This document shows, in pieces, positions 1 to 64,000 of a DNA stretch of 64,000 bases. Under the pieces are notes generated by a model. That model saw nothing but the letters and a program-made list of their open reading frames with translations, ran no database searches and was not told the origin of the DNA. The position numbers and the translations under genes are program-made. The stretch lies in the NCBI GenBank assembly GCA_951812585.1, contig OX638318.1, positions 2,354,380-2,418,379 on the forward strand, read 5' to 3'. How positions within the stretch are numbered: position 1 is the stretch's first letter; each line of letters starts with the position of its first letter. The DNA is from Rhodothermales bacterium. Its GTDB lineage: Bacteria; Bacteroidota; Rhodothermia; Rhodothermales; Bin80.

Positions 1-1
1 C

Positions 2-205
2 GACGAGGGAGGCCTCCCGCACGGCGGCTACGTTATCAGTGCCGCAATGAATTCCTGGAAAGTCGCGCTGAAGTCGCTGGACGGCCGAAGCCAGGCGGCG
101 CGTTGCCCTGACTTGGTGCGGCTGGATGTGATTGCCACGCACAAGCCCGCCGAGGAGGGCACGCCCGATATTGCCAGCGCCGATTACTGCGATGACTTGC
201 GATGA
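2..205 (+). CDS. Unidentified protein, C-terminal 67 residues (5' end outside window)
   Basis: An open frame enters from the left edge and stops with TGA at 203-205. The visible part begins DEGGLPHGGYVISA and ends in an acidic tail with single cysteines. I do not recognise the family and see no domain motif in this short piece. It converges on hisB, whose stop lies about 45 bp away. The reading frame is open over all 200 bases, which is modest support for a real gene end. Confidence 0.5.
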   Translation, partial: DEGGLPHGGYVISAAMNSWKVALKSLDGRSQAARCPDLVRLDVIATHKPAEEGTPDIASADYCDDLR

Positions 206-248
206 AAGGGTCATGAGGTAGGTAAGGGGGCCAAAAAAGGGCGCCGGG

Positions 249-848
249 TCAGATCACACCCTTCGTGGAAGGCACGCGCGCGCCGGACGGATCGCGGCGC
301 ACCGCCGCGCGCAAAGCCCGGGCTGCCGACTTGAAGATGGCTTCCACCTGATGATGTGCGTTCGTGCCGTACAAGACGCTGATGTGAAGCGTGCACGCGG
401 CGTGCTCCGCGAAGCTGTACCAGAAGTGCCGAACGAGCTCGGTTGGCAAGTCGCCGACTCTATCGCGTTGGAAGGTGCAGTCAAAGTAGAGCGCAAAGCG
501 TCCAGACAGATCGACGACTGTACGCGCCAGCGACTCGTCCATCGGTACATATGCGGACCCGTAGCGGTTGATATAATGCTTGTCTCCCAGCGCCTGGTGC
601 AACGCCTGCCCCAGCGTGATGCCGATGTCCTCAACGCTATGATGCTCGTCTATGTGCAGATCGCCCTTGCAGGTTACCTCCAGGTCGAATCGGCCATGCT
701 TGGCGAACAGGTCCAGCATATGGTCGAAGAAGCCGATGCCGGTGGCGTTGCTGTACTGGCCGTTGCCATCAAGATTGATGCGAACCGAAACATCGGTCTC
801 GCGCGTCGTGCGGTGCCGCATACCAATGCGTTCAACCGGGTCAGTCAT
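249..848 (-). CDS. hisB: Imidazoleglycerol-phosphate dehydratase
   Basis: HisB removes water from imidazoleglycerol phosphate to give imidazoleacetol phosphate in histidine synthesis; it acts in the cytoplasm with Mn2+ bound by histidines. The protein shows the family signatures: RTTRETDVSV near the N terminus, GIGFFDHMLDLFAKHG, the metal-binding DEHHSVEDIGI, and HHQVEAIFKSAARALR near the C terminus. At 199 residues from ATG at 848 it has the length of the monofunctional enzyme. A longer frame to 899 exists, but its 17 extra residues are not family-like. No other his gene is in the window, so histidine genes are not clustered here. The upstream side is divergent to metG. Confidence 0.95.
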   Translation of the reverse strand: MTDPVERIGMRHRTTRETDVSVRINLDGNGQYSNATGIGFFDHMLDLFAKHGRFDLEVTCKGDLHIDEHHSVEDIGITLGQALHQALGDKHYINRYGSAYVPMDESLARTVVDLSGRFALYFDCTFQRDRVGDLPTELVRHFWYSFAEHAACTLHISVLYGTNAHHQVEAIFKSAARALRAAVRRDPSGARVPSTKGVI

Positions 849-989
849 AGCATCTGCAACTTGTTCTGCGCCAAAGATAGCAAAGGCGTGCGGGGTCAAG
901 ATCGGGTGAATGCCCCAGACAACGGATCAGAGACGCGGGCATGCGGTTCAAACAAGTTAAAATCTTGAGAAACTGACACAACGGCGCGC

Positions 990-3086
990 GTGCGCGAGAA
1001 GGAATTCAAGCGAATACTGGTCACCTCTGCGCTGCCGTACGCAAACGGTCCGATACACATCGGACATCTAGCCGGGGCCTATTTGCCGGCAGACTTATAC
1101 TGCCGCTACCAGCGCCTGATGGGACGCGATGTGGTCTACGTTTGCGGGTCGGATGAATATGGGGTGGCGATCGTGGTGCGCGCCTTGGGCGAAGGCACCA
1201 AACCGCAGGCGATCATTGACCGATACCATCCGCTGATTAAGCGGAGCTTTGCCGCCTTCGGTATGAGCTTCGACCACTACGGCCGCACTTCGAGCCCGGT
1301 GCATACGGACACCAGCCAGGATTTTTTTCGGCGTCTGGCCAGCCGCAATATCTTTGTGCTCAAGACCGATGCGCAGCTCTACGATCCGGCGGCGGGCGTA
1401 TTCCTGGCAGATCGCTTCGTCAAAGGGACCTGCCCGTTGTGCGGATACGAAGAGGCTTACGGCGATCAGTGCGAGCATTGCGGCACCTCACTAAGCCCGT
1501 CGGAGATCATAAATCCGCGCAGCATGCTGTCGGATGCTGTGCCCGAACGCAAGGAAACCACGCACTGGTACCTGCCGCTCGGCGACTGGCAAGCGCGGCT
1601 GGAAGCGTATGTCGCCGCCCACCCCGAATGGAAGCCCAACGTGTTGGGCCAGATTGGTGCCTGGTTCAATGATGGGTTGCGCGATCGGGCGATTACGCGC
1701 GATGTGCCGTGGGGCGTGCCGGTGCCGCCGGATGTGGCCGAAGCCGCGGGCGTGGAGGCCCATGGCAAGGTCATCTACGTTTGGTTTGATGCACCGATCG
1801 GGTACATCTCAGCCACACGCGAGTGGGCGGCGCGCCAGGGAGACCCGTCGCTGTGGGAACGGTACTGGAAGGACTCCGCGTCGAAGCTCATACACTTTAT
1901 CGGCAAGGACAACATCGTCTTTCATACGCTGATGTTTCCGACGATGCTGATGGGGTATGGCGACTATGTTGTGCCCTCAGAGGTGCCCGCGAACGAGTTT
2001 CTGACGATTGAAGGAAAGAAGCTCTCCACCAGCCGTGGCTGGGCCATTTGGCTCCATGAGTACCTGGAGGCGTTCCCGCCGGACTTTCTGCGCTATGCGC
2101 TGGCGGCGACGCTGCCCGAATCCAAAGATGCCGACTTCAGCTGGAAGGAGTTTCAGGCGCGTGTCAACTCGGAGCTTGCAGACATCCTGGGGAACTTTGT
2201 CAACCGTGCGCTGACGTTTGCTGAAAAGGAATTCGGCAACACCGTGCCGCCGCTTGGCAGCCCCAGTGTGCGTGATCGGGATGCACTGGATCGGTTGGCG
2301 GCCTTTCCGGCGCGCATCGGCGCCGCTTATGAGCGATTCCGGTTTCGGGAGGCCGTAGGCATGGCCATGGATGTGGCCCGCCTGGGCAACAAGTACTTCA
2401 ACGACTGCCAGCCTTGGAAGACGCGCAAGAGCGATCGCCAAGCCTGTGCAAACACCATCCATGTGGCGCTACAGATATGTGCCGCCCTGAGCGTATTGGT
2501 AGAACCTGTGGTGCCGTTTACGGCCAGGAAGCTCCGGGCAATGCTGCGCCTGGAGGGCGTGCGCTCAAGCATGCCCGCTGGGCATGCGGATGCCTGGATC
2601 GAGTGGAATGATGCGGGCAGTGCTTTGCTGAAGGCAGGGCACGCGTTGGGGCGGCGTTCGCTGCTTTTCACCAAGGTGGAGGATGCGGCCATAGAAGCGC
2701 AGATAGCCCAGTTGTCGGGGCAGCCCGGCGATGTGGTATCTGCGTTGCCGTACGCGGATCCCAAGAACACCGTGGATTACGACACTTTTGCGCAGCTGGA
2801 TTTGCGTATGGGGACCGTGCTGTCGGCAGAGCACGTAAAGAAGTCGAAGAAGCTTTTGCGGCTAGAGGTGGATCTGGGTTATGAGAAGCGCCAGGTTCTG
2901 GCGGGTGTGGCCCAGCACTTCGAGGCGGCTTCTCTGGTAGGGCGGCGCGTCGTCGCCGTAGCCAACCTAGCCCCCCGCAAGATGAGGGGTCTTCTGAGTC
3001 AGGGGATGTTGCTGATGGCAGAGGACCGCGAGGGTCGTTTGTCCATCGTCACGGCGGATGGCGAGGACGGGTCTGTCGTCCGGTAG
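990..3086 (+). CDS. metG: Methionine--tRNA ligase with C-terminal tRNA-binding domain
   Basis: MetRS charges tRNA-Met with methionine. The class I HIGH motif is seen as PIHIGH at residues 21-26, and the KMSKS equivalent as KKLSTSRG near residue 345. Between them lies a zinc knuckle near residues 147-165 with two CxxC-type pairs (CPLCG and CEHCG). The C-terminal about 105 residues form the OB-fold tRNA-binding domain (DLRMGTVLSAEHVKKSKKLL), which often promotes dimerisation. Its 698 residues are normal for the long bacterial type. The start is GTG at 990, because the sequence from there immediately gives the conserved N-terminal strand. The stop directly abuts the convergent lpdA stop with no spacer. 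Confidence 0.97.
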   Translation: MREKEFKRILVTSALPYANGPIHIGHLAGAYLPADLYCRYQRLMGRDVVYVCGSDEYGVAIVVRALGEGTKPQAIIDRYHPLIKRSFAAFGMSFDHYGRTSSPVHTDTSQDFFRRLASRNIFVLKTDAQLYDPAAGVFLADRFVKGTCPLCGYEEAYGDQCEHCGTSLSPSEIINPRSMLSDAVPERKETTHWYLPLGDWQARLEAYVAAHPEWKPNVLGQIGAWFNDGLRDRAITRDVPWGVPVPPDVAEAAGVEAHGKVIYVWFDAPIGYISATREWAARQGDPSLWERYWKDSASKLIHFIGKDNIVFHTLMFPTMLMGYGDYVVPSEVPANEFLTIEGKKLSTSRGWAIWLHEYLEAFPPDFLRYALAATLPESKDADFSWKEFQARVNSELADILGNFVNRALTFAEKEFGNTVPPLGSPSVRDRDALDRLAAFPARIGAAYERFRFREAVGMAMDVARLGNKYFNDCQPWKTRKSDRQACANTIHVALQICAALSVLVEPVVPFTARKLRAMLRLEGVRSSMPAGHADAWIEWNDAGSALLKAGHALGRRSLLFTKVEDAAIEAQIAQLSGQPGDVVSALPYADPKNTVDYDTFAQLDLRMGTVLSAEHVKKSKKLLRLEVDLGYEKRQVLAGVAQHFEAASLVGRRVVAVANLAPRKMRGLLSQGMLLMAEDREGRLSIVTADGEDGSVVR

Positions 3087-4499
3087 CTACGTGTTGATGG
3101 ACATGCTGAAGGCAGCCCGCGTGGCTTCCAGCACGCCTTCGGAGAGCGTCGGATGCGGGTGCATCGACTCCAGAATCTCGTGGTGGGTGGTCTCCAGCTT
3201 CCGTGCCACGACCGCTTCCGCAATGAGCTCCGTAGCATCGTGCCCGATGATGTGGCAGCCGAGCAGTTCGCCGTACTTGGCGTCGTAGACCATCTTGACA
3301 AAACCCGTGGCATGACCTGCGGCGGATGCCTTGCCGGAGGCTGAGAACGGGAATTTGCCCACCTTGACTGCAAAGCCCGCCTTGCGCGCCTGGGATTCGG
3401 TATAGCCCACGGACGCAATCTGGGGCTGGCAGTAGGTGCAGCCGGGCACGTTACGCTTGTTGAGGGGCCGCACATCCTTGCCCGCAATCTTTTCCACGCA
3501 CACGATACCCTCGTGGCTGGCTTTATGCGCCAGCCAAGGCGGCCCGGCCACATCGCCTATGGCGTAGATGCCTGGCACGTTCGTTCTGCTGTATTCGTCG
3601 ATGACGATGAATCCACGGTCGGTCTTGACGTTAAGCTGCTCCAGGCCCAGGTTTTCGATGTTGCCAGTGATGCCCACAGCGGACAGGACCTGGTCGGTCT
3701 CGATGACCTTGGTACCACGCTTGGTCTTAATGGTCACGCGGAGCGGCGCCGCGCCGGTGTCCACCTGGCTGACGGACGCGCTGGTCATCACGGTGATGCC
3801 AGCCTTGCGAAAGGCGCGCTGAAGCTCTTTGGACACGTCGGCGTCCTCCACCGGTACGATGCGGTCCACCATTTCCACCAGCGTCACCTGGCTTCCCATG
3901 TGGTGGTAGAAATAGGCAAATTCCACGCCGATAGCGCCCGCGCCCACCACGACCAGTCGGTCGGGTCGCACTTTTTGCAGCAAGGCCCCCCGGTAGTCGA
4001 TGATATGCTGGTCATCCACCGGCAGCGGCGGAATCTCTCTCGCGCGTGCGCCCGTGGCCAGGATCGTATGCTTCGCTGCCACTGTTTGCCGCTGGCCAAC
4101 GGTTTGGCCATCCATGTTCACCGAGGGCTCCACCTTGATCATGCCGTCGCGCAGCACCCTGGCATGTCCACGTATAACCTTAATCTTGTTCTTCTTCATG
4201 AGGAACTGCACGCCCCGGTTCATCTTGTCAGCAACGCTGCGGCTGCGCTTTATGACTTTGGGAAAGTCCGCAGAGATTGAGCCTGCCAGGCCGTAGTCGG
4301 AGAGGCGCTTGGCATACGCCATCAACTCCGCACTCTTCAGCAAGGCTTTGGTGGGGATGCAGCCGACATTAAGGCACACACCGCCGAGCTTATTCTTCTC
4401 TATGACCGCGACCTTGAAGCCCAGCTGCGTGGCGCGAATGGCTGTTTCGTAACCGCCCGGTCCGGTGCCAACCACAACGACATCATACTGCTGAGCCAT
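3087..4499 (-). CDS. lpdA: Dihydrolipoyl dehydrogenase (E3)
   Basis: E3 reoxidises the dihydrolipoyl arms of 2-oxoacid dehydrogenase or glycine-cleavage complexes and passes electrons to NAD+. From ATG at 4499 the protein starts MAQQYDVVVVGTGPGG, the FAD-binding Rossmann loop. The redox disulfide is GGVCLNVGC (C42 and C47). The NAD-binding loop VVGAGAIGVEFA, the second FAD motif YAIGDVAGPP, and the C-terminal active-site HPHPTLSE are all present. The length of 470 residues is typical. The frame runs open upstream to 4694, but that extension has no homology signal. No E1 or E2 genes are adjacent. Confidence 0.96.
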   Translation of the reverse strand: MAQQYDVVVVGTGPGGYETAIRATQLGFKVAVIEKNKLGGVCLNVGCIPTKALLKSAELMAYAKRLSDYGLAGSISADFPKVIKRSRSVADKMNRGVQFLMKKNKIKVIRGHARVLRDGMIKVEPSVNMDGQTVGQRQTVAAKHTILATGARAREIPPLPVDDQHIIDYRGALLQKVRPDRLVVVGAGAIGVEFAYFYHHMGSQVTLVEMVDRIVPVEDADVSKELQRAFRKAGITVMTSASVSQVDTGAAPLRVTIKTKRGTKVIETDQVLSAVGITGNIENLGLEQLNVKTDRGFIVIDEYSRTNVPGIYAIGDVAGPPWLAHKASHEGIVCVEKIAGKDVRPLNKRNVPGCTYCQPQIASVGYTESQARKAGFAVKVGKFPFSASGKASAAGHATGFVKMVYDAKYGELLGCHIIGHDATELIAEAVVARKLETTHHEILESMHPHPTLSEGVLEATRAAFSMSINT

Positions 4500-4688
4500 A
4501 ATTCTTTGTGTTGTGTTCGTAAGAAGCGTACGTGCACAAAGATACTCTATCGCCCGGTTTGACTTGGGCAAGCGCCTGTGAATTACCCGACGGGCTTGTG
4601 CCGCTGCTCGCCCAACGCGATCAGCAGACGAAATCCTGCTGTGCAGTCTCACGGCGGTTCCGGCAGAACCAGTTCTTGCGCACGCTGA

Positions 4689-5003
4689 GTGCACCCTCCT
4701 CGCGGATTGCTCTGGAAGAGGTGCTCAGCGAGAAGGGTCTGGGCAAATCGTACGGCGAAAGCGCGTCGGGTGTGTGAGCACTTCCGTGCTGCTGATGTTC
4801 GCGGCAGTGCGCAGCTGTACGGTTGTGCAAAAGCGCTTTCGAGGCTGGAGGCACGCGGCGAGATTGTGTTGTCGGCACCGCTGAACAGTCATGCAGGCCA
4901 CTCGTCGGTCCGTTTGCTGCGGGCTACTGTGTCGGCACCAGAAAACGTGCCTTGGGCGCTTTGCGGCATGCCGGTAAGGCTCCCGACGCCGGAGTCATCG
5001 TAG
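4689..5003 (+). pseudogene. Possible remnant of a transposase-like N-terminal domain; 4500-5030 otherwise empty
   Basis: Between lpdA and the DUF4292 lipoprotein gene lie about 530 bases with no complete gene. In one plus frame, residues such as RRVCEHFRAADVRGSAQ, then CAKALSRLEARGEIVL, resemble by eye the N-terminal domain that precedes some IS4-type or DUF4338 proteins. No intact start or downstream domain follows. A neighbouring frame (about 4700-4777) may supply the preceding residues, which would imply a frameshift. This is a weak, inference-level call. The stretch also holds the presumed promoter region of lpdA. Confidence 0.25.
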
Positions 5004-5030
5004 CGTCCTTTTGGCGAATAATCGGCCGGG

Positions 5031-5822
5031 CTAACGGAGCGAAGGGGCGAGGTCCTCGACCCGCACCCAGGGCACATCGCCCGGCAGGCGCAGGGAGAAA
5101 TCCAGCCTATCCGGATCAAACGTTACGGACCTGAATGAGGCCGCTACAGAAATGCCGTCGCCGGGTCGTTGCAGCACCACGCGCATGGGATGAATGTGGC
5201 CGCCAGAGGATGAAAAATCCGCATATCGGAGCGCCTCCAGAAGGGTGCTGTCCGGTGTGCGTGCCTCGTACAGAACGACGCGCCAATAGGAGGGATCAAT
5301 GGTGAAGCGCAACCGCGCATCTGCGCGTGTAAGTTCGTACTGCGCCGCGTTGAAGGCGAGGTCCCAGGACGCGTCTGCGTCTGGGCGGAGGAGCCCCAGG
5401 AGTCGCTCGTACGCAGCGCTGCCGCCAAAAAGGCCGGGCATCACCAGGTCTATGAATGCGGCCGGGCCATAGATCACGCGGCGCTCGAGCCGGTCGTGAT
5501 AGTAGAAGCTGTCCGCGGTAGTCCACAGCCGCCCAGCCTCGATGCGCAGCGCCGATACGGACAGCGACGCATAAAGCGTGTCGCCGCGCCGATGCATGAT
5601 ATCGGCACGCACAGTGCCGTTAAAGGCAGGTGACCGCACGGACAGATCGGCCTCGATTTGCACGGTGGCAGGGTAAGACCACATGCCGGCCTGGACTTCC
5701 TGGATCACCTCCTGCGTGCTGAGCAGCGGCGCATCGGAGAATGGCAGCGTGCTGCGGGTGGTGCTGCACGCACCAGTGGCCATGATCAGCACGGCAAAGC
5801 CTGCACGCAGGCTCAGAGTCAT
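5031..5822 (-). CDS. DUF4292-type outer-membrane lipoprotein
   Basis: A 263-residue predicted lipoprotein. From ATG at 5822 there is a hydrophobic signal followed by the lipobox MATGAC, with the lipidated cysteine at position 19. The mature part (ADLSVRSPAFNGTVRADIMHRRGDTLYASLS, shown in pieces in the family) resembles DUF4292, a LolA/LolB-like fold found in Bacteroidota and relatives. A role in lipoprotein or lipid handling is inference only. The start overlaps the nadK stop as ATGA (5819-5822), so the two genes are probably translationally coupled. The alternative start at 5990 lies inside nadK and gives no signal peptide. Confidence 0.75.
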   Translation of the reverse strand: MTLSLRAGFAVLIMATGACSTTRSTLPFSDAPLLSTQEVIQEVQAGMWSYPATVQIEADLSVRSPAFNGTVRADIMHRRGDTLYASLSVSALRIEAGRLWTTADSFYYHDRLERRVIYGPAAFIDLVMPGLFGGSAAYERLLGLLRPDADASWDLAFNAAQYELTRADARLRFTIDPSYWRVVLYEARTPDSTLLEALRYADFSSSGGHIHPMRVVLQRPGDGISVAASFRSVTFDPDRLDFSLRLPGDVPWVRVEDLAPSLR

Positions 5823-6685
5823 AAGGTGTGCTGCTGTGGGCCTGCGCCCCAAGCCAGCTTCGAACGCAAGGTGTGGAAATAATGCCGACCCGCTAGGCGC
5901 ACCAGGTTTATCGCATGGGGTGCCCGCTGAATCCGTATCGGTGCGCCTGCGGCAATGGTATGGCTTACGCCATCCACCGCCAGCATACATGGCAGGCGTG
6001 TCTCTGCCACCCGTATATCTATAACCGTGCTACCCGGAAGCACGACGGGTCGCACGGTGAGCCGGTGACTGGCAATGGGCGTGACCAAAAGCGCATCGCT
6101 GCCCGGCACCACAATGGGGCCGCCCGCCGCCAGCGAATAAGCCGTCGAACCCGTGGGCGTAGCCACGATGATGCCATCAGCCCAGTAGGTGTCCAGCGTC
6201 ATGCCATCCGCGACGACCTCGATGGCTACGAGCCCGGTCGATTCAGCGCGGGCCAGCACCGCGTCATTAAGCGCCCACTGCATAGGCAGGGCGGGGATAT
6301 CCGCGGAGACCGATAGCGCCAGTCGTGGATCAATATCGTAGGCGCCCGACTCCAAGAGCTCGATGGCTTCCTGCACCTCGGCTGCCCCCACCTCTGCCAG
6401 GAAGCCGACGCGTCCCAGATTTATGCCTAGAATCGGCGTACCCGCTTGCCCAGTAAGGTGCGCCGTGCGCAAAAGCGTGCCGTCGCCGCCAAACGACAGC
6501 ATGATGTCCGGCTTCGAATCCGACTCATTCCCAAGGTTCCGGTGCATGCGCCGGGCGCGCAGACCCGCGGCCACATCCGCATGCAAGCGGTATGGGTGGC
6601 CGCGGGTCCGCAGCCAGTGCACCAGCGAAGCCACTGGCTCCCAGATATCCTCGCTGCTCGTGTTGCCGGCAATCCCGTAGATCAT
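5819..6685 (-). CDS. nadK: NAD kinase
   Basis: NAD kinase phosphorylates NAD+ at the 2'-hydroxyl of the adenosine ribose to make NADP+. The family motifs are clear: GGDGT at residues 66-70, the ALNDAVL segment near 137 (the NE/D nucleotide-binding element), and the glycine-rich ATPTGSTAYSLAAGG near residue 175. At 288 residues the protein has the usual length. ATG at 6685 is the only good start. The gene is divergent from the oxidoreductase at 6796, leaving a shared intergenic region of about 110 bp for promoters. Confidence 0.96.
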   Translation of the reverse strand: MIYGIAGNTSSEDIWEPVASLVHWLRTRGHPYRLHADVAAGLRARRMHRNLGNESDSKPDIMLSFGGDGTLLRTAHLTGQAGTPILGINLGRVGFLAEVGAAEVQEAIELLESGAYDIDPRLALSVSADIPALPMQWALNDAVLARAESTGLVAIEVVADGMTLDTYWADGIIVATPTGSTAYSLAAGGPIVVPGSDALLVTPIASHRLTVRPVVLPGSTVIDIRVAETRLPCMLAVDGVSHTIAAGAPIRIQRAPHAINLVRLAGRHYFHTLRSKLAWGAGPQQHTL

Positions 6686-6795
6686 TGGACGCGTATTGCC
6701 GTGCGGCAGTAGTTACGTACCTTTCTGTTTGCTGCTCCAGGCAGTCGCATTTTTATGGGCGTCTGGTATGGCAAGGTCCCACTAATCGCATCCAT

Positions 6796-8091
6796 ATGAT
6801 GCCGCAGCACGTCGTCGTCGTTGGCAACGGAATTGCCGGAATTACCGCCGCCCGGTTCATCCGTAAGCTAAGCAGCGCTCGCATCACGGTTATCTCCGCT
6901 GAGACGGACCACTTCTACGCGCGGACCGCGCTCATGTACCTCTACATGGGCCATATGCGCTACAAGGAGGTCAAGCCGTACCAGGACCACTTCTGGGAAA
7001 AGAACGCTATCGACCTGGTTCGCGGCTATGCCACCCGGATAGATACGGCCAGCAAACGGGTGATCATGGGCGGAAGTCGGGCCATCGCATACGACGCGCT
7101 GCTGATTGCTACAGGCTCCCAGTCCAACATGTTCGGCTGGCCCGGCCAGGACCTAGATGGCGTACAGGGACTGTACGGCATTCCGGATCTGGTGACGATG
7201 GAACGGTGGACCGAAGGCATCGTCCGTGCGGTGGTGGTAGGCGGCGGTCTGATTGGCATCGAGATGGCGGAGATGCTCCACGCGCGGCATATCCCCGTGA
7301 CATTCCTGGTGCGCGAAAAGGGATACATGGACTACCTGCTGCCGGAAGAGGAGTCCACCCTCATAGGCCAGGAGATAAGGGACCACGGCATTGACCTGAG
7401 ACTGGCTACAGAGCTTGGAAGCATTCAGTCCGACAAACAGGGACGATGCCGCGCGGTCGTCACCACGGGCGGGGACGAAATTTCATGCCAGTTTGTGGGC
7501 CTGACGGTCGGCGTGCGTCCCAACGTTGATCTCGCGAAGGCGTCCGGCATTGAAACAAACCGGGGTGTCGTGGTCAACGAGTACTTCGAAACGAGTGCAG
7601 CTGATGTCTATGCGGCTGGCGACTGCGCCGAATTCAACCGCGATGGTATTGGCAGTCGCCGCGTGGAACAGCTCTGGTACACGGGCCGCAACCATGGCAA
7701 GACCGTTGCCCGTACCATCTGCGGCTTGCGCACGGCCTACGACCGTGGCGTGTTCTTCAACTCGGCAAAGTTCTTCACCGTGGAGTACCAGACCTATGGC
7801 GACATCCAGGCGCGGCGGCCGGCGAGTGTGCGCACCATACTGTGGCAGGACCCGGCTGCCAGGAAGCTGTTGCGCATCGACTACGCAGCCCAAGGCGGCG
7901 TCGTGCGCGGCTTCAATGCACTGGGTACGCGCCTGCGTCAGGATGTTTGCGAGCGTTGGATTCTCCAGCGGGCCAAGGTGCAAACTGTATTGAAGCAGCT
8001 GCGGCGTGCCCATTTTGATGAAGAGCTGGGTCCGCGCCCGTACAAACAGCTGATCCGTGCGTACAAACAATCCGAGATGAGTCATGCATAG
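6796..8091 (+). CDS. FAD/NAD(P)-dependent oxidoreductase (rubredoxin-reductase/NirB N-terminal type)
   Basis: A two-dinucleotide-fold flavoprotein of 431 residues. It begins MMPQHVVVVGNGIAGITAARF (first FAD loop), has VVVGGGLIGIEMAEML for NAD(P)H, and VYAAGDCAEF for the second FAD contact. It lacks the CxxC redox pair of disulfide reductases, so electrons are probably passed to a separate protein partner. The following gene overlaps it by 8 bp and encodes a membrane iron-sulfur protein, so that protein is a natural partner (inference). The frame extends upstream to 6592, but the earlier residues are unlike the family, so ATG at 6796 was chosen. Confidence 0.85.
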   Translation: MMPQHVVVVGNGIAGITAARFIRKLSSARITVISAETDHFYARTALMYLYMGHMRYKEVKPYQDHFWEKNAIDLVRGYATRIDTASKRVIMGGSRAIAYDALLIATGSQSNMFGWPGQDLDGVQGLYGIPDLVTMERWTEGIVRAVVVGGGLIGIEMAEMLHARHIPVTFLVREKGYMDYLLPEEESTLIGQEIRDHGIDLRLATELGSIQSDKQGRCRAVVTTGGDEISCQFVGLTVGVRPNVDLAKASGIETNRGVVVNEYFETSAADVYAAGDCAEFNRDGIGSRRVEQLWYTGRNHGKTVARTICGLRTAYDRGVFFNSAKFFTVEYQTYGDIQARRPASVRTILWQDPAARKLLRIDYAAQGGVVRGFNALGTRLRQDVCERWILQRAKVQTVLKQLRRAHFDEELGPRPYKQLIRAYKQSEMSHA

Positions 8092-9538
8092 TACACCCAG
8101 TCTTCAGCTGACGACGCCAGGCAGCCGCTACAGTGCGCGGGAGCGGCTGGGACTGGCGCTGATTGGGGTCGGCCTCGTTGCGCTGATCAGCGTGATGTTC
8201 GGTGCCGGGGCAGGCGCAAATGCGCTGAGCCTGTGGCTTACCATGGGCTGCATCACCGCAGGTAGCGCAGTGCTCTTCAGCGGCTACCTTAAGCGCCCTG
8301 CCGGAGTGGACAACAACCACGTATGGTTCACGCCAGCCACGGCGCGCGGCATGGCGGGTTGGCTCCTCGGCATAGTGTTCACAGGGTTCTATGTTCTTCT
8401 GTACTGGGCACCGCACAACCTGGAGCACCTGGTGCGCATGACCGACTCGCTAAGCTACATGCTTCGTGGAGAGGCAGCAGACCGGTGGTTCCTGTACGGC
8501 TTCTTCTATACGGTCGCTGTCCTGATCATGGGTGCGCGCATGATCCTCAAGTACCGCGGCAATCGCTACCAGATCGTGCGCACCGGCAGCGTGATGTTTT
8601 TTCAGCTGGGGTTCGCCTTCCTGCTCCCGGGCATCCTGAAGATGCTGAACCAGCCGGAGTACTACTTCAGCTACTTCTGGCCGCTCAAGTATGACTACAT
8701 CTGGCCAAACAGCATATCGTACTTCACCAGCGCTTCCGGCCTAGGTGTTTTCATGGTGTTCTGGGGCGTGGTTGGCACGGCCGTAGCGACGCCGGTGCTG
8801 ACGTACTTCTTTGGCAAGCGCTGGTACTGTTCGTGGGTATGTGGCTGCGGTGGCCTGGCCGAAACCGCCGGCGATCCATTCAGGCACCTGTCCGACAAGT
8901 CCCTGGGCGCATGGAAGGTTGAGCGCTGGATGGTGCACTCCGTACTGGTGTTTATCGTACTGACAACGGCGCTGCTATGGATCAACAGTGCCATGGGCGG
9001 CGGTCTGCTGGGTGCGCTGACGGGCGTGTTGTCGCAGTGGTATGGCTTCTTTATCGGGCTTGTGTTTGCCGGTGTCATTGGCGTCGGGTTCTATCCTATT
9101 ATGGGCTCGCGCGTATGGTGCCGGTTCGGATGTCCAATGGCTGCGGTGCTGGGGCTTTTGCAGAAGTACTTCTCGCGTTTTCGGATCACCACCAATGGCG
9201 GTCAGTGCATCTCTTGCGGCAACTGTTCCACCTACTGCGAGATGGGCATCGATGTGCGCTGGTACGCGCAGCGCGGCCAGAACATAGTCCGCGCTTCTTG
9301 CGTCGGTTGCGGCATGTGCGCTACGGTATGTCCGCGCGGCGTACTGCGCCTGGAGAATGCCGGTCGGAAGTCCCGCTACAACGGTCCGGTGCTGATTCAT
9401 GAAGACCGCGTTTCTGTGCAGCTGGATGACACATGGCGCGCCAACCGCCCGTTGATGCCTCCGGCCCAGGAGGATATTCCAATACTGACGGAGCGGGATG
9501 TACAGGCCATGCAGCTCGGTGGATCCCGGGCTATCTGA
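8084..9538 (+). CDS. NapH/NosR-like membrane 4Fe-4S ferredoxin
   Basis: A 484-residue polytopic membrane protein with about six to seven hydrophobic segments, then a ferredoxin domain. Mid-protein cysteine motifs WYCSWVCGCGGLAE and RVWCRFGCPMAAV are the CxxxCx/CP hallmarks of the NapH/NosR/YccM group. Two 4Fe-4S motifs follow: CISCGNCSTYC and CVGCGMCATVCP. Such proteins carry electrons between quinol or NADH-linked donors and periplasmic or cytoplasmic reductases. The start overlaps the upstream flavoprotein by 8 bp, which argues for a co-translated electron-transfer pair. No terminal reductase such as NosZ, NapA or nitrite reductase is nearby, so the acceptor is unknown. Confidence 0.85.
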   Translation: MHSTPSLQLTTPGSRYSARERLGLALIGVGLVALISVMFGAGAGANALSLWLTMGCITAGSAVLFSGYLKRPAGVDNNHVWFTPATARGMAGWLLGIVFTGFYVLLYWAPHNLEHLVRMTDSLSYMLRGEAADRWFLYGFFYTVAVLIMGARMILKYRGNRYQIVRTGSVMFFQLGFAFLLPGILKMLNQPEYYFSYFWPLKYDYIWPNSISYFTSASGLGVFMVFWGVVGTAVATPVLTYFFGKRWYCSWVCGCGGLAETAGDPFRHLSDKSLGAWKVERWMVHSVLVFIVLTTALLWINSAMGGGLLGALTGVLSQWYGFFIGLVFAGVIGVGFYPIMGSRVWCRFGCPMAAVLGLLQKYFSRFRITTNGGQCISCGNCSTYCEMGIDVRWYAQRGQNIVRASCVGCGMCATVCPRGVLRLENAGRKSRYNGPVLIHEDRVSVQLDDTWRANRPLMPPAQEDIPILTERDVQAMQLGGSRAI

Positions 9539-9548
9539 CGGGGGTCGG

Positions 9549-10442
9549 ATGCTGCTGCGCCCGCTGATTCTGGTTCTTCTGGTCGCAGGGTGTCAGGAGC
9601 CACTCCGCGTAGCCACTTCCGCAGATCCACTCGTTGCGGCGGCCCATGCACTCGCGGAAGACGCGCGCACGGTGGGTGCATGTGCGGCACTAAAGCAAAG
9701 GCTACGGTCCGATGCCCTCGCATTTTCACCGGTACCGCGCACGGATTGGGTGTGCGAAGACGCGGCCGCGCTGGGGGCGTTGCACCGCGTGGAGCTCGCA
9801 GCCAGTGGGGATTTTGGTTACACCATCTATGCTGCACCGGTACGGGATTCATCTCGCTGGCAGGTTCTGGTCTGGCGCTTGGAGCCGGACAGCACCTGGC
9901 GGGTGGAAGCCGTGATGCGCACGCTGCATCCGCCGCCGGCCCTGCGCGCGGAGCTCACGACGCGGGCTGGTGCAGGCTGGGTCCGCGCGCGCAGAAAGCT
10001 CTACCAGGAAGCTGCGCGGGTCGCCATGCTGAAGGCGGATCGAGATCTTGCGGCAGCATCAGTGGATGCGAGCCCCATGTCAGCCTTTGCGAACGCCTTG
10101 GCCGACTCTGTGCTTCAGCTGCGCGAAGCGCACGTCCCCGTCCAGGGCCGGCGCGCAGCCCTGGACGCGTACCAATCCTATCGAGGCATGATGACCTGGG
10201 TCCCCATTGCCGGTGCGATTGCCGCTGGGGGCGATCTCGGGTACACCTACGGCCTGGAAACCGTGCGCCCGCTCGCTCCGGATACGGTCTTGCATTCCAG
10301 CACATACCTGCGGCTCTGGCGCGCTATGCCCGACAGCACCTGGCGCATCGTCGTGAATGCACACACTCGCATATCGATGGCGGATACCGTTCGCAGTGGC
10401 CTCGTTGAAGTGCCCCCTGGCGGCGATCAAAGCGTAGAATAG
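9549..10442 (+). CDS. Predicted lipoprotein with two related SnoaL/DUF4440-like segments
   Basis: A 297-residue secreted protein. From ATG at 9549 a short hydrophobic signal ends in the lipobox LVAGC (cysteine at 15). The mature protein holds two similar halves: FGYTIYAAPVRDSSRWQVLV...EPDSTWRVEAV and LGYTYGLETV...MPDSTWRIVVN. The repeated GYTYG and PDSTWR pattern is the kind seen in SnoaL-like/DUF4440 folds, suggesting an internal duplication. The function is unknown. It lies 10 bp after the membrane ferredoxin gene in the same direction and probably belongs to that transcript. Confidence 0.7.
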   Translation: MLLRPLILVLLVAGCQEPLRVATSADPLVAAAHALAEDARTVGACAALKQRLRSDALAFSPVPRTDWVCEDAAALGALHRVELAASGDFGYTIYAAPVRDSSRWQVLVWRLEPDSTWRVEAVMRTLHPPPALRAELTTRAGAGWVRARRKLYQEAARVAMLKADRDLAAASVDASPMSAFANALADSVLQLREAHVPVQGRRAALDAYQSYRGMMTWVPIAGAIAAGGDLGYTYGLETVRPLAPDTVLHSSTYLRLWRAMPDSTWRIVVNAHTRISMADTVRSGLVEVPPGGDQSVE

Positions 10443-10450
10443 AGGTGACC

Positions 10451-11362
10451 ATGCAACCACTGGCATCGTCAACCTGGTATGCCGATGTGCGGTACCGGGG
10501 CGTGGTGCGGCTCATTGCGTGCGCCATACTGGAGACTGCTCAGGGACTGCTGCTCGTGGATCCGGGTCCGGACATATCGCTGGGCACGCTGAAGGCGGAC
10601 CTCAAAGCCGGCGGTGTGGAGATGGAGGATGTTTATGGGCTGCTGCTTACGCACATTCATCTGGATCACGCCGGCGCCGTGGGCTCCATCGTACGGGCCC
10701 ACCCGCATATCAGGGTTTATGTCCATAAGCGGGGTGCGCGTCACATGATTCGTCCGGCGCGCCTCTTGGCCAGCGCAGCGCGCATCTATGGCGACCGCAT
10801 GCAGTCCCTATGGGGCGATGTGGTGCCTACACCAGAGGCCAATGTGCATGTTCTGCACGGAGGAGAGTGCCTGCAGTTTGGCAATCGCACGCTCCACGTA
10901 CGTTATACGCCTGGGCACGCCAGTCATCATGTGTGCTACTTGGACGAATCCACTGGCACAGCTTTCGTGGGTGATACGGCCGGGATGCTGATCATGGGCA
11001 CGCGATATGTCGTGCCGGTTGCGCCACCGCCCGACATCAATCTTGAATTGTGGCGAACGAGCATGGCACAGCTGCGGGTGTGGGACCCGGATGTGCTTTT
11101 TGCAACGCACTTTGGTCCATCCTTGGACGTGGCGTGGCACCTGCTGCACGCCGAAGAGCGCCTTGACGCGTGGGCGATGGCCGTTCGCACTTCACTTGCA
11201 GAAGAGGGCAACGACGCGGCGCGTGCGCAGCGGTTTCATGAGCAGGAGATGGCGCGCGCCTACGCGGAGCTGAGCGAATCATTTCGGCGACCGTATGAAA
11301 TCATGGGACAGCCGCGCGAGAGCTGGTATGGACTGGCGCGCTACTGGCGCAAGACATTGTAG
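10451..11362 (+). CDS. MBL-fold metallo-hydrolase
   Basis: A metallo-beta-lactamase fold protein of 303 residues. The dinuclear zinc motif is THIHLDHAG (H68, H70, D72, H73). Further ligands are TPGHASHH, FVGDTAG and ATHFGPS, in the expected order. The C-terminal helix-rich tail is typical of the group that includes glyoxalase II-like and thioesterase-like members; the substrate is not visible. ATG at 10451 has AGAGG about 5 bases upstream and is preferred over GTG at 10445. It follows the lipoprotein gene by 8 bp. Confidence 0.85.
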   Translation: MQPLASSTWYADVRYRGVVRLIACAILETAQGLLLVDPGPDISLGTLKADLKAGGVEMEDVYGLLLTHIHLDHAGAVGSIVRAHPHIRVYVHKRGARHMIRPARLLASAARIYGDRMQSLWGDVVPTPEANVHVLHGGECLQFGNRTLHVRYTPGHASHHVCYLDESTGTAFVGDTAGMLIMGTRYVVPVAPPPDINLELWRTSMAQLRVWDPDVLFATHFGPSLDVAWHLLHAEERLDAWAMAVRTSLAEEGNDAARAQRFHEQEMARAYAELSESFRRPYEIMGQPRESWYGLARYWRKTL

Positions 11363-11381
11363 ATCTTAAGCGAGAGTCGAT

Positions 11382-11810
11382 ATGCCGATCTGGAAGCGAC
11401 AGGCAACACCCGAGCAGCTTAACGCGCGGCGCCACAAGACGTTGGTGGAGGCGCTGGGTATTGTGTTCACAGAGGTCGGCGCGGACTATCTGCGCGGTAC
11501 CATGCCCGTGGATGCACGCACAAAGCAGCCAGCGGGTCTCTTGCACGGCGGCGCTTCGGTCGCGCTGGCGGAATCACTCGGCAGTGTGGCCGCTTGGCTG
11601 TGCGTCGATGCCGCCCGTTATTCTTGTGTAGGTATGGAAGTTAATGCCAACCACCTGCGCCCCAAACGCGAGGGGGTGGTCACGGGCACGGCGCGTCCTG
11701 CGCATCTCGGGCGACTGACGCAAGTCTGGCTTATTGATATCCATGACGAAATCCAGAACCTTGTGGCCACCTGTCGGCTTACCATAGCGGTGCTGCCGAA
11801 GGCCGCGTAG
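11382..11810 (+). CDS. PaaI-type hotdog-fold thioesterase
   Basis: A 142-residue hotdog-fold acyl-CoA thioesterase. The signature LLHGGASVALAES contains the catalytic region of the PaaI/EntH/MenI group, followed by GMEVNANHLRPKREG on the second half of the fold. Members hydrolyse aryl- or acyl-CoA (for example 1,4-dihydroxy-2-naphthoyl-CoA in menaquinone synthesis), but no men or paa gene is adjacent, so the substrate is open. It is tightly spaced between the MBL hydrolase and queE, in the same direction. Confidence 0.85.
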   Translation: MPIWKRQATPEQLNARRHKTLVEALGIVFTEVGADYLRGTMPVDARTKQPAGLLHGGASVALAESLGSVAAWLCVDAARYSCVGMEVNANHLRPKREGVVTGTARPAHLGRLTQVWLIDIHDEIQNLVATCRLTIAVLPKAA

Positions 11811-11813
11811 TCC

Positions 11814-12455
11814 ATGGCATACGCTGTCAAGGAGATCTTCTACACGCTTCAGGGCGAGGGTGCGCGCGTGGGGCGTCCTGCGGTCTTTCTGCGCTTTGCT
11901 GGATGCAACCTCTGGTCCGGTTTCGAGCGCGACCGGCACGATGCGGTCTGCCAGTTCTGCGACACCGACTTCGCAGGGATGGACGGACCGAACGGCGGGC
12001 GTTACGATACCCCGCAAACGCTTGCGGCAAGGGTAGCCAGGGTCTGGCCCGGACCGCGGCACTCCCGCGCGCGGCCGTATGTGGTATGCACAGGGGGCGA
12101 GCCGCTCTTGCAGCTGGATGTGGCTCTGATACGGGCGCTTCGCGCAGAAGGCTTCGAAGTCGCCATAGAAACCAACGGCACGCTGGCGGTGCCGGAAGGC
12201 ATCGACTGGGTTTGTGTCAGCCCAAAGGCCGGTGCGCCCCTGGTCTTGACAGGCGGGAACGAGCTTAAGCTGGTGTATCCGCAACCGGGCGCGCAGCCCG
12301 ACAGGTTTGAGGATCTGGCCTTTGGCCACTTCTTCCTTCAGCCCATGGATGGGCCCGATGTAGCAGCGCACACGCAGGCCGCGATGGCGTACTGCCTGGC
12401 CCATCCACCGTGGCGTTTAAGCCTCCAGACGCATAAGCTCCTGGGATTGCCCTGA
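11814..12455 (+). CDS. queE: 7-carboxy-7-deazaguanine synthase
   Basis: QueE is a radical-SAM enzyme that converts 6-carboxytetrahydropterin to 7-carboxy-7-deazaguanine on the way to queuosine. The protein starts YAVKEIFYTLQGEGARVG, and the cluster-binding cysteines are in FAGCNLW followed by CQFCDTDF. The spacing within the first part of the cluster motif is longer than CxxxCxxC, as in the QueE type with an insertion. CTGGEPLLQ and IETNGTL are conserved SAM-contact segments. At 213 residues it is normal. It starts 3 bp after the thioesterase stop. No queC or queD is in the window. Confidence 0.93.
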   Translation: MAYAVKEIFYTLQGEGARVGRPAVFLRFAGCNLWSGFERDRHDAVCQFCDTDFAGMDGPNGGRYDTPQTLAARVARVWPGPRHSRARPYVVCTGGEPLLQLDVALIRALRAEGFEVAIETNGTLAVPEGIDWVCVSPKAGAPLVLTGGNELKLVYPQPGAQPDRFEDLAFGHFFLQPMDGPDVAAHTQAAMAYCLAHPPWRLSLQTHKLLGLP

Positions 12456-12755
12456 TGCCCCGCTTGGTCTTCGCGGCCGCGAATAGTGGCGAATAGTGAA
12501 GGCACTGCGCAGCGGGCTGGATTGCTGATGCGCATGCCGGATGGCCGCTGCATGCGCGTTTGTCGCAGCTACGCCACCTCAACGTTGGAAGGTATCCAGA
12601 CAATAGCCGGCACCCTGGTGATTTATCCGGGTTAGGAGGGTGCCCGTGGCCTGCCTCACAAGCGACAAAACCTTCAATTCCGGGCTTTTGCAAGAGTTTT
12701 TTTTACAATTGGAGTATGCTACAAGCAATTGCATCTTCTAAGGGATGGATTTGAC
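12456..12755. other. 300-bp intergenic region before the secreted protease
   Basis: No gene is seen here. A perfect 8-bp inverted repeat (GGCACCCT at 12609-12616 and AGGGTGCC at 12637-12644) could form a hairpin, but no T-run follows it directly. A run of eight T at 12697-12704 and a TATGCT element at 12715-12720 may belong to the promoter of the protease gene. The 10-mer GCGAATAGTG occurs twice in tandem near 12479-12497. Confidence 0.4.
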
Positions 12756-15700
12756 ATGCGTATCCTGATCGTGTTGCTACTGCCTGTGGTTCTGGTTGTG
12801 CCCTTGGCTGGAGCGCAGGGCGATCCCGAGTATGCGTCTCATGTGGTCGTGGTACAGTTTGCGCCGGAGGTGGCCATGGCCAACAGAGCCAGCACGACCG
12901 GGCTGCGCGACTTTGACCAGAGGGCGTCGCAGTACGGCGTCCACCTGATTGCGCGCGTGTATCCGTTTCTGGATCATGTGGAGCCCACGCCGAAGACCAG
13001 GCAGAACCTGATGGCGCTCCGCCGCACGTATTATGTGCGCTATCACGCGAATGTGTCTCCGAAGGCGGTGGCCAGTAATCTGGCCACGGCGCCGGGCGTG
13101 GTGTATGCCGAGCCGGTGCTCGTGAATCGTACGCAGGCGTATTGGGAGCGTGTGCACCCCAATGATCCCATGTACAGCCAGCAGACGGAGCTACGTCAAT
13201 TGCGCTTGCCGGAGGCGTGGGATGAGGTCAAGAGCGAAGGCGGCGCACCGCGGGTCGTCATAGCCATCGTGGACGGTGGCGGCGAATGGCGGCATGAGGA
13301 TCTTCGCGCCAACGTTTGGACGAATCCGGGTGAGGTTGCCGACAACGGTGTCGATGACGACGGCAACGGGTTCATCGACGATGTGCACGGTGTCAACTTC
13401 GCCAACGGCGACGACACGGACAACGATCCGACGGGGCTGCCGGAGACGCCCTCGAATGCCCAACATGGCACGGCCGTTGCAGGTTCGGCCAGCGCGGTGA
13501 CCGACAACAGCGTGGGAGTAGCCGGTGCGGCCTGGAACGCGGATCTGATGCACATCAATGCTGGGTGCGAGCAGTTTGATGGAGGTATCTGCTATGGCTA
13601 CGAGGGCATTCTCTATGCGGCGGCCAATGGGGCAGATATCATCAATGCGAGCTGGGGAGGCCTGGCAGGACACGATGATTATATCAGGTTTCCGGACCAA
13701 ACGCTGAATCTGGCTACGGACATGGGAGCCCTTGTGGTAACCTCCGCCGGTAATTCTGCGCGCAGCAACGATCTGTTCCGATACTATCCGGCCCGTAGTC
13801 CGCGCGTGCTGTCGGTGGGTGCAACGGAGAAGGACACGCGCAGACGGGCGGGTTTCTCGAATTACGGAAAGCTGGTAAACGTTTTTGCTCCGGGCGAGGA
13901 CATCGTGACCACCGGATCAGACAACGGCTATATATCTGCCAGCGGGACGTCGTTTTCGTCGCCGTTGACGGCAGGCGTGGCGGCATTGGTGAAGACCCGG
14001 TTTCCCAACATGGGATCGGACGCGCTGCGGGAGCATGTTAGGCTTACGAGCGACAACATGGATGCGGAGAATCCGGACCTGGCCGGACGGCTCGGGCGGG
14101 GGTTTGTAAACGCGCTGGCGGCCCTCGACGCGCCGGCTGTACCCGCCGTACGCCTCAAGCGCTGGAGTTGGGTGGATGACGACGGTGACCGCCAGATTGC
14201 TTCGGGCGATGTGGTAACGGTAACAGCAACGTTAGTCAATCACCTGGCCGATGCCCGTCAACTCCGTGTGGGGCTTGTGGGGGCCGCACCGTATTCGTTC
14301 ATAGACTTGACCGCCGCGTCGGTCGATATTGGAAGCCTGGCCGGTGGCGACTCGGTCGAGGTCCGGCTGGAGTTTACGGTGGCTTCGGACGCGCCTGCTA
14401 ACCAGCGAGTGCGTTTCTTCACGCACATCCGTGAAGGGGCACACGAGGACGAGGCGGACCAGCTTTCACTTCGGGTCAACCGGTCGCTGGAGCCGGTCCA
14501 TCAAAGCTTGAGTGCATTATACGTGGCCACCGGCGGGGACGAATGGACGCGCAATGACCATTGGGACATCACGACGGTTCCGAGTGAGGAAGCACTGGCC
14601 TTGTGGTTTGGCGTTTTCCTCAATCAGGGATGGCTGTATCAGCTGGCATTGCCTAATAACAATCTTACGGGGTCGCTTCCGCCCGAACTCGGCAATCTCT
14701 CGGAACTGCAGGTGCTATGGCTGTCCGACAATTCGTTGACGGGGCCGATCCCTTCCGAACTCGGCAATCTCTCGGCTTTGCAAACGCTGTCTCTGTCCGA
14801 CAATTCGCTGACAGGGTCGATCCCTTCCGAACTCGGTAAGCTCTCGGAATTGCAAGTGCTGCGGCTGTCCGGCAATCTACTGACAGGGCCGATCCCGCCT
14901 GACCTCGACAATCTTTCGGAATTGCAAGTGCTGTATCTGTACAACAATTCGCTGACGGGGTCGATCCCTTCCGAACTCGGCAATCTCTCGGCTTTGCAAA
15001 CGCTGTCTCTGTCCCACAATTCGCTAACGGGGTCGATCCCTTCCGAACTCGGCAACCTCTCGGCTTTGCAGGGGCTGTGGCTGTACAACAATTCGCTAAC
15101 GGGGCCGATCCCTTCCGAACTTGGCAATCTCTCGGAATTGGAATGGCTGTGGCTGTCCGGCAATTCGCTGACGGGGCCGCTTCCGACCGAACTCGGCAAT
15201 CTCTCGGAATTGCGAGAGCTGCGGCTGTCCGGCAATCTACTGACAGGGCCGATCCCTTCCGAACTCGGCAATCTCTCGGAGTTGCGATGGTTATATCTGT
15301 CCGACAATTCGCTGACCGGCCCGATCCCTTCCGAAATCGGCAACCTCTTGGCTTTGCAAACGCTGTCTCTGTCCCGCAATTCGCTGACCGGGCCGATCCC
15401 TTCCGAAATCGGCAATCTTCAGCAATTGCAAGGGCTGTATCTGGACGGCAATTCGCTGACGGGGCCGCTTCCGACCGAAATCGGCAACCTCTCGGCTTTG
15501 CAGGACCTATTTCTGGGCGGCAATTCGCTAACGGGGCCGATCCCGCCTGGCCTCGGCAATCTCTCGGAATTGCAGGTGCTGCAGCTGTCCAACAATTCGC
15601 TGACGGGGCCGCTTCCGCCTGACCTCGGCAACCTCTCGGCTTTGCGGGGGCTGTGGCTGTCCGGCAATTCGTTGACGGGGCCGCTTCCGCCTGACCTCGG

Positions 15701-16763
15701 CAATCTTTCGCAACTGCGATGGTTGTCGCTGTTCCGCAATTCGCTAACGGGGCCGCTTCCGCCTGAAATAGGCAATCTCTCGGATTTGCAAGGGCTGTAT
15801 CTGTCCAACAATTCGCTAACGGGGCCGCTTCCGCTCGAACTCGGTAATCTCTCGGAATTGCTAGAGCTGTCGCTGTACGATAATGACATAACCGGGTCGA
15901 TCCCGGCCGAACTCGGCAATCTCTCGGAATTGCAGGTGCTATGGCTGTCCGACAATTCGCTGACGGGGTCGATCCCTTCCGAACTCGGCAATCTCTCGGC
16001 TTTGCGAGGGCTGAATCTGTCCGGCAATTCGCTGACGGGTGTGCTGCCGCGGAGTCTCATGCAGCTGGACAGTCTAAGCCATTTCTACTTTGGCGGCCAG
16101 GAACTGTGTGCACCGGCGGACAATGATTTCCAAGCGTGGCTGAGCAGCATCCCAAATACAGACGGGCCCACCTGCGCACCTTTGCAGCTTACAGGTACAA
16201 TTGCAAATCAAACCTTTCCCAGAGCACAGCCCATGGCGCCGCTGGTCTTGCCTGAAGCCTCGGGAGGTGTGTCGCCGATCAATTACACGCTGGCCCCCAC
16301 ACTGCCGACAGGCCTGAGCTTTGACTCGGCAACGCGCACGATCAGCGGTACGCCGACGGAAGTCACGCAAGGCCCCTTACCCTACACATACACGGCGACC
16401 GACGCGATCGGGTCCGCCGATAGTTTGCACTTCACTATTGAGGTGTTTTCACCAGTGGCCGCTGAGCACGAGACATTGCCGGAGTCGTTTGCTGTGCATG
16501 GCAATTACCCGAATCCCTTCCGTGCATGGACCCGCATCGTGTTCGATCTGCCTTGGCCGGCGCGCGTGACCGTTGAAGTCATGGACCTAACGGGCCGGCG
16601 CATGCTTGCTATAGCGCCGGTGGATCTGTCCGCTGGATGGGCGCATACCATTGCAATAAGCGGCCTTACCCTTTCTTCGGGACTCTACCTGTATCGCCTG
16701 ATGGCCGTGTCGCCCGAGAGCCATGCAACGTATCGGATGGGCCGCTTCGTGCACATTCGCTAA
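12756..16763 (+). CDS. Secreted S8 (subtilisin-like) protease with leucine-rich repeats and T9SS sorting domain
   Basis: A 1335-residue exported protein. Order: signal peptide (1-20), propeptide-like region (about 25-140), peptidase S8 domain with Asp173 (AIVDGGG), His237 (AQHGTAVAG) and Ser399 (SGTSFSSP), a CARDB-like beta domain (about 470-590), about 20 leucine-rich repeats of 24 residues (about 628-1105; consensus LSxLQxLxLSxNSLTGPIPSELGN), a putative Ig domain (about 1145-1230), and a type A T9SS sorting domain beginning GNYPNPF near 1249. The catalytic triad is intact. It probably acts at the cell surface or outside. ATG at 12756 was chosen because it gives a clean signal peptide with AGGGA-like sequence about 10 bases upstream. 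The LRR type is plant-like. Confidence 0.93.
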   Translation: MRILIVLLLPVVLVVPLAGAQGDPEYASHVVVVQFAPEVAMANRASTTGLRDFDQRASQYGVHLIARVYPFLDHVEPTPKTRQNLMALRRTYYVRYHANVSPKAVASNLATAPGVVYAEPVLVNRTQAYWERVHPNDPMYSQQTELRQLRLPEAWDEVKSEGGAPRVVIAIVDGGGEWRHEDLRANVWTNPGEVADNGVDDDGNGFIDDVHGVNFANGDDTDNDPTGLPETPSNAQHGTAVAGSASAVTDNSVGVAGAAWNADLMHINAGCEQFDGGICYGYEGILYAAANGADIINASWGGLAGHDDYIRFPDQTLNLATDMGALVVTSAGNSARSNDLFRYYPARSPRVLSVGATEKDTRRRAGFSNYGKLVNVFAPGEDIVTTGSDNGYISASGTSFSSPLTAGVAALVKTRFPNMGSDALREHVRLTSDNMDAENPDLAGRLGRGFVNALAALDAPAVPAVRLKRWSWVDDDGDRQIASGDVVTVTATLVNHLADARQLRVGLVGAAPYSFIDLTAASVDIGSLAGGDSVEVRLEFTVASDAPANQRVRFFTHIREGAHEDEADQLSLRVNRSLEPVHQSLSALYVATGGDEWTRNDHWDITTVPSEEALALWFGVFLNQGWLYQLALPNNNLTGSLPPELGNLSELQVLWLSDNSLTGPIPSELGNLSALQTLSLSDNSLTGSIPSELGKLSELQVLRLSGNLLTGPIPPDLDNLSELQVLYLYNNSLTGSIPSELGNLSALQTLSLSHNSLTGSIPSELGNLSALQGLWLYNNSLTGPIPSELGNLSELEWLWLSGNSLTGPLPTELGNLSELRELRLSGNLLTGPIPSELGNLSELRWLYLSDNSLTGPIPSEIGNLLALQTLSLSRNSLTGPIPSEIGNLQQLQGLYLDGNSLTGPLPTEIGNLSALQDLFLGGNSLTGPIPPGLGNLSELQVLQLSNNSLTGPLPPDLGNLSALRGLWLSGNSLTGPLPPDLGNLSQLRWLSLFRNSLTGPLPPEIGNLSDLQGLYLSNNSLTGPLPLELGNLSELLELSLYDNDITGSIPAELGNLSELQVLWLSDNSLTGSIPSELGNLSALRGLNLSGNSLTGVLPRSLMQLDSLSHFYFGGQELCAPADNDFQAWLSSIPNTDGPTCAPLQLTGTIANQTFPRAQPMAPLVLPEASGGVSPINYTLAPTLPTGLSFDSATRTISGTPTEVTQGPLPYTYTATDAIGSADSLHFTIEVFSPVAAEHETLPESFAVHGNYPNPFRAWTRIVFDLPWPARVTVEVMDLTGRRMLAIAPVDLSAGWAHTIAISGLTLSSGLYLYRLMAVSPESHATYRMGRFVHIR
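14636..16080 (+). repeat. 72-bp tandem repeat array encoding the leucine-rich repeats
   Basis: About 20 in-frame units of 72 bp, each coding one 24-residue LRR. Neighbouring units share long stretches such as AATTCGCTGACGGGGCCG and GGCAATCTCTCGGAATTGC. The repeats differ mainly at the positions that face out of the solenoid (residues after LxL and the x in IPxEL), whereas the scaffold codons are nearly identical in DNA. This points to recent expansion by unequal recombination. It also creates long antisense open frames that are not genes. Confidence 0.95.
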
Positions 16764-16987
16764 GGGAGACATCCGCGGCCCGCTGTAATCACGAATCCCC
16801 ATGGTCGGCCGTAATCTGGATTGATACGGCATTCGTCGGCCATGGCCCACTTTCATTCGACCGGATCAGAACGGGTGAAACGACATCTAAAATGTACCGA
16901 CGGGCGCAGGTGGTCCCGGTCTAGTCCTGCCCTTTAATCACAAATCTTTTTTGACAACCCTATGTGCCACAAAAAGGTGGGACACGC

Positions 16988-17010
16988 TTGCACCCTAAAT
17001 TAGGGTGCAA
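16988..17010. repeat. Near-perfect palindrome inside the left IS end
   Basis: Eleven-base arms TTGCACCCTAA and TTAGGGTGCAA flank a single A. It lies just inside the left terminal repeat and upstream of orfA. It could be a transposase or host-regulator binding site, or a hairpin that blocks read-in transcription of the transposase. Confidence 0.7.
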
Positions 17011-17072
17011 TGGCGGTCTTCTGGTCGTTATTGTTGTGGGCGGTCTTTTAGTCACGTAGATCGGCAAACGCC

Positions 17073-17477
17073 ATGGATTCAACGCTTCATGAAAGCCGTA
17101 CGGCACCACCACAGGTTCCATCCACGGAGGTCGTACCGCGGGCAAAGCGCTGCAGATTCACCTTGGCCTATAAGCAGCGCATCGTCCGCGAAGCGGGCGC
17201 TTGTCAGGTACCCGGAGAGATTGGCGCGCTGTTGCGCCGGGAAGGCCTTTACTCGTCTCAGCTGTCCAAGTGGCGCCAACAGCTCGACAGGCCGGAGGCT
17301 GGAACGCAGTCCGCCGACAAGGTGCACGCGCTGAGAAAGGAGTTGCGTACGGTGCGCAAGATGCTTGCGCGTACGCGTCATGAGCTCAAGCAGGCCCGGA
17401 CGGTCATCGAGATTCAAAAAAAAGTCTCTGGACTGCTTGGTCTCGAGATCCCCGACGAGCCCGGGCAACCAGGTTGA
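17073..17477 (+). CDS. IS3-family transposase OrfA (helix-turn-helix protein)
   Basis: A 134-residue protein. RFTLAYKQRIVREA, then GEIGALLRREGLYSSQLSKW, is the HTH_Tnp_1 DNA-binding motif of IS3-type OrfA proteins. A charged helical region (about 85-125; RKELRTVRKMLARTRHELKQ) resembles the leucine-zipper multimerisation part. It recognises the element ends. The A8 run near codon 117 may allow -1 frameshifting into OrfB to make the OrfAB transposase. Confidence 0.88.
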   Translation: MDSTLHESRTAPPQVPSTEVVPRAKRCRFTLAYKQRIVREAGACQVPGEIGALLRREGLYSSQLSKWRQQLDRPEAGTQSADKVHALRKELRTVRKMLARTRHELKQARTVIEIQKKVSGLLGLEIPDEPGQPG

Positions 17478-17479
17478 TT

Positions 17480-18460
17480 ATGCTGGAGGAACTCACCAAG
17501 GCCATGGACATGACGGCCGCGTGCCGCTACATGGAGATCTCCCGTAGTACCGGGCACCGATGATTGCATCCAGGGCCACGGAAGCCAAGGAAGCGGCAAA
17601 AGGGCCGGCTCGCCATCGGTGACGCGTGGCGCGCACAGATGCTGGCCCGGTTGTGTTCGGAGCGGTTCATGGATCTTCCGCCCCGGCAGATAGGGGCTAC
17701 GCTGCTGGATGAAGACCCCTATGGGTGTCACTGGCGCACGCTGTATCGTATCCTGAAAGAAAGCCGCGCGGTACGAGAGCGCCGTAACCAGCGGGTACAC
17801 CCGCCCTACACCAGGCCGGAGCGGGTGGCCACGGCCCCCAACCAGTTCTGGTCCATGGACATCACCACGCTGCGCGGTCCCCGAAAAGGGACCTCCTACA
17901 AGTGCTACGTGATCGTAGATATCTTCAGTCGGTACGTGGTGGGCTGGATGGTGGCCCCGTACGAAACGGCTGATCTGGCGGCCGATCTGGTCGTGACCAC
18001 CTGCGAGCGCCAAGGGGTCACAGCCGACCCACCCCCGGTCCACACGGACCGGGGCGCGCCCATGACCGCCCGGACCTACATCCAGTTGTTGGGGCAGCTG
18101 GGCGTCACGCGCTCCTATGCGCGACCGTACCAGTCGAACGATAACCCGTACTCGGAGGCCCTATTCCGTACCGCCCAGTATCCTCACCTGTACCCGAGGC
18201 GGTTCGGATCTCTGGAGGATGCCCAGCAATGGGCCCGATGGTTCTTCGCATGGTACAACGAGATGTTCTACCACTCTGGCCTTGGGCTCATGCATCCCCG
18301 GACTGTGCCCTACGGCCATACCGAAGCCGTCAGAGTTGCCCGTCAGCAAGTCATGGACGCGGCCTACGCACAACACCCGGAACGCTTCTTGGGTGGCAGA
18401 CCACGCACACCGATGCCGCCAAGAGCCGTATGGATTAACAAGCCCAAACACACTACCTAA
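17480..18460 (+). pseudogene. IS3-family transposase OrfB with in-frame TGA
   Basis: Starting at ATG 17480 the frame reads MLEELTKAMDMTAACRYMEI, a normal OrfB N-terminal helix-turn-helix, then meets TGA at 17561-17563 (after STGHR) and continues in the same frame to 18460. A single G-to-A change from TGG (Trp) would explain it. The remaining 298 residues contain the rve integrase core: catalytic D in FWSMDITT, D in VHTDRGAP, and E in NPYSEALF. The catalytic domain is intact but the N terminus is cut off. The element is therefore probably inactive unless the stop is read through or translation restarts. Confidence 0.8.
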
Positions 18461-18541
18461 CACGCTCAGCCGCAAAAAATGCCCAATATAACGTGGAACT
18501 TAGCCTACGCTAAAGTGTATCATTTCTTTTGGCACATACCG

Positions 18542-19672
18542 ATGTACCGTTCCGTTTTTGCCTTCTTGGCAGGTGCTTGTTGCGTTCTTTGCGGGTACGC
18601 CCAGGGCGGTATCCACCCCAGTGTCGGTGGTGTACAGGAGTCCCAGGAATCCGTGGAGTTGGTTGAATTGTGGCTAATGGGAGACTCGGAAGATGATGAC
18701 GTGCTTTTCAGGTACATTCAGGATGTGGCGGTAGATTCCAGAAACAGAGTGTATGCAGCGGACTATGGGCACAAGGCACTCTCCGTATTCTCGGATACAG
18801 GTGCTTTGCTCCTTGAGATTGGGCGTGCCGGTCAAGGCCCGGGAGAATTTGAAAGTGTAAATGATGTGTTTGTGGGCGCAGCAGACACGATATTTGTTTG
18901 GGATTTCAACCAACGCCGGGTGTCAACTTTTGCGCCCGATGGTTACGGCATTGTCGAAACGGTTGCCGTGCAGGGCGGACTGAACACAATTCCACACTAT
19001 CTCATTGGCGTGACGGCCGACGCATTCGTGTTTGGATACATATATGGGCTCAAGGACGGCGAAGACAATCAGGCCACACGAGGTGTGGATGTGCATCTAG
19101 TAGACCGGAAGAGCGGAGTAATACTCGATCATCAAGCACTGGCAAGGTTTCCTGATATGTCACAACTTGTAGATGAACGAAAGGACGGATCCATCAGCGT
19201 GACGAGAATGCCGTTTCGCGGCAAACCACAACTTGATGTGAGCCTGAAGGGACATATATACTTGGCCCACGGTGAGGCAAGCACGGTTGCGGTTGCATCT
19301 GCGGAAGGAGTTGTGCTGGATACTATCAAATGGTCATTCGATCCAGTGCCGGTGACATCCTCTGACTACGATGACGCGGTCAAAGGGCGATCCAAAAGAT
19401 ATCGAAGCTTGGTGCGGGATCGGTTACCCAAGACCAAGCCCGCGTTCCAACAGCTCGTGGTAGATGATCAGGAGCGTCTGTGGCTACAACAAAACGCTCC
19501 ATATGGTGCATCCGTGACCACGTGTGTGATCCTCAAATCAGATGGAACCCATGTGGACACTGTTGATATTCCCGTAAATCTCCACCTTTGGGCCGTCCGC
19601 AACGATAGAGCCTATGGCGTTCTGACGGCGGAGGATGGAAAGCAGATGCTGGTCGCTTACGCGATCAAGTAG
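18542..19672 (+). CDS. Secreted 6-bladed beta-propeller protein
   Basis: A 376-residue exported protein. From ATG at 18542 there is a signal sequence (SVFAFLAGACCVLCGYAQ); a lipobox is possible but not ideal. Propeller blades are visible as repeated D-x-x-N/G-x-x-Y/F-V units such as IQDVAVDSRNRVYAADYG, then SVFSDTGALLLEIGRAGQGPGEF, which is the hallmark of the 6-bladed/NHL-like lipoproteins common in Bacteroidota and relatives. A DsbA-like gene follows 44 bp later. The IS3 element ends 5 bp upstream of the ATG, so the native leader and promoter have been separated from it. An in-frame ATG at 18479 within the IS would add 21 residues and bury the signal peptide. Confidence 0.8.
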   Translation: MYRSVFAFLAGACCVLCGYAQGGIHPSVGGVQESQESVELVELWLMGDSEDDDVLFRYIQDVAVDSRNRVYAADYGHKALSVFSDTGALLLEIGRAGQGPGEFESVNDVFVGAADTIFVWDFNQRRVSTFAPDGYGIVETVAVQGGLNTIPHYLIGVTADAFVFGYIYGLKDGEDNQATRGVDVHLVDRKSGVILDHQALARFPDMSQLVDERKDGSISVTRMPFRGKPQLDVSLKGHIYLAHGEASTVAVASAEGVVLDTIKWSFDPVPVTSSDYDDAVKGRSKRYRSLVRDRLPKTKPAFQQLVVDDQERLWLQQNAPYGASVTTCVILKSDGTHVDTVDIPVNLHLWAVRNDRAYGVLTAEDGKQMLVAYAIK

Positions 19673-19716
19673 CCCCCCTCTCTCTCTCTTTTGTTTTAGC
19701 GTATTGCGGGCCTCGC

Positions 19717-20397
19717 ATGCAGGTACTTAGGATCACACTCACCACTCTGCTGGTGATCTGCGCGGTGATCGTAACCGCCTTGGTCGCGCGGCGCGAGCTT
19801 ATCGTGGCTAGAACCCCAGATCAGCCGCTTGCCCCAGACTTGATCCTGTCTGATTCCTTGTGGCAGGTCATATCGGAATACCAGACGGCTTCAGGACCAC
19901 GGTCAGCTCCGGTAAAATTGGTCGAGTTCTACGACTACGAGTGTCCGTTTTGCGGCGACTTCCAACCTGTGCTGGACACCATTCGTGCCAAGTACCCGGA
20001 TGAGGTAACAGTGATTTACCGGCACTACCCGCTGTCCTACCATACAGGCGCTTATGACGCGGCCATAGCCGCTGAATGTGCGGAAAAGCAGGGTGCGTTC
20101 AAGGCACTGCACAACCTTCTTTTTGCGCACCAGACACAGTTGTCTGGTAGCGTGAATTGGGGATCATTGGCACGCAAAGCAGGAATTCCAGATGCGATGC
20201 GTTTTCGCAGTTGTGTAGCCGAAAAGCTACCAACCCCCAAGATTGATGCCGACACTATGGCAGCCCACTTACTGGGGGTAGAGGGTATTCCGACGCTAGT
20301 TATAAACGGTGGCTCGAAGGTCGCGCGCATAGCAGTAGAAAAGGCGAATGTTGGAGCAGAAGCGTACGAATCACACCAATTCCTGGCAACTTGGTGA
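19717..20397 (+). CDS. DsbA-family thiol:disulfide oxidoreductase, membrane-anchored
   Basis: A 226-residue protein with an N-terminal membrane anchor (about residues 5-23) and a thioredoxin/DsbA domain. The active site is YECPFCGDF (CPFC, near residue 76), preceded by KLVEFYDYE; the cis-proline loop is GVEGIPTLVI near 190. These are Thioredoxin_4/DsbA features. It would form or reshuffle disulfides outside the cytoplasmic membrane. It is 44 bp after the propeller gene, across a CT-rich spacer (19676-19691), and the pairing is repeated at 54.8-56.6 kb with a different thioredoxin-like protein. Confidence 0.85.
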   Translation: MQVLRITLTTLLVICAVIVTALVARRELIVARTPDQPLAPDLILSDSLWQVISEYQTASGPRSAPVKLVEFYDYECPFCGDFQPVLDTIRAKYPDEVTVIYRHYPLSYHTGAYDAAIAAECAEKQGAFKALHNLLFAHQTQLSGSVNWGSLARKAGIPDAMRFRSCVAEKLPTPKIDADTMAAHLLGVEGIPTLVINGGSKVARIAVEKANVGAEAYESHQFLATW

Positions 20398-20559
20398 TTT
20401 ATCCGGCCTAACGGCGTTCAGGCCGAAAAAAAGCGGAGTCGCTGCCCTGCGTCCAGCGCGCAGACCGGGCCGCTGAGCAGTCATCCCAATAACGAATCTG
20501 GAAGGACTTTCCTGGCCGAAAACCCCCGAAAGCCTGACTCAGCTTGGAGGTAACTTCAG

Positions 20560-21465
20560 TTAAAAGGGCAGGGGCGTGCCCTCGCTGCGGGTGCATTCCC
20601 AGTAGATATCTCGCAAGCGCAAGGTGACCGGGCCCGGTGTGCCGCGCCCGATAGTGCGGCCATCCACTTCCAGGACCGGGGACAGCTCGCCCATCGTACC
20701 GGTGGTGAACACCTCATCCGCGCTGTAGACCTCGGTCGTGGAGATGTTGCGCTCCACTGCCTCAATGTGGTGCGCCCGCGCCAGGGCGAGGATCTTGGCA
20801 CGGGTGATGCCCGGCAGGCAGCTGTCCGCATGCGGCGTCAGCAGCACGCCGCGCTTGACCAGGAAGATGTTGGTGGCATTGGTTTCCGAAACAAATCCGT
20901 GGACATCCAGCATGATGGCGTCGTCAACGTCCGCCAGATTGGCCTGTATCTTGGCCAGGATGTTGTTGATAAGGTTGTTGTGATGAATCTTGGAATCCAG
21001 ACACTGCGGCGTGTTGCGGCGGACCGATGACGTGATGAGCCGGATGCCCGTTTTGGCATAAACCGGTCTTTTCCACTCGGCCAGCACGATCAGGGTGGAG
21101 CCAAACCGGTTGAGCCGCGGGTCCATGCCCGAGGTCGTCTTTTTGCCGCGCGTAAGTGTAAGGCGCACATGGGTCTCATCGCGCATCCCGTTCGCCTTTA
21201 GCGTTGCAAAAAGCGCAGCCTTGATGGCCTCGCGGCCAGGTATATCCGAAAAGGCCATGGCCTTTGCCGAATCGATCAGTCGGTCCAGATGCGCGTCCAG
21301 TGCAAAGACGCGTCCATCGTACACGCGTATGCCCTCCCACACCGCGTCACCGCCCTGCACGACGCTGTCAAAGACCGAAACCTTGGCTTCTTCGCGCGCC
21401 ATGAGCGCACCATCAACATAGACGAGCAGTGCATCATTGCGGGCATCAGGCAGGCTGATATGCAT
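20560..21465 (-). CDS. Class IV aminotransferase (branched-chain amino acid type)
   Basis: A 301-residue PLP-dependent fold-type IV aminotransferase. The N-terminal VYVDGALMAREEAKVSVFDSVVQGGDAVWEGIRVY (quoted in parts) is the classic start. The PLP lysine is in CLDSKIHHNNLIN. ETNATNIFLV, GITRAKILALA and VFTTGTMGELSPV are conserved cofactor segments. It may use branched-chain or D-amino acids; the family alone does not decide. It is immediately downstream of a sulfotransferase-like gene on the same strand (12 bp apart), which suggests a shared transcript. Confidence 0.88.
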   Translation of the reverse strand: MHISLPDARNDALLVYVDGALMAREEAKVSVFDSVVQGGDAVWEGIRVYDGRVFALDAHLDRLIDSAKAMAFSDIPGREAIKAALFATLKANGMRDETHVRLTLTRGKKTTSGMDPRLNRFGSTLIVLAEWKRPVYAKTGIRLITSSVRRNTPQCLDSKIHHNNLINNILAKIQANLADVDDAIMLDVHGFVSETNATNIFLVKRGVLLTPHADSCLPGITRAKILALARAHHIEAVERNISTTEVYSADEVFTTGTMGELSPVLEVDGRTIGRGTPGPVTLRLRDIYWECTRSEGTPLPF

Positions 21466-21477
21466 TGGTTTGGCTAT

Positions 21478-22209
21478 TCAGGCCCGGAGGGCGTATGCGT
21501 ACAGATGGTCATAATAGGGTTGGCACTCGGCTAGGAGCGGCTCCAAAGACGCAGGAAACGGTGTCGTCTTGGGCCGGTAGGGCGCAAACCCCGTCGTGGT
21601 GTGAATTACGTGGTACCAGTGCGGTGCCCACGCGCCTTCCTCCGGACGCGGCCCTGCGGGCCATCGCAGCATCGATTTTTCGAACGCCAGGCCCAGAGAA
21701 TCGCATAGCTGCGTCAAGACACCACGCGGATCGAGGAGCAACTGACGGGCATCCAAGACGGCTGGCTGTAGGCCCTGACCCCGGAGATGGTCCATGATAT
21801 CGGCTTGCCGCTTGAGCGCGGTGTCCGCAAGCCTGGGCTGGGGAACCTGGTTGATGAGCGACGGCAGCATCTCCCTTGGATCCCGAATCAGAAATACCGT
21901 CGTGACCTTGTGCAGGAAGTCCCAGTCCAAATCCACCAGGTGGTGGCCCATGTTCTTCACGAAAAGCACGGGGCGATCACAGTCGCCCAGGAGCACCTCC
22001 TGCACCACGCGTTCTCCGTCGCTATCCATGGCCTCCAGAATATCGTTGCGGCCTGGATGCTGAGCACCCGTGCACCGCAGATAGTGCGCGTAGAGCGGCT
22101 CGTCCACAACGCGCGTATCGGCACGCTGTGCAAACGCGTACATCAGGGCCGTGGACACGTTGCGCGGTCCAGACCAGAGGTTGATCCTCAGGGTGCATTG
22201 AGCGGACAT
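21478..22209 (-). CDS. Sulfotransferase-like P-loop protein
   Basis: A 243-residue protein from ATG at 22209. INLWSGPRNVSTALMYAF is the PAPS 5'-phosphosulfate-binding P-loop of the sulfotransferase superfamily in its GPRNVST variant, and TVFLIRDPREMLPSL is the 3'-phosphate-binding segment. Proteins of this small type often sit next to a class IV aminotransferase gene, as here, which suggests a shared pathway, but I know of no proven reaction. The start at 22245 gives 12 extra residues without family support. Confidence 0.75.
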   Translation of the reverse strand: MSAQCTLRINLWSGPRNVSTALMYAFAQRADTRVVDEPLYAHYLRCTGAQHPGRNDILEAMDSDGERVVQEVLLGDCDRPVLFVKNMGHHLVDLDWDFLHKVTTVFLIRDPREMLPSLINQVPQPRLADTALKRQADIMDHLRGQGLQPAVLDARQLLLDPRGVLTQLCDSLGLAFEKSMLRWPAGPRPEEGAWAPHWYHVIHTTTGFAPYRPKTTPFPASLEPLLAECQPYYDHLYAYALRA

Positions 22210-22367
22210 GGGCCTGGTATAACTGATGACAGCGGTGAAGCGCAATACGGTTCAGCACGCAAAAGTTGCAGCGTGTGCATGAATATTTGGGGTGCACCCG
22301 CGTACTGACTCCAATTTAAGGGCTGGCAGGTGTAGTTTCTTCGCGTCCAGCTGCATAATCTTCGGAA

Positions 22368-23180
22368 GTGCGTGTGGAAGAAGCGCGGGTCATCTTGCCT
22401 GCCTTGGAAGCTGCGGCTGCTATGGCCATGGCGCACTACACGCACGTAAACGCCGCACTAAAGTCTGACCGCACGCCAGTCACGGAAGCGGACCTGGCGG
22501 TGCAGGCGCTCCTTGTCGAGGTACTCGACGATCACTACCCGCGCGATGGCATCGTGGCGGAGGAAGAAGGCCTGCGCAAGGTGTCACAGAGCGGCCGATA
22601 CTGGACGGTGGACCCGATTGACGGGACGATCCCTTTTGTTGCGGGCCTGAGCAGCTGGAGCATTGCCGTGGGCCTTTTGGATGAGAACCAGCCGGTGGCC
22701 GGATTCATATACCTGCCGCCTTCGCGGGACTGCTTTCACACCGTGCCGGGGGAGCCGGCACGCCGCAACGGTCTTCCCATGAGGCTGAAGATGGCAGGGC
22801 CGCTCGGGTCGCACAGCCTGCTACTGACACATTCTCGCCCACATCAGCGCTATGATCTTTCTGCAGCGTTTCCAGGGCGCGTGCTTGCCTTGGGTTCGGC
22901 ATCGGTGCATCTGGCACATGTGGCCACAGGGGCGGCGGACGCCGTGATCATCGGTCACGACAAGATCTGGGATCTGGCACCCGGACTAGCCCTCTTGAAG
23001 GCTAGTGGTGGCGTCCTGCGCTATCTGGATGGCACGGATGTGGCGATGGGAGCGCTCCTGGACGGAGCTCCCGCGCCGCTCCCCATGCTGGGTGGGCACT
23101 TGGACACGATTTGCCAGGTGCGGGAAACACTGAACTACTGGGCGTCGCACGAAAATGCGCACCCCGCCCATGGATGGTAA
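22368..23180 (+). CDS. Inositol-monophosphatase-family phosphatase, copy 1
   Basis: A 270-residue Mg2+-dependent phosphatase of the IMPase/CysQ/HisN fold. Motifs: IVAEEEG (metal ligand Glu), YWTVDPIDGTIPF (DPIDGT metal and phosphate motif), and IWDLAPGLALLKASGG, in which Pro replaces the usual second Ala of WDxAAG. The substrate cannot be told from sequence; candidates are inositol phosphate, histidinol phosphate or PAP. If the divergent sulfotransferase-like gene makes PAP, a CysQ-like role would fit, but this is inference. The start is GTG. A paralogue follows in tandem. Confidence 0.85.
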   Translation: MRVEEARVILPALEAAAAMAMAHYTHVNAALKSDRTPVTEADLAVQALLVEVLDDHYPRDGIVAEEEGLRKVSQSGRYWTVDPIDGTIPFVAGLSSWSIAVGLLDENQPVAGFIYLPPSRDCFHTVPGEPARRNGLPMRLKMAGPLGSHSLLLTHSRPHQRYDLSAAFPGRVLALGSASVHLAHVATGAADAVIIGHDKIWDLAPGLALLKASGGVLRYLDGTDVAMGALLDGAPAPLPMLGGHLDTICQVRETLNYWASHENAHPAHGW

Positions 23181-23225
23181 GCTGCGGGTGCGTGCAGCCC
23201 GGTTCGAAATTTTACTGCTGCGCCA

Positions 23226-24017
23226 ATGGATGCGCCAATGGATGAATCGGCACAGATACGAAGTGCGCTGGTGCAGGCGGGCAAGATCGCCATGGGTTAC
23301 TTCCGTCAGGTGAAGCCTGAGTGGAAAGCGTCCAGGTCTTATGTCACCGCGGCCGACCTGGCGGTGCAGGCGTTCCTCGTGCAGTGGCTCAAGACGCACT
23401 TTCCCGCGGATGGGATCATTGCCGAAGAAGCGGACTGCAGCATCGCGCCGGCAGGTTCGGCGCGGCTGTGGACAGTGGATCCTATTGACGGGACCGCCTC
23501 GTTTGTGTCGGGGCTGCCTGTGTGGGGCGTGGGCCTGGGACTGATCGCGAACGGCAGGCCCCGGGCAGGCTACTTCTACATTCCGATGACGGGCGACTAC
23601 TACGCCGCAGCGCCCCGCGGATCGGTGGTGAACAGCGGAGAGATTGTGCCCCTGCAGCCGTCTCCGCCGCTGCACGGGGAGTCGCTGCTCCTTTCCATAT
23701 CCAGGCTCCATCGCCACGCCGCGCTGTCTGCTTCGTATCCCGGCAAGGTGCGAAGCCTGGGTTCCACCATAGCACACATGTGCTTTGTCGCGACGGGCAG
23801 CGCAGATGCGGCAGTGCTGGGCCGCGTCTGGCTGTGGGACCTGGCGCCTGGATGGGCGCTGCTCAACGCCGCTGGAGCAACGCTCAAGTACCTTCATGGA
23901 CCGGCTGTGCGCCTATCCGACCTGATGAGCCGCCGTCGTGCACGCGGCCTGATGATATGTGGTCATCCGGCAACCGTGCAGCAGTACGAAGCGCTCCTGA
24001 CGCGGTACCGCCCGTGA
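23226..24017 (+). CDS. Inositol-monophosphatase-family phosphatase, copy 2
   Basis: A 263-residue paralogue of the preceding gene, 45 bp downstream. It has the same architecture: IIAEEAD, LWTVDPIDGTASF, and LWDLAPGWALLNAAG with the same unusual Pro. The two copies share blocks such as TAADLAVQAFLV versus TEADLAVQALLV and HVATGAADAVI versus FVATGSADAAV, so they arose by tandem duplication. The divergent middle segments suggest different substrates or regulation. The start codon is one of two closely spaced ATGs (23226 or 23238). Confidence 0.85.
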   Translation: MDAPMDESAQIRSALVQAGKIAMGYFRQVKPEWKASRSYVTAADLAVQAFLVQWLKTHFPADGIIAEEADCSIAPAGSARLWTVDPIDGTASFVSGLPVWGVGLGLIANGRPRAGYFYIPMTGDYYAAAPRGSVVNSGEIVPLQPSPPLHGESLLLSISRLHRHAALSASYPGKVRSLGSTIAHMCFVATGSADAAVLGRVWLWDLAPGWALLNAAGATLKYLHGPAVRLSDLMSRRRARGLMICGHPATVQQYEALLTRYRP

Positions 24018-24123
24018 TGCAGTTATAGTCGGGGGCGCACGCGATGCGACAGTAGTTGGGCGCACAGAACGCAGCCGTAGTCACCGGCGCACATGAAGCG
24101 GAAGCAGTCGGCGGCGCGGCGCG

Positions 24124-25650
24124 CTACAGGCTGGACGGAGCCGTGGTTCCGCGCGCCAACGAGATCAGCGCATCGGCCACGGCGGTGTCTTCGCTCATGC
24201 GTTGCACCTTGGTCTGGGCACTGACCATCCTGCGTGAACGCTGCAGCCAAGCTCCGAAGGTGCCGGGGCGCACGGCGGTGACCAGCGGTGCATCGAATGC
24301 CTTGGATTCCCGCCGAATATGGTAGTGTCGGTTGATCTTGCAGAGCGCGGCGTCGAGCACTATGGCAAAGCGGTCCATGTCGGCGGGCGGCGTGGCGAAC
24401 TCGATCAGCCACTCAAGCCTCGGCAATGTGTCCGTAGTCGGAGGGCGCGACGTCACATGGTATTCGGCTGCATAGGCACCGGATTCCTTGCACACGGCTG
24501 CCATCGCATGGCGGGCATCTTCGCCGAAAACCTTTTCGCCGTAGCGGTCCAGCACCTCGCTGGTGCGCCCCACAACTTCAATCTTGTGCGGGTCAATACT
24601 GGTGAATCGGATGACATCGCCCACAGGATAGGTCCAAAGGCCGCTGCAGGTGGTAACATAGGGCATGTAGCGAACGCCAGCCTCCACCTCGCCAATATGG
24701 CAGCGCCGCATGGGCGTGCTATCCAACCCGTCAAAGCGCACAAACTCGAAGAAGACACCGTTGTCGAGGTCGAGCAGCATGGCGGGGTCGTCCAGCTCCA
24801 CCTGGTAGGAGAAGAACCCTTCAGAAGCTCCGTAGGTCTCCAGAAAATGTACATCAGGCAATCCGATGAGCTCCTGAAGCACGGCCCGATACTCGCGCAG
24901 AGCAACGCCGCCCGTGATAATCAGCTGCAAGTTCGGCCAGATCTCTCCCACCGTTCGTACGGCGGTGCCGCGCTGCGCGTTGTGGCGAGAGATGGCTGCT
25001 TTGAAGAGCGGGACGGCCCACGAGGGCACGGTTGCAATCACACGGACATCCTTGTGGAGCGCATAATCGGCGATGGCTCGAAGCTTGTCCTGCCAGTTTG
25101 GCAAGCAAACGATTTCGCGAGGGACACTGCGGTACAGCAGCCTGAAGGGCCAGCCCACGGCCAAAGGCAGAAAACCGCTCACTTCGCCAATGAGTGTTCC
25201 GGGATACCGGGTATCTTCTTCAACAAGACCAGGAATGCTGATCTGTCGGCCAGGAAGGATGCGTAAATTGTGTGTCGTGCGCAGGTACTGGAATGCTACG
25301 CCGAAGCTGAAGGCGGCATTGCGGCGGACGGCTTCTCGACTGAGCGGCAGGATGCGGCCGCCGGAAGTGGTGCCGCTGGATACGGCAAAATTGCGGATGC
25401 GCCCAGGCCAGATGATGTCGCGTGCCCCCTGGCGCAGGCGCAGGATGTCCGGTGCAAAATCGTCGTACGCGTGGAGCGGCACGCAAGACTGGTAGGCCGC
25501 AATGACATCGGACGCCTGTGCTAGCGCACCAAAGTCGTATCGGCGGCCCCATTCGGTTTGGCAGGCTTCCCGAAGGAGGCGCCTGAGCAGCGCAGCCTGC
25601 GTGTTCACAGGAGTCCGAGTGAACCTCCGTGCTTTACGTCGTAGGGACAA
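24124..25650 (-). CDS. GH3-family acyl-adenylating protein
   Basis: A 508-residue member of the GH3 branch of the ANL adenylate-forming superfamily. Signatures: RNFAVSSGTTSGGRILPLS (ATP P-loop), FLETYGASEGFF (adenylation motif) and YPVGDVIRFTSIDPHKIEVVGR (hinge with Asp). In plants GH3 proteins conjugate amino acids to jasmonate or auxin; bacterial members are mostly uncharacterised and may make amide bonds on carboxylates. The start appears to be TTG at 25650. It is followed by an empty 100-bp stretch and is divergent from folP. Confidence 0.85.
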   Translation of the reverse strand: MSLRRKARRFTRTPVNTQAALLRRLLREACQTEWGRRYDFGALAQASDVIAAYQSCVPLHAYDDFAPDILRLRQGARDIIWPGRIRNFAVSSGTTSGGRILPLSREAVRRNAAFSFGVAFQYLRTTHNLRILPGRQISIPGLVEEDTRYPGTLIGEVSGFLPLAVGWPFRLLYRSVPREIVCLPNWQDKLRAIADYALHKDVRVIATVPSWAVPLFKAAISRHNAQRGTAVRTVGEIWPNLQLIITGGVALREYRAVLQELIGLPDVHFLETYGASEGFFSYQVELDDPAMLLDLDNGVFFEFVRFDGLDSTPMRRCHIGEVEAGVRYMPYVTTCSGLWTYPVGDVIRFTSIDPHKIEVVGRTSEVLDRYGEKVFGEDARHAMAAVCKESGAYAAEYHVTSRPPTTDTLPRLEWLIEFATPPADMDRFAIVLDAALCKINRHYHIRRESKAFDAPLVTAVRPGTFGAWLQRSRRMVSAQTKVQRMSEDTAVADALISLARGTTAPSSL

Positions 25651-25763
25651 GGGACGGATCGTTGAAGTGCGGACAGGTCGCTGTCAACAGCACAGGCGGT
25701 GTTGGGATCCGATGAAAAGGCGCTGAACAAGATCTGCAGAGCAGCCAGGTGCGCAGCAGGACG

Positions 25764-26660
25764 ATGACCAGGAAAAAAGTGCGGAATCCGTTTCTTCTGC
25801 AGTGCAGAAACCTGATGCTCGACTGCACGCGCGGCCCGCAGGTTGTGGGCATCCTCAATGTCACACCCGATTCTTTCTCGGACGGGGGCCTGTACATGGA
25901 CCGCGATACAGCCCTGGCGCGCGCGGGGGCGATGGTGCGCGAAGGGGCCACGGTGATCGATGTGGGCGGCGCTTCCTCTCGCCCGAGCGGCGCGGTCTAT
26001 GGAGCAGGCGCGGCGGTGGTGCCGCCTGAAGAAGAGTCTGGTCGCATCGTGCCGGTGATAGAAGCCATCGTGCAAGCGCTGCCCTCAACCGTGGTGTCCG
26101 CAGATACGTACCACCCATCGGTGGCGCGGGCCGCGCTGGCGGCAGGCGCGCACATGATCAACGATATCACGGGCCTGCGGCATTACCCGGAGATGGCGGA
26201 AGTGGTCGCTGCGCACGATGCGGCGCTGATCGTGATGCACGCGGTCGGACGCCCTGGAGAATTGTTGCACGAACACGCCTACACGGATGTTACAGCGGAA
26301 GTCTGCGGTGCGCTGGAATTGTCGCTGTATATTGCGCGTGCAGCAGGTGTACAAGATCTGGTGGTGGATCCTGGCTTTGGATTTGGCAAGACGGCAGAGC
26401 AGAACCTGACCCTTGTGGGCAGGCTGGGGGCTGTTTGTGCGCTGGGGAGGCCCGTCATGGTGGGCCTCTCGCGCAAGAGTACCATTGGCAAAGTGCTTCA
26501 GAAGAATAGTGTACCGGCACCCGTAGACGGCCGCCTCTTCGGCACGCTCGGTGTCACGGCGGTTGCAGTGACGCAGGGCGCACACCTGATTCGCACGCAT
26601 GATGTGGGGCCGACCGCTGAAATGATTCGCGCGATGCAAGCGACGATGAGCGTAGCATGA
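25764..26660 (+). CDS. folP: Dihydropteroate synthase
   Basis: FolP joins p-aminobenzoate to 6-hydroxymethyl-7,8-dihydropterin diphosphate in folate synthesis. Conserved segments in order: VVGILNVTPDSFSDGG (pterin-diphosphate loop), VIDVGGASSRPSG, SADTYHPSVARAAL, INDITG, VDPGFGFGKTAEQN, GLSRKSTIGKVL, and RTHDVGPT at the end. ATG at 25764 gives 298 residues; GTG at 25749 is possible. The stop overlaps the start of cdaA (ATGA), the common folP-cdaA arrangement. Confidence 0.95.
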   Translation: MTRKKVRNPFLLQCRNLMLDCTRGPQVVGILNVTPDSFSDGGLYMDRDTALARAGAMVREGATVIDVGGASSRPSGAVYGAGAAVVPPEEESGRIVPVIEAIVQALPSTVVSADTYHPSVARAALAAGAHMINDITGLRHYPEMAEVVAAHDAALIVMHAVGRPGELLHEHAYTDVTAEVCGALELSLYIARAAGVQDLVVDPGFGFGKTAEQNLTLVGRLGAVCALGRPVMVGLSRKSTIGKVLQKNSVPAPVDGRLFGTLGVTAVAVTQGAHLIRTHDVGPTAEMIRAMQATMSVA

Positions 26661-27442
26661 GCATCTTCGGCATCATCCCCGTACAGCTGATCGATCTCTT
26701 CGAGATCGCGCTCGTCACCTTTCTCTTGTACCGGCTGTACATGATGATGCGCGGCACGCTCGCGGTGTCCATTCTGATGGGAGCCCTCGCGTTGTATGTG
26801 GTGCAGCTCGTTGTGCAATTGACGGACATGAAGATCCTCTCGGCGCTGTTCGGAGCGCTCAGCGAGGTGTATCTGCTGGCTGCCATCATTGTCTTTGTGC
26901 CTGAAATCCGACGCGTCTTGCGGCTGATCGTTCAGAATCCGCTGGTGCGGCGCTTCTTTGGTTCGACGACCCAGCAAGCCGAGATCACGGAAACCGTTGC
27001 AGCCGCCCGTGTGATGAGCGAACAGCAGATTGGAGCGCTCATCGCGTTTCAGCGCGTTGAAGGGCTGCGCAACTACGTTGAGTCAGGCCAACGGCTGCAT
27101 GCAGAGATCAGCAGAGACCTTATTACCAGTATCTTCTACTCAAAGAGTTCCCTTCATGATGGTGCGGTTATTGTCGCAAACGGGTGTATCGAGGCGGCCC
27201 GCTGCATCTTGCCTGTGTCAAAAAATATGCAGCTGGACTCCAGGTACGGCACACGCCATCGCGCTGCAGTCGGACTCACGGAAGAGACGGACGCGGTGGT
27301 GGTGATCGTGTCGGAGGAAACCGGAAGCATCTCTGTAGCCATGGAAGGCAGGATCGTGTCCGGCTTGTCGCCTGAAATACTGCGGGTCAAGCTGAGTGAA
27401 GCGCTGAACACGGCGGCATCCTTTGAACCAGCAGTGGCATAG
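26657..27442 (+). CDS. cdaA: Diadenylate cyclase, membrane-bound
   Basis: CdaA condenses two ATP into cyclic di-AMP, which controls osmolyte transport and cell-wall balance. Three N-terminal hydrophobic segments (about residues 8-90) are followed by a DAC domain with the DGA motif in SLHDGAVIV and the RHR motif in GTRHRAAVG, both required for catalysis. The length of 261 residues is typical. It overlaps folP by 4 bp and is 3 bp before pcm, so the three genes look like one operon. No cdaR or glmM is present beside it. Confidence 0.95.
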   Translation: MSIFGIIPVQLIDLFEIALVTFLLYRLYMMMRGTLAVSILMGALALYVVQLVVQLTDMKILSALFGALSEVYLLAAIIVFVPEIRRVLRLIVQNPLVRRFFGSTTQQAEITETVAAARVMSEQQIGALIAFQRVEGLRNYVESGQRLHAEISRDLITSIFYSKSSLHDGAVIVANGCIEAARCILPVSKNMQLDSRYGTRHRAAVGLTEETDAVVVIVSEETGSISVAMEGRIVSGLSPEILRVKLSEALNTAASFEPAVA

Positions 27443-27445
27443 CCT

Positions 27446-28102
27446 ATGCGGCCCTATGAACGCCTCTATTTGCGTCGTCGTGCTGCACTGGTGGAGCATC
27501 TTCGGAACCGCGGGATATCGGACGAGGCGGTACTGGCGGCCGTGGGCAAAGTAGCCCGCGAATACTTTGTGGAGCCTGCCCTGCGCGGCCGCGCCTACAA
27601 AGACGAGGCGCTGCCAATCGGGCTGAAACAGACCATATCACAGCCCTACACAGTGGCGTTTCAGACTATGCTGCTGGAGATTCAGCCGGGGGATCGCGTG
27701 CTGGAGATTGGCACCGGCAGCGGGTATCAGTCCGCTATCCTGTCCGAAATGGGAGTCAGGGTTTTTTCTGTTGAACGGCACCGCGCTTTGCATGTGCGCG
27801 CCAGAGATCGCTTGTCGAATCTGGGCTATCGCGTGGTCACGCGGCATGGGGATGGCACGGTCGGCTGGACAGCCTGCGCGCCCTTTGACGGGATCGTGGT
27901 GACCGCCGGTGCGGCGCAGGTGCCCGACAGCCTGATCCAGCAGTTGCGTGTGCCCGAAGGCAATCGGCGCGGGGGGCGGCTGGTGATTCCTGTAGGCGCA
28001 CACGGCGACCAGATTATGTGTCGCTACGAGTGCACGGCCCCGGGAACGCTCCAGAAGGAGCGTTTTCATTCTTTCCGCTTCGTGCCGCTGATCTCCAACT
28101 AG
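27446..28102 (+). CDS. pcm: Protein-L-isoaspartate O-methyltransferase
   Basis: PCMT methylates isoaspartyl residues formed by protein ageing and so starts their repair. The SAM-binding motif is VLEIGTGSGYQSAIL. Upstream, LPIGLKQTISQPYTVAFQT is the family-specific substrate loop, and FDGIVVTAGAAQVPDSLIQQL plus RLVIPVGAHGDQ complete the fold. It has 218 residues, as usual. The last 4 bases overlap the stop of the convergent gene at 28099. Confidence 0.94.
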   Translation: MRPYERLYLRRRAALVEHLRNRGISDEAVLAAVGKVAREYFVEPALRGRAYKDEALPIGLKQTISQPYTVAFQTMLLEIQPGDRVLEIGTGSGYQSAILSEMGVRVFSVERHRALHVRARDRLSNLGYRVVTRHGDGTVGWTACAPFDGIVVTAGAAQVPDSLIQQLRVPEGNRRGGRLVIPVGAHGDQIMCRYECTAPGTLQKERFHSFRFVPLISN

Positions 28103-29334
28103 GTTGCGGGCTCGGATATTACCGCACCAACGCTGTTCTGATAGGCAGCCACCAGCGCAGCTTTGGCCTCTTCGCGCAAGTCGTGGGCCGTGGCGTGCTG
28201 GTCGGACATGATGGCCACGCCAATAACGATGCCGCCGCTGAGCAGCCCATCGGCTTCGGCCACGCTGGCATGCGCTCGTTTGCCCCATTCTTCCACCTTG
28301 GACCGGTGTCCATCGGTGAATACGCCGAACATGATTTCCCCGAACTTCACCACGCGGCTGCTGGCAGAGGCGGCTTGCAGCCGCTCGCGAAGCTGGTCTT
28401 CTGCCTGCGCTATGACGCTGTCGCCGAGCCTGGAAACATGCTCTGCGTTGCGCAGCAGGACCAGCCCGAGCGCCAACGGCTGACTGCAGGCGCGGGCCTG
28501 ATCCATCTCTTCGGCGATAATCTTGTGGCGCGGGCGGGTCGGGTCGTCCTTGTAGAAGACCGCGCCCAAAAGATGCGCACACTGCTCAAAGAGATCCCGG
28601 TGCCGCGAGTGCGAAAGACCATTCTCGCGCATGGTGTCCGCCAGGAGAATCAGCGGTGTGGCCCCTACCGGTGCAACCGCGACGCGCAAGACAGACCCGG
28701 GGGCGCGACTATACCCCAAAGAGCGTGCTGGGAGGTCTCCGCGCACCACCCTGATGGCAAACTTGCGCGGTGATGTCATCAAGGGTTCGTCATACGCGAA
28801 GGATTCTCCCGGCTGCTTGGCAAAGTTGGGGCCGGCTGTCCCAATGATGTGGCAATGACCACTATCCTGGCGCAAGACGCAGACCGCGTGTGCAGCGAGG
28901 AGAGCTCGAAATCCTTCCAGAACAGGTGCCAGAACATCAATGTTGTAGGGATCGGGCAAGGTGCCGTAGGCATCACCGCTGGAATTCATGGGTGCCTGTT
29001 CAGAACCGTCTTCCTCGTCTATGTCGGTGAGCGAGCCTGCATGGACAGCCTCAAGGGGAGGAGGTCCGGCTGCGGACGGTTCGAACTGCCTATCGGGCTG
29101 TGCGGGCTCCTCAGCGGTGATGCTGAGAATGCCCACAGATTCAAGATCTTCCTCAGCTGCCTCTGTGGCGGCCGACATTTTGGCGTAATTGCGGCGCCTG
29201 CGCACCGCCGGAACGATCCACCACAAGGCTACCGCCAAGATGAGCGCGCCTGCAGCAAGCTGAAGAGGGAGTCGGCCCAGGTACGATGCGACTGCCGCCG
29301 CCACCACAGCCAACAAGGAGATCAGACTTCGCAT
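28099..29334 (-). CDS. Membrane-anchored GAF protein with degenerate GGDEF-like domain
   Basis: A 411-residue protein with two N-terminal membrane segments (about 1-45), an acidic linker, a GAF-like domain (about 135-255) and a C-terminal domain with the layout of a GGDEF cyclase. Where GG(D/E)EF should be, the sequence reads VKFGEIMFGVF, so the catalytic motif is lost. It is likely a sensor or nucleotide-binding scaffold rather than a diguanylate cyclase. It faces the cdaA operon convergently; a link to c-di-AMP is speculation. Confidence 0.65.
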   Translation of the reverse strand: MRSLISLLAVVAAAVASYLGRLPLQLAAGALILAVALWWIVPAVRRRRNYAKMSAATEAAEEDLESVGILSITAEEPAQPDRQFEPSAAGPPPLEAVHAGSLTDIDEEDGSEQAPMNSSGDAYGTLPDPYNIDVLAPVLEGFRALLAAHAVCVLRQDSGHCHIIGTAGPNFAKQPGESFAYDEPLMTSPRKFAIRVVRGDLPARSLGYSRAPGSVLRVAVAPVGATPLILLADTMRENGLSHSRHRDLFEQCAHLLGAVFYKDDPTRPRHKIIAEEMDQARACSQPLALGLVLLRNAEHVSRLGDSVIAQAEDQLRERLQAASASSRVVKFGEIMFGVFTDGHRSKVEEWGKRAHASVAEADGLLSGGIVIGVAIMSDQHATAHDLREEAKAALVAAYQNSVGAVISEPAT

Positions 29335-29434
29335 TGAAAATCAGCACAAAATGGCTAGGGTAAGAAGCTACTGCAATGCGGCAACATTATCAATACACCG
29401 CGCGGCAAATCGTGCGTTCGCATAGCCTTGTGTC

Positions 29435-29824
29435 CTACGTCGCTTCGCGTATGACAAGGTCGTCGGGCATATCATTCCGTTGGGGATCAGGATTCAGCAG
29501 GCAGCCGGTGAGTGGTAGCTCAAAGGCCGTCAAAAATGGTGCAATCACGGAGAACCAGAACTCCTGCTGAAATTCCACGAACTCGTTCGTAAACCCTCCG
29601 CGCGCATGGTCATGTCCCACGATGTCAAGGTACAGCATGCGCGGCCAGCCAGGAAAGCGTGCCTCTGCTTCACGGATCGCAGCGAACACCGCCTGCGCGG
29701 CCTGGTCGAAGCTGTCGTCCGCTGCGATGATGAGGTAGAGGCCTACGGTGTTGTCGAAGTTCATCCATATCCCGGGCTTCTTCGGCTTGTTGTACGCGGG
29801 CGCTCGGGGCGTCTTCTGGTCCAT
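29435..29824 (-). CDS. Conserved-looking hypothetical protein
   Basis: A 129-residue protein from ATG at 29824 (MDQKTPRAPAYNKPKKPGIW). It lacks a signal peptide or membrane segment. The central part WMNFDNTVGLYLIIAADDSF and RFPGWPRMLYLDIVGHDHA has hydrophobic strands typical of a small alpha/beta domain. I do not recognise it. The frame runs upstream to 30004, but that part is Arg-rich and overlaps the promoter region of citrate synthase, so a later start is more likely. Confidence 0.55.
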   Translation of the reverse strand: MDQKTPRAPAYNKPKKPGIWMNFDNTVGLYLIIAADDSFDQAAQAVFAAIREAEARFPGWPRMLYLDIVGHDHARGGFTNEFVEFQQEFWFSVIAPFLTAFELPLTGCLLNPDPQRNDMPDDLVIREAT

Positions 29825-30022
29825 TTTCCTCAGGGGCTGGCTCAGGCGTGGCAGCACAACGTGTGTTCGGATCGCGAGTCCGGCAGCGGCACGCTTCCGG
29901 ACGCTTCTACGCTGGGCGGAATCCATGGGTCTTGCGCCCTGCGCACGGCCAGGCGCAGTGCACCAATCCCATGGGCCGCGTGCGGTGCGTATATTCCTGC
30001 GCACGCACAGATCGGTTGATTC

Positions 30023-31279
30023 ATGTCCAAAGCTACGCTAACGCTCGGCAATCAGACACTCGAGATGCCTGTGGTGGTGGGCACCGAGAATGAGGTGGGC
30101 ATCAGCATAGGAGTACTCCGCGGGAGCAGCGGTGCCATCACCTTGGATCCGGGGTACGGCAATACGGGGTCGTGCACAAGCGCGATCACCTTCATAGATG
30201 GGGAGCGCGGCGTGCTGCGCTACCGCGGGTATGCGATAGAGGACCTGGCGGCGCACGCCTCCTTCGTGGAGGTGATGCATCTTCTGGTGTACGGAGCGCT
30301 GCCTACTGCGGCGCAGCTGGAGCGCTTCCAGCACAGCCTGGCCCACCATACGCTGTTGCACGAGGACATGAAGAAGTTCTATGAGGGCTTTCCGCCGAAG
30401 GCGCAGCCCATGAGCGTGCTTTCGGCAATGGTGGCTTCGCTTTCCACGTATTACGAAACGGACGACGACCTCAACATCATTCGGCTGCTTGCGAAGCTGA
30501 AGACCATTGCCGCACTTTCGTACAAGAAGTCCATCGGTCAGCCGTTTGTGTACCCGCGCAATGATCTCGACTTCGTCGCGGACTTTTTGCACATGATGTT
30601 TGCGGTGCCCACGGAGGCGTATCACGTGAACGAGGTGGTTCGCAAGGCGCTGGACATGTTGCTGATCCTACACGCAGACCATGAGCAGAACTGCAGCACC
30701 TCAACGGTGCGCATGGTAGGCAGCAGCGGGGCGGACCTGTTTTCGACCATTTCAACGGGTATCAGTGCATTGTCGGGGCCGTTGCATGGCGGGGCCAACA
30801 CAGCGGTCATCAAAATGCTGGAATTAATCCGCGCCGATGGCTCAGACTATGCAAAGTACATCGCCAAGGCAAAGGATCGCAACGATCCGTTTCGGCTTAT
30901 GGGATTTGGGCATCGGGTCTACAAGCAGTTCGACCCACGCGCGCGTCTGATCAAAAAGGCGGCAGATCAGGTCCTGGATCAGCTGGGTATCACGGATCCG
31001 CTGCTTGCCATTGCCAAGAATCTGGAGCGTGTAGCCTTGGAGGACGAGTACTTTGTGAAGCGCAAGCTCTATCCCAACCTGGACTTCTACAGCGGCATCG
31101 TGTACCGCGCCATGGGTCTGCCCACCAGCATGTTCACGGTGCTCTTTGCGCTAGGGCGCTTGCCGGGCTGGATCGCGCACTTCAAGGAGATGCGCGACAA
31201 CCGCGACCGGCTTCACCGACCGCGGCAAATCTATACGGGTCCCATGCTCCGGCCGATTCCGCCCATTGAGTACCGCTAG
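30023..31279 (+). CDS. gltA: Citrate synthase (type II, hexameric-like)
   Basis: Citrate synthase condenses acetyl-CoA with oxaloacetate at the entry of the TCA cycle. Catalytic elements: LHADHEQN, GPLHGGAN (His for oxaloacetate), MGFGHRVYK (His) and DFYSGIVYRAMG (Asp). The N-terminal beta domain LTLGNQTLEMPVV and 418-residue length fit the GltA type that can be NADH-sensitive. ATG at 30023 gives the standard N terminus. It is followed by a lipoprotein gene 4 bp on. Confidence 0.96.
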   Translation: MSKATLTLGNQTLEMPVVVGTENEVGISIGVLRGSSGAITLDPGYGNTGSCTSAITFIDGERGVLRYRGYAIEDLAAHASFVEVMHLLVYGALPTAAQLERFQHSLAHHTLLHEDMKKFYEGFPPKAQPMSVLSAMVASLSTYYETDDDLNIIRLLAKLKTIAALSYKKSIGQPFVYPRNDLDFVADFLHMMFAVPTEAYHVNEVVRKALDMLLILHADHEQNCSTSTVRMVGSSGADLFSTISTGISALSGPLHGGANTAVIKMLELIRADGSDYAKYIAKAKDRNDPFRLMGFGHRVYKQFDPRARLIKKAADQVLDQLGITDPLLAIAKNLERVALEDEYFVKRKLYPNLDFYSGIVYRAMGLPTSMFTVLFALGRLPGWIAHFKEMRDNRDRLHRPRQIYTGPMLRPIPPIEYR

Positions 31280-31283
31280 TCCC

Positions 31284-31889
31284 ATGACTCACCGAATCAT
31301 GCCGCACGGACTCATCGCCCCGCTATTGGCTGTGCTCACCGTCGTGCCCGGGTGCATGCTGGGAGAGAAGGAGCGCTATGTCGCACTTCTCGCGCAGCAG
31401 CATGCGAGGTATCCCCAGATGGAGATCCAGGACGTATACAAGCACGCGTACGAGGCCTCGCATGGTAGCACGCACATGGCGGCAAGCGATGAGCAGGCGG
31501 CCAAGTACCTGCTCGGCGAACTCAGTGCGCTGATCGGGAAAGGGAACGATCCTTTGTGCGAGCCCCTGGTGCCTTCCGGACAACTTGTTCGCTTCCATCT
31601 GCGACCGTTCGTGCAATCAGGCGGACTGCCCGAGGATCTGATCGCCGCCCTGGTGCAAACCCGGGAAAGCTTCACGCCTTCCACGGATCGTCTGGAACGC
31701 TATTGGGGTTATGCCGAGGCCGCGGCTGCCGAAGGCACATTGCCGTTCACGATCGAATCCATGCGTGCCTACTTCGATGCGCGCGTAGCCGAAGGATACC
31801 CCGCCGTGAACCACTCCAGACGCTTCCTCATGGTGTATCGGCCAGCCTATCGCGTGGTGCTGCGCAAGCATCTGCCGATGCCTTGCTAA
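31284..31889 (+). CDS. Predicted lipoprotein of unknown function
   Basis: A 201-residue exported protein from ATG at 31284, with a hydrophobic signal and lipobox VVPGC (cysteine near 24). The mature part is mostly helical, with a conserved-looking DVYKHAYEASHGSTHM and VNHSRRFLMVYRPAYRVV. I do not recognise the family. It starts 4 bp after the citrate synthase stop, so it is probably co-transcribed. Confidence 0.65.
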   Translation: MTHRIMPHGLIAPLLAVLTVVPGCMLGEKERYVALLAQQHARYPQMEIQDVYKHAYEASHGSTHMAASDEQAAKYLLGELSALIGKGNDPLCEPLVPSGQLVRFHLRPFVQSGGLPEDLIAALVQTRESFTPSTDRLERYWGYAEAAAAEGTLPFTIESMRAYFDARVAEGYPAVNHSRRFLMVYRPAYRVVLRKHLPMPC

Positions 31890-31952
31890 CCTTGCGCGAG
31901 GGCGGCGCGCGCGCCCTGTGGCGCAAGCCCGCCTGTCCGCGCTGCGTGGCCG

Positions 31953-33137
31953 CTACTGCGCAGCCTCCAGAAGTGTATCCAGGAAAGCAGGCAGCACGTT
32001 CTGTACCCGCTGTCCGAAGATATTCCAGCTGTTGATGACGCCGATGAGGGCATGATCCGGCAGCACCAGAAGGTACTGGCCGCCAAAACCCAGCCCGGCC
32101 CATACGGCGACTCCATCCCGATCAAGACGCCACCACTGGTAGCCGTAGCCCCAGCCGCTGCGATTGACGCGCTCCACCTGGTGTCCGATGGCTTCTTCCA
32201 CAAATGATGCACGCAAGATGCGCTGCCCGTTCCACTGCCCACGGTGCAGGTACAGGTATCCAATCTTGGCCAGCTGCGCTGCTTCGAGGTATAGCCCGCC
32301 CTCGGTGTCGGGCAAGCCGCGCGGCGTTCTCTTCCAGTGGTAATCCTCAATCTGCAGCGGGCCGAATACGTGCTGCTCGGCGTAGGCATCGATCGTCATG
32401 CCTGTGGCGTCCAGCACAACGCCGGACATGAGGTGGCTGCCTCCGCTGTTGTAGACCCACTTTTCGCCCGGCGCAGCGTCCATTGGCTGGTCCAGGGTGA
32501 ACTGAATCCAGTCGTCACTATGCTCCAGCTGCAGCGTGGTGTTGGTCTCGTCCAGCGGCCTGTCCTGCTCATGCCACTCTATGCCCGTGCGCATGGTGAG
32601 CAGGTCCACTAGCGTCGCCTCGTGCAGCCGCGGGTCTGCATCCTGCGTGTCGTAGGCCGAGAAAAATGACAGCAGCGGGGCCCCCAGGCTGTCTATTTCC
32701 CCATTGGTCAGCGCGGTGCCCACAACGGTGGCTGCAACCGACTTTGTTACAGACTGGAGCGTGTGCACCTCGCGTCCCTGATAGTAGGGGTGCACACGTG
32801 GGCTGTAGTAGTTGTAGGCGTCATCCTCCTGGCCTTCTTCACAAGTGTTGTATCCGCATCCCAGCGCGCCCTGATACCCTTCGCTGATGGACTGATAATC
32901 CCGATCATACCTTTGGCTGTAGACGAGGTAGCCGTTTTTGACCACTACCATGCGGTCCACATTGCCGTAGCGCCCCGCTGTAATCGCAGCATCCAGCGAA
33001 TCCAGAGGCGCCGGTGACATCCCTTGCGCCGCGGGCGCGGCTGTGGGCCAAGAGGCGCCAGGCCACGGCACCTGCGCACTGGCCAGTGGACTGGCCGCAA
33101 GCGCGAGCACCATGAGAAGATGACGGGCCATCGCCAT
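31953..33137 (-). CDS. Secreted serine hydrolase, beta-lactamase/PBP4-like family
   Basis: A 394-residue protein from ATG at 33137 with signal peptide (HLLMVLALAASPLASAQ). The nucleophile motif SVTKS (SxxK) follows VHTLQ, and a Tyr-containing YNSGGSHLM (YxN-like) motif lies 110 residues later; SGWGYGYQWWR and GFGGQYLLVLP are typical of the beta-lactamase-related (COG1680) group. Such enzymes act on peptides, esters or D-amino-acid bonds; the substrate is unknown. It lies directly downstream of the tRNA-Lys/tRNA-Leu pair on the same strand. Confidence 0.88.
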   Translation of the reverse strand: MAMARHLLMVLALAASPLASAQVPWPGASWPTAAPAAQGMSPAPLDSLDAAITAGRYGNVDRMVVVKNGYLVYSQRYDRDYQSISEGYQGALGCGYNTCEEGQEDDAYNYYSPRVHPYYQGREVHTLQSVTKSVAATVVGTALTNGEIDSLGAPLLSFFSAYDTQDADPRLHEATLVDLLTMRTGIEWHEQDRPLDETNTTLQLEHSDDWIQFTLDQPMDAAPGEKWVYNSGGSHLMSGVVLDATGMTIDAYAEQHVFGPLQIEDYHWKRTPRGLPDTEGGLYLEAAQLAKIGYLYLHRGQWNGQRILRASFVEEAIGHQVERVNRSGWGYGYQWWRLDRDGVAVWAGLGFGGQYLLVLPDHALIGVINSWNIFGQRVQNVLPAFLDTLLEAAQ

Positions 33138-33171
33138 ACGGGTAAGCCGAAGAGCCTGCACGCACCTGATG

Positions 33172-33255
33172 TGCCCGGGACTGGAGTCGAACCAGCACGC
33201 CCACGTGGGCACTGCCCCCTCAAGACAGCGCGTCTACCTATTCCGCCACCCGGGC
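33172..33255 (-). tRNA. tRNA-Leu (anticodon GAG)
   Basis: The complement folds as a class II tRNA of 84 nt: acceptor GCCCGGG with CCCGGGC, discriminator A, D arm with GGTAGAC, anticodon loop CTTGAGG with GAG, long variable arm TGCCCACGTGGGCG, and T loop TTCGACT. No CCA is encoded. It lies 17 bp downstream of the interrupted tRNA-Lys on the same strand, so both are likely processed from one transcript. Confidence 0.93.
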
Positions 33256-33272
33256 CACATGCAATACCGAAG

Positions 33273-33672
33273 TGATCCCACCAGGGCTCGAACCTGGGAC
33301 CCTCTGATTAACCTACCACACCGGCTTTCACCGGCCGCCTGCGCGGTGTGCGCACACAGCGTTGTGGTCTGGACCATCTCTTCACCCGCGGTGGACAGGG
33401 TGGGCTGCGTATGGCCTCTGAGGGCTCTCCTGCCGACAAGGCGGCGGACGACCTGCACCATTCCGCACGGCTGGCTGTCACGGCCAGCAGCGCGGCCCAG
33501 GCCGTCCTTTCAGGGTTGCCTGCTGATTACCCACATATCCTGCGCATTGTCACGCGTGACAGCGTAGCGCAGGCTTTAGGGCGTCCCAGCATACAGCAGC
33601 CTCCACTTGTGCAGTTTCCTGCACAAGGCTCCATGTCAAAGTCAGATGCTCTACCAACTGAGCTATGGGATC
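33273..33672 (-). tRNA. tRNA-Lys (anticodon UUU), interrupted by a group I intron
   Basis: The two exons are 33639-33672 (34 nt, GATCCCATAGCTC... ending TCTGACTT) and 33273-33311 (39 nt, TTAATCAGAGG... ending TGGGATCA). Joined they give a standard 73-nt tRNA: acceptor GATCCCA/TGGGATC, D stem GCTC/GAGC, anticodon stem TCTGA/TCAGA with loop CTTTTAA, T stem CCAGG/CCTGG with TTCGAGC, discriminator A. The anticodon is UUU (Lys). The intron sits between anticodon positions 34 and 35, the same site used by the tRNA-Leu(UAA) intron of cyanobacteria. Neither exon alone can fold as a tRNA. Confidence 0.93.
33312..33638 (-). ncRNA. Group I self-splicing intron in tRNA-Lys
   Basis: A 327-nt intron. Counting from its 5' end: P1 pairs exon CUU plus intron U with GGAG (7-10), putting a U.G wobble at the splice site. 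P2 is CUUGUGCAG/CUGCACAAG closed by GAAA. P3 pairs GGCUGC (38-43) with GCAGCC (231-236). P7 pairs GGCCAU (223-228) with AUGGUC (262-267). P8 is CACCC/GGGUG. The R-like element UCAGAGGCCAUACG and Q-like AAUCAGCAGGCAA are present. A P9 hairpin CCGGU-GAAA-GCCGG precedes the terminal G. No endonuclease gene is encoded. The compact size and position suggest an IC3-like class (inference). Confidence 0.9.
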
Positions 33673-33760
33673 AGCATGTCAGAGAACAGCGGAACGGGCG
33701 GCGCGCACGGCCCCGCACAACCACTTGAACGCGCTGCAGCTTTTGCGGTTCGCTGTATTA

Positions 33761-34159
33761 CTACACGCCCATCCGCCGCCATAGCGTACGCATGGCCTGA
33801 CGAAGGATCAGTTCTCCCTCCATTCGTGCGCGGTCGAAGTTGATGAATCCATGTGCAAGGTAAACCTCCGTCGGCGAGCAGTTGTACAGCAGCTTGATTT
33901 CGCGGTCGCCTTTGCGGTGGTCCTGTGTTGCGAACAGTCCCACAAGGCCGAACGGAACTGTGCCGACGAATACATCGACGCCTTCTCCGTCAGTACTCAG
34001 CGTGCCGTTGATATACCCGTAGTCCATCGGGTATACGATGCTGCGCCATGTGGGGTGAACCGTCTGAGCGGGGCGGTCAATGGTCAATCCGTGCTGCCGG
34101 ATGAGCGCTTCCCATGCTGCCCAGCGGAAGTGCTTGCGCAATACGTCGGCCAGCGCCAC
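33761..34159 (-). CDS. Short, divergent family I inorganic pyrophosphatase-like protein
   Basis: A 132-residue protein. SIVYPMDYGYINGTLSTDGEG, quoted in part, followed by VDVFVGT corresponds to the family I pyrophosphatase core (YPxNYGYIPGTxxxDGDPxDV). The second Asp of the DGDP motif is replaced (DGEGVDV), and the later metal-binding loop with DE...D is not evident. The usual length is about 175 residues. It may have lost pyrophosphatase activity or use another substrate. It is 4 bp after the aspS stop on the same strand and upstream of the tRNA-Lys gene. Confidence 0.65.
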   Translation of the reverse strand: MALADVLRKHFRWAAWEALIRQHGLTIDRPAQTVHPTWRSIVYPMDYGYINGTLSTDGEGVDVFVGTVPFGLVGLFATQDHRKGDREIKLLYNCSPTEVYLAHGFINFDRARMEGELILRQAMRTLWRRMGV

Positions 34160-34163
34160 CGTA

Positions 34164-35981
34164 CTACGGCTTTAATGCGATATGCAGTTCGTCCAGCTGC
34201 GCCGTATCCACCGGTGCGGGCGTACTGGACATCGGTTCCTGCGCGCTCTGCGTTTTCGGAAACGCGATTACATCCCGCAGCGAATCTGCACCGGTCAGCA
34301 GCATGACGATGCGATCAAGTCCCATGGCAATGCCACCATGCGGTGGGGCGCCATAGCGCAAGGCGTCCAGCAGAAAACCGAAGCGCTCCTGCGCCTCCTG
34401 GGCATCAATGCCGAGGAGCCTGAACATCTGCTGTTGCACGGCAGCATCATGGATCCGGATGGAGCCGCCTCCAATCTCGTGGCCGTTGAGCACGAGGTCG
34501 TACGCCCGCGACCGCGCGCTTTGCGGGTCGTCGCTCAGGGCCGCCATGTCGTCAGGATGCGGCGAGGTGAACGGGTGATGCACGGCGCCGTAGCGCTGTG
34601 CGCGCGCGTCCCACTGAAGCAGCGGAAACTCCGTGATCCATGCGAAGGCCCAGGCGGGCGCGCCGTCCAGCAGCCTGAGTTCACGAGCCATATGTAGCCG
34701 CAATGCACCCATCTGCTCGTACACCTGAGGCGTGGAGCCGCAGAGAATCAAGAGCAGATCTCCCGCCTTGGCACCGCTATGTGCAATGGCACGGTCCACG
34801 AACTGCCGCGGCAGCACATGCTCCTTGACGGATGATCGTGCGGCTTCGCCGCTGGAAGGCAGCCGCGCATAGATCAGGCCACCGGCACCAATGCGTTCAC
34901 GCACCACTGTCTTGTCCAGGCGGTCCATATAGCCCCGCCCGCGATCACCCATGCCAGGTGCAACCAGGCCCATCACCGCACCGCCGGCCGCCAGCGCCGC
35001 GTCAAAGACACGAAAGCCGGAGCCGGCAAAACAGGCGCTGAGGTCTGTGAGCTCCAGCGCAAAGCGCAGGTCGGGCTTGTCTGAGCCGTACCGTCGCAAC
35101 GCGTTGTCATAGGTAAGCCTGGGAAAGGGCAGCGAAAGGTTCTGGCCGAGCACGCGCTGCCACAGGGCAGACATGAGGCCCTCGGTCAGCGACTGCACCT
35201 GTGCTTCGGTGGCAAAGCTGATTTCCACATCAATCTGCGTGAATTCCGGCTGCCGGTCCGCCCGCAGATCTTCGTCCCTGAAGCACTTCACGATCTGCAT
35301 ATACCGGTCCAGCCCCGCGATCATCAGGATCTGCTTATAGGTCTGCGGGCTTTGCGGCAGCGCGTAGAATTGGCCGGGATGCATGCGGCTTGGCACCAGG
35401 TAGTCGCGCGCCCCTTCAGGCGTCGACTTCATAAGCGTCGGTGTTTCGACTTCGATAAAGCCGTGCTGGTCGAAATACCGGTGGATCACCTGGTACACAT
35501 GGTGCCGTACAATCAGGCGCTCCTGCACTGCGGGGCGTCGAAGGTCCAGGTACCGATACTGCAGCCGCAGATCTTCGCCTGCGTGTTGGCTCTTGGATGC
35601 ATGGGCCGTAACCACAAAGGGCGGTGCCGCTGCCGGCGCAAGCACGGCAAGATCATGCACCCGAACCTCCAGCTCACCCGTCGGGAGCTTGGGATTGATG
35701 GTGTCTTCGGAGCGCCGCTGTACGCGTCCCTGGATGCTGACCACGAACTCGCTTCGCAGTCTGTCCGCCGCTGCGTGGCTTGCTGCATCATCCTGCGGCG
35801 AAAATACGATCTGTGTCAGCCCGTACCGATCTCGCAGATCGATGAATATGACGCCGCCCAAATCGCGGCGGGTATCCACCCACCCCTTGAGGATGACATC
35901 GCGGCCGATATCTCCCATTGTCAGCGCGCCGCACGTATGCGTGCGCAGGGCATGAGGGTCTGCGCCAGCGGACGCAGTCAT
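34164..35981 (-). CDS. aspS: Aspartate--tRNA ligase (bacterial type)
   Basis: AspRS charges tRNA-Asp. It has an N-terminal OB-fold anticodon domain (RTHTCGALTMGDIGRDVILKG..., VIFIDLRDRYGLTQIVF), class II motif 2 (KCFRDEDLRADRQPEFTQ), a bacterial GAD insertion domain in the middle, and motif 3 (GIAMGLDRIVMLLTG). RYLDLRR and EVETPTLMKSTPEGARD are family hallmarks. ATG at 35981 gives 605 residues; GTG at 36002 would add seven. It heads a minus-strand group with the PPase-like gene. Confidence 0.95.
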   Translation of the reverse strand: MTASAGADPHALRTHTCGALTMGDIGRDVILKGWVDTRRDLGGVIFIDLRDRYGLTQIVFSPQDDAASHAAADRLRSEFVVSIQGRVQRRSEDTINPKLPTGELEVRVHDLAVLAPAAAPPFVVTAHASKSQHAGEDLRLQYRYLDLRRPAVQERLIVRHHVYQVIHRYFDQHGFIEVETPTLMKSTPEGARDYLVPSRMHPGQFYALPQSPQTYKQILMIAGLDRYMQIVKCFRDEDLRADRQPEFTQIDVEISFATEAQVQSLTEGLMSALWQRVLGQNLSLPFPRLTYDNALRRYGSDKPDLRFALELTDLSACFAGSGFRVFDAALAAGGAVMGLVAPGMGDRGRGYMDRLDKTVVRERIGAGGLIYARLPSSGEAARSSVKEHVLPRQFVDRAIAHSGAKAGDLLLILCGSTPQVYEQMGALRLHMARELRLLDGAPAWAFAWITEFPLLQWDARAQRYGAVHHPFTSPHPDDMAALSDDPQSARSRAYDLVLNGHEIGGGSIRIHDAAVQQQMFRLLGIDAQEAQERFGFLLDALRYGAPPHGGIAMGLDRIVMLLTGADSLRDVIAFPKTQSAQEPMSSTPAPVDTAQLDELHIALKP

Positions 35982-36942
35982 TGGAGCATCCAATTCAGTC
36001 ACACAGCATCGAGATCATTAGATCGAGGTCATTAGAGGGAGCGGGCATGGTCCCTGCACACGAACTGTACACGGTCGAATGTACGCGGCGTATGTACACG
36101 GCGCAAAAGCCTAGCATCACTGTAACCAGGAAAGCACGCAAGTTGATTTTGCATGAAAGCCGTTTGTGCGTGTAGGAGGCGATTTTCACGCAGTTTTGGC
36201 CGCACCTTTCACGGTGCGACCGTGCCTGGCGCGGCCATGCTCCCTGCGATCCTGCTGTTGCGCACGCATTGACCCGCAAGTCGGGACGCACACGCGGGCT
36301 TTTACCCGAGCCGTCCGGCCGCAGGCCATGCCGCGCAGACGTAGCCCGGCACCCGGCAGATTGGTCCACGGGCAGTCCATACGCGCGAGCACACAATTTC
36401 GAAGCACCGGGTCAGCATCACGCGCGCCTTTCAATCGCGCATGCCGTTTGCGTGATCGTCCGGTCAAGTAGTGGAAGGAGTAGATATTGCCTCTGTCAAG
36501 CCGTTTGTGGTTGAGCGTAGGTTGGGCAGCAGTAGGGCTGGACAGGCCGGTGCAGCCTACCGGCCCGCGGGCTGCTATGTAGCCTTTTAAGGGGCCGGCT
36601 TTAGTGGCTGCCAGCGTGCCAAAGTCTTATTGTGCGGCTTCGTGCGGCACCTTTTCGCCGCAGCGAGTTCAGAGGCCCGTTTCGCGGAGCGCGAAGTGAT
36701 TATGTCTGGACCTTGTTGTCCTTGGGTGGCTGGAAGCTGTGTTTTCGCCGCTATAATGGCCTCATGAATCTCGCTTTGTCCTCTATCGTGCTAGTCCATC
36801 CAGCGAATTCCGAGACATCGTACAAGGTCTTCCGGGCCAGTTTTTCGGTCGCGCATGCTGTGTCAAGGGCTTGTGCGCTACCGCTGAGCGGGGCCTATCT
36901 AAAGAGAATGACTATCTTTCCGCGGCATCAAACCCCGTCTAT
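35982..36942. other. 960-bp intergenic region between aspS and the peptide transporter
   Basis: This divergent spacer has no convincing gene; the short open frames are Arg/Pro-rich and unlike proteins. It contains a tandem 14-mer (ATCGAGATCATTAG then ATCGAGGTCATTAG, about 36008-36035), three TGTACRCGG motifs (36066-36101), a CGCACC/GGTGCG hairpin near 36204-36221 and a GCCGGT/ACCGGC hairpin near 36549-36567. It may hold promoters for aspS and the transporter and possibly an unannotated small RNA, but I cannot assign one. Confidence 0.4.
36066..36101. repeat. Three phased TGTACRCGG repeats upstream of aspS
   Basis: TGTACACGG (36066), TGTACGCGG (36080) and TGTACACGG (36093) are spaced 14 and 13 bp apart, slightly more than one helical turn. 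Such an array upstream of a gene could be a multi-site operator. It lies about 85-120 bp before the aspS start. Confidence 0.5.
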
Positions 36943-38457
36943 ATGAATAGCCATCAAAGCGTAAAGACCGCCCCGGAAGCGACCTGGTTTGGACATCCGC
37001 GTGGTTTGGGCACGCTGTTCTTCACAGAGATGTGGGAGCGGTTCAGCTACTATGGCATGCGCGCGCTCCTGGTGCTCTTCATGACGACGGAGACGATGGG
37101 TCGGAACCCAGGTCTGGAGTTCGATACTGTGACCGCCACCGCCGTTTATGGGCTGTACACCTTCTTCGTATATGTGCTGGCCCTGCCCGGTGGATGGGTC
37201 GCAGACAACCTTTGGGGACAGCGCAAAGCGGTCTTTGTCGGCGGCTGCATCATCGCACTGGGGCATTTCACCATGGCGGGGCCGATGGTCGGACTACCCG
37301 ATCACCTGTGCTTTTTCCTCGGACTCTTTTTCATCATCGTGGGCACGGGACTCTTGAAGCCGAACGTCAGCACGATGGTCGGCGACCTGTACCCGGAAGG
37401 CGGCGCGCGGCGCGATGCCGGGTTCTCGGTCTTCTACACCGGCATCAACCTGGGCGCTTTCCTGGGGCCGATCATTGCCGGGTCGATTGGGGAATCCTAC
37501 AACTGGCACTGGGGCTTCTCCATGGCCGGCATTGGCATGGTGCTAGGCCTGGTGCAGTATCGACTGGGGGCCAAGCACCTCGGCGATGCCGGCATCCTGC
37601 GCAATGCGCCGCCAGCCGACGAGCTCAGGAAAAAGTCCCGCGCTACGTACCTGGTAACAGCAGCTGCACTAGTCGTGCTGGCCGCAGCGGGATGGCTGCT
37701 GCTGTCCCGGATGGGGCTGGAGCTGAGCCGCGTGGCGGAGCTGGTCGGATATACAGTGATCGGTGTAGCCGTACTGTACTTCGTTTACCTCTTGGTTATG
37801 ACAGACCATTCGCGCCTGGAAAAGCGGCGCCTGGGCGTCATCTTCTGGCTGTTCATCCTGTCGGCCATCTTCTGGTCGGGCTTTGAGCAGGCTGGTTCGT
37901 CGCTGAACCTCTTTGCCCGCGACTTCACTAATCGCAACATACTCGGCTGGCTGGTTCCGGCCAGCGCGCTCCAGTCCATCAACTCCACCTTTATCATTCT
38001 CCTGGCGCCGCTGTTCGGGTCGCTTTGGGTGTTTTTGGCCAGGATCAAGCGCAATCCATCGATCCCGGTAAAGTTTGGATTGGGACTCCTGGGGCTTGCA
38101 GCAGGATTCTTTGTCATCGCGTGGGGTGCCAGCCATGCTAGTGCCGACAACCTGGTTTCGCCTGCGTGGCTGGTGGTGATGTACTTCCTGCATACGGTGG
38201 GAGAGCTTTGTCTAAGTCCGGTCGGACTCTCTTCCGTCACCAAGTTGGCCCCGCCTTCGCGCGTCGGGCAGATGATGGGCGTCTGGTTCATCGGCACGGC
38301 CCTCGGCAATCTCTTCGCCGGCCTTGTGGCCGGTCAACTGGAAGACCTGGCGCCGGATGCTGTCTTCGGCAATGTCGCCATGATTATCGGCGCCGCCGGC
38401 CTTGTGGCCCTCGTGGCCTTTAAGCCTATCAAGAAGCTGATGGGCGATGTGGACTAG
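36943..38457 (+). CDS. POT-family proton-coupled peptide transporter
   Basis: A 504-residue inner-membrane transporter with about 14 hydrophobic helices. TLFFTEMWERFSYYGMRALL carries the ExxERFxYYG proton-coupling motif of the POT/PTR (DtpT-like) family, and GGWVADNLWGQRKAVFVGG is the MFS loop 2-3 signature. NLGAFLGPIIAGSIGE and GYTVIGVAVLYF follow. It imports di- and tripeptides with protons. ATG at 36943 gives the normal short cytoplasmic N terminus; the frame is open back to 36871. Confidence 0.92.
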   Translation: MNSHQSVKTAPEATWFGHPRGLGTLFFTEMWERFSYYGMRALLVLFMTTETMGRNPGLEFDTVTATAVYGLYTFFVYVLALPGGWVADNLWGQRKAVFVGGCIIALGHFTMAGPMVGLPDHLCFFLGLFFIIVGTGLLKPNVSTMVGDLYPEGGARRDAGFSVFYTGINLGAFLGPIIAGSIGESYNWHWGFSMAGIGMVLGLVQYRLGAKHLGDAGILRNAPPADELRKKSRATYLVTAAALVVLAAAGWLLLSRMGLELSRVAELVGYTVIGVAVLYFVYLLVMTDHSRLEKRRLGVIFWLFILSAIFWSGFEQAGSSLNLFARDFTNRNILGWLVPASALQSINSTFIILLAPLFGSLWVFLARIKRNPSIPVKFGLGLLGLAAGFFVIAWGASHASADNLVSPAWLVVMYFLHTVGELCLSPVGLSSVTKLAPPSRVGQMMGVWFIGTALGNLFAGLVAGQLEDLAPDAVFGNVAMIIGAAGLVALVAFKPIKKLMGDVD

Positions 38458-39602
38458 GCCCTGCGGCTCTGCGCGAAGCAGACAGCTTGCACGAGGCCGT
38501 CAACCATGGCATCAAGGCTAAGATGCTGCTGCGCAAAAGCCAGTGCACTGTTGGCGAACCGCGCGTGCTCCTGCCAAACTTGTTCAACAGCATCGGCAAG
38601 CGCTGCAGGATCGCCATAGGGTGTCAGCAACCCGTTCCGGCCGGGCCGGAGGTACGCAATCTCAGGGCTGTGGTAGCGGATGTGCGGATGCGGAGACGCT
38701 TGCGACACTACAGGAAGCCCCAAGGCGAAGGCGTGGTTGATCGCAAGGCCCAGGTATCCGGGATTAAGCAGCACATCGGCAGCATACAGGTAGGGCGCGG
38801 ACGCGCTCCAGGAGGTCAAGGCCCCCAGGAGCCGCACGCCTCCCAGCCTCGCGCCCTGCGCTTCCAGGGCGGCGCGCTCAGGCCCGTCCCCGATAATCAG
38901 GAGCTCTGCACCCGGATGACGCTGACGCAAGAGCGCAAAGGCCGCCATCAGCGGCGCGGTCCCCTTGGGCTTGATGAGCCGCCCCAGAAACGCAGCAACC
39001 GGTGCATCCGGCGACAACCCTAGGCGCCGGCGCACCGCCCGCCGGCCCTCGTGTGCCAGTTGCTTGTGCAAGGCAAGCAGCGCACCCGTATCCAACGTGT
39101 TCGGCGCAACGAATATGCGCGCCGCATCCACATGCGGCCGCAAGAGGTCTGCTACAGGTTCCGTATAGCAGATGCACGCGTCCACATGCTGCGCTAGCGC
39201 CAGCCTGTACCGCGTCATTGGGGAGCGCACCGAAAAGGGGCGCCGGTTCGACGAAAAGTGCCCCCAGATGAGGCGCGCGGCACCCGCCAGGCGTGCGCGG
39301 CGCAATAGAAGCGGCAGTGTGACCGACCGCACGGACTCTTCCACGATCACCGCGGATGGATGGGGGTGCTGCTTGAAGAGACGCCCGAAGGGCTGAAGGT
39401 GAAGCCGTTCGCCTCCAATCCACACGTTGCGCATTGGAAACTCCTGGTAGCCGCGGGCCTCGCTGCCGGCCAGCGAGGCCAAGGCGCGCGGGGGCGTGCC
39501 TGCACATACGATGAGTTGGCCCCCGAGTCGCGCATTGAGGCGGGTCAGGGCCGCCTCGCGATAATGCGGTACCATGCGTGTCACGTAGAGCACCGCGCTC
39601 AT
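38454..39602 (-). CDS. Glycosyltransferase, family GT4-like
   Basis: A 382-residue retaining glycosyltransferase with a GT-B fold. FLGRLIKPKGTAPLMAAFALL and LLIIGDGPERAALE form the C-terminal donor-binding half, and the ADVLLNPGYLGLAINHAFALGLPVV block carries the E/x7/E-like region in altered form (the usual EPxGLxxxE is replaced by NPGYLGLAI). It is the last gene of the minus-strand polysaccharide operon, overlapping the upstream glycosyltransferase by 4 bp (ATGA at 39599-39602). Its stop overlaps the convergent transporter stop. Confidence 0.85.
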   Translation of the reverse strand: MSAVLYVTRMVPHYREAALTRLNARLGGQLIVCAGTPPRALASLAGSEARGYQEFPMRNVWIGGERLHLQPFGRLFKQHPHPSAVIVEESVRSVTLPLLLRRARLAGAARLIWGHFSSNRRPFSVRSPMTRYRLALAQHVDACICYTEPVADLLRPHVDAARIFVAPNTLDTGALLALHKQLAHEGRRAVRRRLGLSPDAPVAAFLGRLIKPKGTAPLMAAFALLRQRHPGAELLIIGDGPERAALEAQGARLGGVRLLGALTSWSASAPYLYAADVLLNPGYLGLAINHAFALGLPVVSQASPHPHIRYHSPEIAYLRPGRNGLLTPYGDPAALADAVEQVWQEHARFANSALAFAQQHLSLDAMVDGLVQAVCFAQSRRA

Positions 39603-40774
39603 GACGTTACCTCGTCCAACACGGCCCCAAAGCGGGCTGCGATTCGGTCTATGTCGAAGGCTTCTGCTGCGAAGGTTCGCGCCGCGGCGCCCATGCGGGT
39701 CCGCGTGCGGGGGTCTTTAAGCAGCGCCAAAGCAGCGGCGCAAAAGGCGTCCGGATCCGTGGGAGGAGTCACCATGCCTGCGCCGGCTCGAAGGACCATG
39801 CGCGCAGCCAGGTTCGCGGCGGGCACCGCCAAGAGTAGGGGCTTGCCCGCTGCGAGGTATGTCAGCACTTTGGATGGGACTGAAAATACGCTGGCCGCTT
39901 CCTCCAGTACGGCAACCAGCACAGTGGCGGCCGCATAGAGGGCCGGCAGATCGTCCAGTGGCTGGTACGGCAAGATGCGCAGCGCTGGCAGCGCGTGCCG
40001 CTGTTTCTGCTCCAGAAGCCACTGCGCCCCCAGACCCTGAGAGATTACAACCACTTGCGCGCGGCCTTCCACCGCTTTTGCCAGCCGAAGCAGCAGTGCA
40101 GGGTTGTGCTTCATGCTGAGCGTACCCGTGTACAGCAGGCACGGGCTTGCCATGAGCGTTTCGGCCAGTGGTACATGCCTGGATGGGCTTATGTGAGTCA
40201 CATCAGCCCAGTTCTCTATCACATGGATACGGCGCGGATCCACACCCAGGCGCAAGATGTGGTCTACAAAGTCACGGGAAATAGCAATGATGGCATCGCT
40301 TCTGCGCAGCATCCCACGCTCCAGCCATTGAAAATACCGACCCACACAAGCACCGAACAGGCCCAGCTTCTTCCCAAGAATCCGGTAGATGGCCTCCCCG
40401 ATAAGGTCCTGCAGCCAGTACACCACGGGAATCCGCATCCGGCGGCATGCCTTCATCAGCCGGTGCTGCGCGCTGAGTGGCGTGTTGCCTGATAGCACCA
40501 CGTCCGGTCGCACGGCCTTGCATGCGTGGGCAATGTGCTCTCCGTATTCCCGTTCCTGTCGCCAGCGCGTAAGGAAGCTGTACTTGTCCAGCGGCTTGCG
40601 CAGCTTCAGCGCAATGACCTGGAGGTCCTCCGCAGCCGCGCCGTCGAGGCCGGGCGGCGTAGTCTGGTGCGATGCGCAATAGGCGTGGAATACGGCATGG
40701 CCCCGCTTCGCGAGCACGCGGCTTAGCTGAAGCGCAAAGGCATAGCCGCCAAAGTCGTGCACCAGTATGCGCAT
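39599..40774 (-). CDS. Glycosyltransferase, family GT4/WbuB-like
   Basis: A 391-residue GT-B glycosyltransferase. The N-terminal MRILVHDFGGYAFALQLSRVL is the acceptor-side Rossmann start, and PCLLYTGTLSMKHNPALLLRLA plus FSVPSKVLTYLAAGKPLL is the donor-side signature of WbuB-like enzymes that act on N-acetylated sugars in O-antigen synthesis. The exact sugar is unknown. It is coupled to the downstream glycosyltransferase by an ATGA overlap and abuts the upstream one. Confidence 0.87.
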   Translation of the reverse strand: MRILVHDFGGYAFALQLSRVLAKRGHAVFHAYCASHQTTPPGLDGAAAEDLQVIALKLRKPLDKYSFLTRWRQEREYGEHIAHACKAVRPDVVLSGNTPLSAQHRLMKACRRMRIPVVYWLQDLIGEAIYRILGKKLGLFGACVGRYFQWLERGMLRRSDAIIAISRDFVDHILRLGVDPRRIHVIENWADVTHISPSRHVPLAETLMASPCLLYTGTLSMKHNPALLLRLAKAVEGRAQVVVISQGLGAQWLLEQKQRHALPALRILPYQPLDDLPALYAAATVLVAVLEEAASVFSVPSKVLTYLAAGKPLLLAVPAANLAARMVLRAGAGMVTPPTDPDAFCAAALALLKDPRTRTRMGAAARTFAAEAFDIDRIAARFGAVLDEVTS

Positions 40775-42025
40775 CTACCGCCCCGTGTCTAGCCTGTCCC
40801 GGTCGTGCTCCATGGAACCATGTCTGAGCAAGGCACCGAAGATGGTGCGGCAGAACTGATCGGCGGTGTTCGCCATCCCGAATGCTGCAGTGGTGCCTTT
40901 ATCAAACGGAATTGGATTGCCGCTGAGCCACCGCGTCAGTCCGGCGGCAATTGCGGCGGGCTGCGTCGAATCCACAGCGAGGCCGAGCTGGTGCCTTACA
41001 ATATGAGTGCCTACCAGGCCGTAGTCGGATCCAAGCACGGGTACACCGGCCTGGGCGGCGCGAATGAGCACGCCGCTGGATCCTACGTGACGCTGGTACG
41101 GAGCCAGAATGAGGTCCGCAGATTGAAAAAGTCTTGGAATCTCCTCCTCGCGAACAAAGCGTGGCTCATGTATGATCTGCACCGCGGTTGTGCTGCGGCT
41201 TGCCGCTATGCGGGACTGCATGGGCGCGCGCTCGCGCGGAACCGCCTGCCCGATGATGATAAGCGCCAACTGGTGCTGGTGCGCCGGAGAGAGCTGCGGC
41301 AGGGCTGCCAGCGTCTGATAGATGCCCTTGCGGGCGGCTAGGCTTCCAAAGAAGAGGGCAATCCGACGCCTTGGCTTCACGTCCCACGCGGTGCGCAATG
41401 CCGTGCGCAATGCGGTGCGGCCTGAGGCCATGCGATGCTGCGGCACGCCATCCGGAAGCGGAACAAGCTGCGCGTGCTTCGCGGACACATGCGGAATCAC
41501 ATGGGGATCCAGGCAGAAGAGCGTGGTAAAGTGCGGATTGCGCAGCGCCGCATGCAGCAGGTAGCGCTTGCGCACAGACACAAAGCGCTCTCCAGGCGTG
41601 CGCCGGCGCCGAGGCCGGTAATGGAACGTGGGACGAAAGTATATACCGGATAGGGCCACGGGATAGTTGAACCTGAGACCTGCAGCCAGCGACAGCTGCA
41701 GCTGATCAAAGTACATGGCTACCGCATGGGTCGGGCGAATCCGCTGTGCATACCGCTTGAGGAGCCGGCCATGGGCACGCGCGCTGCCCATAAATCCGCG
41801 CAGGGGATCAGGCTCCGTGATCGGTATACACTGCGTGCCGGCGGTTTCATGCTCTCTGGCGGCCTGCGACACGTCGGCGTGAAGCGCAAAAAAGTCCTTC
41901 CGCGCCACGACGCTGAGCCGTCCAGGCAGCTGGTGTGTTCCCCAGTACTCGATAAGCTGCCGCACGTACTGGCCGCGGTGTCCCCCGTGGTACAGGTCAA
42001 ACAGCATGACGTGCGGCGCGCCCAT
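40775..42025 (-). CDS. Glycosyltransferase, GT-B type
   Basis: A 416-residue protein from ATG at 42025 (MGAPHVMLFDLYHGGHRGQY). RRIALFFGSLAARKGIYQTL, then LALIIIGQAV and a C-terminal SADLILAPYQRHVGSSGVLIRA, fit a GT4-like donor domain. It shares one base with the stop of the flippase gene (TGATG). The frame continues to 42208 upstream inside the flippase but without family-like sequence. Role: transfer of one sugar in the repeat unit (inference). Confidence 0.82.
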   Translation of the reverse strand: MGAPHVMLFDLYHGGHRGQYVRQLIEYWGTHQLPGRLSVVARKDFFALHADVSQAAREHETAGTQCIPITEPDPLRGFMGSARAHGRLLKRYAQRIRPTHAVAMYFDQLQLSLAAGLRFNYPVALSGIYFRPTFHYRPRRRRTPGERFVSVRKRYLLHAALRNPHFTTLFCLDPHVIPHVSAKHAQLVPLPDGVPQHRMASGRTALRTALRTAWDVKPRRRIALFFGSLAARKGIYQTLAALPQLSPAHQHQLALIIIGQAVPRERAPMQSRIAASRSTTAVQIIHEPRFVREEEIPRLFQSADLILAPYQRHVGSSGVLIRAAQAGVPVLGSDYGLVGTHIVRHQLGLAVDSTQPAAIAAGLTRWLSGNPIPFDKGTTAAFGMANTADQFCRTIFGALLRHGSMEHDRDRLDTGR

Positions 42026-43527
42026 CAGGATCGACCCAGAAGCGCGGCTAGCCGCGCGGTGATTTCGCGTCGCGCCGGATGCTGCCAGGCGGGTACGGTC
42101 AGCGCAAGGCCGAGCACGAGCGGGGCGGCGATCGCAATCCAGAATGAGGGGCCGACGAGCGTTGACACCACCCAGAAGGCAGCCAATCCAACCAGCCCAA
42201 CGGCACACAGCCGCTTGCTGTGCGGATTCCTCACGAAGTCCACGCTGATGTTGTATTCCCGCTGGTATGCTGCGGTTGTGACGAAACTGCCCAGTACCAG
42301 CGCAAGCGTAAAGCCCACGATCACGCCGGTGCCGCCGAAAAACATGCCCAGCGCCCAGCCAAAGGCCCCGTTTAGCACCCCGATGGTGATGCGGCCCACA
42401 ACGTTCCAGCGAAGTGTGCCGATACCCATATATGCGAAGTAGGCGGGATTGGAAAGCAGGTTAAGAAACCATCCTATGCCAAGGATCACAGCGAAGGTGA
42501 CAAAGACGGGCTCGAACGCGTCAATCCAGAGCCACGACACCAGCGGCACGGCTGCAATCAGTACCGGAAGCAGCAGCAGCACAAGGAACAGGATCACCCT
42601 GAATGAGCGCACATAGACCTGATCAAGCACCGCGGGTTGCAGTTCCTTGAGCTCTGCAATCCTGGGCACGATAGACTGGTGCGCAGCGGTGATCAGTGCG
42701 CGCAGCTGAAACACCATCCGATTTGCAAACTCAAACCATGCAGCGGCAGAAAGGCCGCCAAAGCTTGACACGAACCACCGCGTCAGCGGCTCAAAAAGAA
42801 GCCAGAAGATCGCCATGACCTGAAAATTCACGCTGTACCCCAGGATTTCCCGGAGCACGGGCCACTGCCATCGGTGCGGCACCCGCGGCAGCGCGTGCAG
42901 AAGGCGACGCGCGGCCGGCCAGGAGGCCAAAAGCAGCAGCAGTGATTGCGCCAAGTGCGCCCAGGCCAAGCCCAAAAGGCCATGGCGTGGTACCAGCACC
43001 AGTGCCGTGGCGAGATAGGCCAGCGTTCCCCCGACCTGCAGCGCACTGCGCAGGTCGATGCGCTGTGCACCGTCCAGTGCGCCTAGGCTTACGCTGGCCA
43101 CCGATAGGGCCCAGAAGGATCCAAAGGCGTAGGGAAGCACACCAAGGGCGGTGGCAAGCATGGCAGGTGCCGCTTTCAGCTGCGGATGGATTGAGAGCGC
43201 CCACGTCGCGACAGGGTACAGGCTGCCGAGGACTATCAAGAGGAAGGCGGCCAAGGTCAGAAGCGCGGTTTGCACGACGTGCGCCGCTCGGACTGCGTCG
43301 CCTCTGGCCAGGTACTGGGATACGAACTTGACCACGCTGCTGCCCAAGCCCAGATTTGCCAGGTTGCTGATCGAGGCCGTGATCAGAACGATAGACCATA
43401 CGCCGAATGCTTCTGCGCCGATATGATCAAGGACATAGCGGTACAGGACAAGGAACGCCAGGCCGGTCGTAACAACCTGTGCGCTAGCCGCCAACGTGTT
43501 GATGGTCAGCTGCCGCTCGCGAATCAT
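42025..43527 (-). CDS. Polysaccharide flippase (Wzx/MOP superfamily)
   Basis: A 500-residue membrane protein with about 12-14 hydrophobic helices. RQLTINTLAASAQVVTTGLA at the start and GAEAFGVWSIVLITASISNLANLGLG are the Polysacc_synt signature of Wzx-type translocases, which flip undecaprenyl-linked repeat units to the periplasmic face. ATG at 43527 was chosen over GTG at 43545. It sits between the FkbM methyltransferase and glycosyltransferase genes of the operon. Confidence 0.88.
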   Translation of the reverse strand: MIRERQLTINTLAASAQVVTTGLAFLVLYRYVLDHIGAEAFGVWSIVLITASISNLANLGLGSSVVKFVSQYLARGDAVRAAHVVQTALLTLAAFLLIVLGSLYPVATWALSIHPQLKAAPAMLATALGVLPYAFGSFWALSVASVSLGALDGAQRIDLRSALQVGGTLAYLATALVLVPRHGLLGLAWAHLAQSLLLLLASWPAARRLLHALPRVPHRWQWPVLREILGYSVNFQVMAIFWLLFEPLTRWFVSSFGGLSAAAWFEFANRMVFQLRALITAAHQSIVPRIAELKELQPAVLDQVYVRSFRVILFLVLLLLPVLIAAVPLVSWLWIDAFEPVFVTFAVILGIGWFLNLLSNPAYFAYMGIGTLRWNVVGRITIGVLNGAFGWALGMFFGGTGVIVGFTLALVLGSFVTTAAYQREYNISVDFVRNPHSKRLCAVGLVGLAAFWVVSTLVGPSFWIAIAAPLVLGLALTVPAWQHPARREITARLAALLGRS

Positions 43528-43550
43528 GGCTTTTCCACCAAGCACTGCAG

Positions 43551-44270
43551 CTATGTGCCTGCGCGAAAGAACAACCCGTCGACCTGGAGCAGTTGTCCCG
43601 TATCGGGGTCGTCAATGACTGGCTGGACCGACATGAGGGTGTAGCCGCGCGCCAGAAGGTAGGCGACCAGGTCCATGAATGGCGGCTCATCGTCGTACAG
43701 GGGCACGAGCGACAGCTCGACCTGTACGCCCGCAATTTGAGGCAGCGATGCCTCAGCCCCAGCGAGGATGCGCTGTTCGTAGCCCTGCGTGTCGATCTTC
43801 AGGACGGTGCGCGCACCATCATGGTGGTACTGTGCGAACACGGTATCCAGGCGTTCAACTGCGACCGTTTCCGTGCCTGCATACGCCGCGCCGGGATATG
43901 CGCGCGTGTGGCGGGGGCGAATGCGCAGCAGGGAGCTGCTTTCGCGATTGTGCGACAGGTTGAGTGTGGCCTGACCGGGGACATCGCCGAGTGCTACCGG
44001 TACGACGTCCCACTGGGCGTCCCTGGCCGCCCGGGCCTGCAGCACCCGAAGGCACGCGGAAGAGGGCTCAAAAGACACGATGCGCCCCTGATAGCCCGTA
44101 CCGCGCAGCTCCAACCCGTAGCCACCCGTGCTGGCGCCGACATCCAGCACGAGATCGATCCGGTGATGGCGGAAAAGCTTGATGCGCCGCGCCACGGAGG
44201 AGCTGCGGGGGTTGAAGCGGATCACATCGAAGCCGCTTCGCTGCGCTAGCCGCTTGAGCAAACGTTTCAT
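43551..44270 (-). CDS. FkbM-family SAM methyltransferase
   Basis: A 239-residue methyltransferase. LVLDVGASTGGYGLELRGTG is the SAM-binding motif I, RIVSFEPSSACLRVLQ is motif II, and TVLKIDTQGYEQRILAGAE is the FkbM-specific KID(T/V)QGxE block. In polysaccharide clusters, such enzymes O-methylate sugar residues, which may cap or decorate the repeat. The start overlaps the Wzy stop as ATGA (44267-44270). Confidence 0.9.
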   Translation of the reverse strand: MKRLLKRLAQRSGFDVIRFNPRSSSVARRIKLFRHHRIDLVLDVGASTGGYGLELRGTGYQGRIVSFEPSSACLRVLQARAARDAQWDVVPVALGDVPGQATLNLSHNRESSSLLRIRPRHTRAYPGAAYAGTETVAVERLDTVFAQYHHDGARTVLKIDTQGYEQRILAGAEASLPQIAGVQVELSLVPLYDDEPPFMDLVAYLLARGYTLMSVQPVIDDPDTGQLLQVDGLFFRAGT

Positions 44271-45718
44271 ACAGCCCGGGTGGATGCCTCCAGCCGATCC
44301 CTTTGGCTGCGCAGGTGGGCGCCACCCGCCAAGCCTGCTGCGACGCTGAACGTGAAGAGGGAGTCTTTCAGAAAGAACGGGTTGGAGGTGACCGTCGACA
44401 GCACAAACCCGACGAGCGTTACAGCCGCCGCAAGGCCGCACAGGCGCGTCCAGTGCGCACTCGACGGCGCTCGAAAGGCTGCAATGCCGCGCCACAGCGT
44501 GCTGCCCCAGAAGAAGAGCACAATACCTAGTCCCCAGATGCCAAACTTGTACCAGAGGCCCACATATCCGTTATGTACCAGCGCGTCGAAGTCCGTAAGC
44601 TGGTGGGCGATGTCATAGAAATAGTACGGCACCCCCATGCCGTATCCCAGGATCGGATTGGCCTTTACCAGCTCCATCACCGTCGCTGCCTCGCGGAACC
44701 GGTTTACCAGCGACAGGTCGGCGGTGGTTGCCGTGCCGATGGAAAGAATGCGCTCTACCAGACCACCCACGAGGATGTCCATGTATGCGCCGACCATCAG
44801 GTAGCCAATGGCGATCATGGTGACCAGGCCTGCGCCGCTGTAGAGCAGGATTCGGCCACGGCGACGATGGTCTGCCAGGAAGAACAACGCTGCCGCACCC
44901 AGGGCAAAAGCCATCCAGTATCCGCGACTCTGCGTCAGGATCAGGCCGCCGAAGCATAAGAAGAAGCAGGCCACCGCGCCGATGAACGACCGCCATCCTT
45001 TGGCATAGACCACCAGGACAAAAGCGAACAGCGAGCTCGCCATGAGCAGGTTGTCATTGGTCACCACGCGACCCGTTTCTATTTGCCAGGCCTGAGTCAC
45101 CCGGCCCAGCATCTGCTGGTACTCGAAGAAGTTGCGGAGCGCCACCAGCACGCCCACCGATACGACGATCAGCACCAGGGCTCGCGGCGCCCATCGGTAG
45201 CGCGCGGCAAGCTCCTTGATGGGGAAATAGAGTGCCAGGAGCGACAACGAAAAGAGCTCGCTGATGGCACCGACCAGACGCCCGTTGAAGAGCACCGTGA
45301 GCATCATCGTGCAAGGCAAGAGCACCAGGAAGAGGAGTAGCGCCTGGTCTGTTCGCGTCCGTAGAAATGGTTCGCGCCGGACCACTATGCGGTCCAGGTA
45401 CCAGAGCGCCAGCACCGAGTACAGGTACAGGGCGTACACAATCTCGCGCAGCTGAAACCCCGCCTCATTGTTGGCGACCACGACAAAGCCGACCAGCACC
45501 ACAAAGAGGTTCAGCGTGGGGTGGCGGAAGAGCCAGATCGCGGCCAGGATAGCCAGGAGCACACCCGGCAGGCCGATAGCCACGGACCAGGATCCGAGCC
45601 GAGCGACCGCGAAGGTGATGATCAGCCCTGCGATCAGCATAGCCCATATCGCTGCGCGCCCCCACAACCAGAGGGACCGGGCGCTAGGCAAAGTTATTGC
45701 GGCAGGCTGGGCCTTCAT
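44267..45718 (-). CDS. O-antigen polymerase/ligase-like membrane protein (Wzy/WaaL)
   Basis: A 483-residue polytopic protein with about 12 helices. The large loop and following GGLILTQSRGYWMAFALGA, then NPILGYGMGVPYYFYD and HNGYVGLWYKFGIWGLG, is the Wzy_C/O-antigen ligase signature. It would polymerise or ligate the repeat units exported by the flippase. The start is set at ATG 45718; a GTG lies two codons upstream. It is part of the minus-strand operon. Confidence 0.88.
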   Translation of the reverse strand: MKAQPAAITLPSARSLWLWGRAAIWAMLIAGLIITFAVARLGSWSVAIGLPGVLLAILAAIWLFRHPTLNLFVVLVGFVVVANNEAGFQLREIVYALYLYSVLALWYLDRIVVRREPFLRTRTDQALLLFLVLLPCTMMLTVLFNGRLVGAISELFSLSLLALYFPIKELAARYRWAPRALVLIVVSVGVLVALRNFFEYQQMLGRVTQAWQIETGRVVTNDNLLMASSLFAFVLVVYAKGWRSFIGAVACFFLCFGGLILTQSRGYWMAFALGAAALFFLADHRRRGRILLYSGAGLVTMIAIGYLMVGAYMDILVGGLVERILSIGTATTADLSLVNRFREAATVMELVKANPILGYGMGVPYYFYDIAHQLTDFDALVHNGYVGLWYKFGIWGLGIVLFFWGSTLWRGIAAFRAPSSAHWTRLCGLAAAVTLVGFVLSTVTSNPFFLKDSLFTFSVAAGLAGGAHLRSQRDRLEASTRAV

Positions 45719-45868
45719 GGGCACGGTGCTCCGGCCCGCATAAGGGACGAAGTGCTGCGGTGCTTGCTGATGTCTGCTGCACAGCCATACGCTGCGCTTT
45801 GCGCGGCGCCGTGCGGATCGGGTCTAAGGGTGTTCGACGCGCCACGCATGGACGGTGGCGCGTGCATA

Positions 45869-47041
45869 CTAGGTGCCACGGAGCTTGCGGGCGATGGCCG
45901 CATAACTGCTGCGCCACCATGTCATGAGGAGCACGAAGAGGACGCTCAAGATGAATCCGCTGGCTGTGGAAGCCACGCAGATGACAGCGCGGACCGGGCG
46001 CGCCTTCTCTACGGGCGGCACGGCGGGGTCGATGATCTCTACCGCTTCAATCTGGCGCTGCTCTTCGAGCCGCGCTTCCTCCAGGACGGGTCGCGTGTAG
46101 GCCAGAAGCTCGCCAAGGATCAGGCGCTCGGTCTCGAACTCCAGGAACTGCAGAGCAAGCTCTGGCAGGCTGTCCTGCGCTACGGGGAGCAGCGCCTCTT
46201 GCCCGGTCAGAGCGGCATCGTATTCCGCCCGTATGGCTCCCAAGGCGCGCTTGGCGCTTCGCACCGCTGAATGCTCTTCGCCATACAGGAAGTGCAGGCG
46301 ATCGTATTCAATCGAGGTGATGAGCATGCTCATCCGCACCTCGGACATGCCCGTCATGAACGCTTCCGCCTGGGCTGCCATATCCATAATGCCGGAATGC
46401 GCTTGCAGATCACGTATGGAGGCGTTGACCTCGGCCAGGTCGGACTCGAAAGAGATGTATCGCTGTTCCACCTTTTCGCGGAACGCACGCGCGTTTTGTG
46501 ATGCCAGCGTGGCATTGACCCGATTGAGCTCGTCCACAAAGAAGTTTGCCATGTCGGCTGCACGCTGTGGATCCTTGTCCATAACGCGCACCGACAGGTG
46601 ATTGTATTCCTGGTCTACGACAAAAGTCACATTGTCGGAGAGCGTCAGCAGGGCCAGGTGCATGGGCGTCTGCGTGTCCGCAAGATCATAGACGTTCGCC
46701 AGATCAAAAGTGTGCACCACGCTCTCCTTCACAGTTCGGCTGTCCAGTATCGAGAGGTGGCGCTGGTAGTCGCCGGTGATGCCGCCCAGGAGCGAGGTGG
46801 CGGTGACCGGTGCGCTGCCGGCGGCAAGCGTTTGAAGCAAACCCGACGCGGCCCTGCCTGGCAAGAGCAGCCGCGTCTCCGCCCTGTACCAGTTGGGCAG
46901 CAGAAGGCTGATGACAACCGATCCAATGGCCGCAATGCCGGTGATCGTGATGACGATCCAACGATTGGCCCAAAGCGTGCGTAGGGCGGGCCAGATAATG
47001 TGCTCGCCTTGCGAAGAGGTTGGCTCGCTGATAAGTCCCAC
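45869..47041 (-). CDS. Chain-length determinant protein (Wzz/GNVR type, no kinase domain)
   Basis: A 390-residue inner-membrane protein with two transmembrane segments (about 27-50 and 360-380) around a long periplasmic coiled-coil region. NRWIVITITGIAAIGSVVIS and VRVMDKDPQRAADMANFFVDEL are Wzz features; the second helix ends in a basic tail. It sets modal polymer length and contacts the Wza exporter. It lacks the cytoplasmic tyrosine-kinase domain of Wzc. The start is GTG at 47041, 4 bp after the exporter stop. Confidence 0.9.
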   Translation of the reverse strand: MGLISEPTSSQGEHIIWPALRTLWANRWIVITITGIAAIGSVVISLLLPNWYRAETRLLLPGRAASGLLQTLAAGSAPVTATSLLGGITGDYQRHLSILDSRTVKESVVHTFDLANVYDLADTQTPMHLALLTLSDNVTFVVDQEYNHLSVRVMDKDPQRAADMANFFVDELNRVNATLASQNARAFREKVEQRYISFESDLAEVNASIRDLQAHSGIMDMAAQAEAFMTGMSEVRMSMLITSIEYDRLHFLYGEEHSAVRSAKRALGAIRAEYDAALTGQEALLPVAQDSLPELALQFLEFETERLILGELLAYTRPVLEEARLEEQRQIEAVEIIDPAVPPVEKARPVRAVICVASTASGFILSVLFVLLMTWWRSSYAAIARKLRGT

Positions 47042-47045
47042 TTAG

Positions 47046-48746
47046 TTATTTTCGTCCGAAGACTGCCACGTAGGTCGTCACGATGCCGGTAATAGCCGTA
47101 AGCCCTGCCAGGAGCACCTGCGTTCTCTGAAGGCGATTGCGCTGTTCCGTGAGGAGCAGCTGCTGCATTTCCGGCGTGTCGGCTATGGGGATGCGGTCAA
47201 CGAAAATAGTGTCGCCGCTCTCGACGATGTGGTGCGCACCGATAAGTACCTCGCCCGACGATCCCTTCAGGACATAGACTTTGGTGCTGCCTGGAGCGAG
47301 TCCACCAACCAGGTTGATGTAATGGCGGGCGGGCTGGCCTTCTTCAACAGTCACATAGGCAGGCGTGTGCACCTGGCCGGTCACCTGCACAACCTGCTCA
47401 TCCCGCGGAAAGACCACGCGATCGCCGTCGTATAGCACCATCGACTCATTTCCCGATGCGACGACCGCTCTCAGGTCTACCTGCACCCGGTATTCGGGCT
47501 TCACCGCATACGATTCCGCAAAATGGCGGCTGAAAAAGCCGAGGCTGCTCTGTGTTGGCTTTTCACGGAAATCCATCGAATTCGTGCGATGTACAAAGGC
47601 AGCATCGATGTGCGCATCTGGCTCCAGCCCGCCTGCCATCAGGATGAGCTCGCGGAGAGTCGTCCGGCCGTCTTCGATGGCGTACGACCCCGGAAATTTC
47701 ACGCGGCCCTGTATGCGCGCAATGGCCACTGGCACGGTCCGCGCTACGATGTGATCGCCCGGCATCAGCACCGGATTCTCGTCCTCCCCGCGCAGAATGC
47801 GCTGGGCGCTCAGCCACAGGGATTTTTTGGTTTCCGCCCGCGCCACGATCACTGAATCCAGGTGCGCCGTGCCGTCCGGGCCTGCGGCAAGCCACAAAAG
47901 GTCTTTCACGGTATCGCCAAGGCGCAGGTCGTACGTGCCGGCATAGGCTATGTCGCCGGAGACCCGGACGCCGTCGCGACCCTCGTGAAAGGTCGGCACG
48001 ACCACGCGATCCCCGTCACGCAAATAGGGGTTATGTTCGATCTCCCCATGAATGTAGTACCGCACCAGATCGATCAGCGTCCGGGAGCCATCCCGGTGGT
48101 CGATGGAGACATTTCGAAAGGACGGCTGGTAATCCCTGCTTACGTCCGGGCGGCGGGCGGGAAGGTAGATGTAGTTGCCTGTGTCTATATCAAAGTACCT
48201 GGGCGTAAAGGCTTCCGAAAGAAGCTCGTCCACCCGCGAGATCGGAAGCATCAGGTAGCGCCCCGGCTGCGGCACCGCCCCCGAGACGTGGACATAAAAG
48301 GAGCGCGCCTGCACCAGGGACACGCTTACCGGCACGTTGGCATGTTTATCCTGCAGAGCAGCCAAGGCTTCCTGTTGAACCTCGGCGAGTTGTCGACCGG
48401 CTGCGTGGATCTGCCCGGCCTCTGGCAGGTCCAGGAAACCGCCGGCAGAGACAATAAGGCTGTATGTGTTGGAGAGCAGACCCCCAATGCCCACATTGAA
48501 CCGGTCGCCCGGGCCTACGGTATACTCATTGGGGTCCAGTGCACCTTCAAGCGCAAGGGAACTCCCCTGCATGGTGGCTTCCTGGATGCGCGCCTGCAGC
48601 TCGGTCAACGCATTGGTACCGCCGAAGCCGATCAGCGCGGCTGCCGAATTTTGCTCCTGTGCCTGTGCCGGCAGCACATAGACGCATAACAGCGCGCATG
48701 CAGCGCATACTGCCAGCCGACGCCTCGCCCGAATGATCATGGTCAT
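47046..48746 (-). CDS. Polysaccharide export outer-membrane protein (Wza-like, SLBB domains)
   Basis: A 566-residue exported protein with signal peptide (LAVCAACALLCVYVLPAQAQ). The poly_export domain begins EYTVGPGDRFNVGIGGL (near residue 73). Multiple SLBB domains follow, each starting like VHVSGAVPQPGRY, VRVSGDIAYAGTY, ARIQGRVKFPGSY and VQVTGQVHTPAYV. A C-terminal hydrophobic helix is present (TQVLLAGLTAITGIVTTYVAV). It likely forms the periplasm-spanning export channel. It is the first gene of the operon, divergent from ispE across about 110 bp. Confidence 0.93.
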   Translation of the reverse strand: MTMIIRARRRLAVCAACALLCVYVLPAQAQEQNSAAALIGFGGTNALTELQARIQEATMQGSSLALEGALDPNEYTVGPGDRFNVGIGGLLSNTYSLIVSAGGFLDLPEAGQIHAAGRQLAEVQQEALAALQDKHANVPVSVSLVQARSFYVHVSGAVPQPGRYLMLPISRVDELLSEAFTPRYFDIDTGNYIYLPARRPDVSRDYQPSFRNVSIDHRDGSRTLIDLVRYYIHGEIEHNPYLRDGDRVVVPTFHEGRDGVRVSGDIAYAGTYDLRLGDTVKDLLWLAAGPDGTAHLDSVIVARAETKKSLWLSAQRILRGEDENPVLMPGDHIVARTVPVAIARIQGRVKFPGSYAIEDGRTTLRELILMAGGLEPDAHIDAAFVHRTNSMDFREKPTQSSLGFFSRHFAESYAVKPEYRVQVDLRAVVASGNESMVLYDGDRVVFPRDEQVVQVTGQVHTPAYVTVEEGQPARHYINLVGGLAPGSTKVYVLKGSSGEVLIGAHHIVESGDTIFVDRIPIADTPEMQQLLLTEQRNRLQRTQVLLAGLTAITGIVTTYVAVFGRK

Positions 48747-48855
48747 CAATGGATAAAATGGTGGCGAGGTAGCGAGTTATCGCATGCGCATAGAGAATAG
48801 TGATGCCAATACAGCCCAATGGAACGCAATATGCAAGGCAAGGTTTCTGCAGCAC

Positions 48856-49710
48856 ATGGGGCTGCCACGCCATACGACACTTGTTCGAGCGGCGCCGGGC
48901 AAGATCAACCTGGGTCTCCAGCTGCTGCGCCGCCGCTCGGACGGGTACCATGATCTTGCAACCGTATTCTATCCGCTTCGGTGGGCCGACACCCTGAGTG
49001 TGCGGGCGTCGTCGACCTTCGCGCTCACGAGCACCGAGCCGGCGCTGGACTGCGGCGCGTCCAATCTGGTGCTGCGCGCGGCCCGTGCGCTGGCGGCCGA
49101 GACGGGCACGCCGCGTGCGGCCCGCATGGCGCTCACCAAGCGGCTGCCCATGGGCGCGGGCCTAGGCGGAGGCTCCAGTGATGCCGCGGTCGCGCTGCAA
49201 CTGCTCTCGAGACTTTGGAATCAGCCCACATCGGACGCGGTGCTGCGCCGCCTGGCGCTGCGTTTGGGTTCCGATGTGCCGTTCTTTCTTGATCCACGAC
49301 CGGCCTATGCCACGGGGCGGGGCGAGGTGCTTGCGCCGATGATGAATTACGCGTTGCCATTTGATCTGGTGGTGGCCGTGCCGCCGCTGCATGTATCCAC
49401 CGCGTGGGCGTTTCGCCAAGCGGCACCGCACGCGCAGGGTCGCCCAGATCTCCGCGCGGTCGTGGCATCCAATGATCTGGACCGTTGGCGTAAGGCGCTC
49501 GTCAACGACTTTGAACGGATCGTATTTGCCTGTCATCCGAGGCTTAAAGCTCTCAAGGCCATGCTATTGGACCTAGGCGCGGGCTATGCCTCGCTAACCG
49601 GCACGGGGGCGGCTGTTTTCGCCGCATTTGAACAGCGGCGCTCGGCCAGGGAGGCTGCCCGCGCCGCGCGCGCCGCGGGGTGTACGGTGCACCTCGAGCG
49701 CGCCGCCTGA
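48856..49710 (+). CDS. ispE: 4-diphosphocytidyl-2-C-methyl-D-erythritol kinase
   Basis: IspE phosphorylates CDP-methylerythritol in the MEP isoprenoid pathway. RAAPGKINLGLQLLRRRSDGYH is the substrate-binding start, and LPMGAGLGGGSSDAAVALQL is the GHMP-kinase ATP-binding loop; SLTGTGAAVFAAF is the C-terminal GHMP motif. ATG at 48856 gives 284 residues and an N terminus of normal length; ATG at 48784 would add 24 unrelated residues. The gene is divergent from the Wza gene. Confidence 0.93.
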   Translation: MGLPRHTTLVRAAPGKINLGLQLLRRRSDGYHDLATVFYPLRWADTLSVRASSTFALTSTEPALDCGASNLVLRAARALAAETGTPRAARMALTKRLPMGAGLGGGSSDAAVALQLLSRLWNQPTSDAVLRRLALRLGSDVPFFLDPRPAYATGRGEVLAPMMNYALPFDLVVAVPPLHVSTAWAFRQAAPHAQGRPDLRAVVASNDLDRWRKALVNDFERIVFACHPRLKALKAMLLDLGAGYASLTGTGAAVFAAFEQRRSAREAARAARAAGCTVHLERAA

Positions 49711-49722
49711 CCATCATGATCA

Positions 49723-51513
49723 ATGCGCAGCAATCCGCTTATGCATACAACGCTTCTTGTAGCCGCCCTGCTGCTTGCCGTTTCATCGGGCTGTGCTCCC
49801 AGCACGGAGGTTCTGCCGCCGAACATTATCATCATTCTTACGGATGACCAGGGTTGGGGCGATGTCAGTTACAACGGCAACAGCAATCTTGCGACGCCCC
49901 ACATCGACCGGATCGCGGCGCGTGGTGCAACGCTGAACCGTTTCTATGTCAGCCCCGTGTGTTCTCCTACACGGGCCGAGCTCCTGACCGGACGGTATCA
50001 TCCGCGTGCCGGCGTCACCGGCACCAGCGCCGGTGCCGAGCGCATGGACCTGGACGAAGTCACGCTGGCGGAGATGTTCAAGGCTGCGGGCTATGCCACG
50101 GGAGCCTTCGGCAAGTGGCATAGCGGTTCGCAGGCGCCCTACCATCCCAATGCGCGCGGTTTTGGCGAATTCTACGGGTTTACTTCGGGCCACTGGGGCA
50201 ATTATTTCAGTCCGCCGCTGGAGCACAACGGCACGATAGTGAGAGGCCGGGGGTACCTGCCCGACGACATCACCGACAAGGCGCTGGCCTTCATGGAATC
50301 GCACCCGGACCAGCCTTTCTTGGTGTATCTGCCCTACAACACGCCGCACAGCCCGATGCAGGTTCCGGACGCGTACTGGAATGCGTTTGCGTCGCATCCG
50401 CTCGCACAGCGTCACCGGGAGCCTGATCTGGAGGTCCTCGATCACACCAGGGCAGCGCTGGCGATGGTGGCGAACATCGACTGGAACGTGGGACGCATCG
50501 CAAGTCATCTCGATTCGCTGGGCCTTACGGAGCGCACCATAGTGCTGTACTTCTCCGACAACGGCCCCAACGGGGCCCGGTGGAACGGGGGCATGAAAGG
50601 TCGCAAGGGTTCCACCGATGAGGGCGGTGTGCGCTCACCCTTTGTGATACAATGGCCCGGCGTCATTGAGGCCAGTCTCGAGATTGACCACATTGCGGCG
50701 GCGATCGATCTTTTTCCAACGCTTTTGGAGCTTGCGGGTGTGGCCACGGACCCAGGTCTGCGCCTGGATGGCGTCAGCCTGGCCCCGCTGCTCCGCGGGG
50801 AGCCGTATGCACACCAGGATCGCTTCGTTTTTAGCCACTGGCGAGGGCGGACCAGTGTGCGAAGCCAGCGATTTAGGCTGGACCATGCCGGTCAGCTGTT
50901 CGACATGCAGGCAGATCCCGGCCAGCACGAAGATGTTGCTATGCGCTTTGGCACGGACCATGCCGCGCTGTTGGCTGCCAGGGCAGACTTTGAAGCCACA
51001 GTGCTCGCGGAACTGCCCGCCTCGGAGCAACGCCCGTTCACCGTAGGCCACCCGGACTTTGAACGGACCATCCTGCCGGTGCGGGATGCTAAAGCGACGG
51101 GCGCGATCCGTCGCTCCAACCGTTATCCTAATGACAGCTTCTTCACTGAGTGGACCAGCGTGGAGGATTCCATCCTGTGGCACGTCGAGATCTTGGCGCC
51201 TGGTACCTTTGAAGCCACTGTGTACTACAGCGTGCCGGAGGGCAGTCAGGGGTCTGCGGTTGCGCTCAGCTTCGGCGATCATCGGGTCGCCGGCCAGGTC
51301 GCCACACCGTATGATCCGCCGCTCCGGGGCATGGAGCACGACCGAACGCCCCGGATAGAGTCGTACGTGAAGAATTTCAGGCCGCTGGTGCTTGGCAACT
51401 TGTCACTGCCCACTGGCGTCGGCACGATGGCGCTCACTGCGCAGGACATGCCGGGTGCGTCCGTGATGGACGTCAAGATGGTGGCGCTGCGCCGCATAGA
51501 AGCCGATGAATGA
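49723..51513 (+). CDS. Secreted arylsulfatase-family sulfatase, lipoprotein
   Basis: A 596-residue protein with signal and lipobox VSSGC. The sulfatase domain starts NIIIILTDDQGWGDVSYNG (metal-binding DD), and the formylglycine motif is CSPTRAELLTGRYHPR (CxPxR, the cysteine to be oxidised to formylglycine). GKWHSG, YNTPHSPMQVPD and FSDNGPNG are further active-site blocks. The C-terminal part (about 400-596) is beta-rich and extra. It would remove sulfate from extracellular polysaccharides or small esters. It starts 12 bp after the ispE stop. No formylglycine-generating enzyme is in the window. Confidence 0.92.
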   Translation: MRSNPLMHTTLLVAALLLAVSSGCAPSTEVLPPNIIIILTDDQGWGDVSYNGNSNLATPHIDRIAARGATLNRFYVSPVCSPTRAELLTGRYHPRAGVTGTSAGAERMDLDEVTLAEMFKAAGYATGAFGKWHSGSQAPYHPNARGFGEFYGFTSGHWGNYFSPPLEHNGTIVRGRGYLPDDITDKALAFMESHPDQPFLVYLPYNTPHSPMQVPDAYWNAFASHPLAQRHREPDLEVLDHTRAALAMVANIDWNVGRIASHLDSLGLTERTIVLYFSDNGPNGARWNGGMKGRKGSTDEGGVRSPFVIQWPGVIEASLEIDHIAAAIDLFPTLLELAGVATDPGLRLDGVSLAPLLRGEPYAHQDRFVFSHWRGRTSVRSQRFRLDHAGQLFDMQADPGQHEDVAMRFGTDHAALLAARADFEATVLAELPASEQRPFTVGHPDFERTILPVRDAKATGAIRRSNRYPNDSFFTEWTSVEDSILWHVEILAPGTFEATVYYSVPEGSQGSAVALSFGDHRVAGQVATPYDPPLRGMEHDRTPRIESYVKNFRPLVLGNLSLPTGVGTMALTAQDMPGASVMDVKMVALRRIEADE

Positions 51514-52247
51514 GGCCCACGGCCGTCCGCACGGGCGTGGCTCTCAGCGCATTTCGTGGTCGCACATCGCTCCATACCCAGTGCAATCACCCATGCTGCA
51601 CGCATCACCTGCGCCGCGCTCCCTGACACAGTCCCGAGAGGCGTGCTCGCTGCTGGGCGCCGCTACGGATATGCCAGGCCAGGCTTCGAAACGACGGTTG
51701 AATAAGCAAGGGATCCCCTTCGGGTGCACTGATACCTGTCTTATGATGCGGCGGGAGAATCGCTATCTCCGACTTCAAGCTGCGGAAGATTTAGGCCGCG
51801 CACTGATGGGCAGATCTTTGATTACGGCGCCGCGTCACCATGCATTGGGTCCGCATGGTACGACGGTCCGGCTTTGATGGCGGAGCCTCTTGCAAAATTA
51901 CGCATAAGCAATGGGTGGCAGCAGTGATCCGAGCGGTAATGTGAGCCTTTGAATCATGAATTGCATCCTTGGCGGAACACGCGCGTGCGTTCGCCGAGCG
52001 TCTATACACTGCGACAAAAGGTCCGGCTGAGCCTGGCCAGAAGAGCTCCAAGAGGTCCCGCGCCGATGGGCGCAAGATCGCGGGCGGCGGGTTCGCCGCG
52101 CTGGCCAATCGCCGCTTCGCCGACTGTGGCCGAGCAGCCATGGGCGCGAACGGGTACAAGCGTTTGGGGCTTCATGGGTCGGCACATTTCCAGGTTCGGG
52201 CGAGCGGCCCTATCTTGAAGAATGGTCATCCACGAATTCGATCCGTA
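51514..52247. other. 730-bp region without a clear gene
   Basis: Between the sulfatase and the restriction-gene remnants no intact gene is visible. A CCACG/CGTGG inverted repeat at about 51518-51541 could be a weak terminator for the sulfatase. In one plus frame, around 52040-52190, residues such as GGGFAALANRRFADCGRAAMGANG resemble a degenerate KGG stress-protein repeat, but support is poor. Confidence 0.35.
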
Positions 52248-52849
52248 ATGAAGCTTCAAGACGCCGTTGACTCCCTGTACCAGATCGCGGTGGTCCAGGG
52301 GAGGGCGACTTCTAACAAAAGGTTGGACAGCTTGGCTCAGTTCTGCATCGCGGAGTTAGCCAATCGGAGACTCGATGGCGCTGTCACGGAGGCGAAGCTA
52401 CCGGGAGGTGGCGGGAGAAATCCTGGGATGTCGCTTGGAGCATGGACGACAAGCCGCGTCTGGCGATTTCCCTCAAGTCCCTCTTGAAGAATCTCGGCGG
52501 GACTGTCCCGAATCGCGTTGACGACCTAATGGGCGAGGTCACCAACGTCCAGATGTACTCGCCGGAGATTGTGACCGGCTACATCATGCTCTTCAATGTC
52601 GCGGAGGACTCCTTCAGCCCCCTCCACCAAAGCACTTGGTTGGAACTCCTGAAGAGCCGGATTACTCGTTTGTCGAACCGATGTCCGCCTTCGTGGAGCA
52701 TCGGGATGATCGAGGCGTCCCTGTTTCTGGAGGTCGATTTCTCCGATGGTCCGCGTCTCGTGTCCGGCGAGGCAGCCATTACACCATTCTTCGACCGCCT
52801 CGTGGCCGATGTGCGGTATCGGAATCCTGTTCTGGAGCGCGCACGATGA
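52248..52849 (+). pseudogene. Frameshifted restriction-endonuclease-like gene
   Basis: From ATG at 52248 one frame reads MKLQDAVDSLYQIAVVQG... up to AKLPGGG near 52410; then the frame two positions on continues EKSWDVAW, KPRLAISLKSLLKNLGGTVPN and VTNVQMYSPEIVTGYIMLFNV to TGA at 52849. A single-base deletion in the G-rich stretch 52404-52417 would explain it. The AKLPGGGREKSWDVAW...KPRLAISLKS block looks like a PD-(D/E)xK-type nuclease core (inference). The last 4 bases overlap the next start (ATGA), and that neighbour is a methyltransferase fragment, which supports a restriction role. Confidence 0.6.
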
Positions 52850-53220
52850 CAACGCCGAAGGTAGTGGCCCGTAGCCCCAGACTGGAGACCCTCGTCGAAC
52901 GGTACCTCCCGGAACTGGTACTGTCCGACGAGTCGCTGAAGACGGCGCTTCCGAGTATGGCAAGGGACTCCGCCGAGTCGGCGAGAGTGGCAGCAGCGGT
53001 TCAGGAAGTGGCTTCGGATCATCTGATTCTCAGAGGCAACGCCCGCGACCTATCCAGTCTCGGCGACCGGTCCATCCACCTGGTCGTCCCGGCACAGCAT
53101 TTGGCAGTTTTCCTGGATCGTCTTTCCGCCATCGGCCCATGGTGTGATATGGTCCGCCTCCATCTGCGCCAACGCAAAGTCATCGCCGCAGATGGGCAGC
53201 ATCCTTCCTGTCGCTCGTAG
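52846..53220 (+). pseudogene. N-terminal fragment of a DNA methyltransferase (N6/N4 type)
   Basis: The frame starts MTTPKVVARSPRLETLVE and runs to [23 protein letters not shown]. In the N6_N4-methyltransferase family this lead-in (GDARDLSxLPDxSVHLVV) is followed directly by the catalytic TSPPYW motif. Here the similarity stops at about 53086, and the sequence continues as antisense of an HNH nuclease gene. The gene is therefore truncated just before its active site. It overlaps the upstream nuclease-like gene by ATGA. Confidence 0.6.
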
Positions 53221-54178
53221 GCCCGGCGTTTCATCGCCGGGCTGAACGCTCGAATACCCAGGTGGTGCTCGTCGCGGGTGAAGATATACGCATAGATGCC
53301 GCGATGTCGCTGGACGTCATCATCATCGATCAATCGCTGTATTTCGGCCTCGGTGGCTTCAAAGTCTACCGGTTGGCTGCGGTGCTTATCGTACAGCGCG
53401 CCCCAATCCTGTCCGCGCATCAGATTCGGGCGGGTCTCGAAACATGATTCCATCCATTCGATCACCCGTAGGAAATGCTCCCACAGCGGTTTCGCGCTGG
53501 CGTCGTGCTGGTGACGCGCCATGTGGTCCTCGATGGTCCCGTCGCTGGCCCATTTGATGGCCGTCTCCAGGAGGTCCTGCCGGATCGCGCTGCCCTTCAG
53601 GTGGTCTTTGCCGATTGATACGCCGCTCCCGTCGCCCTGCTGAAGTACCGCTTGGCGTCCGAGACCCACGGGCCGGAATAGACCGCGTTGCACAGTTCCT
53701 GATTCGTCAGCTTCACACCCGCTATGTTGACCGTCCTGAACCAGTCCAGCTTTTCGCTGTCCGTCCCGGTGCAGACGTACACCATCAACTCGTAGTCCCG
53801 TATCAGGTCCGCCGTGTCGGACGGAAGATTGTGGAAGTACCTACCGTCAAGTGAGAAGTCTCCCTCAGCATACTGCGCGATCGAGAGGATACGTTGCTGG
53901 CCGTCGATGATCTCGAACGTGCCATCCTCCCGATCCGCTCAGTACATCACATTGAGCGGGAAGCCTTTCAGGATGGAGTCGATTACAGCTTTCCGCTCCC
54001 TGTCCTTGTAGATAAACTCGCGCTGGTATGGAGGCCTGATGTCCAGCTTCCCCCCGTATCCGAACACTCCGCCCTCGCCATCGTCCCGGTAGTTCCTCAC
54101 AAGATCGCGGACGGTGACCTTCCTGAGTGCGACCTTCCTGTCTGCGATCTCCGATGTCGAATGAGCAGGCGCTTCCAA
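53050..54178 (-). pseudogene. DUF262/HNH nuclease gene (GmrSD-like), inactivated
   Basis: Reading the minus strand from ATG at 54178: TVRDLVRNYRDDGEGGVFGY and DIRPPYQREFIYKDRERK form the DUF262 N terminus. TGA follows at 53941-53939 after NVMY, where Trp (TGG) would be expected, and the same frame resumes FEIIDGQQRILSIAQY. A frameshift near 53630-53600 leads to KDHLKGSAIRQDLLETAIKW, and another near 53190 restores [18 protein letters not shown] and ENCQMLCRD, an HNH zinc nuclease. So there are one nonsense change and two indels. The 3' end is also cut at about 53088. Confidence 0.7.
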
Positions 54179-54474
54179 GTCTCTTTGCCACTCAGTAGCG
54201 ATCCGCGCCCGTACACCCCCTCGGGGTCTTGGCCTACACCACGATTGGATCCGACAATCTCAAACTGCTCTGGATTGCATTTGTCCAAGAAGGTAACAGG
54301 GACTCCCATTACGCCATCCCAGTCTGTCGGAATGTTCTTCACTTGACTAACCTCGATAGCGTCGTAATTATCGTACGTTGGGTACTCCTTCGGCGAATAC
54401 TGCTTATAGAGGATCAGCTCCTCTTGGCGCTTGGCATGATCAAGGTTGGTGAACCATGTGACATTTCGGAACTT
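54097..54474 (-). pseudogene. C-terminal fragment of an EcoRI-family adenine methyltransferase
   Basis: The minus-strand frame contains VKFRNVTWFTNLDHAKRQEE, YDNYDAIEVSQVKNIPTDWD, GVMGVPVTFLDKCNPEQFEIVG and GRGSLLSGKETWKRLLI, the conserved C-terminal part of EcoRI-like adenine-specific methyltransferases. The N-terminal two thirds with the catalytic motif are missing; the homology breaks at about 54475, exactly where the peptide gene begins on the other strand. The DUF262 gene starts within its last codons, so the two were an operon. Confidence 0.75.
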
Positions 54475-54478
54475 CACA

Positions 54479-54799
54479 ATGAACACAGTAATGAACTTCC
54501 TAACGCGCTCACTCGTCATAGTAACACTCATCATGGGTGTGTACGTGATGGGCGCAGTTGTGAGATCCGTGATAAGCCCAAACGATGTACAGGCCACAAC
54601 AACGGACTGCGATGCTAACTGGAAATGCCATGGTGATCAGCAATGCGGCAGTTGGCCCAGCGATCCAACTCTGTGCGGTGTTTGTGCCTCTTTTCCCGGA
54701 CCACTCACCGATCAGGGTTGCATGTATGTACCTCAGTACGGTGGTAGCCACTTGAGATGTCGAGAGTATAATTGCACTGACGACATGCAACCAACATAA
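54479..54799 (+). CDS. Small secreted cysteine-rich peptide precursor
   Basis: A 106-residue precursor from ATG at 54479 (MNTVMNFLTRSLVIVTLIMG). A single hydrophobic leader segment (about 9-28) is followed by SPNDVQATTTDCD, which recalls the NVEA-type leader ends of Bacteroidota secreted peptides (by eye only). The remaining part has eight cysteines (DCDANWKC, QQCGSW, TLCGVC, QGC, LRC, YNC), enough for four disulfides. It is rich in Trp, Tyr, Gly and Pro. It starts the operon and stops 5 bp before the propeller lipoprotein gene. No homologue is recognised. Confidence 0.65.
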   Translation: MNTVMNFLTRSLVIVTLIMGVYVMGAVVRSVISPNDVQATTTDCDANWKCHGDQQCGSWPSDPTLCGVCASFPGPLTDQGCMYVPQYGGSHLRCREYNCTDDMQPT

Positions 54800-54804
54800 C
54801 ATAG

Positions 54805-56007
54805 ATGCCAAAGGCTTCTACATTTTGTGCCTTGGTGCTGCTGCTCGCAGCCTGCCAGAACGACGGTGCAGGCCCAGGCAGTAATCCATTGCCCTCTTCC
54901 AACGCTGACTTTCAACGCGCTGAAGGGCATCCACACCCCGACAGCATCCCTGCCGTTACGGATCCGAGGTTCATCATCAAGGATGTACCTCGGGACACCC
55001 TGTTCTGGATCGGGAATGCTCTCCGAGGCGGTCGGACAATCGGCAAAGCGGAAGGAGACTTGGACGAGATGCTGGGCACCATCCGGGATGTGGCCGTCAG
55101 CGACAGTGTCGTGTACTATGCGGATGGAAACTACAGCCATGTCCGTGCCTACGATTTCGAGGGCCACCTCGTTGACATATTGGGAGGCCCCGGAGAAGGA
55201 CCAGGTGAGATGGCATGGGTGATGCAGGTCTCCGTTACGGGTTCAGGCGACAGTGTGTATGTGGTGGTCGGATCCGGTCAGTATAAGATTTCGGTGTTCA
55301 GAAGGCGCCGGGATGGCACTCATGAATTTCGGAATTCGTTTTCATCTACCGTGGATTTCTTTAATGGTGCCATGTGCGCAATGCATGGGCACGTATACAC
55401 CACGGGATACAAGGAAGACCTCAGCGGTGTGATTCACAAACACACGCTGGAAGGGGCCTACGTCTCATCGTTTGGCGCCCGCTACAACCACGACGCACGA
55501 ATAGTGCGCTCAACTATCGCAGAATGGGCCATCTTGGAGTGTAACGCGACGCACCGCACACTCCTCCACCTGCAGAAACAAGCTCCCATAGCGACGGCGT
55601 TCACGGAGTCGGGTGCCGTGATCTGGCGAATCAAGTTTTCTGATGCCCGGATAGCTTTGGCAATAGCGCACTATTGGAAAAACCGGCCATACAGGGTGTC
55701 AATTGGGCAGGGGGTACCATGGATCGGCGAATCGCGTGCCCCAGACATTGTGGGAGGGGCAAGCGGAGACACGTTCTGGCTTACACGCCTTGAACTGCTG
55801 TCCGAAGAACGGGATCGCTGGGTAGGCCACCTCTACAAGGTCGATGTGCTGTCGGGGCGAGGCGAATATGTGGGGCCACGCCCGTTCAATCATACCCTGC
55901 AAGCGGGAATGAGAATCCAGGCCATAGCGCAAGAGCGGCTATTCGTCAGCCGGATGACACCGTTTCCCCAGCTGGGAATACATCGCATGCCGAGCGAGAT
56001 ACGGTGA
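54805..56007 (+). CDS. 6-bladed beta-propeller lipoprotein
   Basis: A 400-residue lipoprotein. MPKASTFCALVLLLAACQND contains the lipobox LLAAC (cysteine at 17). Blades are seen as GTIRDVAVSDSVVYYADGNY, then VRAYDFEGHLVDILGGPGEGPGEM, the same LxGxGxGPGE(F/M) turn as in the propeller at 18.5 kb. Later blades include GHVYTTGYKEDLSG and DTFWLTRLEL. It would sit in the outer membrane and bind a ligand or partner. It is 5 bp after the peptide gene, and its stop overlaps the next start as GTGA. Confidence 0.82.
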   Translation: MPKASTFCALVLLLAACQNDGAGPGSNPLPSSNADFQRAEGHPHPDSIPAVTDPRFIIKDVPRDTLFWIGNALRGGRTIGKAEGDLDEMLGTIRDVAVSDSVVYYADGNYSHVRAYDFEGHLVDILGGPGEGPGEMAWVMQVSVTGSGDSVYVVVGSGQYKISVFRRRRDGTHEFRNSFSSTVDFFNGAMCAMHGHVYTTGYKEDLSGVIHKHTLEGAYVSSFGARYNHDARIVRSTIAEWAILECNATHRTLLHLQKQAPIATAFTESGAVIWRIKFSDARIALAIAHYWKNRPYRVSIGQGVPWIGESRAPDIVGGASGDTFWLTRLELLSEERDRWVGHLYKVDVLSGRGEYVGPRPFNHTLQAGMRIQAIAQERLFVSRMTPFPQLGIHRMPSEIR

Positions 56008-56618
56008 CTAATAGGAAGGCGGGCATCCATCGGACAGCCAGCAAGCTGGCAGCACTTGTGCTGCTGTTATCCACGATATTTGTATTGTCTGCGTTGGACG
56101 TGCTCCCCTTCCCGGCCATCACGATCCAATGGCCGAGTGTGCACACCGAGGACTCGGCGCAATACGTACCATCATTCGAAAAGCCGCTGGAACGCGAATT
56201 GGTACTGGTGTACTTTGGTTCAGCGTCTTGTGTTTGGTGTAGCAACCCCGATCTGCCAGGCATAATCGACAGCGTGAAGAGTGCCGTACGTGCGCACGCA
56301 GCAGCACATGGCATGTCATTCACGGCACTGGGGGTTGCCCTGGACTGGGATGCAAAAGAAGGCATGGCACATTTGGACAAGATCGGTCGCTTTGATGATA
56401 TTGCCACGGGACGCAGCATATACGGGTTGGGAGCACGTACGTACAAGCACCTGCTGGATGGAACGCCAAAGGTGTCGGTGCTGAAGCGCACGCCGTCGAC
56501 ACTGAGTGACGGAGCCCCAACGCACTTTGAAGAAAAGGAGCTGATTCGTCAGACCAGCGTGTACGGCATCGCCACATGGGTCCGGCGGGGTGCTCCTATA
56601 CCTGCGGACACTTACTAG
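56004..56618 (+). CDS. Thioredoxin-like membrane-anchored protein
   Basis: A 204-residue protein with an N-terminal membrane anchor (LAALVLLLSTIFVLSALDVL) and a thioredoxin-like domain. LVLVYFGSASCVWCSNPDLPG has an active-site CVWC, and ARTYKHLLDGTPKVSVLKR has the TP cis-proline turn. It is not of the DsbA subfamily of the 19.7-kb gene, but it has the same location in its operon. The start GTG (56004) overlaps the propeller stop. The terminal TAG contains the TA at which the IS630 element inserted. Confidence 0.78.
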   Translation: MTNRKAGIHRTASKLAALVLLLSTIFVLSALDVLPFPAITIQWPSVHTEDSAQYVPSFEKPLERELVLVYFGSASCVWCSNPDLPGIIDSVKSAVRAHAAAHGMSFTALGVALDWDAKEGMAHLDKIGRFDDIATGRSIYGLGARTYKHLLDGTPKVSVLKRTPSTLSDGAPTHFEEKELIRQTSVYGIATWVRRGAPIPADTY

Positions 56619-57800
56619 TGTCATGTCCCATGTGATATATCGTGAGGATGGTGTTAGATTTCTTGCCAGTCCACGATCACAGGGAGGCTGGCATGAAACG
56701 GTATCTGGTGGAGCTGGAAGCTGGGGAGCGCGAGGCGCTGGAGGCGATCACGCGCAAGGGCTCGCATCGTTCGCAGAAGGTGCTCAACGCGCTGGTTCTG
56801 CTCAATTGCGACGCGGGCGAGTACAACGAGCGGCGCGCGAGCGGCCGGGAGATCGCCGGGGTGTTGCGGATGAGCGCGCGCAGGGTGGACCGGGTCAAGC
56901 AGCGGTTTGTGGAGGAGGGTCTGGACGCGGCGCTTGGGGCCAGGCAGGGTTGTCGTGCGAAATACCTTCGCAAGGCAGACGGGGAATTCGAGGCGCGCCT
57001 CGTCGCGCTCAGCTGCGGCGATCCGCCCGAGGGGCGCGCGCAGTGGTCACTGCGCCTGCTGGCGGACCGCGCGGTGGAACTCGGCTATATCGACAGCGTC
57101 TCGCACGAGACGGTGCGGCGGGTGCTAAAAAAAACGCCATCAAACCGTGGCGGCGCATCGGCTGGGTGATCCCGCCCCAGCGCAACGCCGACTTCGCAGC
57201 GGGGATGGAGCGGGTGCTCGACGTCTACCGGCGTCCGTACGATGCGAACTTCCCGGTGGTGTGCATGGACGAGACGCCGCGCCAGTTGATCGGCGAGACG
57301 CGCACGCCCGTCCCACCGGCACCGGGACGGGCGGCCCGCGAAGACTACGAGTACCGGCGCCTCGGCACCTGCAACGTGTTCATGGCCACCGAACCGCTGG
57401 CTGGCCGGCGCCAGATCAAGGTGACCGAGCGCAGAACGAAGACCGACTGGGCGCGCTTCCTGCGCGACATCGCCGCGCAGTACCCCGGCGCCACCCGGAT
57501 CACGCGGGTGATGGACAACCTCAACACTCACCGCCCCGGCGCGCTCTACGAGACCTTCGAACCCGCCGAGGCCAAGGCGCTCTGGGATCGCTTCGAGTTC
57601 GTCCATACCCCCAAGCACGGCAGTTGGCTAAATGTCGCCGAGGTCGAACTCAACGTCATGATCCGCCTACGCGCCGAAGTCGCCGCCTGGCAGGCGGCCA
57701 GAGACCGAATCCGAGCGAAGGTCGATTGGCAGTTCACCACGGACGACGCCCGTGTCAAGCTCAAGCGCCTCTATCCGACGTTTGCTGTGTGACATGACAC
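56618..57800 (+). mobile_element. IS630-family insertion sequence
   Basis: Perfect terminal repeats: TAGTGTCATGTC at 56616-56627 and GACATGACACTA at 57791-57802. The outer TA on each side is the duplicated target dinucleotide, as expected for IS630/Tc1-mariner. Removing the element restores CTTAC-TAG-TAG, so the thioredoxin gene kept a TAG stop. The 1183-bp body has one transposase in two frames linked by an A8 run. The clean ends and TA duplication suggest a recent insertion. Confidence 0.93.
56693..57792 (+). CDS. IS630-family transposase (two frames, -1 frameshift at A8)
   Basis: The first frame, MKRYLVELEAGEREALEAI from ATG 56693 (RBS AGGGAGG just upstream), carries the helix-turn-helix DNA-binding half and ends at 57169. 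From the run of eight A at 57127-57134 the -1 frame continues AIKPWRRIGWVIPPQRNADF with the DDE core: VVCMDETPRQ (D), RVMDNLNTH (D) and HGSWLNVAEVELNVM (E), ending at 57792. Programmed -1 frameshifting at A-rich sites is known for some IS630 members, so the gene may be functional. All catalytic residues are present. Confidence 0.87.
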
Positions 57801-57802
57801 TA

Positions 57803-58144
57803 GTAGGTGCTCGCCACCTGTCTGTGCGCAGCAACCAGCTGAGTGTGGCGCCATGCTCGGCCAAGTGAGCTCGTCACAAACCAATGCTAATAGAGATCAA
57901 TAGTCCATTTCAGTCAACAACAACTAAAAGTATCGGTTTTTCGAGCATAAGAAGTGGGCCGCGCGATTGACCGGCGGCCGCCGCTGTCAGTAATCCTTGC
58001 TTAATTTCCGTGACCAAAATTAAGCGGACTTGCTGATCAGTTACCAACCGGCCTACAAAATAGCTGAAGAATCACCCGTCCTACTACGAAAGACTGTCAG
58101 GCCCCGATGTTCATAACTGTCGCTGGTGTCAATTGCAAATGCCG
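57803..58144. other. 340-bp AT-richer spacer after IS630
   Basis: No gene is visible. A perfect 9-bp inverted repeat, GCTTAATTT (57999-58007) and AAATTAAGC (58017-58025), with a 9-nt loop, could act as a hairpin or operator. Base composition is clearly lower in GC than the flanks, which fits foreign or decaying DNA. Confidence 0.45.
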
Positions 58145-58325
58145 CTAAGCAAGGGGCAACTCATAGTGGTCGAATTCCGTGTCAAGCTCGTAGCCCAAGG
58201 ACTCGTACAGCCGCTTGGCTGAGGCGTTTTCCTTTTGCGTGGCCAATGCGAATACTTTTACGTTGCGCTGACTTGCCCAATTGCGCGCGGCATTCATCAG
58301 TCGCCTTCCTACGCCCATGCGACCG
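58145..58325 (-). pseudogene. C-terminal remnant of a GNAT acetyltransferase
   Basis: The last 58 residues of a minus frame read GVGRRLMNAARNWASQRN and NASAKRLYESLGYELD, the acetyl-CoA-binding helix (motif A end) and motif B of GNAT proteins. The N-terminal GNAT half is missing and is replaced in frame by the SbcD remnant. No start codon of its own precedes it. Confidence 0.6.
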
Positions 58326-58897
58326 ATGCTGAAATGTCCGGCGAGGATCGCAGGCAGCGTAGGATCCATCAAGGCGGCCTTCTGCCGAATGAATGCAGCG
58401 TACTTAGACTCAATGTGGCCGCTAAGCTCGCCAGGAGAGGTCTTACGATAGTTCGCGCCCACCAGCAGCAAGCTCCGCACGGGCCATGGCATTGCCAGTA
58501 GCTGCAGCGGCCCGCTCCTGGTCTCGATTTTGTCCGAAGTCGGCTTGCGATAGATTCGAACATCCCCCTTGAGATGGCCAAAGATGTCTACGGAAAATGC
58601 CTTCCAAAAGCAACCGAGTGATCATGATTGCCCGCGATCATGATGATGGGAATGCCGGTGTCGGCCAGGGGCTCCAGGCACTCCGCGAAGATCTTATAGT
58701 CCGTGGGCCAAGGCCGCGCGGTGCAGTATGCATCGCGCAAAACAGGAACACATCAATGTTCTCCGCTATCCCGCGGGGCACCATGAACTCCAGGCAACGC
58801 CGAAAATCAAGCAGGCACGTGTTCAGCCCGTATCAGAATCACGCGAACCATGGGTGAGCGTGCCCAGATGTATGTCGGCCGTGTGCAGGATCTTCAT
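58325..58897 (-). pseudogene. sbcD: Decayed exonuclease SbcD N-terminal region
   Basis: From ATG at 58897 the minus strand reads MKILHTADIHLGTLTHGSRD, the SbcD metallophosphoesterase start. The remaining blocks need several frame changes: LNTCLLDFRRCLEFM, then TDYKIFAECLEPLADTG with IAGNHDHSVAFG, then VDIFGHLKGDVRIYRKPTSD and QLLAMPWPVRSLLLVG to ILAGHFS. At least three frame breaks and internal stops are seen. The protein would lack its C-terminal half in any case. No sbcC follows. It lies 20 bp from the PBP1A stop. Confidence 0.7.
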
Positions 58898-58916
58898 CAG
58901 CCGTGCTCAGCGAACG

Positions 58917-61181
58917 TCAGAACTCGTAGTGCTCAGTATTTCTTGAGGCATCCTTATCGTAAGACAGGGGGAACGGAAACGTGGCGGATGCATCGAGGGC
59001 GGTCACGGGATTGGCATTAATGCGCTGGAGGTAGTCCCCGACAACGAACAGGGCGTTGTGTGCGCCCTGGCCCCAGAAGGTGCTCCTGAACGTGATGCGC
59101 CGGTCATTGAATCCGACCCAGGCGCCGGTAACCATTTCCGGGTGCATGAGCATGAACCATCCATCGGCACCCTCCTGCGTGGTGCCCGTCTTGCCCGCGA
59201 AGTCGTAGGCGTCTTGCCCGTACTGCCAGCGGATGCGATACCCCGTGCCGTAGTCCTGATTGATGACATCGCGCATCATATCGACGATAACGATGGCCGT
59301 CTCCTTGTTAAGCTCCACCACCGGCTCAGGCCGATATTCATAGAGCGGTGTGCCGTGCTGATCTTCTATGCGCGTAATGACGACGGGCTCGACCTTGGTG
59401 CCCAGGTTGGCCAGCGTGCTGTACGCAGTGGCCAGCTCCAAAAGAGATACGTCGCTCGTTCCAAGCGCCAAAGACAGGACGGGCTCCAGCGTGCTGGTGA
59501 TACCCATGCCCTTCGCAAACTGAACAACCGGATCCGGTCCAAGCTCGTTTATGAGCTGCGCCGAAATAGTGTTCAGCGACCGGGCCAGTGCTTCCTGAAG
59601 AGAATAGTATTGGTTGGATACCTCACCCCCCGAGTTCTGCGGCGCCCATACCGTGTCAGGACCGATCACGGAATACGAATACACCGAGTCCCTGTACTTC
59701 GCCTCTGGAGACCACCCGGTCTGAATGGCAGTCGCATAGAGCAGCGGCTTGAATGTCGACCCGGGCTGTCGCCGGGCCACATTGACATGATCATACCATT
59801 CCGTAGACAGATCGCGACCACCGACCCATGACTTTACGTGGCCGCTGCGCGGATCAATGGAAACCAGTCCCGCCTCCATGCGGGTTTTTGCGGTCTTCAG
59901 CGAGTCCATAAAGGCCGCATTGCTGCGCAGTTCCGACAGCGCCGCACGTTCAGACAGACCCGAGCTGCGCAGCCTTCGGTAGCGCGGCGTGGTCCGGACA
60001 AAGGAGTCCAAGAGATCCTGACTGATCTGCCAGAAATACGCAAACCGCTGCGGCGGATCCTGGTGGCAGTCGTCGGCCATGTATTGGTCGAGCGCTTCCC
60101 CGAAGTCCAGTCGCTTGCTGTGCTGTGCGCTCCACTCGCAGTCGGCGACCGCCTGCAAGGCATCGAGCGTGCTGGTGATCGCCGCCTCGGCCTGCACCTG
60201 CAGGCGCGAATCAATGGTCGTATGCACGACCAGGCCATCCGCGTATACGTCATAGCCCGCGGAGTCTCCCCAGGCCTCCACCTCCTGGCGCACATGTTCT
60301 GCCGCATAGGGCGCGAAGCTGTCGGTCACATCGGCGGTCCGCAGGCGGGTTGGCGTGATCGCCTCCCGGTGCGCCTCATAGAATTCGCGATCCAGGTAGC
60401 CTTGCTGTACCATCTGCCGCAGGACGGTGTTGCGCCGGCGGCGGGAGTTTTCCGGGTTCCGCACCGGGTCATAGCTTGTACTGGCTTTGAGCATGCCCAC
60501 CAGCGCAGCGGTTTCCAGCGTATCCAGCCGCGTGGCCGGCTTGTCGAAGTATGTCTTGGCTGCGGCCGCAATGCCGAAGGCGTTATGCCGGAACGGAACC
60601 GTGTTGAGATACATCTCGATGATCTCCTGCTTGGCGTACCGGCGCTCGAGCTGCACCGCCGCCCCCATCTCTTTCAGCTTACGCGTGACGCTGACCTCAA
60701 ACCCGATCTGGCTGTTGTAGAGGTTGCGTGCAAGCTGCTGCGTGATCGTTGAGCCACCCTGCTGTTCAAAGGGCAATCCGACCTTGCTCAGAAGCGTCTG
60801 CGTGACCGCAGAAGAGGTTCTCCACAGGTCAATGCCCCAGTGGCGCCAGAATCTGCGGTCTTCGGTTGACACCAGTGCGTTGACCACATGGTCTGGTATG
60901 CTGTCGAATGCGACCCAGGTGCGATTCTGGCGCCCATAACGTCCCAGCTCCATGCCGTCAGCCGTGTAAGCAATGGTGGCCAGGGTAAGCTCAAAGTTCC
61001 GGCTTTCGATGGTCTGGAGTTCGGGCAGGTTGTCGCTGGTTGTGAACCAGCTCGCATACCCCAGCATTACCAGAGCCGCCAGAAGCATCGCACCGGCGGG
61101 TATGGATAAAAGCAGCGCCGCTTCACGCGGCTTGCTGCGCCGTGCGGGCTTGCGCTCGACGCGACTTTGCCTTTTGTCCAT
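58917..61181 (-). CDS. Penicillin-binding protein 1A (bifunctional transglycosylase/transpeptidase)
   Basis: A 754-residue class A PBP. A cytoplasmic basic N terminus and one transmembrane segment (about 24-46) are followed by the GT51 transglycosylase with STEDRRFWRHWGID (catalytic Glu) and QQGGSTITQQLARNLY. The transpeptidase has QPGSTFKPLL (SxxK), RSLNTIS (SxN) and FAGKTGTTQEG (KTG). It polymerises and cross-links peptidoglycan at the periplasmic face. The C terminus reaches 58917, next to the sbcD remnant. Confidence 0.95.
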   Translation of the reverse strand: MDKRQSRVERKPARRSKPREAALLLSIPAGAMLLAALVMLGYASWFTTSDNLPELQTIESRNFELTLATIAYTADGMELGRYGRQNRTWVAFDSIPDHVVNALVSTEDRRFWRHWGIDLWRTSSAVTQTLLSKVGLPFEQQGGSTITQQLARNLYNSQIGFEVSVTRKLKEMGAAVQLERRYAKQEIIEMYLNTVPFRHNAFGIAAAAKTYFDKPATRLDTLETAALVGMLKASTSYDPVRNPENSRRRRNTVLRQMVQQGYLDREFYEAHREAITPTRLRTADVTDSFAPYAAEHVRQEVEAWGDSAGYDVYADGLVVHTTIDSRLQVQAEAAITSTLDALQAVADCEWSAQHSKRLDFGEALDQYMADDCHQDPPQRFAYFWQISQDLLDSFVRTTPRYRRLRSSGLSERAALSELRSNAAFMDSLKTAKTRMEAGLVSIDPRSGHVKSWVGGRDLSTEWYDHVNVARRQPGSTFKPLLYATAIQTGWSPEAKYRDSVYSYSVIGPDTVWAPQNSGGEVSNQYYSLQEALARSLNTISAQLINELGPDPVVQFAKGMGITSTLEPVLSLALGTSDVSLLELATAYSTLANLGTKVEPVVITRIEDQHGTPLYEYRPEPVVELNKETAIVIVDMMRDVINQDYGTGYRIRWQYGQDAYDFAGKTGTTQEGADGWFMLMHPEMVTGAWVGFNDRRITFRSTFWGQGAHNALFVVGDYLQRINANPVTALDASATFPFPLSYDKDASRNTEHYEF

Positions 61182-61223
61182 AGGATCGGGCCTGATGGTT
61201 TAAGTCTCAGCGTACGCCGCAGC

Positions 61224-61976
61224 CTACACTTCATGTTCCGCAATAAGCGCGGCCTTGTTGCCGCGCCAGCGCTTGAGCTGTACAATTCCAGCGTCCAGAA
61301 CCCCAAAGGTTCCTTCATCCCGCCAGCTTCCGAGGTTCATGTAGATGCCCCGCGGCCATGGACAAAGCTCCGCACGATGACTATGCCCCATCACCAGCAC
61401 CTCGGCAGCTGTCTGCTGCAGTACATTTTGCGCATAGCGCCGCATATCGTCCGCAGTACGCGGGTTGTGCCGCCGCTGGTGCAGGCGACGGCTCACGCGG
61501 TGTGCCAGTGATACGCCCACATCCGCCGGCAAGAGGCTTCGATAGAGCTGCACCATGGTGCGGTTGCGGAGAAGCCGCCGGAGGATCCGGTGGCCGCGCC
61601 TCGCGCGCCCGAGACCATCGCCGTGCATTACGCAGCAGTACGCGCCGCCTGCACTGCCGAGCAGCGGCTCATGCATGACGTGAACGCCCAGTTCGGTCGC
61701 AAAATAGTCCTGATGCCAGGGATCATGGTTGCCCACCAGGTATGTGACAGACACGCCGCGATCAGTCCAAGCCGCAAGCAGCGCCATAAACCGCACGAAG
61801 CCTTTGGGAACCAGCTGCCGGTACTCAATGAAGCCGTCAAAGACATCGCCCACCAGAAACAACTGCGTGACCTTGTGCGCATGGGCTTGCAGGCAGGCGA
61901 TCAGGGCGTCTTCGATGGCCCGGTCTTCGGCATGAGATCCTTGCCCAAAATGCATGTCGCTGACAAAAAAGACCAT
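61224..61976 (-). CDS. lpxH: UDP-2,3-diacylglucosamine diphosphatase (LpxH-like)
   Basis: A 250-residue metallophosphoesterase. Motifs: FVSDMHFG (DxH), LVGDVFDGF (GDxxD), LVGNHDP (GNHD), and MGHSHRAE (GHxH), plus an Arg-rich central lid (RRGHRILRRLLRNR) of the LpxH type. It hydrolyses UDP-2,3-diacylglucosamine to lipid X in lipid A synthesis, at the inner membrane surface. ATG at 61976 places the DxH motif at the usual distance from the N terminus; a frame to 62015 also exists. Confidence 0.85.
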   Translation of the reverse strand: MVFFVSDMHFGQGSHAEDRAIEDALIACLQAHAHKVTQLFLVGDVFDGFIEYRQLVPKGFVRFMALLAAWTDRGVSVTYLVGNHDPWHQDYFATELGVHVMHEPLLGSAGGAYCCVMHGDGLGRARRGHRILRRLLRNRTMVQLYRSLLPADVGVSLAHRVSRRLHQRRHNPRTADDMRRYAQNVLQQTAAEVLVMGHSHRAELCPWPRGIYMNLGSWRDEGTFGVLDAGIVQLKRWRGNKAALIAEHEV

Positions 61977-62061
61977 GAGCTCTCGACCCGTGCAGCGGTT
62001 GCCGCATGCAACCAACTGCCTACATTAACGCTATAATGGATTCAAAGATTAGCAAGGCCGC

Positions 62062-62685
62062 ATGCAGCAATACCGGTTCACCCGATCCTTCTACGCGTTC
62101 CCGCCCGTTGTAAAGAATCTCCTCATCATAAACGGTCTCGTGTTCATGGCGCAGATCGCCATGGGCAACTATCTGGTTGGCCTGTTCGGTTTGATGCCGC
62201 TCGGCTACGGGTTCTTTCCATGGCAGCTGGTCACCTATGCGTTCCTGCACGGCGGACTGACCCACCTGTTCTTCAATATGTTCGCCTTGTGGATGTTTGG
62301 TGCTCAGATAGAGAATACGTGGGGATCACCCAGGTTTATGTTCTTCTACTTCTTCTGCGTGGTCGGGGCCGCCCTCACGCAGCTGCTGTCGAACCCTGGG
62401 GCACCGACGATTGGGGCCTCCGGCGGGGTCTTCGGGATTCTCGCGGCTTTCGGAATGCTGTTCCCGGAGCAGCGCATCATGCTGTTGTTTCCCCCGATCC
62501 CGATCAAGGCCAAGTTCTTCGTGATCGGCTATGGGGTGCTGGAGCTGTTCTTTGCGACGTCCGGCGGCCAGCCAGGCGTGGCGAACCTGGCGCATCTTGG
62601 CGGCATGGTGGTGGGCATCGTTCTGATCCTGTACTGGCGCGGGTCCCTGCCCATCAGGCCGGGGCGGCGCACACCCTACTCATAG
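62062..62685 (+). CDS. Rhomboid-family intramembrane serine protease, copy 1
   Basis: A 207-residue, six-helix membrane protein. Catalytic Ser is in TIGASGGVFGILAAF (GASG), and catalytic His is in ANLAHLGGMVVG. FLHGGLTHLFFNMFALWMFG holds the HxxxN loop motif. It would cleave transmembrane substrates inside the membrane. It is followed 38 bp later by a second, longer rhomboid. Confidence 0.92.
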   Translation: MQQYRFTRSFYAFPPVVKNLLIINGLVFMAQIAMGNYLVGLFGLMPLGYGFFPWQLVTYAFLHGGLTHLFFNMFALWMFGAQIENTWGSPRFMFFYFFCVVGAALTQLLSNPGAPTIGASGGVFGILAAFGMLFPEQRIMLLFPPIPIKAKFFVIGYGVLELFFATSGGQPGVANLAHLGGMVVGIVLILYWRGSLPIRPGRRTPYS

Positions 62686-62723
62686 CCGGCGCACGCCTGC
62701 GCATCAGCTGCCTGTAGGTTCTC

Positions 62724-63614
62724 GTGCAGCAGTACAAGATCTGGTACTTCACCCGGCCCCGAGCGCTCCGGAAGCTGCTCGCGATCAACGTGTGCATCTA
62801 TCTGCTGTGGGTCGTGGCACTGGCCCACATTGGCGGTGCCCATGCGTTCATCACTGAGCATCTCGCGCTGCGTACCGCATGGCCCGGGCTCCTCTATGCG
62901 CCCTGGCAGCTGGTCACCTATAGCTTCCTCCACCTCGGGACCGGCTTTGGGGGCCTGATTCACATCGGCTTCAACATGCTGTGGCTGTACTGGATTGGCC
63001 ATGACGTAGAGGAACAGTACGGATCACACGCGCTGGTGACGCTGTACCTTTTTGCGGCGGCGGGTGGGGCCCTGCTCAGCGCGCTGTTCTATAATCTCGT
63101 CGGCGCGGAAGATGTCCTGGTACACGGCGCTTCGGGGTCGGTCCTGGGCATCATCACTGCTCTGGCGGTCTGGCAGCCGTACTACCGCATCCGCTTGTGG
63201 CTGATCGGTTCGCACCGCCTCATCTACCTGGTGATCGGGTTTCTTGTGCTGGATATTCTGCTCTCGTTCGGGAGCGGGGTTGCCGTCAGTGCGCATCTGG
63301 GCGGTGCGCTGATCGGCTTTCTTTTTGTCCGGCTGCAGCAGGCCGGCATAGACCTTTCCAACTGGGCCCGGGGCCTATTCGAGCCGCGCCCGCATGCAGC
63401 GCCGCGCGCCCGCGTGAGGCCCCGCTTGCTGGACCGCCTGGAGCATATGCTCGACAGGCGCCGGGCCGATCCGCCCCGGGGCGAAGAACCCGCCGGCATG
63501 TCGGTATCTGAGGAAGAACTAGATCGGATACTCGACAAGATCAATGACACAGGACTGGATTCACTGTCGCCGAAGGAACGTGCCGCGCTCGAGTCGTTCA
63601 GCCGCAGCCGATAG
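62724..63614 (+). CDS. Rhomboid-family intramembrane serine protease, copy 2, with C-terminal extension
   Basis: A 296-residue paralogue with GTG start at 62724. The catalytic Ser is in VHGASGSVLGIITAL, and the His is in SAHLGGALIGFLF; LIHIGFNMLWLYWIG is the HxxxN loop. After the membrane domain there is a cytoplasmic tail (about 205-296) with a basic stretch and an acidic helix, MSVSEEELDRILDKINDTG, ending in LSPKERAALE, a tail type found on some Bacteroidota-like rhomboids. The two copies share the N-terminal MQQYxIxYFTR start, so they arose by tandem duplication. Confidence 0.9.
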   Translation: MQQYKIWYFTRPRALRKLLAINVCIYLLWVVALAHIGGAHAFITEHLALRTAWPGLLYAPWQLVTYSFLHLGTGFGGLIHIGFNMLWLYWIGHDVEEQYGSHALVTLYLFAAAGGALLSALFYNLVGAEDVLVHGASGSVLGIITALAVWQPYYRIRLWLIGSHRLIYLVIGFLVLDILLSFGSGVAVSAHLGGALIGFLFVRLQQAGIDLSNWARGLFEPRPHAAPRARVRPRLLDRLEHMLDRRRADPPRGEEPAGMSVSEEELDRILDKINDTGLDSLSPKERAALESFSRSR

Positions 63615-63651
63615 CACGCTGCACTGGTCGACCACGGTGCTGTGTGCGGGC

Positions 63652-64000
63652 ATGGCGCTGCTGTTCGCCTTTTGGGCCTGCGCTCCAGCAGTCCGCCCGC
63701 CCAACATCGTGCTCATCATCGGGGACGACCATAGCTATCCGTATTTCGGATTTACGGGGTCGGCCCATGTGCACACGCCGCATATGGATTCGCTCGCGGC
63801 GGGCGGCGCCGTATTTCACCTCGGGCATACCACCAGCAATCATTGCCGCCCAGCGCTGCAGACGCTGATGACGGGGCTGGTGCCCGTGCAATACGATGCC
63901 ATGGCTGCAAAGCTGCATGCCGAGGTGGCGGCAGCATCGGCGGACTATCAGGCGGCGTCACCAGCGGCGCGGCAGCGGTGGGATCGGCAGTTCTTTGGAC
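63652..64000 (+). CDS. Sulfatase-family protein, N-terminal part (runs off the window)
   Basis: A frame open to the right edge: a hydrophobic signal (MALLFAFWAC, possible lipobox) is followed by RPPNIVLIIGDDHSYPYFG, the sulfatase metal-binding start, and TTSNHCRPALQTLMTG. The residue after CRPA is Leu instead of the Arg of the CxPxR formylglycine motif. The start is uncertain: ATG 63652, GTG 63637 or GTG 63580 (overlapping the rhomboid) are all possible. Confidence 0.8.
   Translation, partial: MALLFAFWACAPAVRPPNIVLIIGDDHSYPYFGFTGSAHVHTPHMDSLAAGGAVFHLGHTTSNHCRPALQTLMTGLVPVQYDAMAAKLHAEVAAASADYQAASPAARQRWDRQFFG

Follow-up and report, generated by a model that had tools for sequence, protein, structure and literature searches.

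A recurrent gene module of a secreted Cys-rich peptide, a DsbA-like oxidoreductase and a beta-propeller, and its apparently decaying copy beside an IS3-like element in a Rhodothermales genome

The window analyzed here, a stretch of 64,000 nucleotides from a Rhodothermales bacterium, carries at 18.5 kb a propeller gene and a DsbA-like oxidoreductase gene directly downstream of an insertion sequence (IS). The features of this locus, and those of a second locus at 54.5 kb with which it was compared, are given in Table 1.

Table 1. Features of the 18.5-kb locus and of the comparison locus at 54.5 kb (window positions).
Feature	Position	Strand	Remarks
3' end of subtilase/LRR gene and downstream flank	16701-16957	+	Recurs at other places in the genome; IS left end fused straight onto the flank
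IS3-like element	~16958-18541	+	Ends TATGTGCC / GGCACATA; occupies the site of the peptide gene and upstream region of relatives
IS orfA, HTH_Tnp_1	17073-17477	+	
IS orfB, DDE transposase (rve)	17564-18460	+	
Secreted six-bladed NHL/DUF5128-type beta-propeller, 376 aa	18542-19672	+	Signal peptide by eye; ATG immediately 3' of the IS end
Membrane-anchored DsbA-like oxidoreductase (Thioredoxin_4), 226 aa as read	19717-20397	+	Native to about residue 196
CPFC active site, C76-C79	19942-19953	+	Both Cys invariant in 10/10 aligned members
Dispersed-repeat fragment, 77 bp	20304-20380	+	Stands in place of the native DsbA-like C-terminus
54.5-kb trio (comparison): Cys-rich peptide gene	54446-54799	+	
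54.5-kb trio (comparison): propeller	54805-56007	+	Different clade
54.5-kb trio (comparison): anchored CVWC oxidoreductase	56004-56618	+	No similarity to the 19.7-kb enzyme

The 18.5-kb propeller scored 45.2 bits against Pfam DUF5128 (cut-off 22.9) and 21.9 bits against the NHL repeat (cut-off 20). Its predicted structure was an NHL-type propeller (pLDDT 81.6), and NHL propellers were the top PDB neighbors of the model by Foldseek and VIA-align (Z about 21); the top NHL match in VIA-align had a Z of 21.7 over 260 residues with an rmsd of 3.4, followed by the Bacteroides DUF4221 structure 3s9j (Z 20.2). The 19.7-kb gene reached 73.4 bits against Thioredoxin_4/DsbA (cut-off 23.2) and encoded an N-terminal hydrophobic stretch; the cis-Pro P192 was as invariant as the two active-site cysteines among the ten aligned members. 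Reading frames, Pfam scores and the CPFC site together bear out an earlier note on this DNA, which had proposed a propeller and thiol-oxidoreductase gene pair. From about residue 196 (about position 20304), the tail of the DsbA-like protein differed from all nine other aligned members; the native C-terminal sequence beyond the cis-Pro loop is missing. Searches of PHROGs gave no match for three proteins and one weak match for the DsbA-like protein (E 0.009).

The same note had placed an IS3 element at the expected site of a peptide gene, and an IS3-like transposase pair does lie directly upstream of the propeller. OrfB scored 147.3 bits against the NCBIfam IS3 transposase, below the cut-off of 160, with the orfA/orfB layout and inverted ends present. 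Further copies of the element occurred in the genome at 713541-715124 (97%), 3086470-3087994 (98%) and, in part, at 2156041 (92%), and comparison of the near-identical copies showed that the right end adjoins the propeller ATG at 18542. The reading frame is open from 18479, and its first 21 codons are assigned to the IS because these copies show the right end reaching that ATG. The propeller frame is intact, and the sequence upstream of it now belongs to the IS; a pattern search of the right end of the element for an outward-facing sigma-70-type promoter, weakly informative in itself, found none. On the left, the gene at 12729-16763 is subtilase-like with a long run of leucine-rich repeats, and its end recurs with the downstream flank at several places in the genome. 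An interpretation of the locus flanks as attC-like or as a cassette was dropped, since the sequence on the left belongs to the tail region of this LRR gene and that on the right is a transposase-like repeat fragment. The same IS right end was also seen just 5' of another propeller start (L016 8280-9419; G000:C1:340387-340446, G000 being the window's genome), where it seems to provide the start codon, and just 5' of an ATG in L030 (2156041 region).

The trio at 54.5 kb was as the earlier note described it, and both propellers are indeed followed by a membrane-anchored CxxC enzyme, the two enzymes belonging to different subfamilies with no similarity beyond the CxxC. The blade turn said to be shared is present, although it reads GxxGxGPGE and not GxGxGPGE; it occurred in 108 of 135 propellers and, being common to the family, provides no link between the two loci. 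The note's claim of paralogy did not stand. The two propellers gave one weak alignment (76 aa, E = 0.29) and were no more alike than random family members, 89% of 595 own-genome pairs among 35 propellers scoring at least as high; the 54.8-kb propeller reached 10.3 bits against DUF5128, below the cut-off of 22.9. For the peptide families of the two trio types, homology was not demonstrable (hhalign probability 2.6%). Close paralogy of the two operons was rejected on the propeller, enzyme and peptide comparisons, and the loci are, as judged from their sequences, neighborhoods alike in kind rather than close paralogs.

Other such sets were seen in the same genome. The 54.5-kb trio has a second copy at G000:C1:332806-336319 (L016 1807-5320), with a propeller 97% identical, a peptide gene split by a transposase gene, and a propeller frame that continues into part of the oxidoreductase. 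Another peptide-propeller-oxidoreductase-like set lies near 2.545 Mb (L027 3903-6045), and tandem copies of such sets near 1.994 Mb (L053 5998-9359); the third genes of these two regions were called thioredoxin-like by eye only, because they had no Pfam match.

The peptide gene was sought in 59 genomes, namely G000 and 58 others. A DsbA-like search gave 24 matches in 18 of the 59, of which 13 were of the compact, anchored kind as judged by lengths and N-termini; in one search, only matches at E 1e-20 or stronger were collected, covering all but a few of those listed. The small Cys-rich frame that the earlier note expected beside the propeller in related genomes was present, a secreted Cys-rich small gene adjoining the propeller or the enzyme at 9 of the 13 compact-DsbA loci. 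The peptide was found at G014:C114, at G014:C132 (with the enzyme gene in opposite orientation), at G007:C84 and at G005:C3 (with a stop-interrupted DsbA-like gene); G014 matches the Rhodothermales MAG jk18xAbins.42 and G007 the Bacteroidota MAG RHO1_bin_46. At G013:C4, the peptide has one internal stop and the DsbA-like gene is a fragment, as it is in G002, and in G026 the peptide is present and the propeller split by an insertion. G032 and G042, of the same genus, each had two tandem Cys-rich genes with a DsbA-like gene and no propeller, and G050 had a peptide-propeller-DsbA trio. At the four peptide-less loci, the window has the IS, the genome's own copy at 2151868 has an IS transposase frame directly 5', that of G008 meets a contig end with transposase-like sequence, and that of G002 is decayed. 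Relatives without the IS do carry the small gene, which supports the idea of a peptide missing from the window. None of the three longer DsbA matches read (L196-L198, out of 11) had a propeller or peptide.

The peptides were about 75-90 aa long, with a hydrophobic leader; their mature parts mostly contained 6-8 Cys, and a CC..CC..C pattern was kept in an alignment of four of them (two from G014, one each from G007 and G005). The peptide profile gave one chance-level match against solved structures (E 0.54). As side observations, propeller-less tandem pairs of Cys-rich secreted genes lie directly 5' of a DsbA-like gene in two genomes from a different family within the order (L193 1452-2080; L194 3760-4388), and the G050 trio is followed by a second small Cys-rich gene and two propellers (L195 5621-8523).

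A natural deletion was found between G012 and G014, which have the locus in common (96% and 95% DNA identity). An exact 576-bp gap in G012 corresponds to the piece holding the peptide gene, homology stops 2 bases past the propeller stop, and the DsbA-like gene is missing, a state most simply explained by loss of the peptide and DsbA-like genes. The propeller of G012 is 93% identical to that of G014 with a dN/dS of 0.31 (29 non-synonymous and 27 synonymous changes; binomial p = 4e-5 versus neutrality), compared with 0.11 and 0.04 for two neighboring genes. The G012 propeller is constrained, more loosely than its neighbors, and this constraint may predate the loss.

Of 128 propellers whose upstream sequence was long enough for an automated count, 12 were preceded by a secreted Cys-rich small ORF, versus 8 of 375 control genes from the same loci (p = 9e-4); one of the eight control positives (L016) is probably part of a disrupted peptide copy. 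Within 2 kb, 8 of the 12 peptide-bearing propellers had an oxidoreductase of one type or the other, versus 16 of the 123 peptide-less ones (p = 1e-4), the label in this 135-propeller count resting on proximity alone; five of the 16 adjoin the enzyme of another propeller (L119:4525, L186:3792, L186:105, L188:4220, and L022:5898), and the upstream filter misses ORFs longer than 170 aa (L025) and stop-containing peptides (L115). By these filters, 107 of the 135 propellers had neither partner, so that the propeller must often act without the peptide.

On a tree with hand-set labels, the peptide was present in 17 of 23 rows with an oxidoreductase versus 4 of 118 without, the labels having been set after locus reading and favoring the closest-inspected loci, with L110 left out where the contig ends upstream. 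In 11 independent tree pairs, the peptide followed the oxidoreductase in 8.2 on average and the opposite occurred in none (median p 0.008). Among the propellers, the peptide and the oxidoreductase come and go together. In the tree of 142 propellers, those paired with a CVWC enzyme formed one group (2 changes) and the DsbA-paired ones were scattered (10 changes, of which supported branches force at least 8; shuffled mean 11.7). This pattern fits the parallel assembly suggested in the earlier note, and an old trio with repeated losses fits it equally. The group of the window propeller includes the peptide-bearing G014:C114.

Beyond the order, a contig collection was scanned with the DsbA alignment; the best 80 loci were kept and all scanned with profiles, and five Gemmatimonadota loci were read gene by gene. 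A propeller was found by profile at 6 of these best 80 loci. Three of the five Gemmatimonadota loci (L229, L235, and L240) carried the complete trio in the consecutive order peptide, DsbA-like enzyme, propeller; L228 had tandem DsbA-like frames and a peptide but no propeller, and L274 had a DsbA-like gene and propeller with no peptide seen. The trio recurs in Rhodothermales and Gemmatimonadota in differing gene orders.

Taken together, a conserved module of a small secreted Cys-rich peptide, a membrane-tethered DsbA-like oxidoreductase and a secreted six-bladed propeller is well supported. An anchored, dedicated oxidoreductase encoded next to a secreted Cys-rich peptide suggests that disulfides are formed in this peptide, and the best explanation, which we regard as fairly probable, is a dedicated oxidative-folding module in which the propeller is a partner of the peptide. 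The peptide would be exported through its hydrophobic leader, the anchored DsbA-like enzyme would make its disulfides in the periplasm, and the propeller would bind the peptide once folded, serving as its partner, carrier or protector. The propeller-less loci with peptide and DsbA-like genes in G032 and G042 count against this reading.

Alternatively, the peptide could be a disulfide-stabilized antibacterial toxin that the DsbA-like enzyme folds, with the propeller as a periplasmic immunity or retention protein and the orphan propellers as immunity genes outlasting a lost toxin. The many paralogous propellers without a peptide, the great diversity of both peptides and propellers, and the constrained propeller kept by G012 after losing its peptide and DsbA-like genes are in line with such a toxin/immunity pair. 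We nevertheless consider it unlikely, since no transporter or killing domain was noticed beside the genes in an unsystematic look, Cys-rich genes occur with a DsbA-like gene and no propeller in G032 and G042, and the peptides read matched no family over cut-off in Pfam or NCBIfam nor, for the two searched there, in PHROGs.

For the window itself, no peptide of the compact-DsbA-linked family was detected by profile in the genome (best E = 0.62), and the role of the module in this organism rests therefore on its relatives. Because this peptide is absent and the tail of the DsbA-like protein derives from a dispersed repeat, the locus looks like a decaying remnant of the three-gene module: the IS, with deletion or rearrangement between repeats, would have taken out the peptide gene and promoter region, and the enzyme, its dedicated substrate gone, would now be decaying beside a propeller whose frame is still intact. 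The absence of the peptide from the genome, together with the fusion of the IS left end directly to the flank of the LRR gene, would also be expected had the pair never possessed a peptide and the IS inserted into plain intergenic DNA; this seems rather improbable given the peptide-bearing member of the propeller's own group and the IS, contig end or decay seen at every peptide-less compact-DsbA locus. That the propeller acts alone as an envelope sensor or scaffold, with peptide and oxidoreductase as chance neighbors in an IS-rich genome, accords with the many solitary propellers and the propeller-less loci of G032 and G042, yet is very doubtful in view of the recurrence of the trio in two phyla with differing gene orders, the two unrelated oxidoreductase types that accompany Cys-rich peptides, and the covariation of peptide and oxidoreductase on the tree.

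If the oxidative-folding module is real, an anchored oxidoreductase next to a propeller would be a marker for unannotated disulfide-rich peptides across two phyla, and the role of a large uncharacterized propeller family (35 proteins compared in one 3.2-Mb genome) would become directly testable. A bolder and tentative extension, possible though not favored, is a class of bacterial secreted peptides, rich in disulfides and hitherto undescribed, that would resemble bacteriocins or signals, every peptide having an anchored DsbA-like folding enzyme and a propeller of its own, the latter as receptor or immunity protein. Assembly with unrelated oxidoreductases would have occurred repeatedly, with many duplications within each Rhodothermales genome; the class would be common to Gemmatimonadota, and the orphan propellers would mark past peptides.

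Several known systems resemble parts of the module. The NVEALA peptides of Bacteroides (PF14055) are often found near six-bladed propellers and are likewise small, secreted, Cys-containing peptides of Bacteroidota; membership in this family was rejected, as none of the 59 genomes had a match over cut-off and G000 had no match whatever. The oxidoreductase shares the Thioredoxin_4/DsbA fold, CxxC and cis-Pro with BdbD, ScsC and DsbA, names that occur among its nearest solved sequences, and differs in its N-terminal anchor, in its recurrent neighborhood of Cys-rich peptide and propeller and, in the window copy, in the loss of the native C-terminus. The DUF5128 and DUF4221 propellers of Bacteroidota (PDB 4raa and 3s9j) have their fold and sequence signature in common with the window propeller; they are titled only as putative exported protein or DUF member, with no partner. 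The methylamine dehydrogenase (mau) cluster encodes the Cys-rich small subunit MauA, the propeller MauB and the anchored thioredoxin-like MauD, and two Trp residues of MauA give rise to its quinone cofactor. Here the propeller has six blades of the NHL/DUF5128 type, the peptide family is another, and the peptide sequences show no sign of a tryptophylquinone cofactor, the alignment of four of them containing no invariant Trp. The Pfam light- and heavy-chain families of mau were absent at E up to 1 from the window propellers, oxidoreductases and peptide and from eight peptides of relatives. A search of open-licence papers found no description of the trio. The parts of the module are known folds, and the recurrent trio with two oxidoreductase types appears to be new; what it shares with the mau cluster is the combination of a disulfide-rich small secreted protein, a beta-propeller and a dedicated anchored thiol oxidoreductase in one cluster.

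What the first reader, a model, noticed from the sequence alone, without database searches (positions are those of the whole stretch)
33273..33672. Group I intron inside the anticodon of tRNA-Lys(UUU)
Two half-tRNA sequences 327 nt apart on the minus strand join to a perfect 73-nt tRNA-Lys(UUU). The intron lies between positions 34 and 35 and has P1 with a U.G splice site, P2 with a GAAA loop, P3, P7, P8, an R-like core and a terminal G. Bacterial tRNA group I introns I know of are in tRNA-Leu(UAA), tRNA-fMet, tRNA-Ile and tRNA-Arg genes; I do not recall one in tRNA-Lys or in this group of bacteria. The position matches the tRNA-Leu(UAA) site, so it may have jumped between similar UUxA anticodon loops.
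Basis: partly seen in the sequence, partly recalled or inferred. Interest (0 to 1): 0.92.

Follow-up and report, generated by a model that had tools for sequence, protein, structure and literature searches.

The report
Self-splicing intron in lysine tRNA gene
The only lysine tRNA gene found in this marine Rhodothermales bacterium is split inside its anticodon by a 327-base RNA of the self-splicing (group I) kind, the same intron sits at the same place in lysine tRNA genes of unrelated bacterial phyla, and the cell can presumably make no lysine-containing protein unless this RNA cuts itself out.

Summary
Confirmed and extended. On the minus strand, 33639-33672 and 33273-33311 join to a 73-nt tRNA-Lys(UUU); the 327-nt insert 33312-33638 lies between positions 34 and 35. 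It is a group I intron: Rfam RF00028 E=8.5e-7 (33.3 bits, under the family cut-off of 50), complete P1-P9 core, invariant P1 U.G and terminal G, strong covariation across 18 homologues. No other tRNA-Lys was found in the 3.2-Mb genome, so splicing is probably essential. The host is a Rhodothermales family in which 16 of 16 genomes carry the intron and none an intact copy. The same intron interrupts tRNA-Lys(UUU) in Solirubrobacterales (Actinomycetota) and Chloroflexota; its sister group interrupts tRNA-Arg(UCU) at the same 34/35 site in other Rhodothermales, once with a PD-(D/E)XK endonuclease gene. The genome has two more group I introns, in tRNA-fMet and tRNA-Arg(UCU). I found no published full-size group I intron in tRNA-Lys (open-access text only). 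Self-splicing itself is untested.

The parts
33639..33672 (-). 5' exon of tRNA-Lys(UUU), positions 1-34, ends ...GACUU
33312..33638 (-). group I intron, 327 nt, between tRNA positions 34 and 35, ends in G
33273..33311 (-). 3' exon of tRNA-Lys(UUU), positions 35-73, begins UUAAUC
33629..33632 (-). 3' strand of P1 (GGAG), pairs with exon CUU and intron base 1; U.G at the splice site invariant in 18 of 18
33606..33627 (-). P2 hairpin, 9 pairs, GAAA loop
33596..33601 (-). P3 5' strand GGCUGC
33403..33408 (-). P3 3' strand GCAGCC; P3 shows compensatory changes
33586..33590 (-). P4 5' strand
33522..33526 (-). P4 3' strand
33422..33520 (-). P6 and its peripheral extension; the extension is absent in the actinobacterial and chloroflexotal homologues; no room for an endonuclease gene
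33409..33416 (-). P7 5' strand GGCCA with J7/3 UAC (guanosine-binding helix)
33372..33376 (-). P7 3' strand UGGUC
33383..33402 (-). P8 hairpin
33315..33368 (-). P9 domain, with a GAAA-capped inner hairpin (33321-33334)

Best explanation
It is a group I intron in the only tRNA-Lys gene found, inherited throughout this Rhodothermales family and belonging to an intron lineage that occupies the 34/35 site of tRNA-Lys(UUU) in at least three phyla, with a sister lineage at the same site of tRNA-Arg(UCU). Likely working: after transcription the anticodon stem, made of both exons, holds the splice sites together; exon U34 forms the U.G of P1; guanosine bound at P7 attacks after U34; U34 then attacks after the terminal G, joining U34 to U35 and rebuilding the anticodon UUU. 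Shown here: the anatomy, conservation, covariation, distribution and single gene. Inferred: transcription, catalysis and essentiality. The intron has no endonuclease gene; it probably reached this family by an old DNA-level transfer, perhaps helped by an endonuclease of the kind still present in one Arg relative, and has since been passed on vertically.
For: Rfam match over the complete model. Covariation: 93.2% of cells paired, 23 pairs with double changes, 109 such cells against 44.5 in shuffles (0/500), slid controls 32-45% paired. P1 U.G 18/18; terminal G 28/28. 16/16 family genomes have it (other members at 68-73% identity over all or nearly all of it, G005 in two pieces), none an uninterrupted CTTTTAATCAGAG; relatives outside the family have the intact gene. 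No other tRNA-Lys among 39 tRNAs. Same intron in tRNA-Lys of Actinomycetota and Chloroflexota, no uninterrupted GACTTTTAATC in six of those genomes. Tree: Lys 99/97, Lys+Arg34 100/100. PD-(D/E)XK gene in the Longimonas Arg intron, PF11645 E=4e-42.
Against: The Rfam score is below the curated cut-off. P1 is only 4 pairs and does not fold on its own. No splicing or RNA data exist here. P7, P4 and P6 never vary, so covariation says nothing about them. The tree rests on 189-192 columns with long branches.
Confidence: 0.93

Rival explanations
1. The split gene is tRNA-Asn(GUU) with an intron at 33/34, as ARAGORN's intron mode reports for many of these loci.
For: ARAGORN -i calls tRNA-Asn(gtt) for the window and for many homologues. 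In the window both registers leave a U before and a G at the end of the intron.
Against: In 3 of 28 homologues the 33/34 register would end the intron in A or T, whereas 34/35 ends in G in 28 of 28. The P1 U.G needs U34. The exon body closely matches intact tRNA-Lys(UUU) of the order, its 3' half at up to 98% identity. The genome has a separate intact tRNA-Asn.
Confidence: 0.02
2. A dead intron: the ribozyme no longer splices and this locus is a pseudogene, another tRNA-Lys serving the cell.
For: Sub-threshold Rfam score; no promoter-like match (the scan covers E. coli-type promoters only).
Against: Exons and catalytic core are conserved in every genome of the family, and no other tRNA-Lys was found.
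Confidence: 0.04
3. The Lys intron descends from a tRNA-Leu(UAA) intron that jumped (the reader's idea about origin; it does not compete with the best explanation about what the element is).
For: Same 34/35 position; tRNA-Leu(UAA) introns exist in other Rhodothermales.
Against: A Lys+Leu clade is rejected, p-AU 0.0006 and 0.005; Lys joins Arg(UCU)-34/35 instead. The test shares the model's weaknesses with long branches.
Confidence: 0.05

Closest known systems
tRNA-Leu(UAA) group I introns of cyanobacteria, plastids and some proteobacteria
   Same: Group I intron at the same 34/35 position, U.G at P1, terminal G (position from my own knowledge and)
   Different: Host tRNA is Lys; separate clade from the Leu introns of the same order in the tree; cyanobacterial Leu introns themselves were not in the tree
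tRNA-Arg(UCU) 34/35 introns of other Rhodothermales (found here)
   Same: Sister clade, same site, same P7/P3/P8 core, nearly the same anticodon loop
   Different: Host tRNA is Arg; the one of Longimonas carries a PD-(D/E)XK endonuclease gene
IC3-like tRNA introns (Azoarcus tRNA-Ile, Agrobacterium tRNA-Arg, cyanobacterial tRNA-fMet; from my own knowledge)
   Same: tRNA anticodon-loop group I introns; two introns of this look lie in the same genome
   Different: Different core and sites (33/34 in fMet, 36/37 in Arg here); 100/100 branch apart
Bacterial 23S rRNA group I introns with the same P7/P3/P8 motif (L079, L086-L089, L091, L098, L114)
   Same: Share AGAGGCCATACGC...GAAGAGATGGTCC
   Different: Host is 23S rRNA; not placed in the tree, and the motif was the search criterion
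Cyanobacterial tRNA-Lys(CTT) 'group I intron' of PMC5733544
   Same: Claimed intron in a tRNA-Lys gene
   Different: 22-49 nt, too short to hold a group I core

Membership tests
Group I intron (RF00028) | Covariance-model match across the complete family | tested here: inconclusive
   33.3 bits, E=8.5e-7, model 1-253 full length, but below the gathering score 50
Group I intron (RF00028) | Conserved core helices P3, P4, P6, P7, P8 supported by comparison | tested here: met
   100% of cells paired in these helices; P3 and P8 with compensatory changes, P4, P6 and P7 invariant
Group I intron (RF00028) | U.G wobble at the 5' splice site in P1 | tested here: met
   18 of 18
Group I intron (RF00028) | Intron ends in G | tested here: met
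   28 of 28
Group I intron (RF00028) | Guanosine-initiated self-splicing | not testable with these tools
   needs in vitro transcription
tRNA-Lys(UUU) gene | Joined exons fold as tRNA-Lys with UUU anticodon | tested here: met
   ARAGORN on joined exons; homologous to intact tRNA-Lys of the order
tRNA-Leu(UAA) intron lineage | Forms a clade with Leu introns | tested here: not met
   p-AU 0.0006 and 0.005 against, with Rhodothermales Leu introns
Mobile group I intron | Carries a homing endonuclease gene | tested here: not met
   Lys introns are 236-394 nt; the only endonuclease gene examined is in an Arg relative

The most novel reading that the evidence does not exclude
A non-IC3 group I intron lineage specialised for position 34/35 of tRNAs with a CUU-N-UAA anticodon loop has settled permanently in the sole tRNA-Lys of bacteria from several phyla, so that translation of all lysine codons in whole families depends on one ribozyme, possibly as a control point on translation.
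Probability: 0.3. Interest if true: 0.75.

Novelty: new variant of a known kind. Interest (0 to 1): 0.52.

Why it matters
It adds a new host tRNA (lysine) and at least three phyla to the short list of bacterial tRNA group I introns, shows one intron lineage holding the same anticodon site across phyla and in two different tRNAs, and gives a case in which an essential, apparently single-copy tRNA would depend on a ribozyme. Standard tRNA finders miss or misname the gene, so lysine tRNAs recorded as missing or as tRNA-Asn in such genomes may be mistakes.

Tried and rejected
Plasmid DNA search: no match. Pattern scan of viral contigs: none. ARAGORN intron mode on homologues gave shifted boundaries and wrong names; brute-force joining of candidate splice sites was too permissive, so boundaries were set by comparison. 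My first Pfam query for the Longimonas endonuclease was typed by eye with a wrong start; repeated with the real reading frame. The first tree had a wrongly cut L102 row; repeated. A covariance model was not built: the full core would be too long to calibrate, and a trimmed one would be penalised for long insertions. Subgroup (IA/IB/IC) was not assigned. One original paper on cyanobacterial tRNA introns was not held. The own-genome intron query was set two bases off the true ends; harmless.

Full report
OBSERVATION. On the minus strand the window reads GATCCCATAGCTCAGTTGGTAGAGCATCTGACTT, then 327 nt, then TTAATCAGAGGGTCCCAGGTTCGAGCCCTGGTGGGATCA. Joined, the two exons (33639-33672 and 33273-33311) form a 73-nt cloverleaf with anticodon UUU; ARAGORN names it tRNA-Lys(ttt), and finds nothing in the unspliced stretch in its standard mode. 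Rfam at default threshold reports only the neighbouring tRNA-Leu; at relaxed threshold the group I intron family RF00028 matches end to end with 33.3 bits, E=8.5e-7. The score is below the curators' cut-off of 50, so the match alone would not settle it. The MFE fold of the region is more stable than shuffles (z -3.6).

COMPARATIVE PROOF. The order is Rhodothermales: records with the same intron carry titles such as Rhodothermales bacterium, Rhodothermaceae bacterium bin80 and SB0661_bin_24. All 16 genomes held of the window's own family (6 genera) have the intron, the other members at 68-73% identity (one of them, G005, matches in two pieces), and none has an uninterrupted CTTTTAATCAGAG arm (one stray hit with one mismatch). 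Many genomes of the same order outside this family have an intact tRNA-Lys whose 3' half is up to 98% identical. An alignment of 18 homologues from three phyla with the textbook helices, including the P3/P7 pseudoknot, gives 93.2% paired cells, 23 pairs with changes on both sides and 109 such cells (shuffles: 44.5, 0 of 500 as high; slid controls 32-45% paired). P3 column 50/160 appears as U-A, A-U and G-C; P9, P8, P2 and the anticodon stem covary too. P2 is shifted by one base in the actinobacterial set because of a bulge, so its counts are a lower bound. P4, P6 and P7 never vary. The sequences were trimmed of the distal part of P6 and of mostly gapped columns before alignment.

SPLICE SITES. 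P1 pairs exon CUU plus intron base 1 with GGAG; the U.G is present in 18 of 18 and the intron ends in G in 28 of 28. The one-base-shifted reading (33/34, giving tRNA-Asn GUU), which ARAGORN prefers in intron mode, would end the intron in A or T in three homologues and lose the U.G, and is rejected. P1 is short and does not fold alone; by analogy with the Anabaena pre-tRNA intron (Zaug et al. 1993, listed in the references of PMC3984707) the exon anticodon stem probably holds the sites together.

SINGLE GENE. The genome (one 3.2-Mb contig, 95.7% complete) yields 39 tRNAs; none is tRNA-Lys. tRNA-fMet and tRNA-Arg(UCU) also appear only as interrupted copies. tRNA-Ile(GAU) and tRNA-Ala(UGC) are missing as well, and no 16S gene was found, so a stretch of this assembly may be lacking; a second tRNA-Lys hidden there is unlikely but not excluded.

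RELATIVES. A scan of about 85,000 species genomes for the P7-P3'-P8-P7' motif returned 43 loci. By their flanks: tRNA-Lys(UUU) in the Rhodothermales family; tRNA-Lys(UUU) in Solirubrobacterales/Thermoleophilia (Actinomycetota) and Chloroflexota, all at 34/35, with 236-253-nt introns; tRNA-Arg(UCU) at 34/35 in Salinibacteraceae and other Rhodothermales; 23S rRNA; and one patescibacterial tRNA. Six of the actinobacterial and chloroflexotal genomes hold no uninterrupted GACTTTTAATC. The Longimonas halophila Arg intron carries a 152-aa PD-(D/E)XK endonuclease (PF11645, E=4e-42), the Pfam family that, to my knowledge, includes I-Ssp6803I of the cyanobacterial tRNA-fMet intron; no solved structure matched it by sequence.

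TREE. With 38 introns and 189-192 columns, all Lys introns form one clade (99/97), Lys plus Arg-34/35 another (100/100), away from the Leu, Arg-36/37, fMet and Ile2 introns of the same order; holding Lys and Leu together is rejected (p-AU 0.0006, 0.005). Whether the Rhodothermales Lys introns are one clade within Lys is unresolved (p-AU 0.2). So Lys introns of distant phyla are closer to one another than to the Arg introns of the host's own order: transfer between phyla at the same tRNA site is the simplest reading. The direction is unknown, and the tree has long branches.

MECHANISM. Shown: anatomy, covariation, conservation, distribution, absence of another gene. Inferred from established group I chemistry: guanosine bound at P7 cuts after U34, U34 attacks after the terminal G, restoring UUU. 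Inferred from the single gene: splicing is needed for translation of all lysine codons. No Lys intron seen is long enough to hold an endonuclease gene, so the element looks settled rather than actively mobile.

LITERATURE. A review of bacterial group I introns (PMC3984707) has no occurrence of tRNALys; a review of tRNA gene diversity (PMC4033280) lists such tRNA introns only for cyanobacteria, alpha- and beta-proteobacteria and plastids; tRNAscan-SE 2.0 (PMC8450103) reports fMet and Ile2; PMC4853749 reports Arg-TCT and Leu-TAA in Thiomargarita and a Beggiatoa-like relative. PMC5733544 claims a tRNA-Lys(CTT) 'group I intron' in Gloeocapsa, but of a few tens of nt, too short for the core. Ten full-text searches found nothing closer. 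Only open-access text could be searched, so priority cannot be claimed.

VERDICT. A real group I intron in tRNA-Lys(UUU): a known kind of element in an apparently undescribed host gene and lineage, ordinary in chemistry but notable in site, spread and likely essentiality.

Noticed in passing
L001 (G000:C1:2002216-2002413, minus): Group I intron in the genome's tRNA-fMet gene, between U33 and C34 by the U/terminal-G rule; IC3-like core; Rfam 62.3 bits.
   Followed up: partly
L002 (G000:C1:1498500-1498718, plus): Group I intron in tRNA-Arg(UCU) at 36/37, IC3-like, a different lineage from the 34/35 Arg introns of other Rhodothermales; the same site is occupied in most genomes of the family.
   Followed up: partly
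L068 339-797 (Longimonas halophila): PD-(D/E)XK (PF11645) endonuclease gene inside a tRNA-Arg(UCU) 34/35 intron, a possible vehicle for spread of this intron lineage.
   Followed up: partly
L073 602-727 (G005:C1:50401-50526): Orphan 127-nt copy of the intron's 5' half (P2 to P6), 86% identical to the window's intron but 82% to that genome's own Lys intron, just downstream of a stretch that looks like the end of a TnpB gene (read by eye).
   Followed up: partly
L018, L023-L027, L009, L031, L033-L035: Rhodothermales is rich in group I introns: tRNA-Leu(UAA), probably tRNA-Ile2(CAU), and several in 23S rRNA, one 650 nt long.
   Followed up: partly
whole genome G000: No 16S rRNA, tRNA-Ile(GAU) or tRNA-Ala(UGC) found in the single-contig assembly.
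   Followed up: no
L104: A record titled Bifidobacterium breve carries a Solirubrobacterales-type tRNA-Lys intron; probably a mislabelled or contaminated bin.
   Followed up: no
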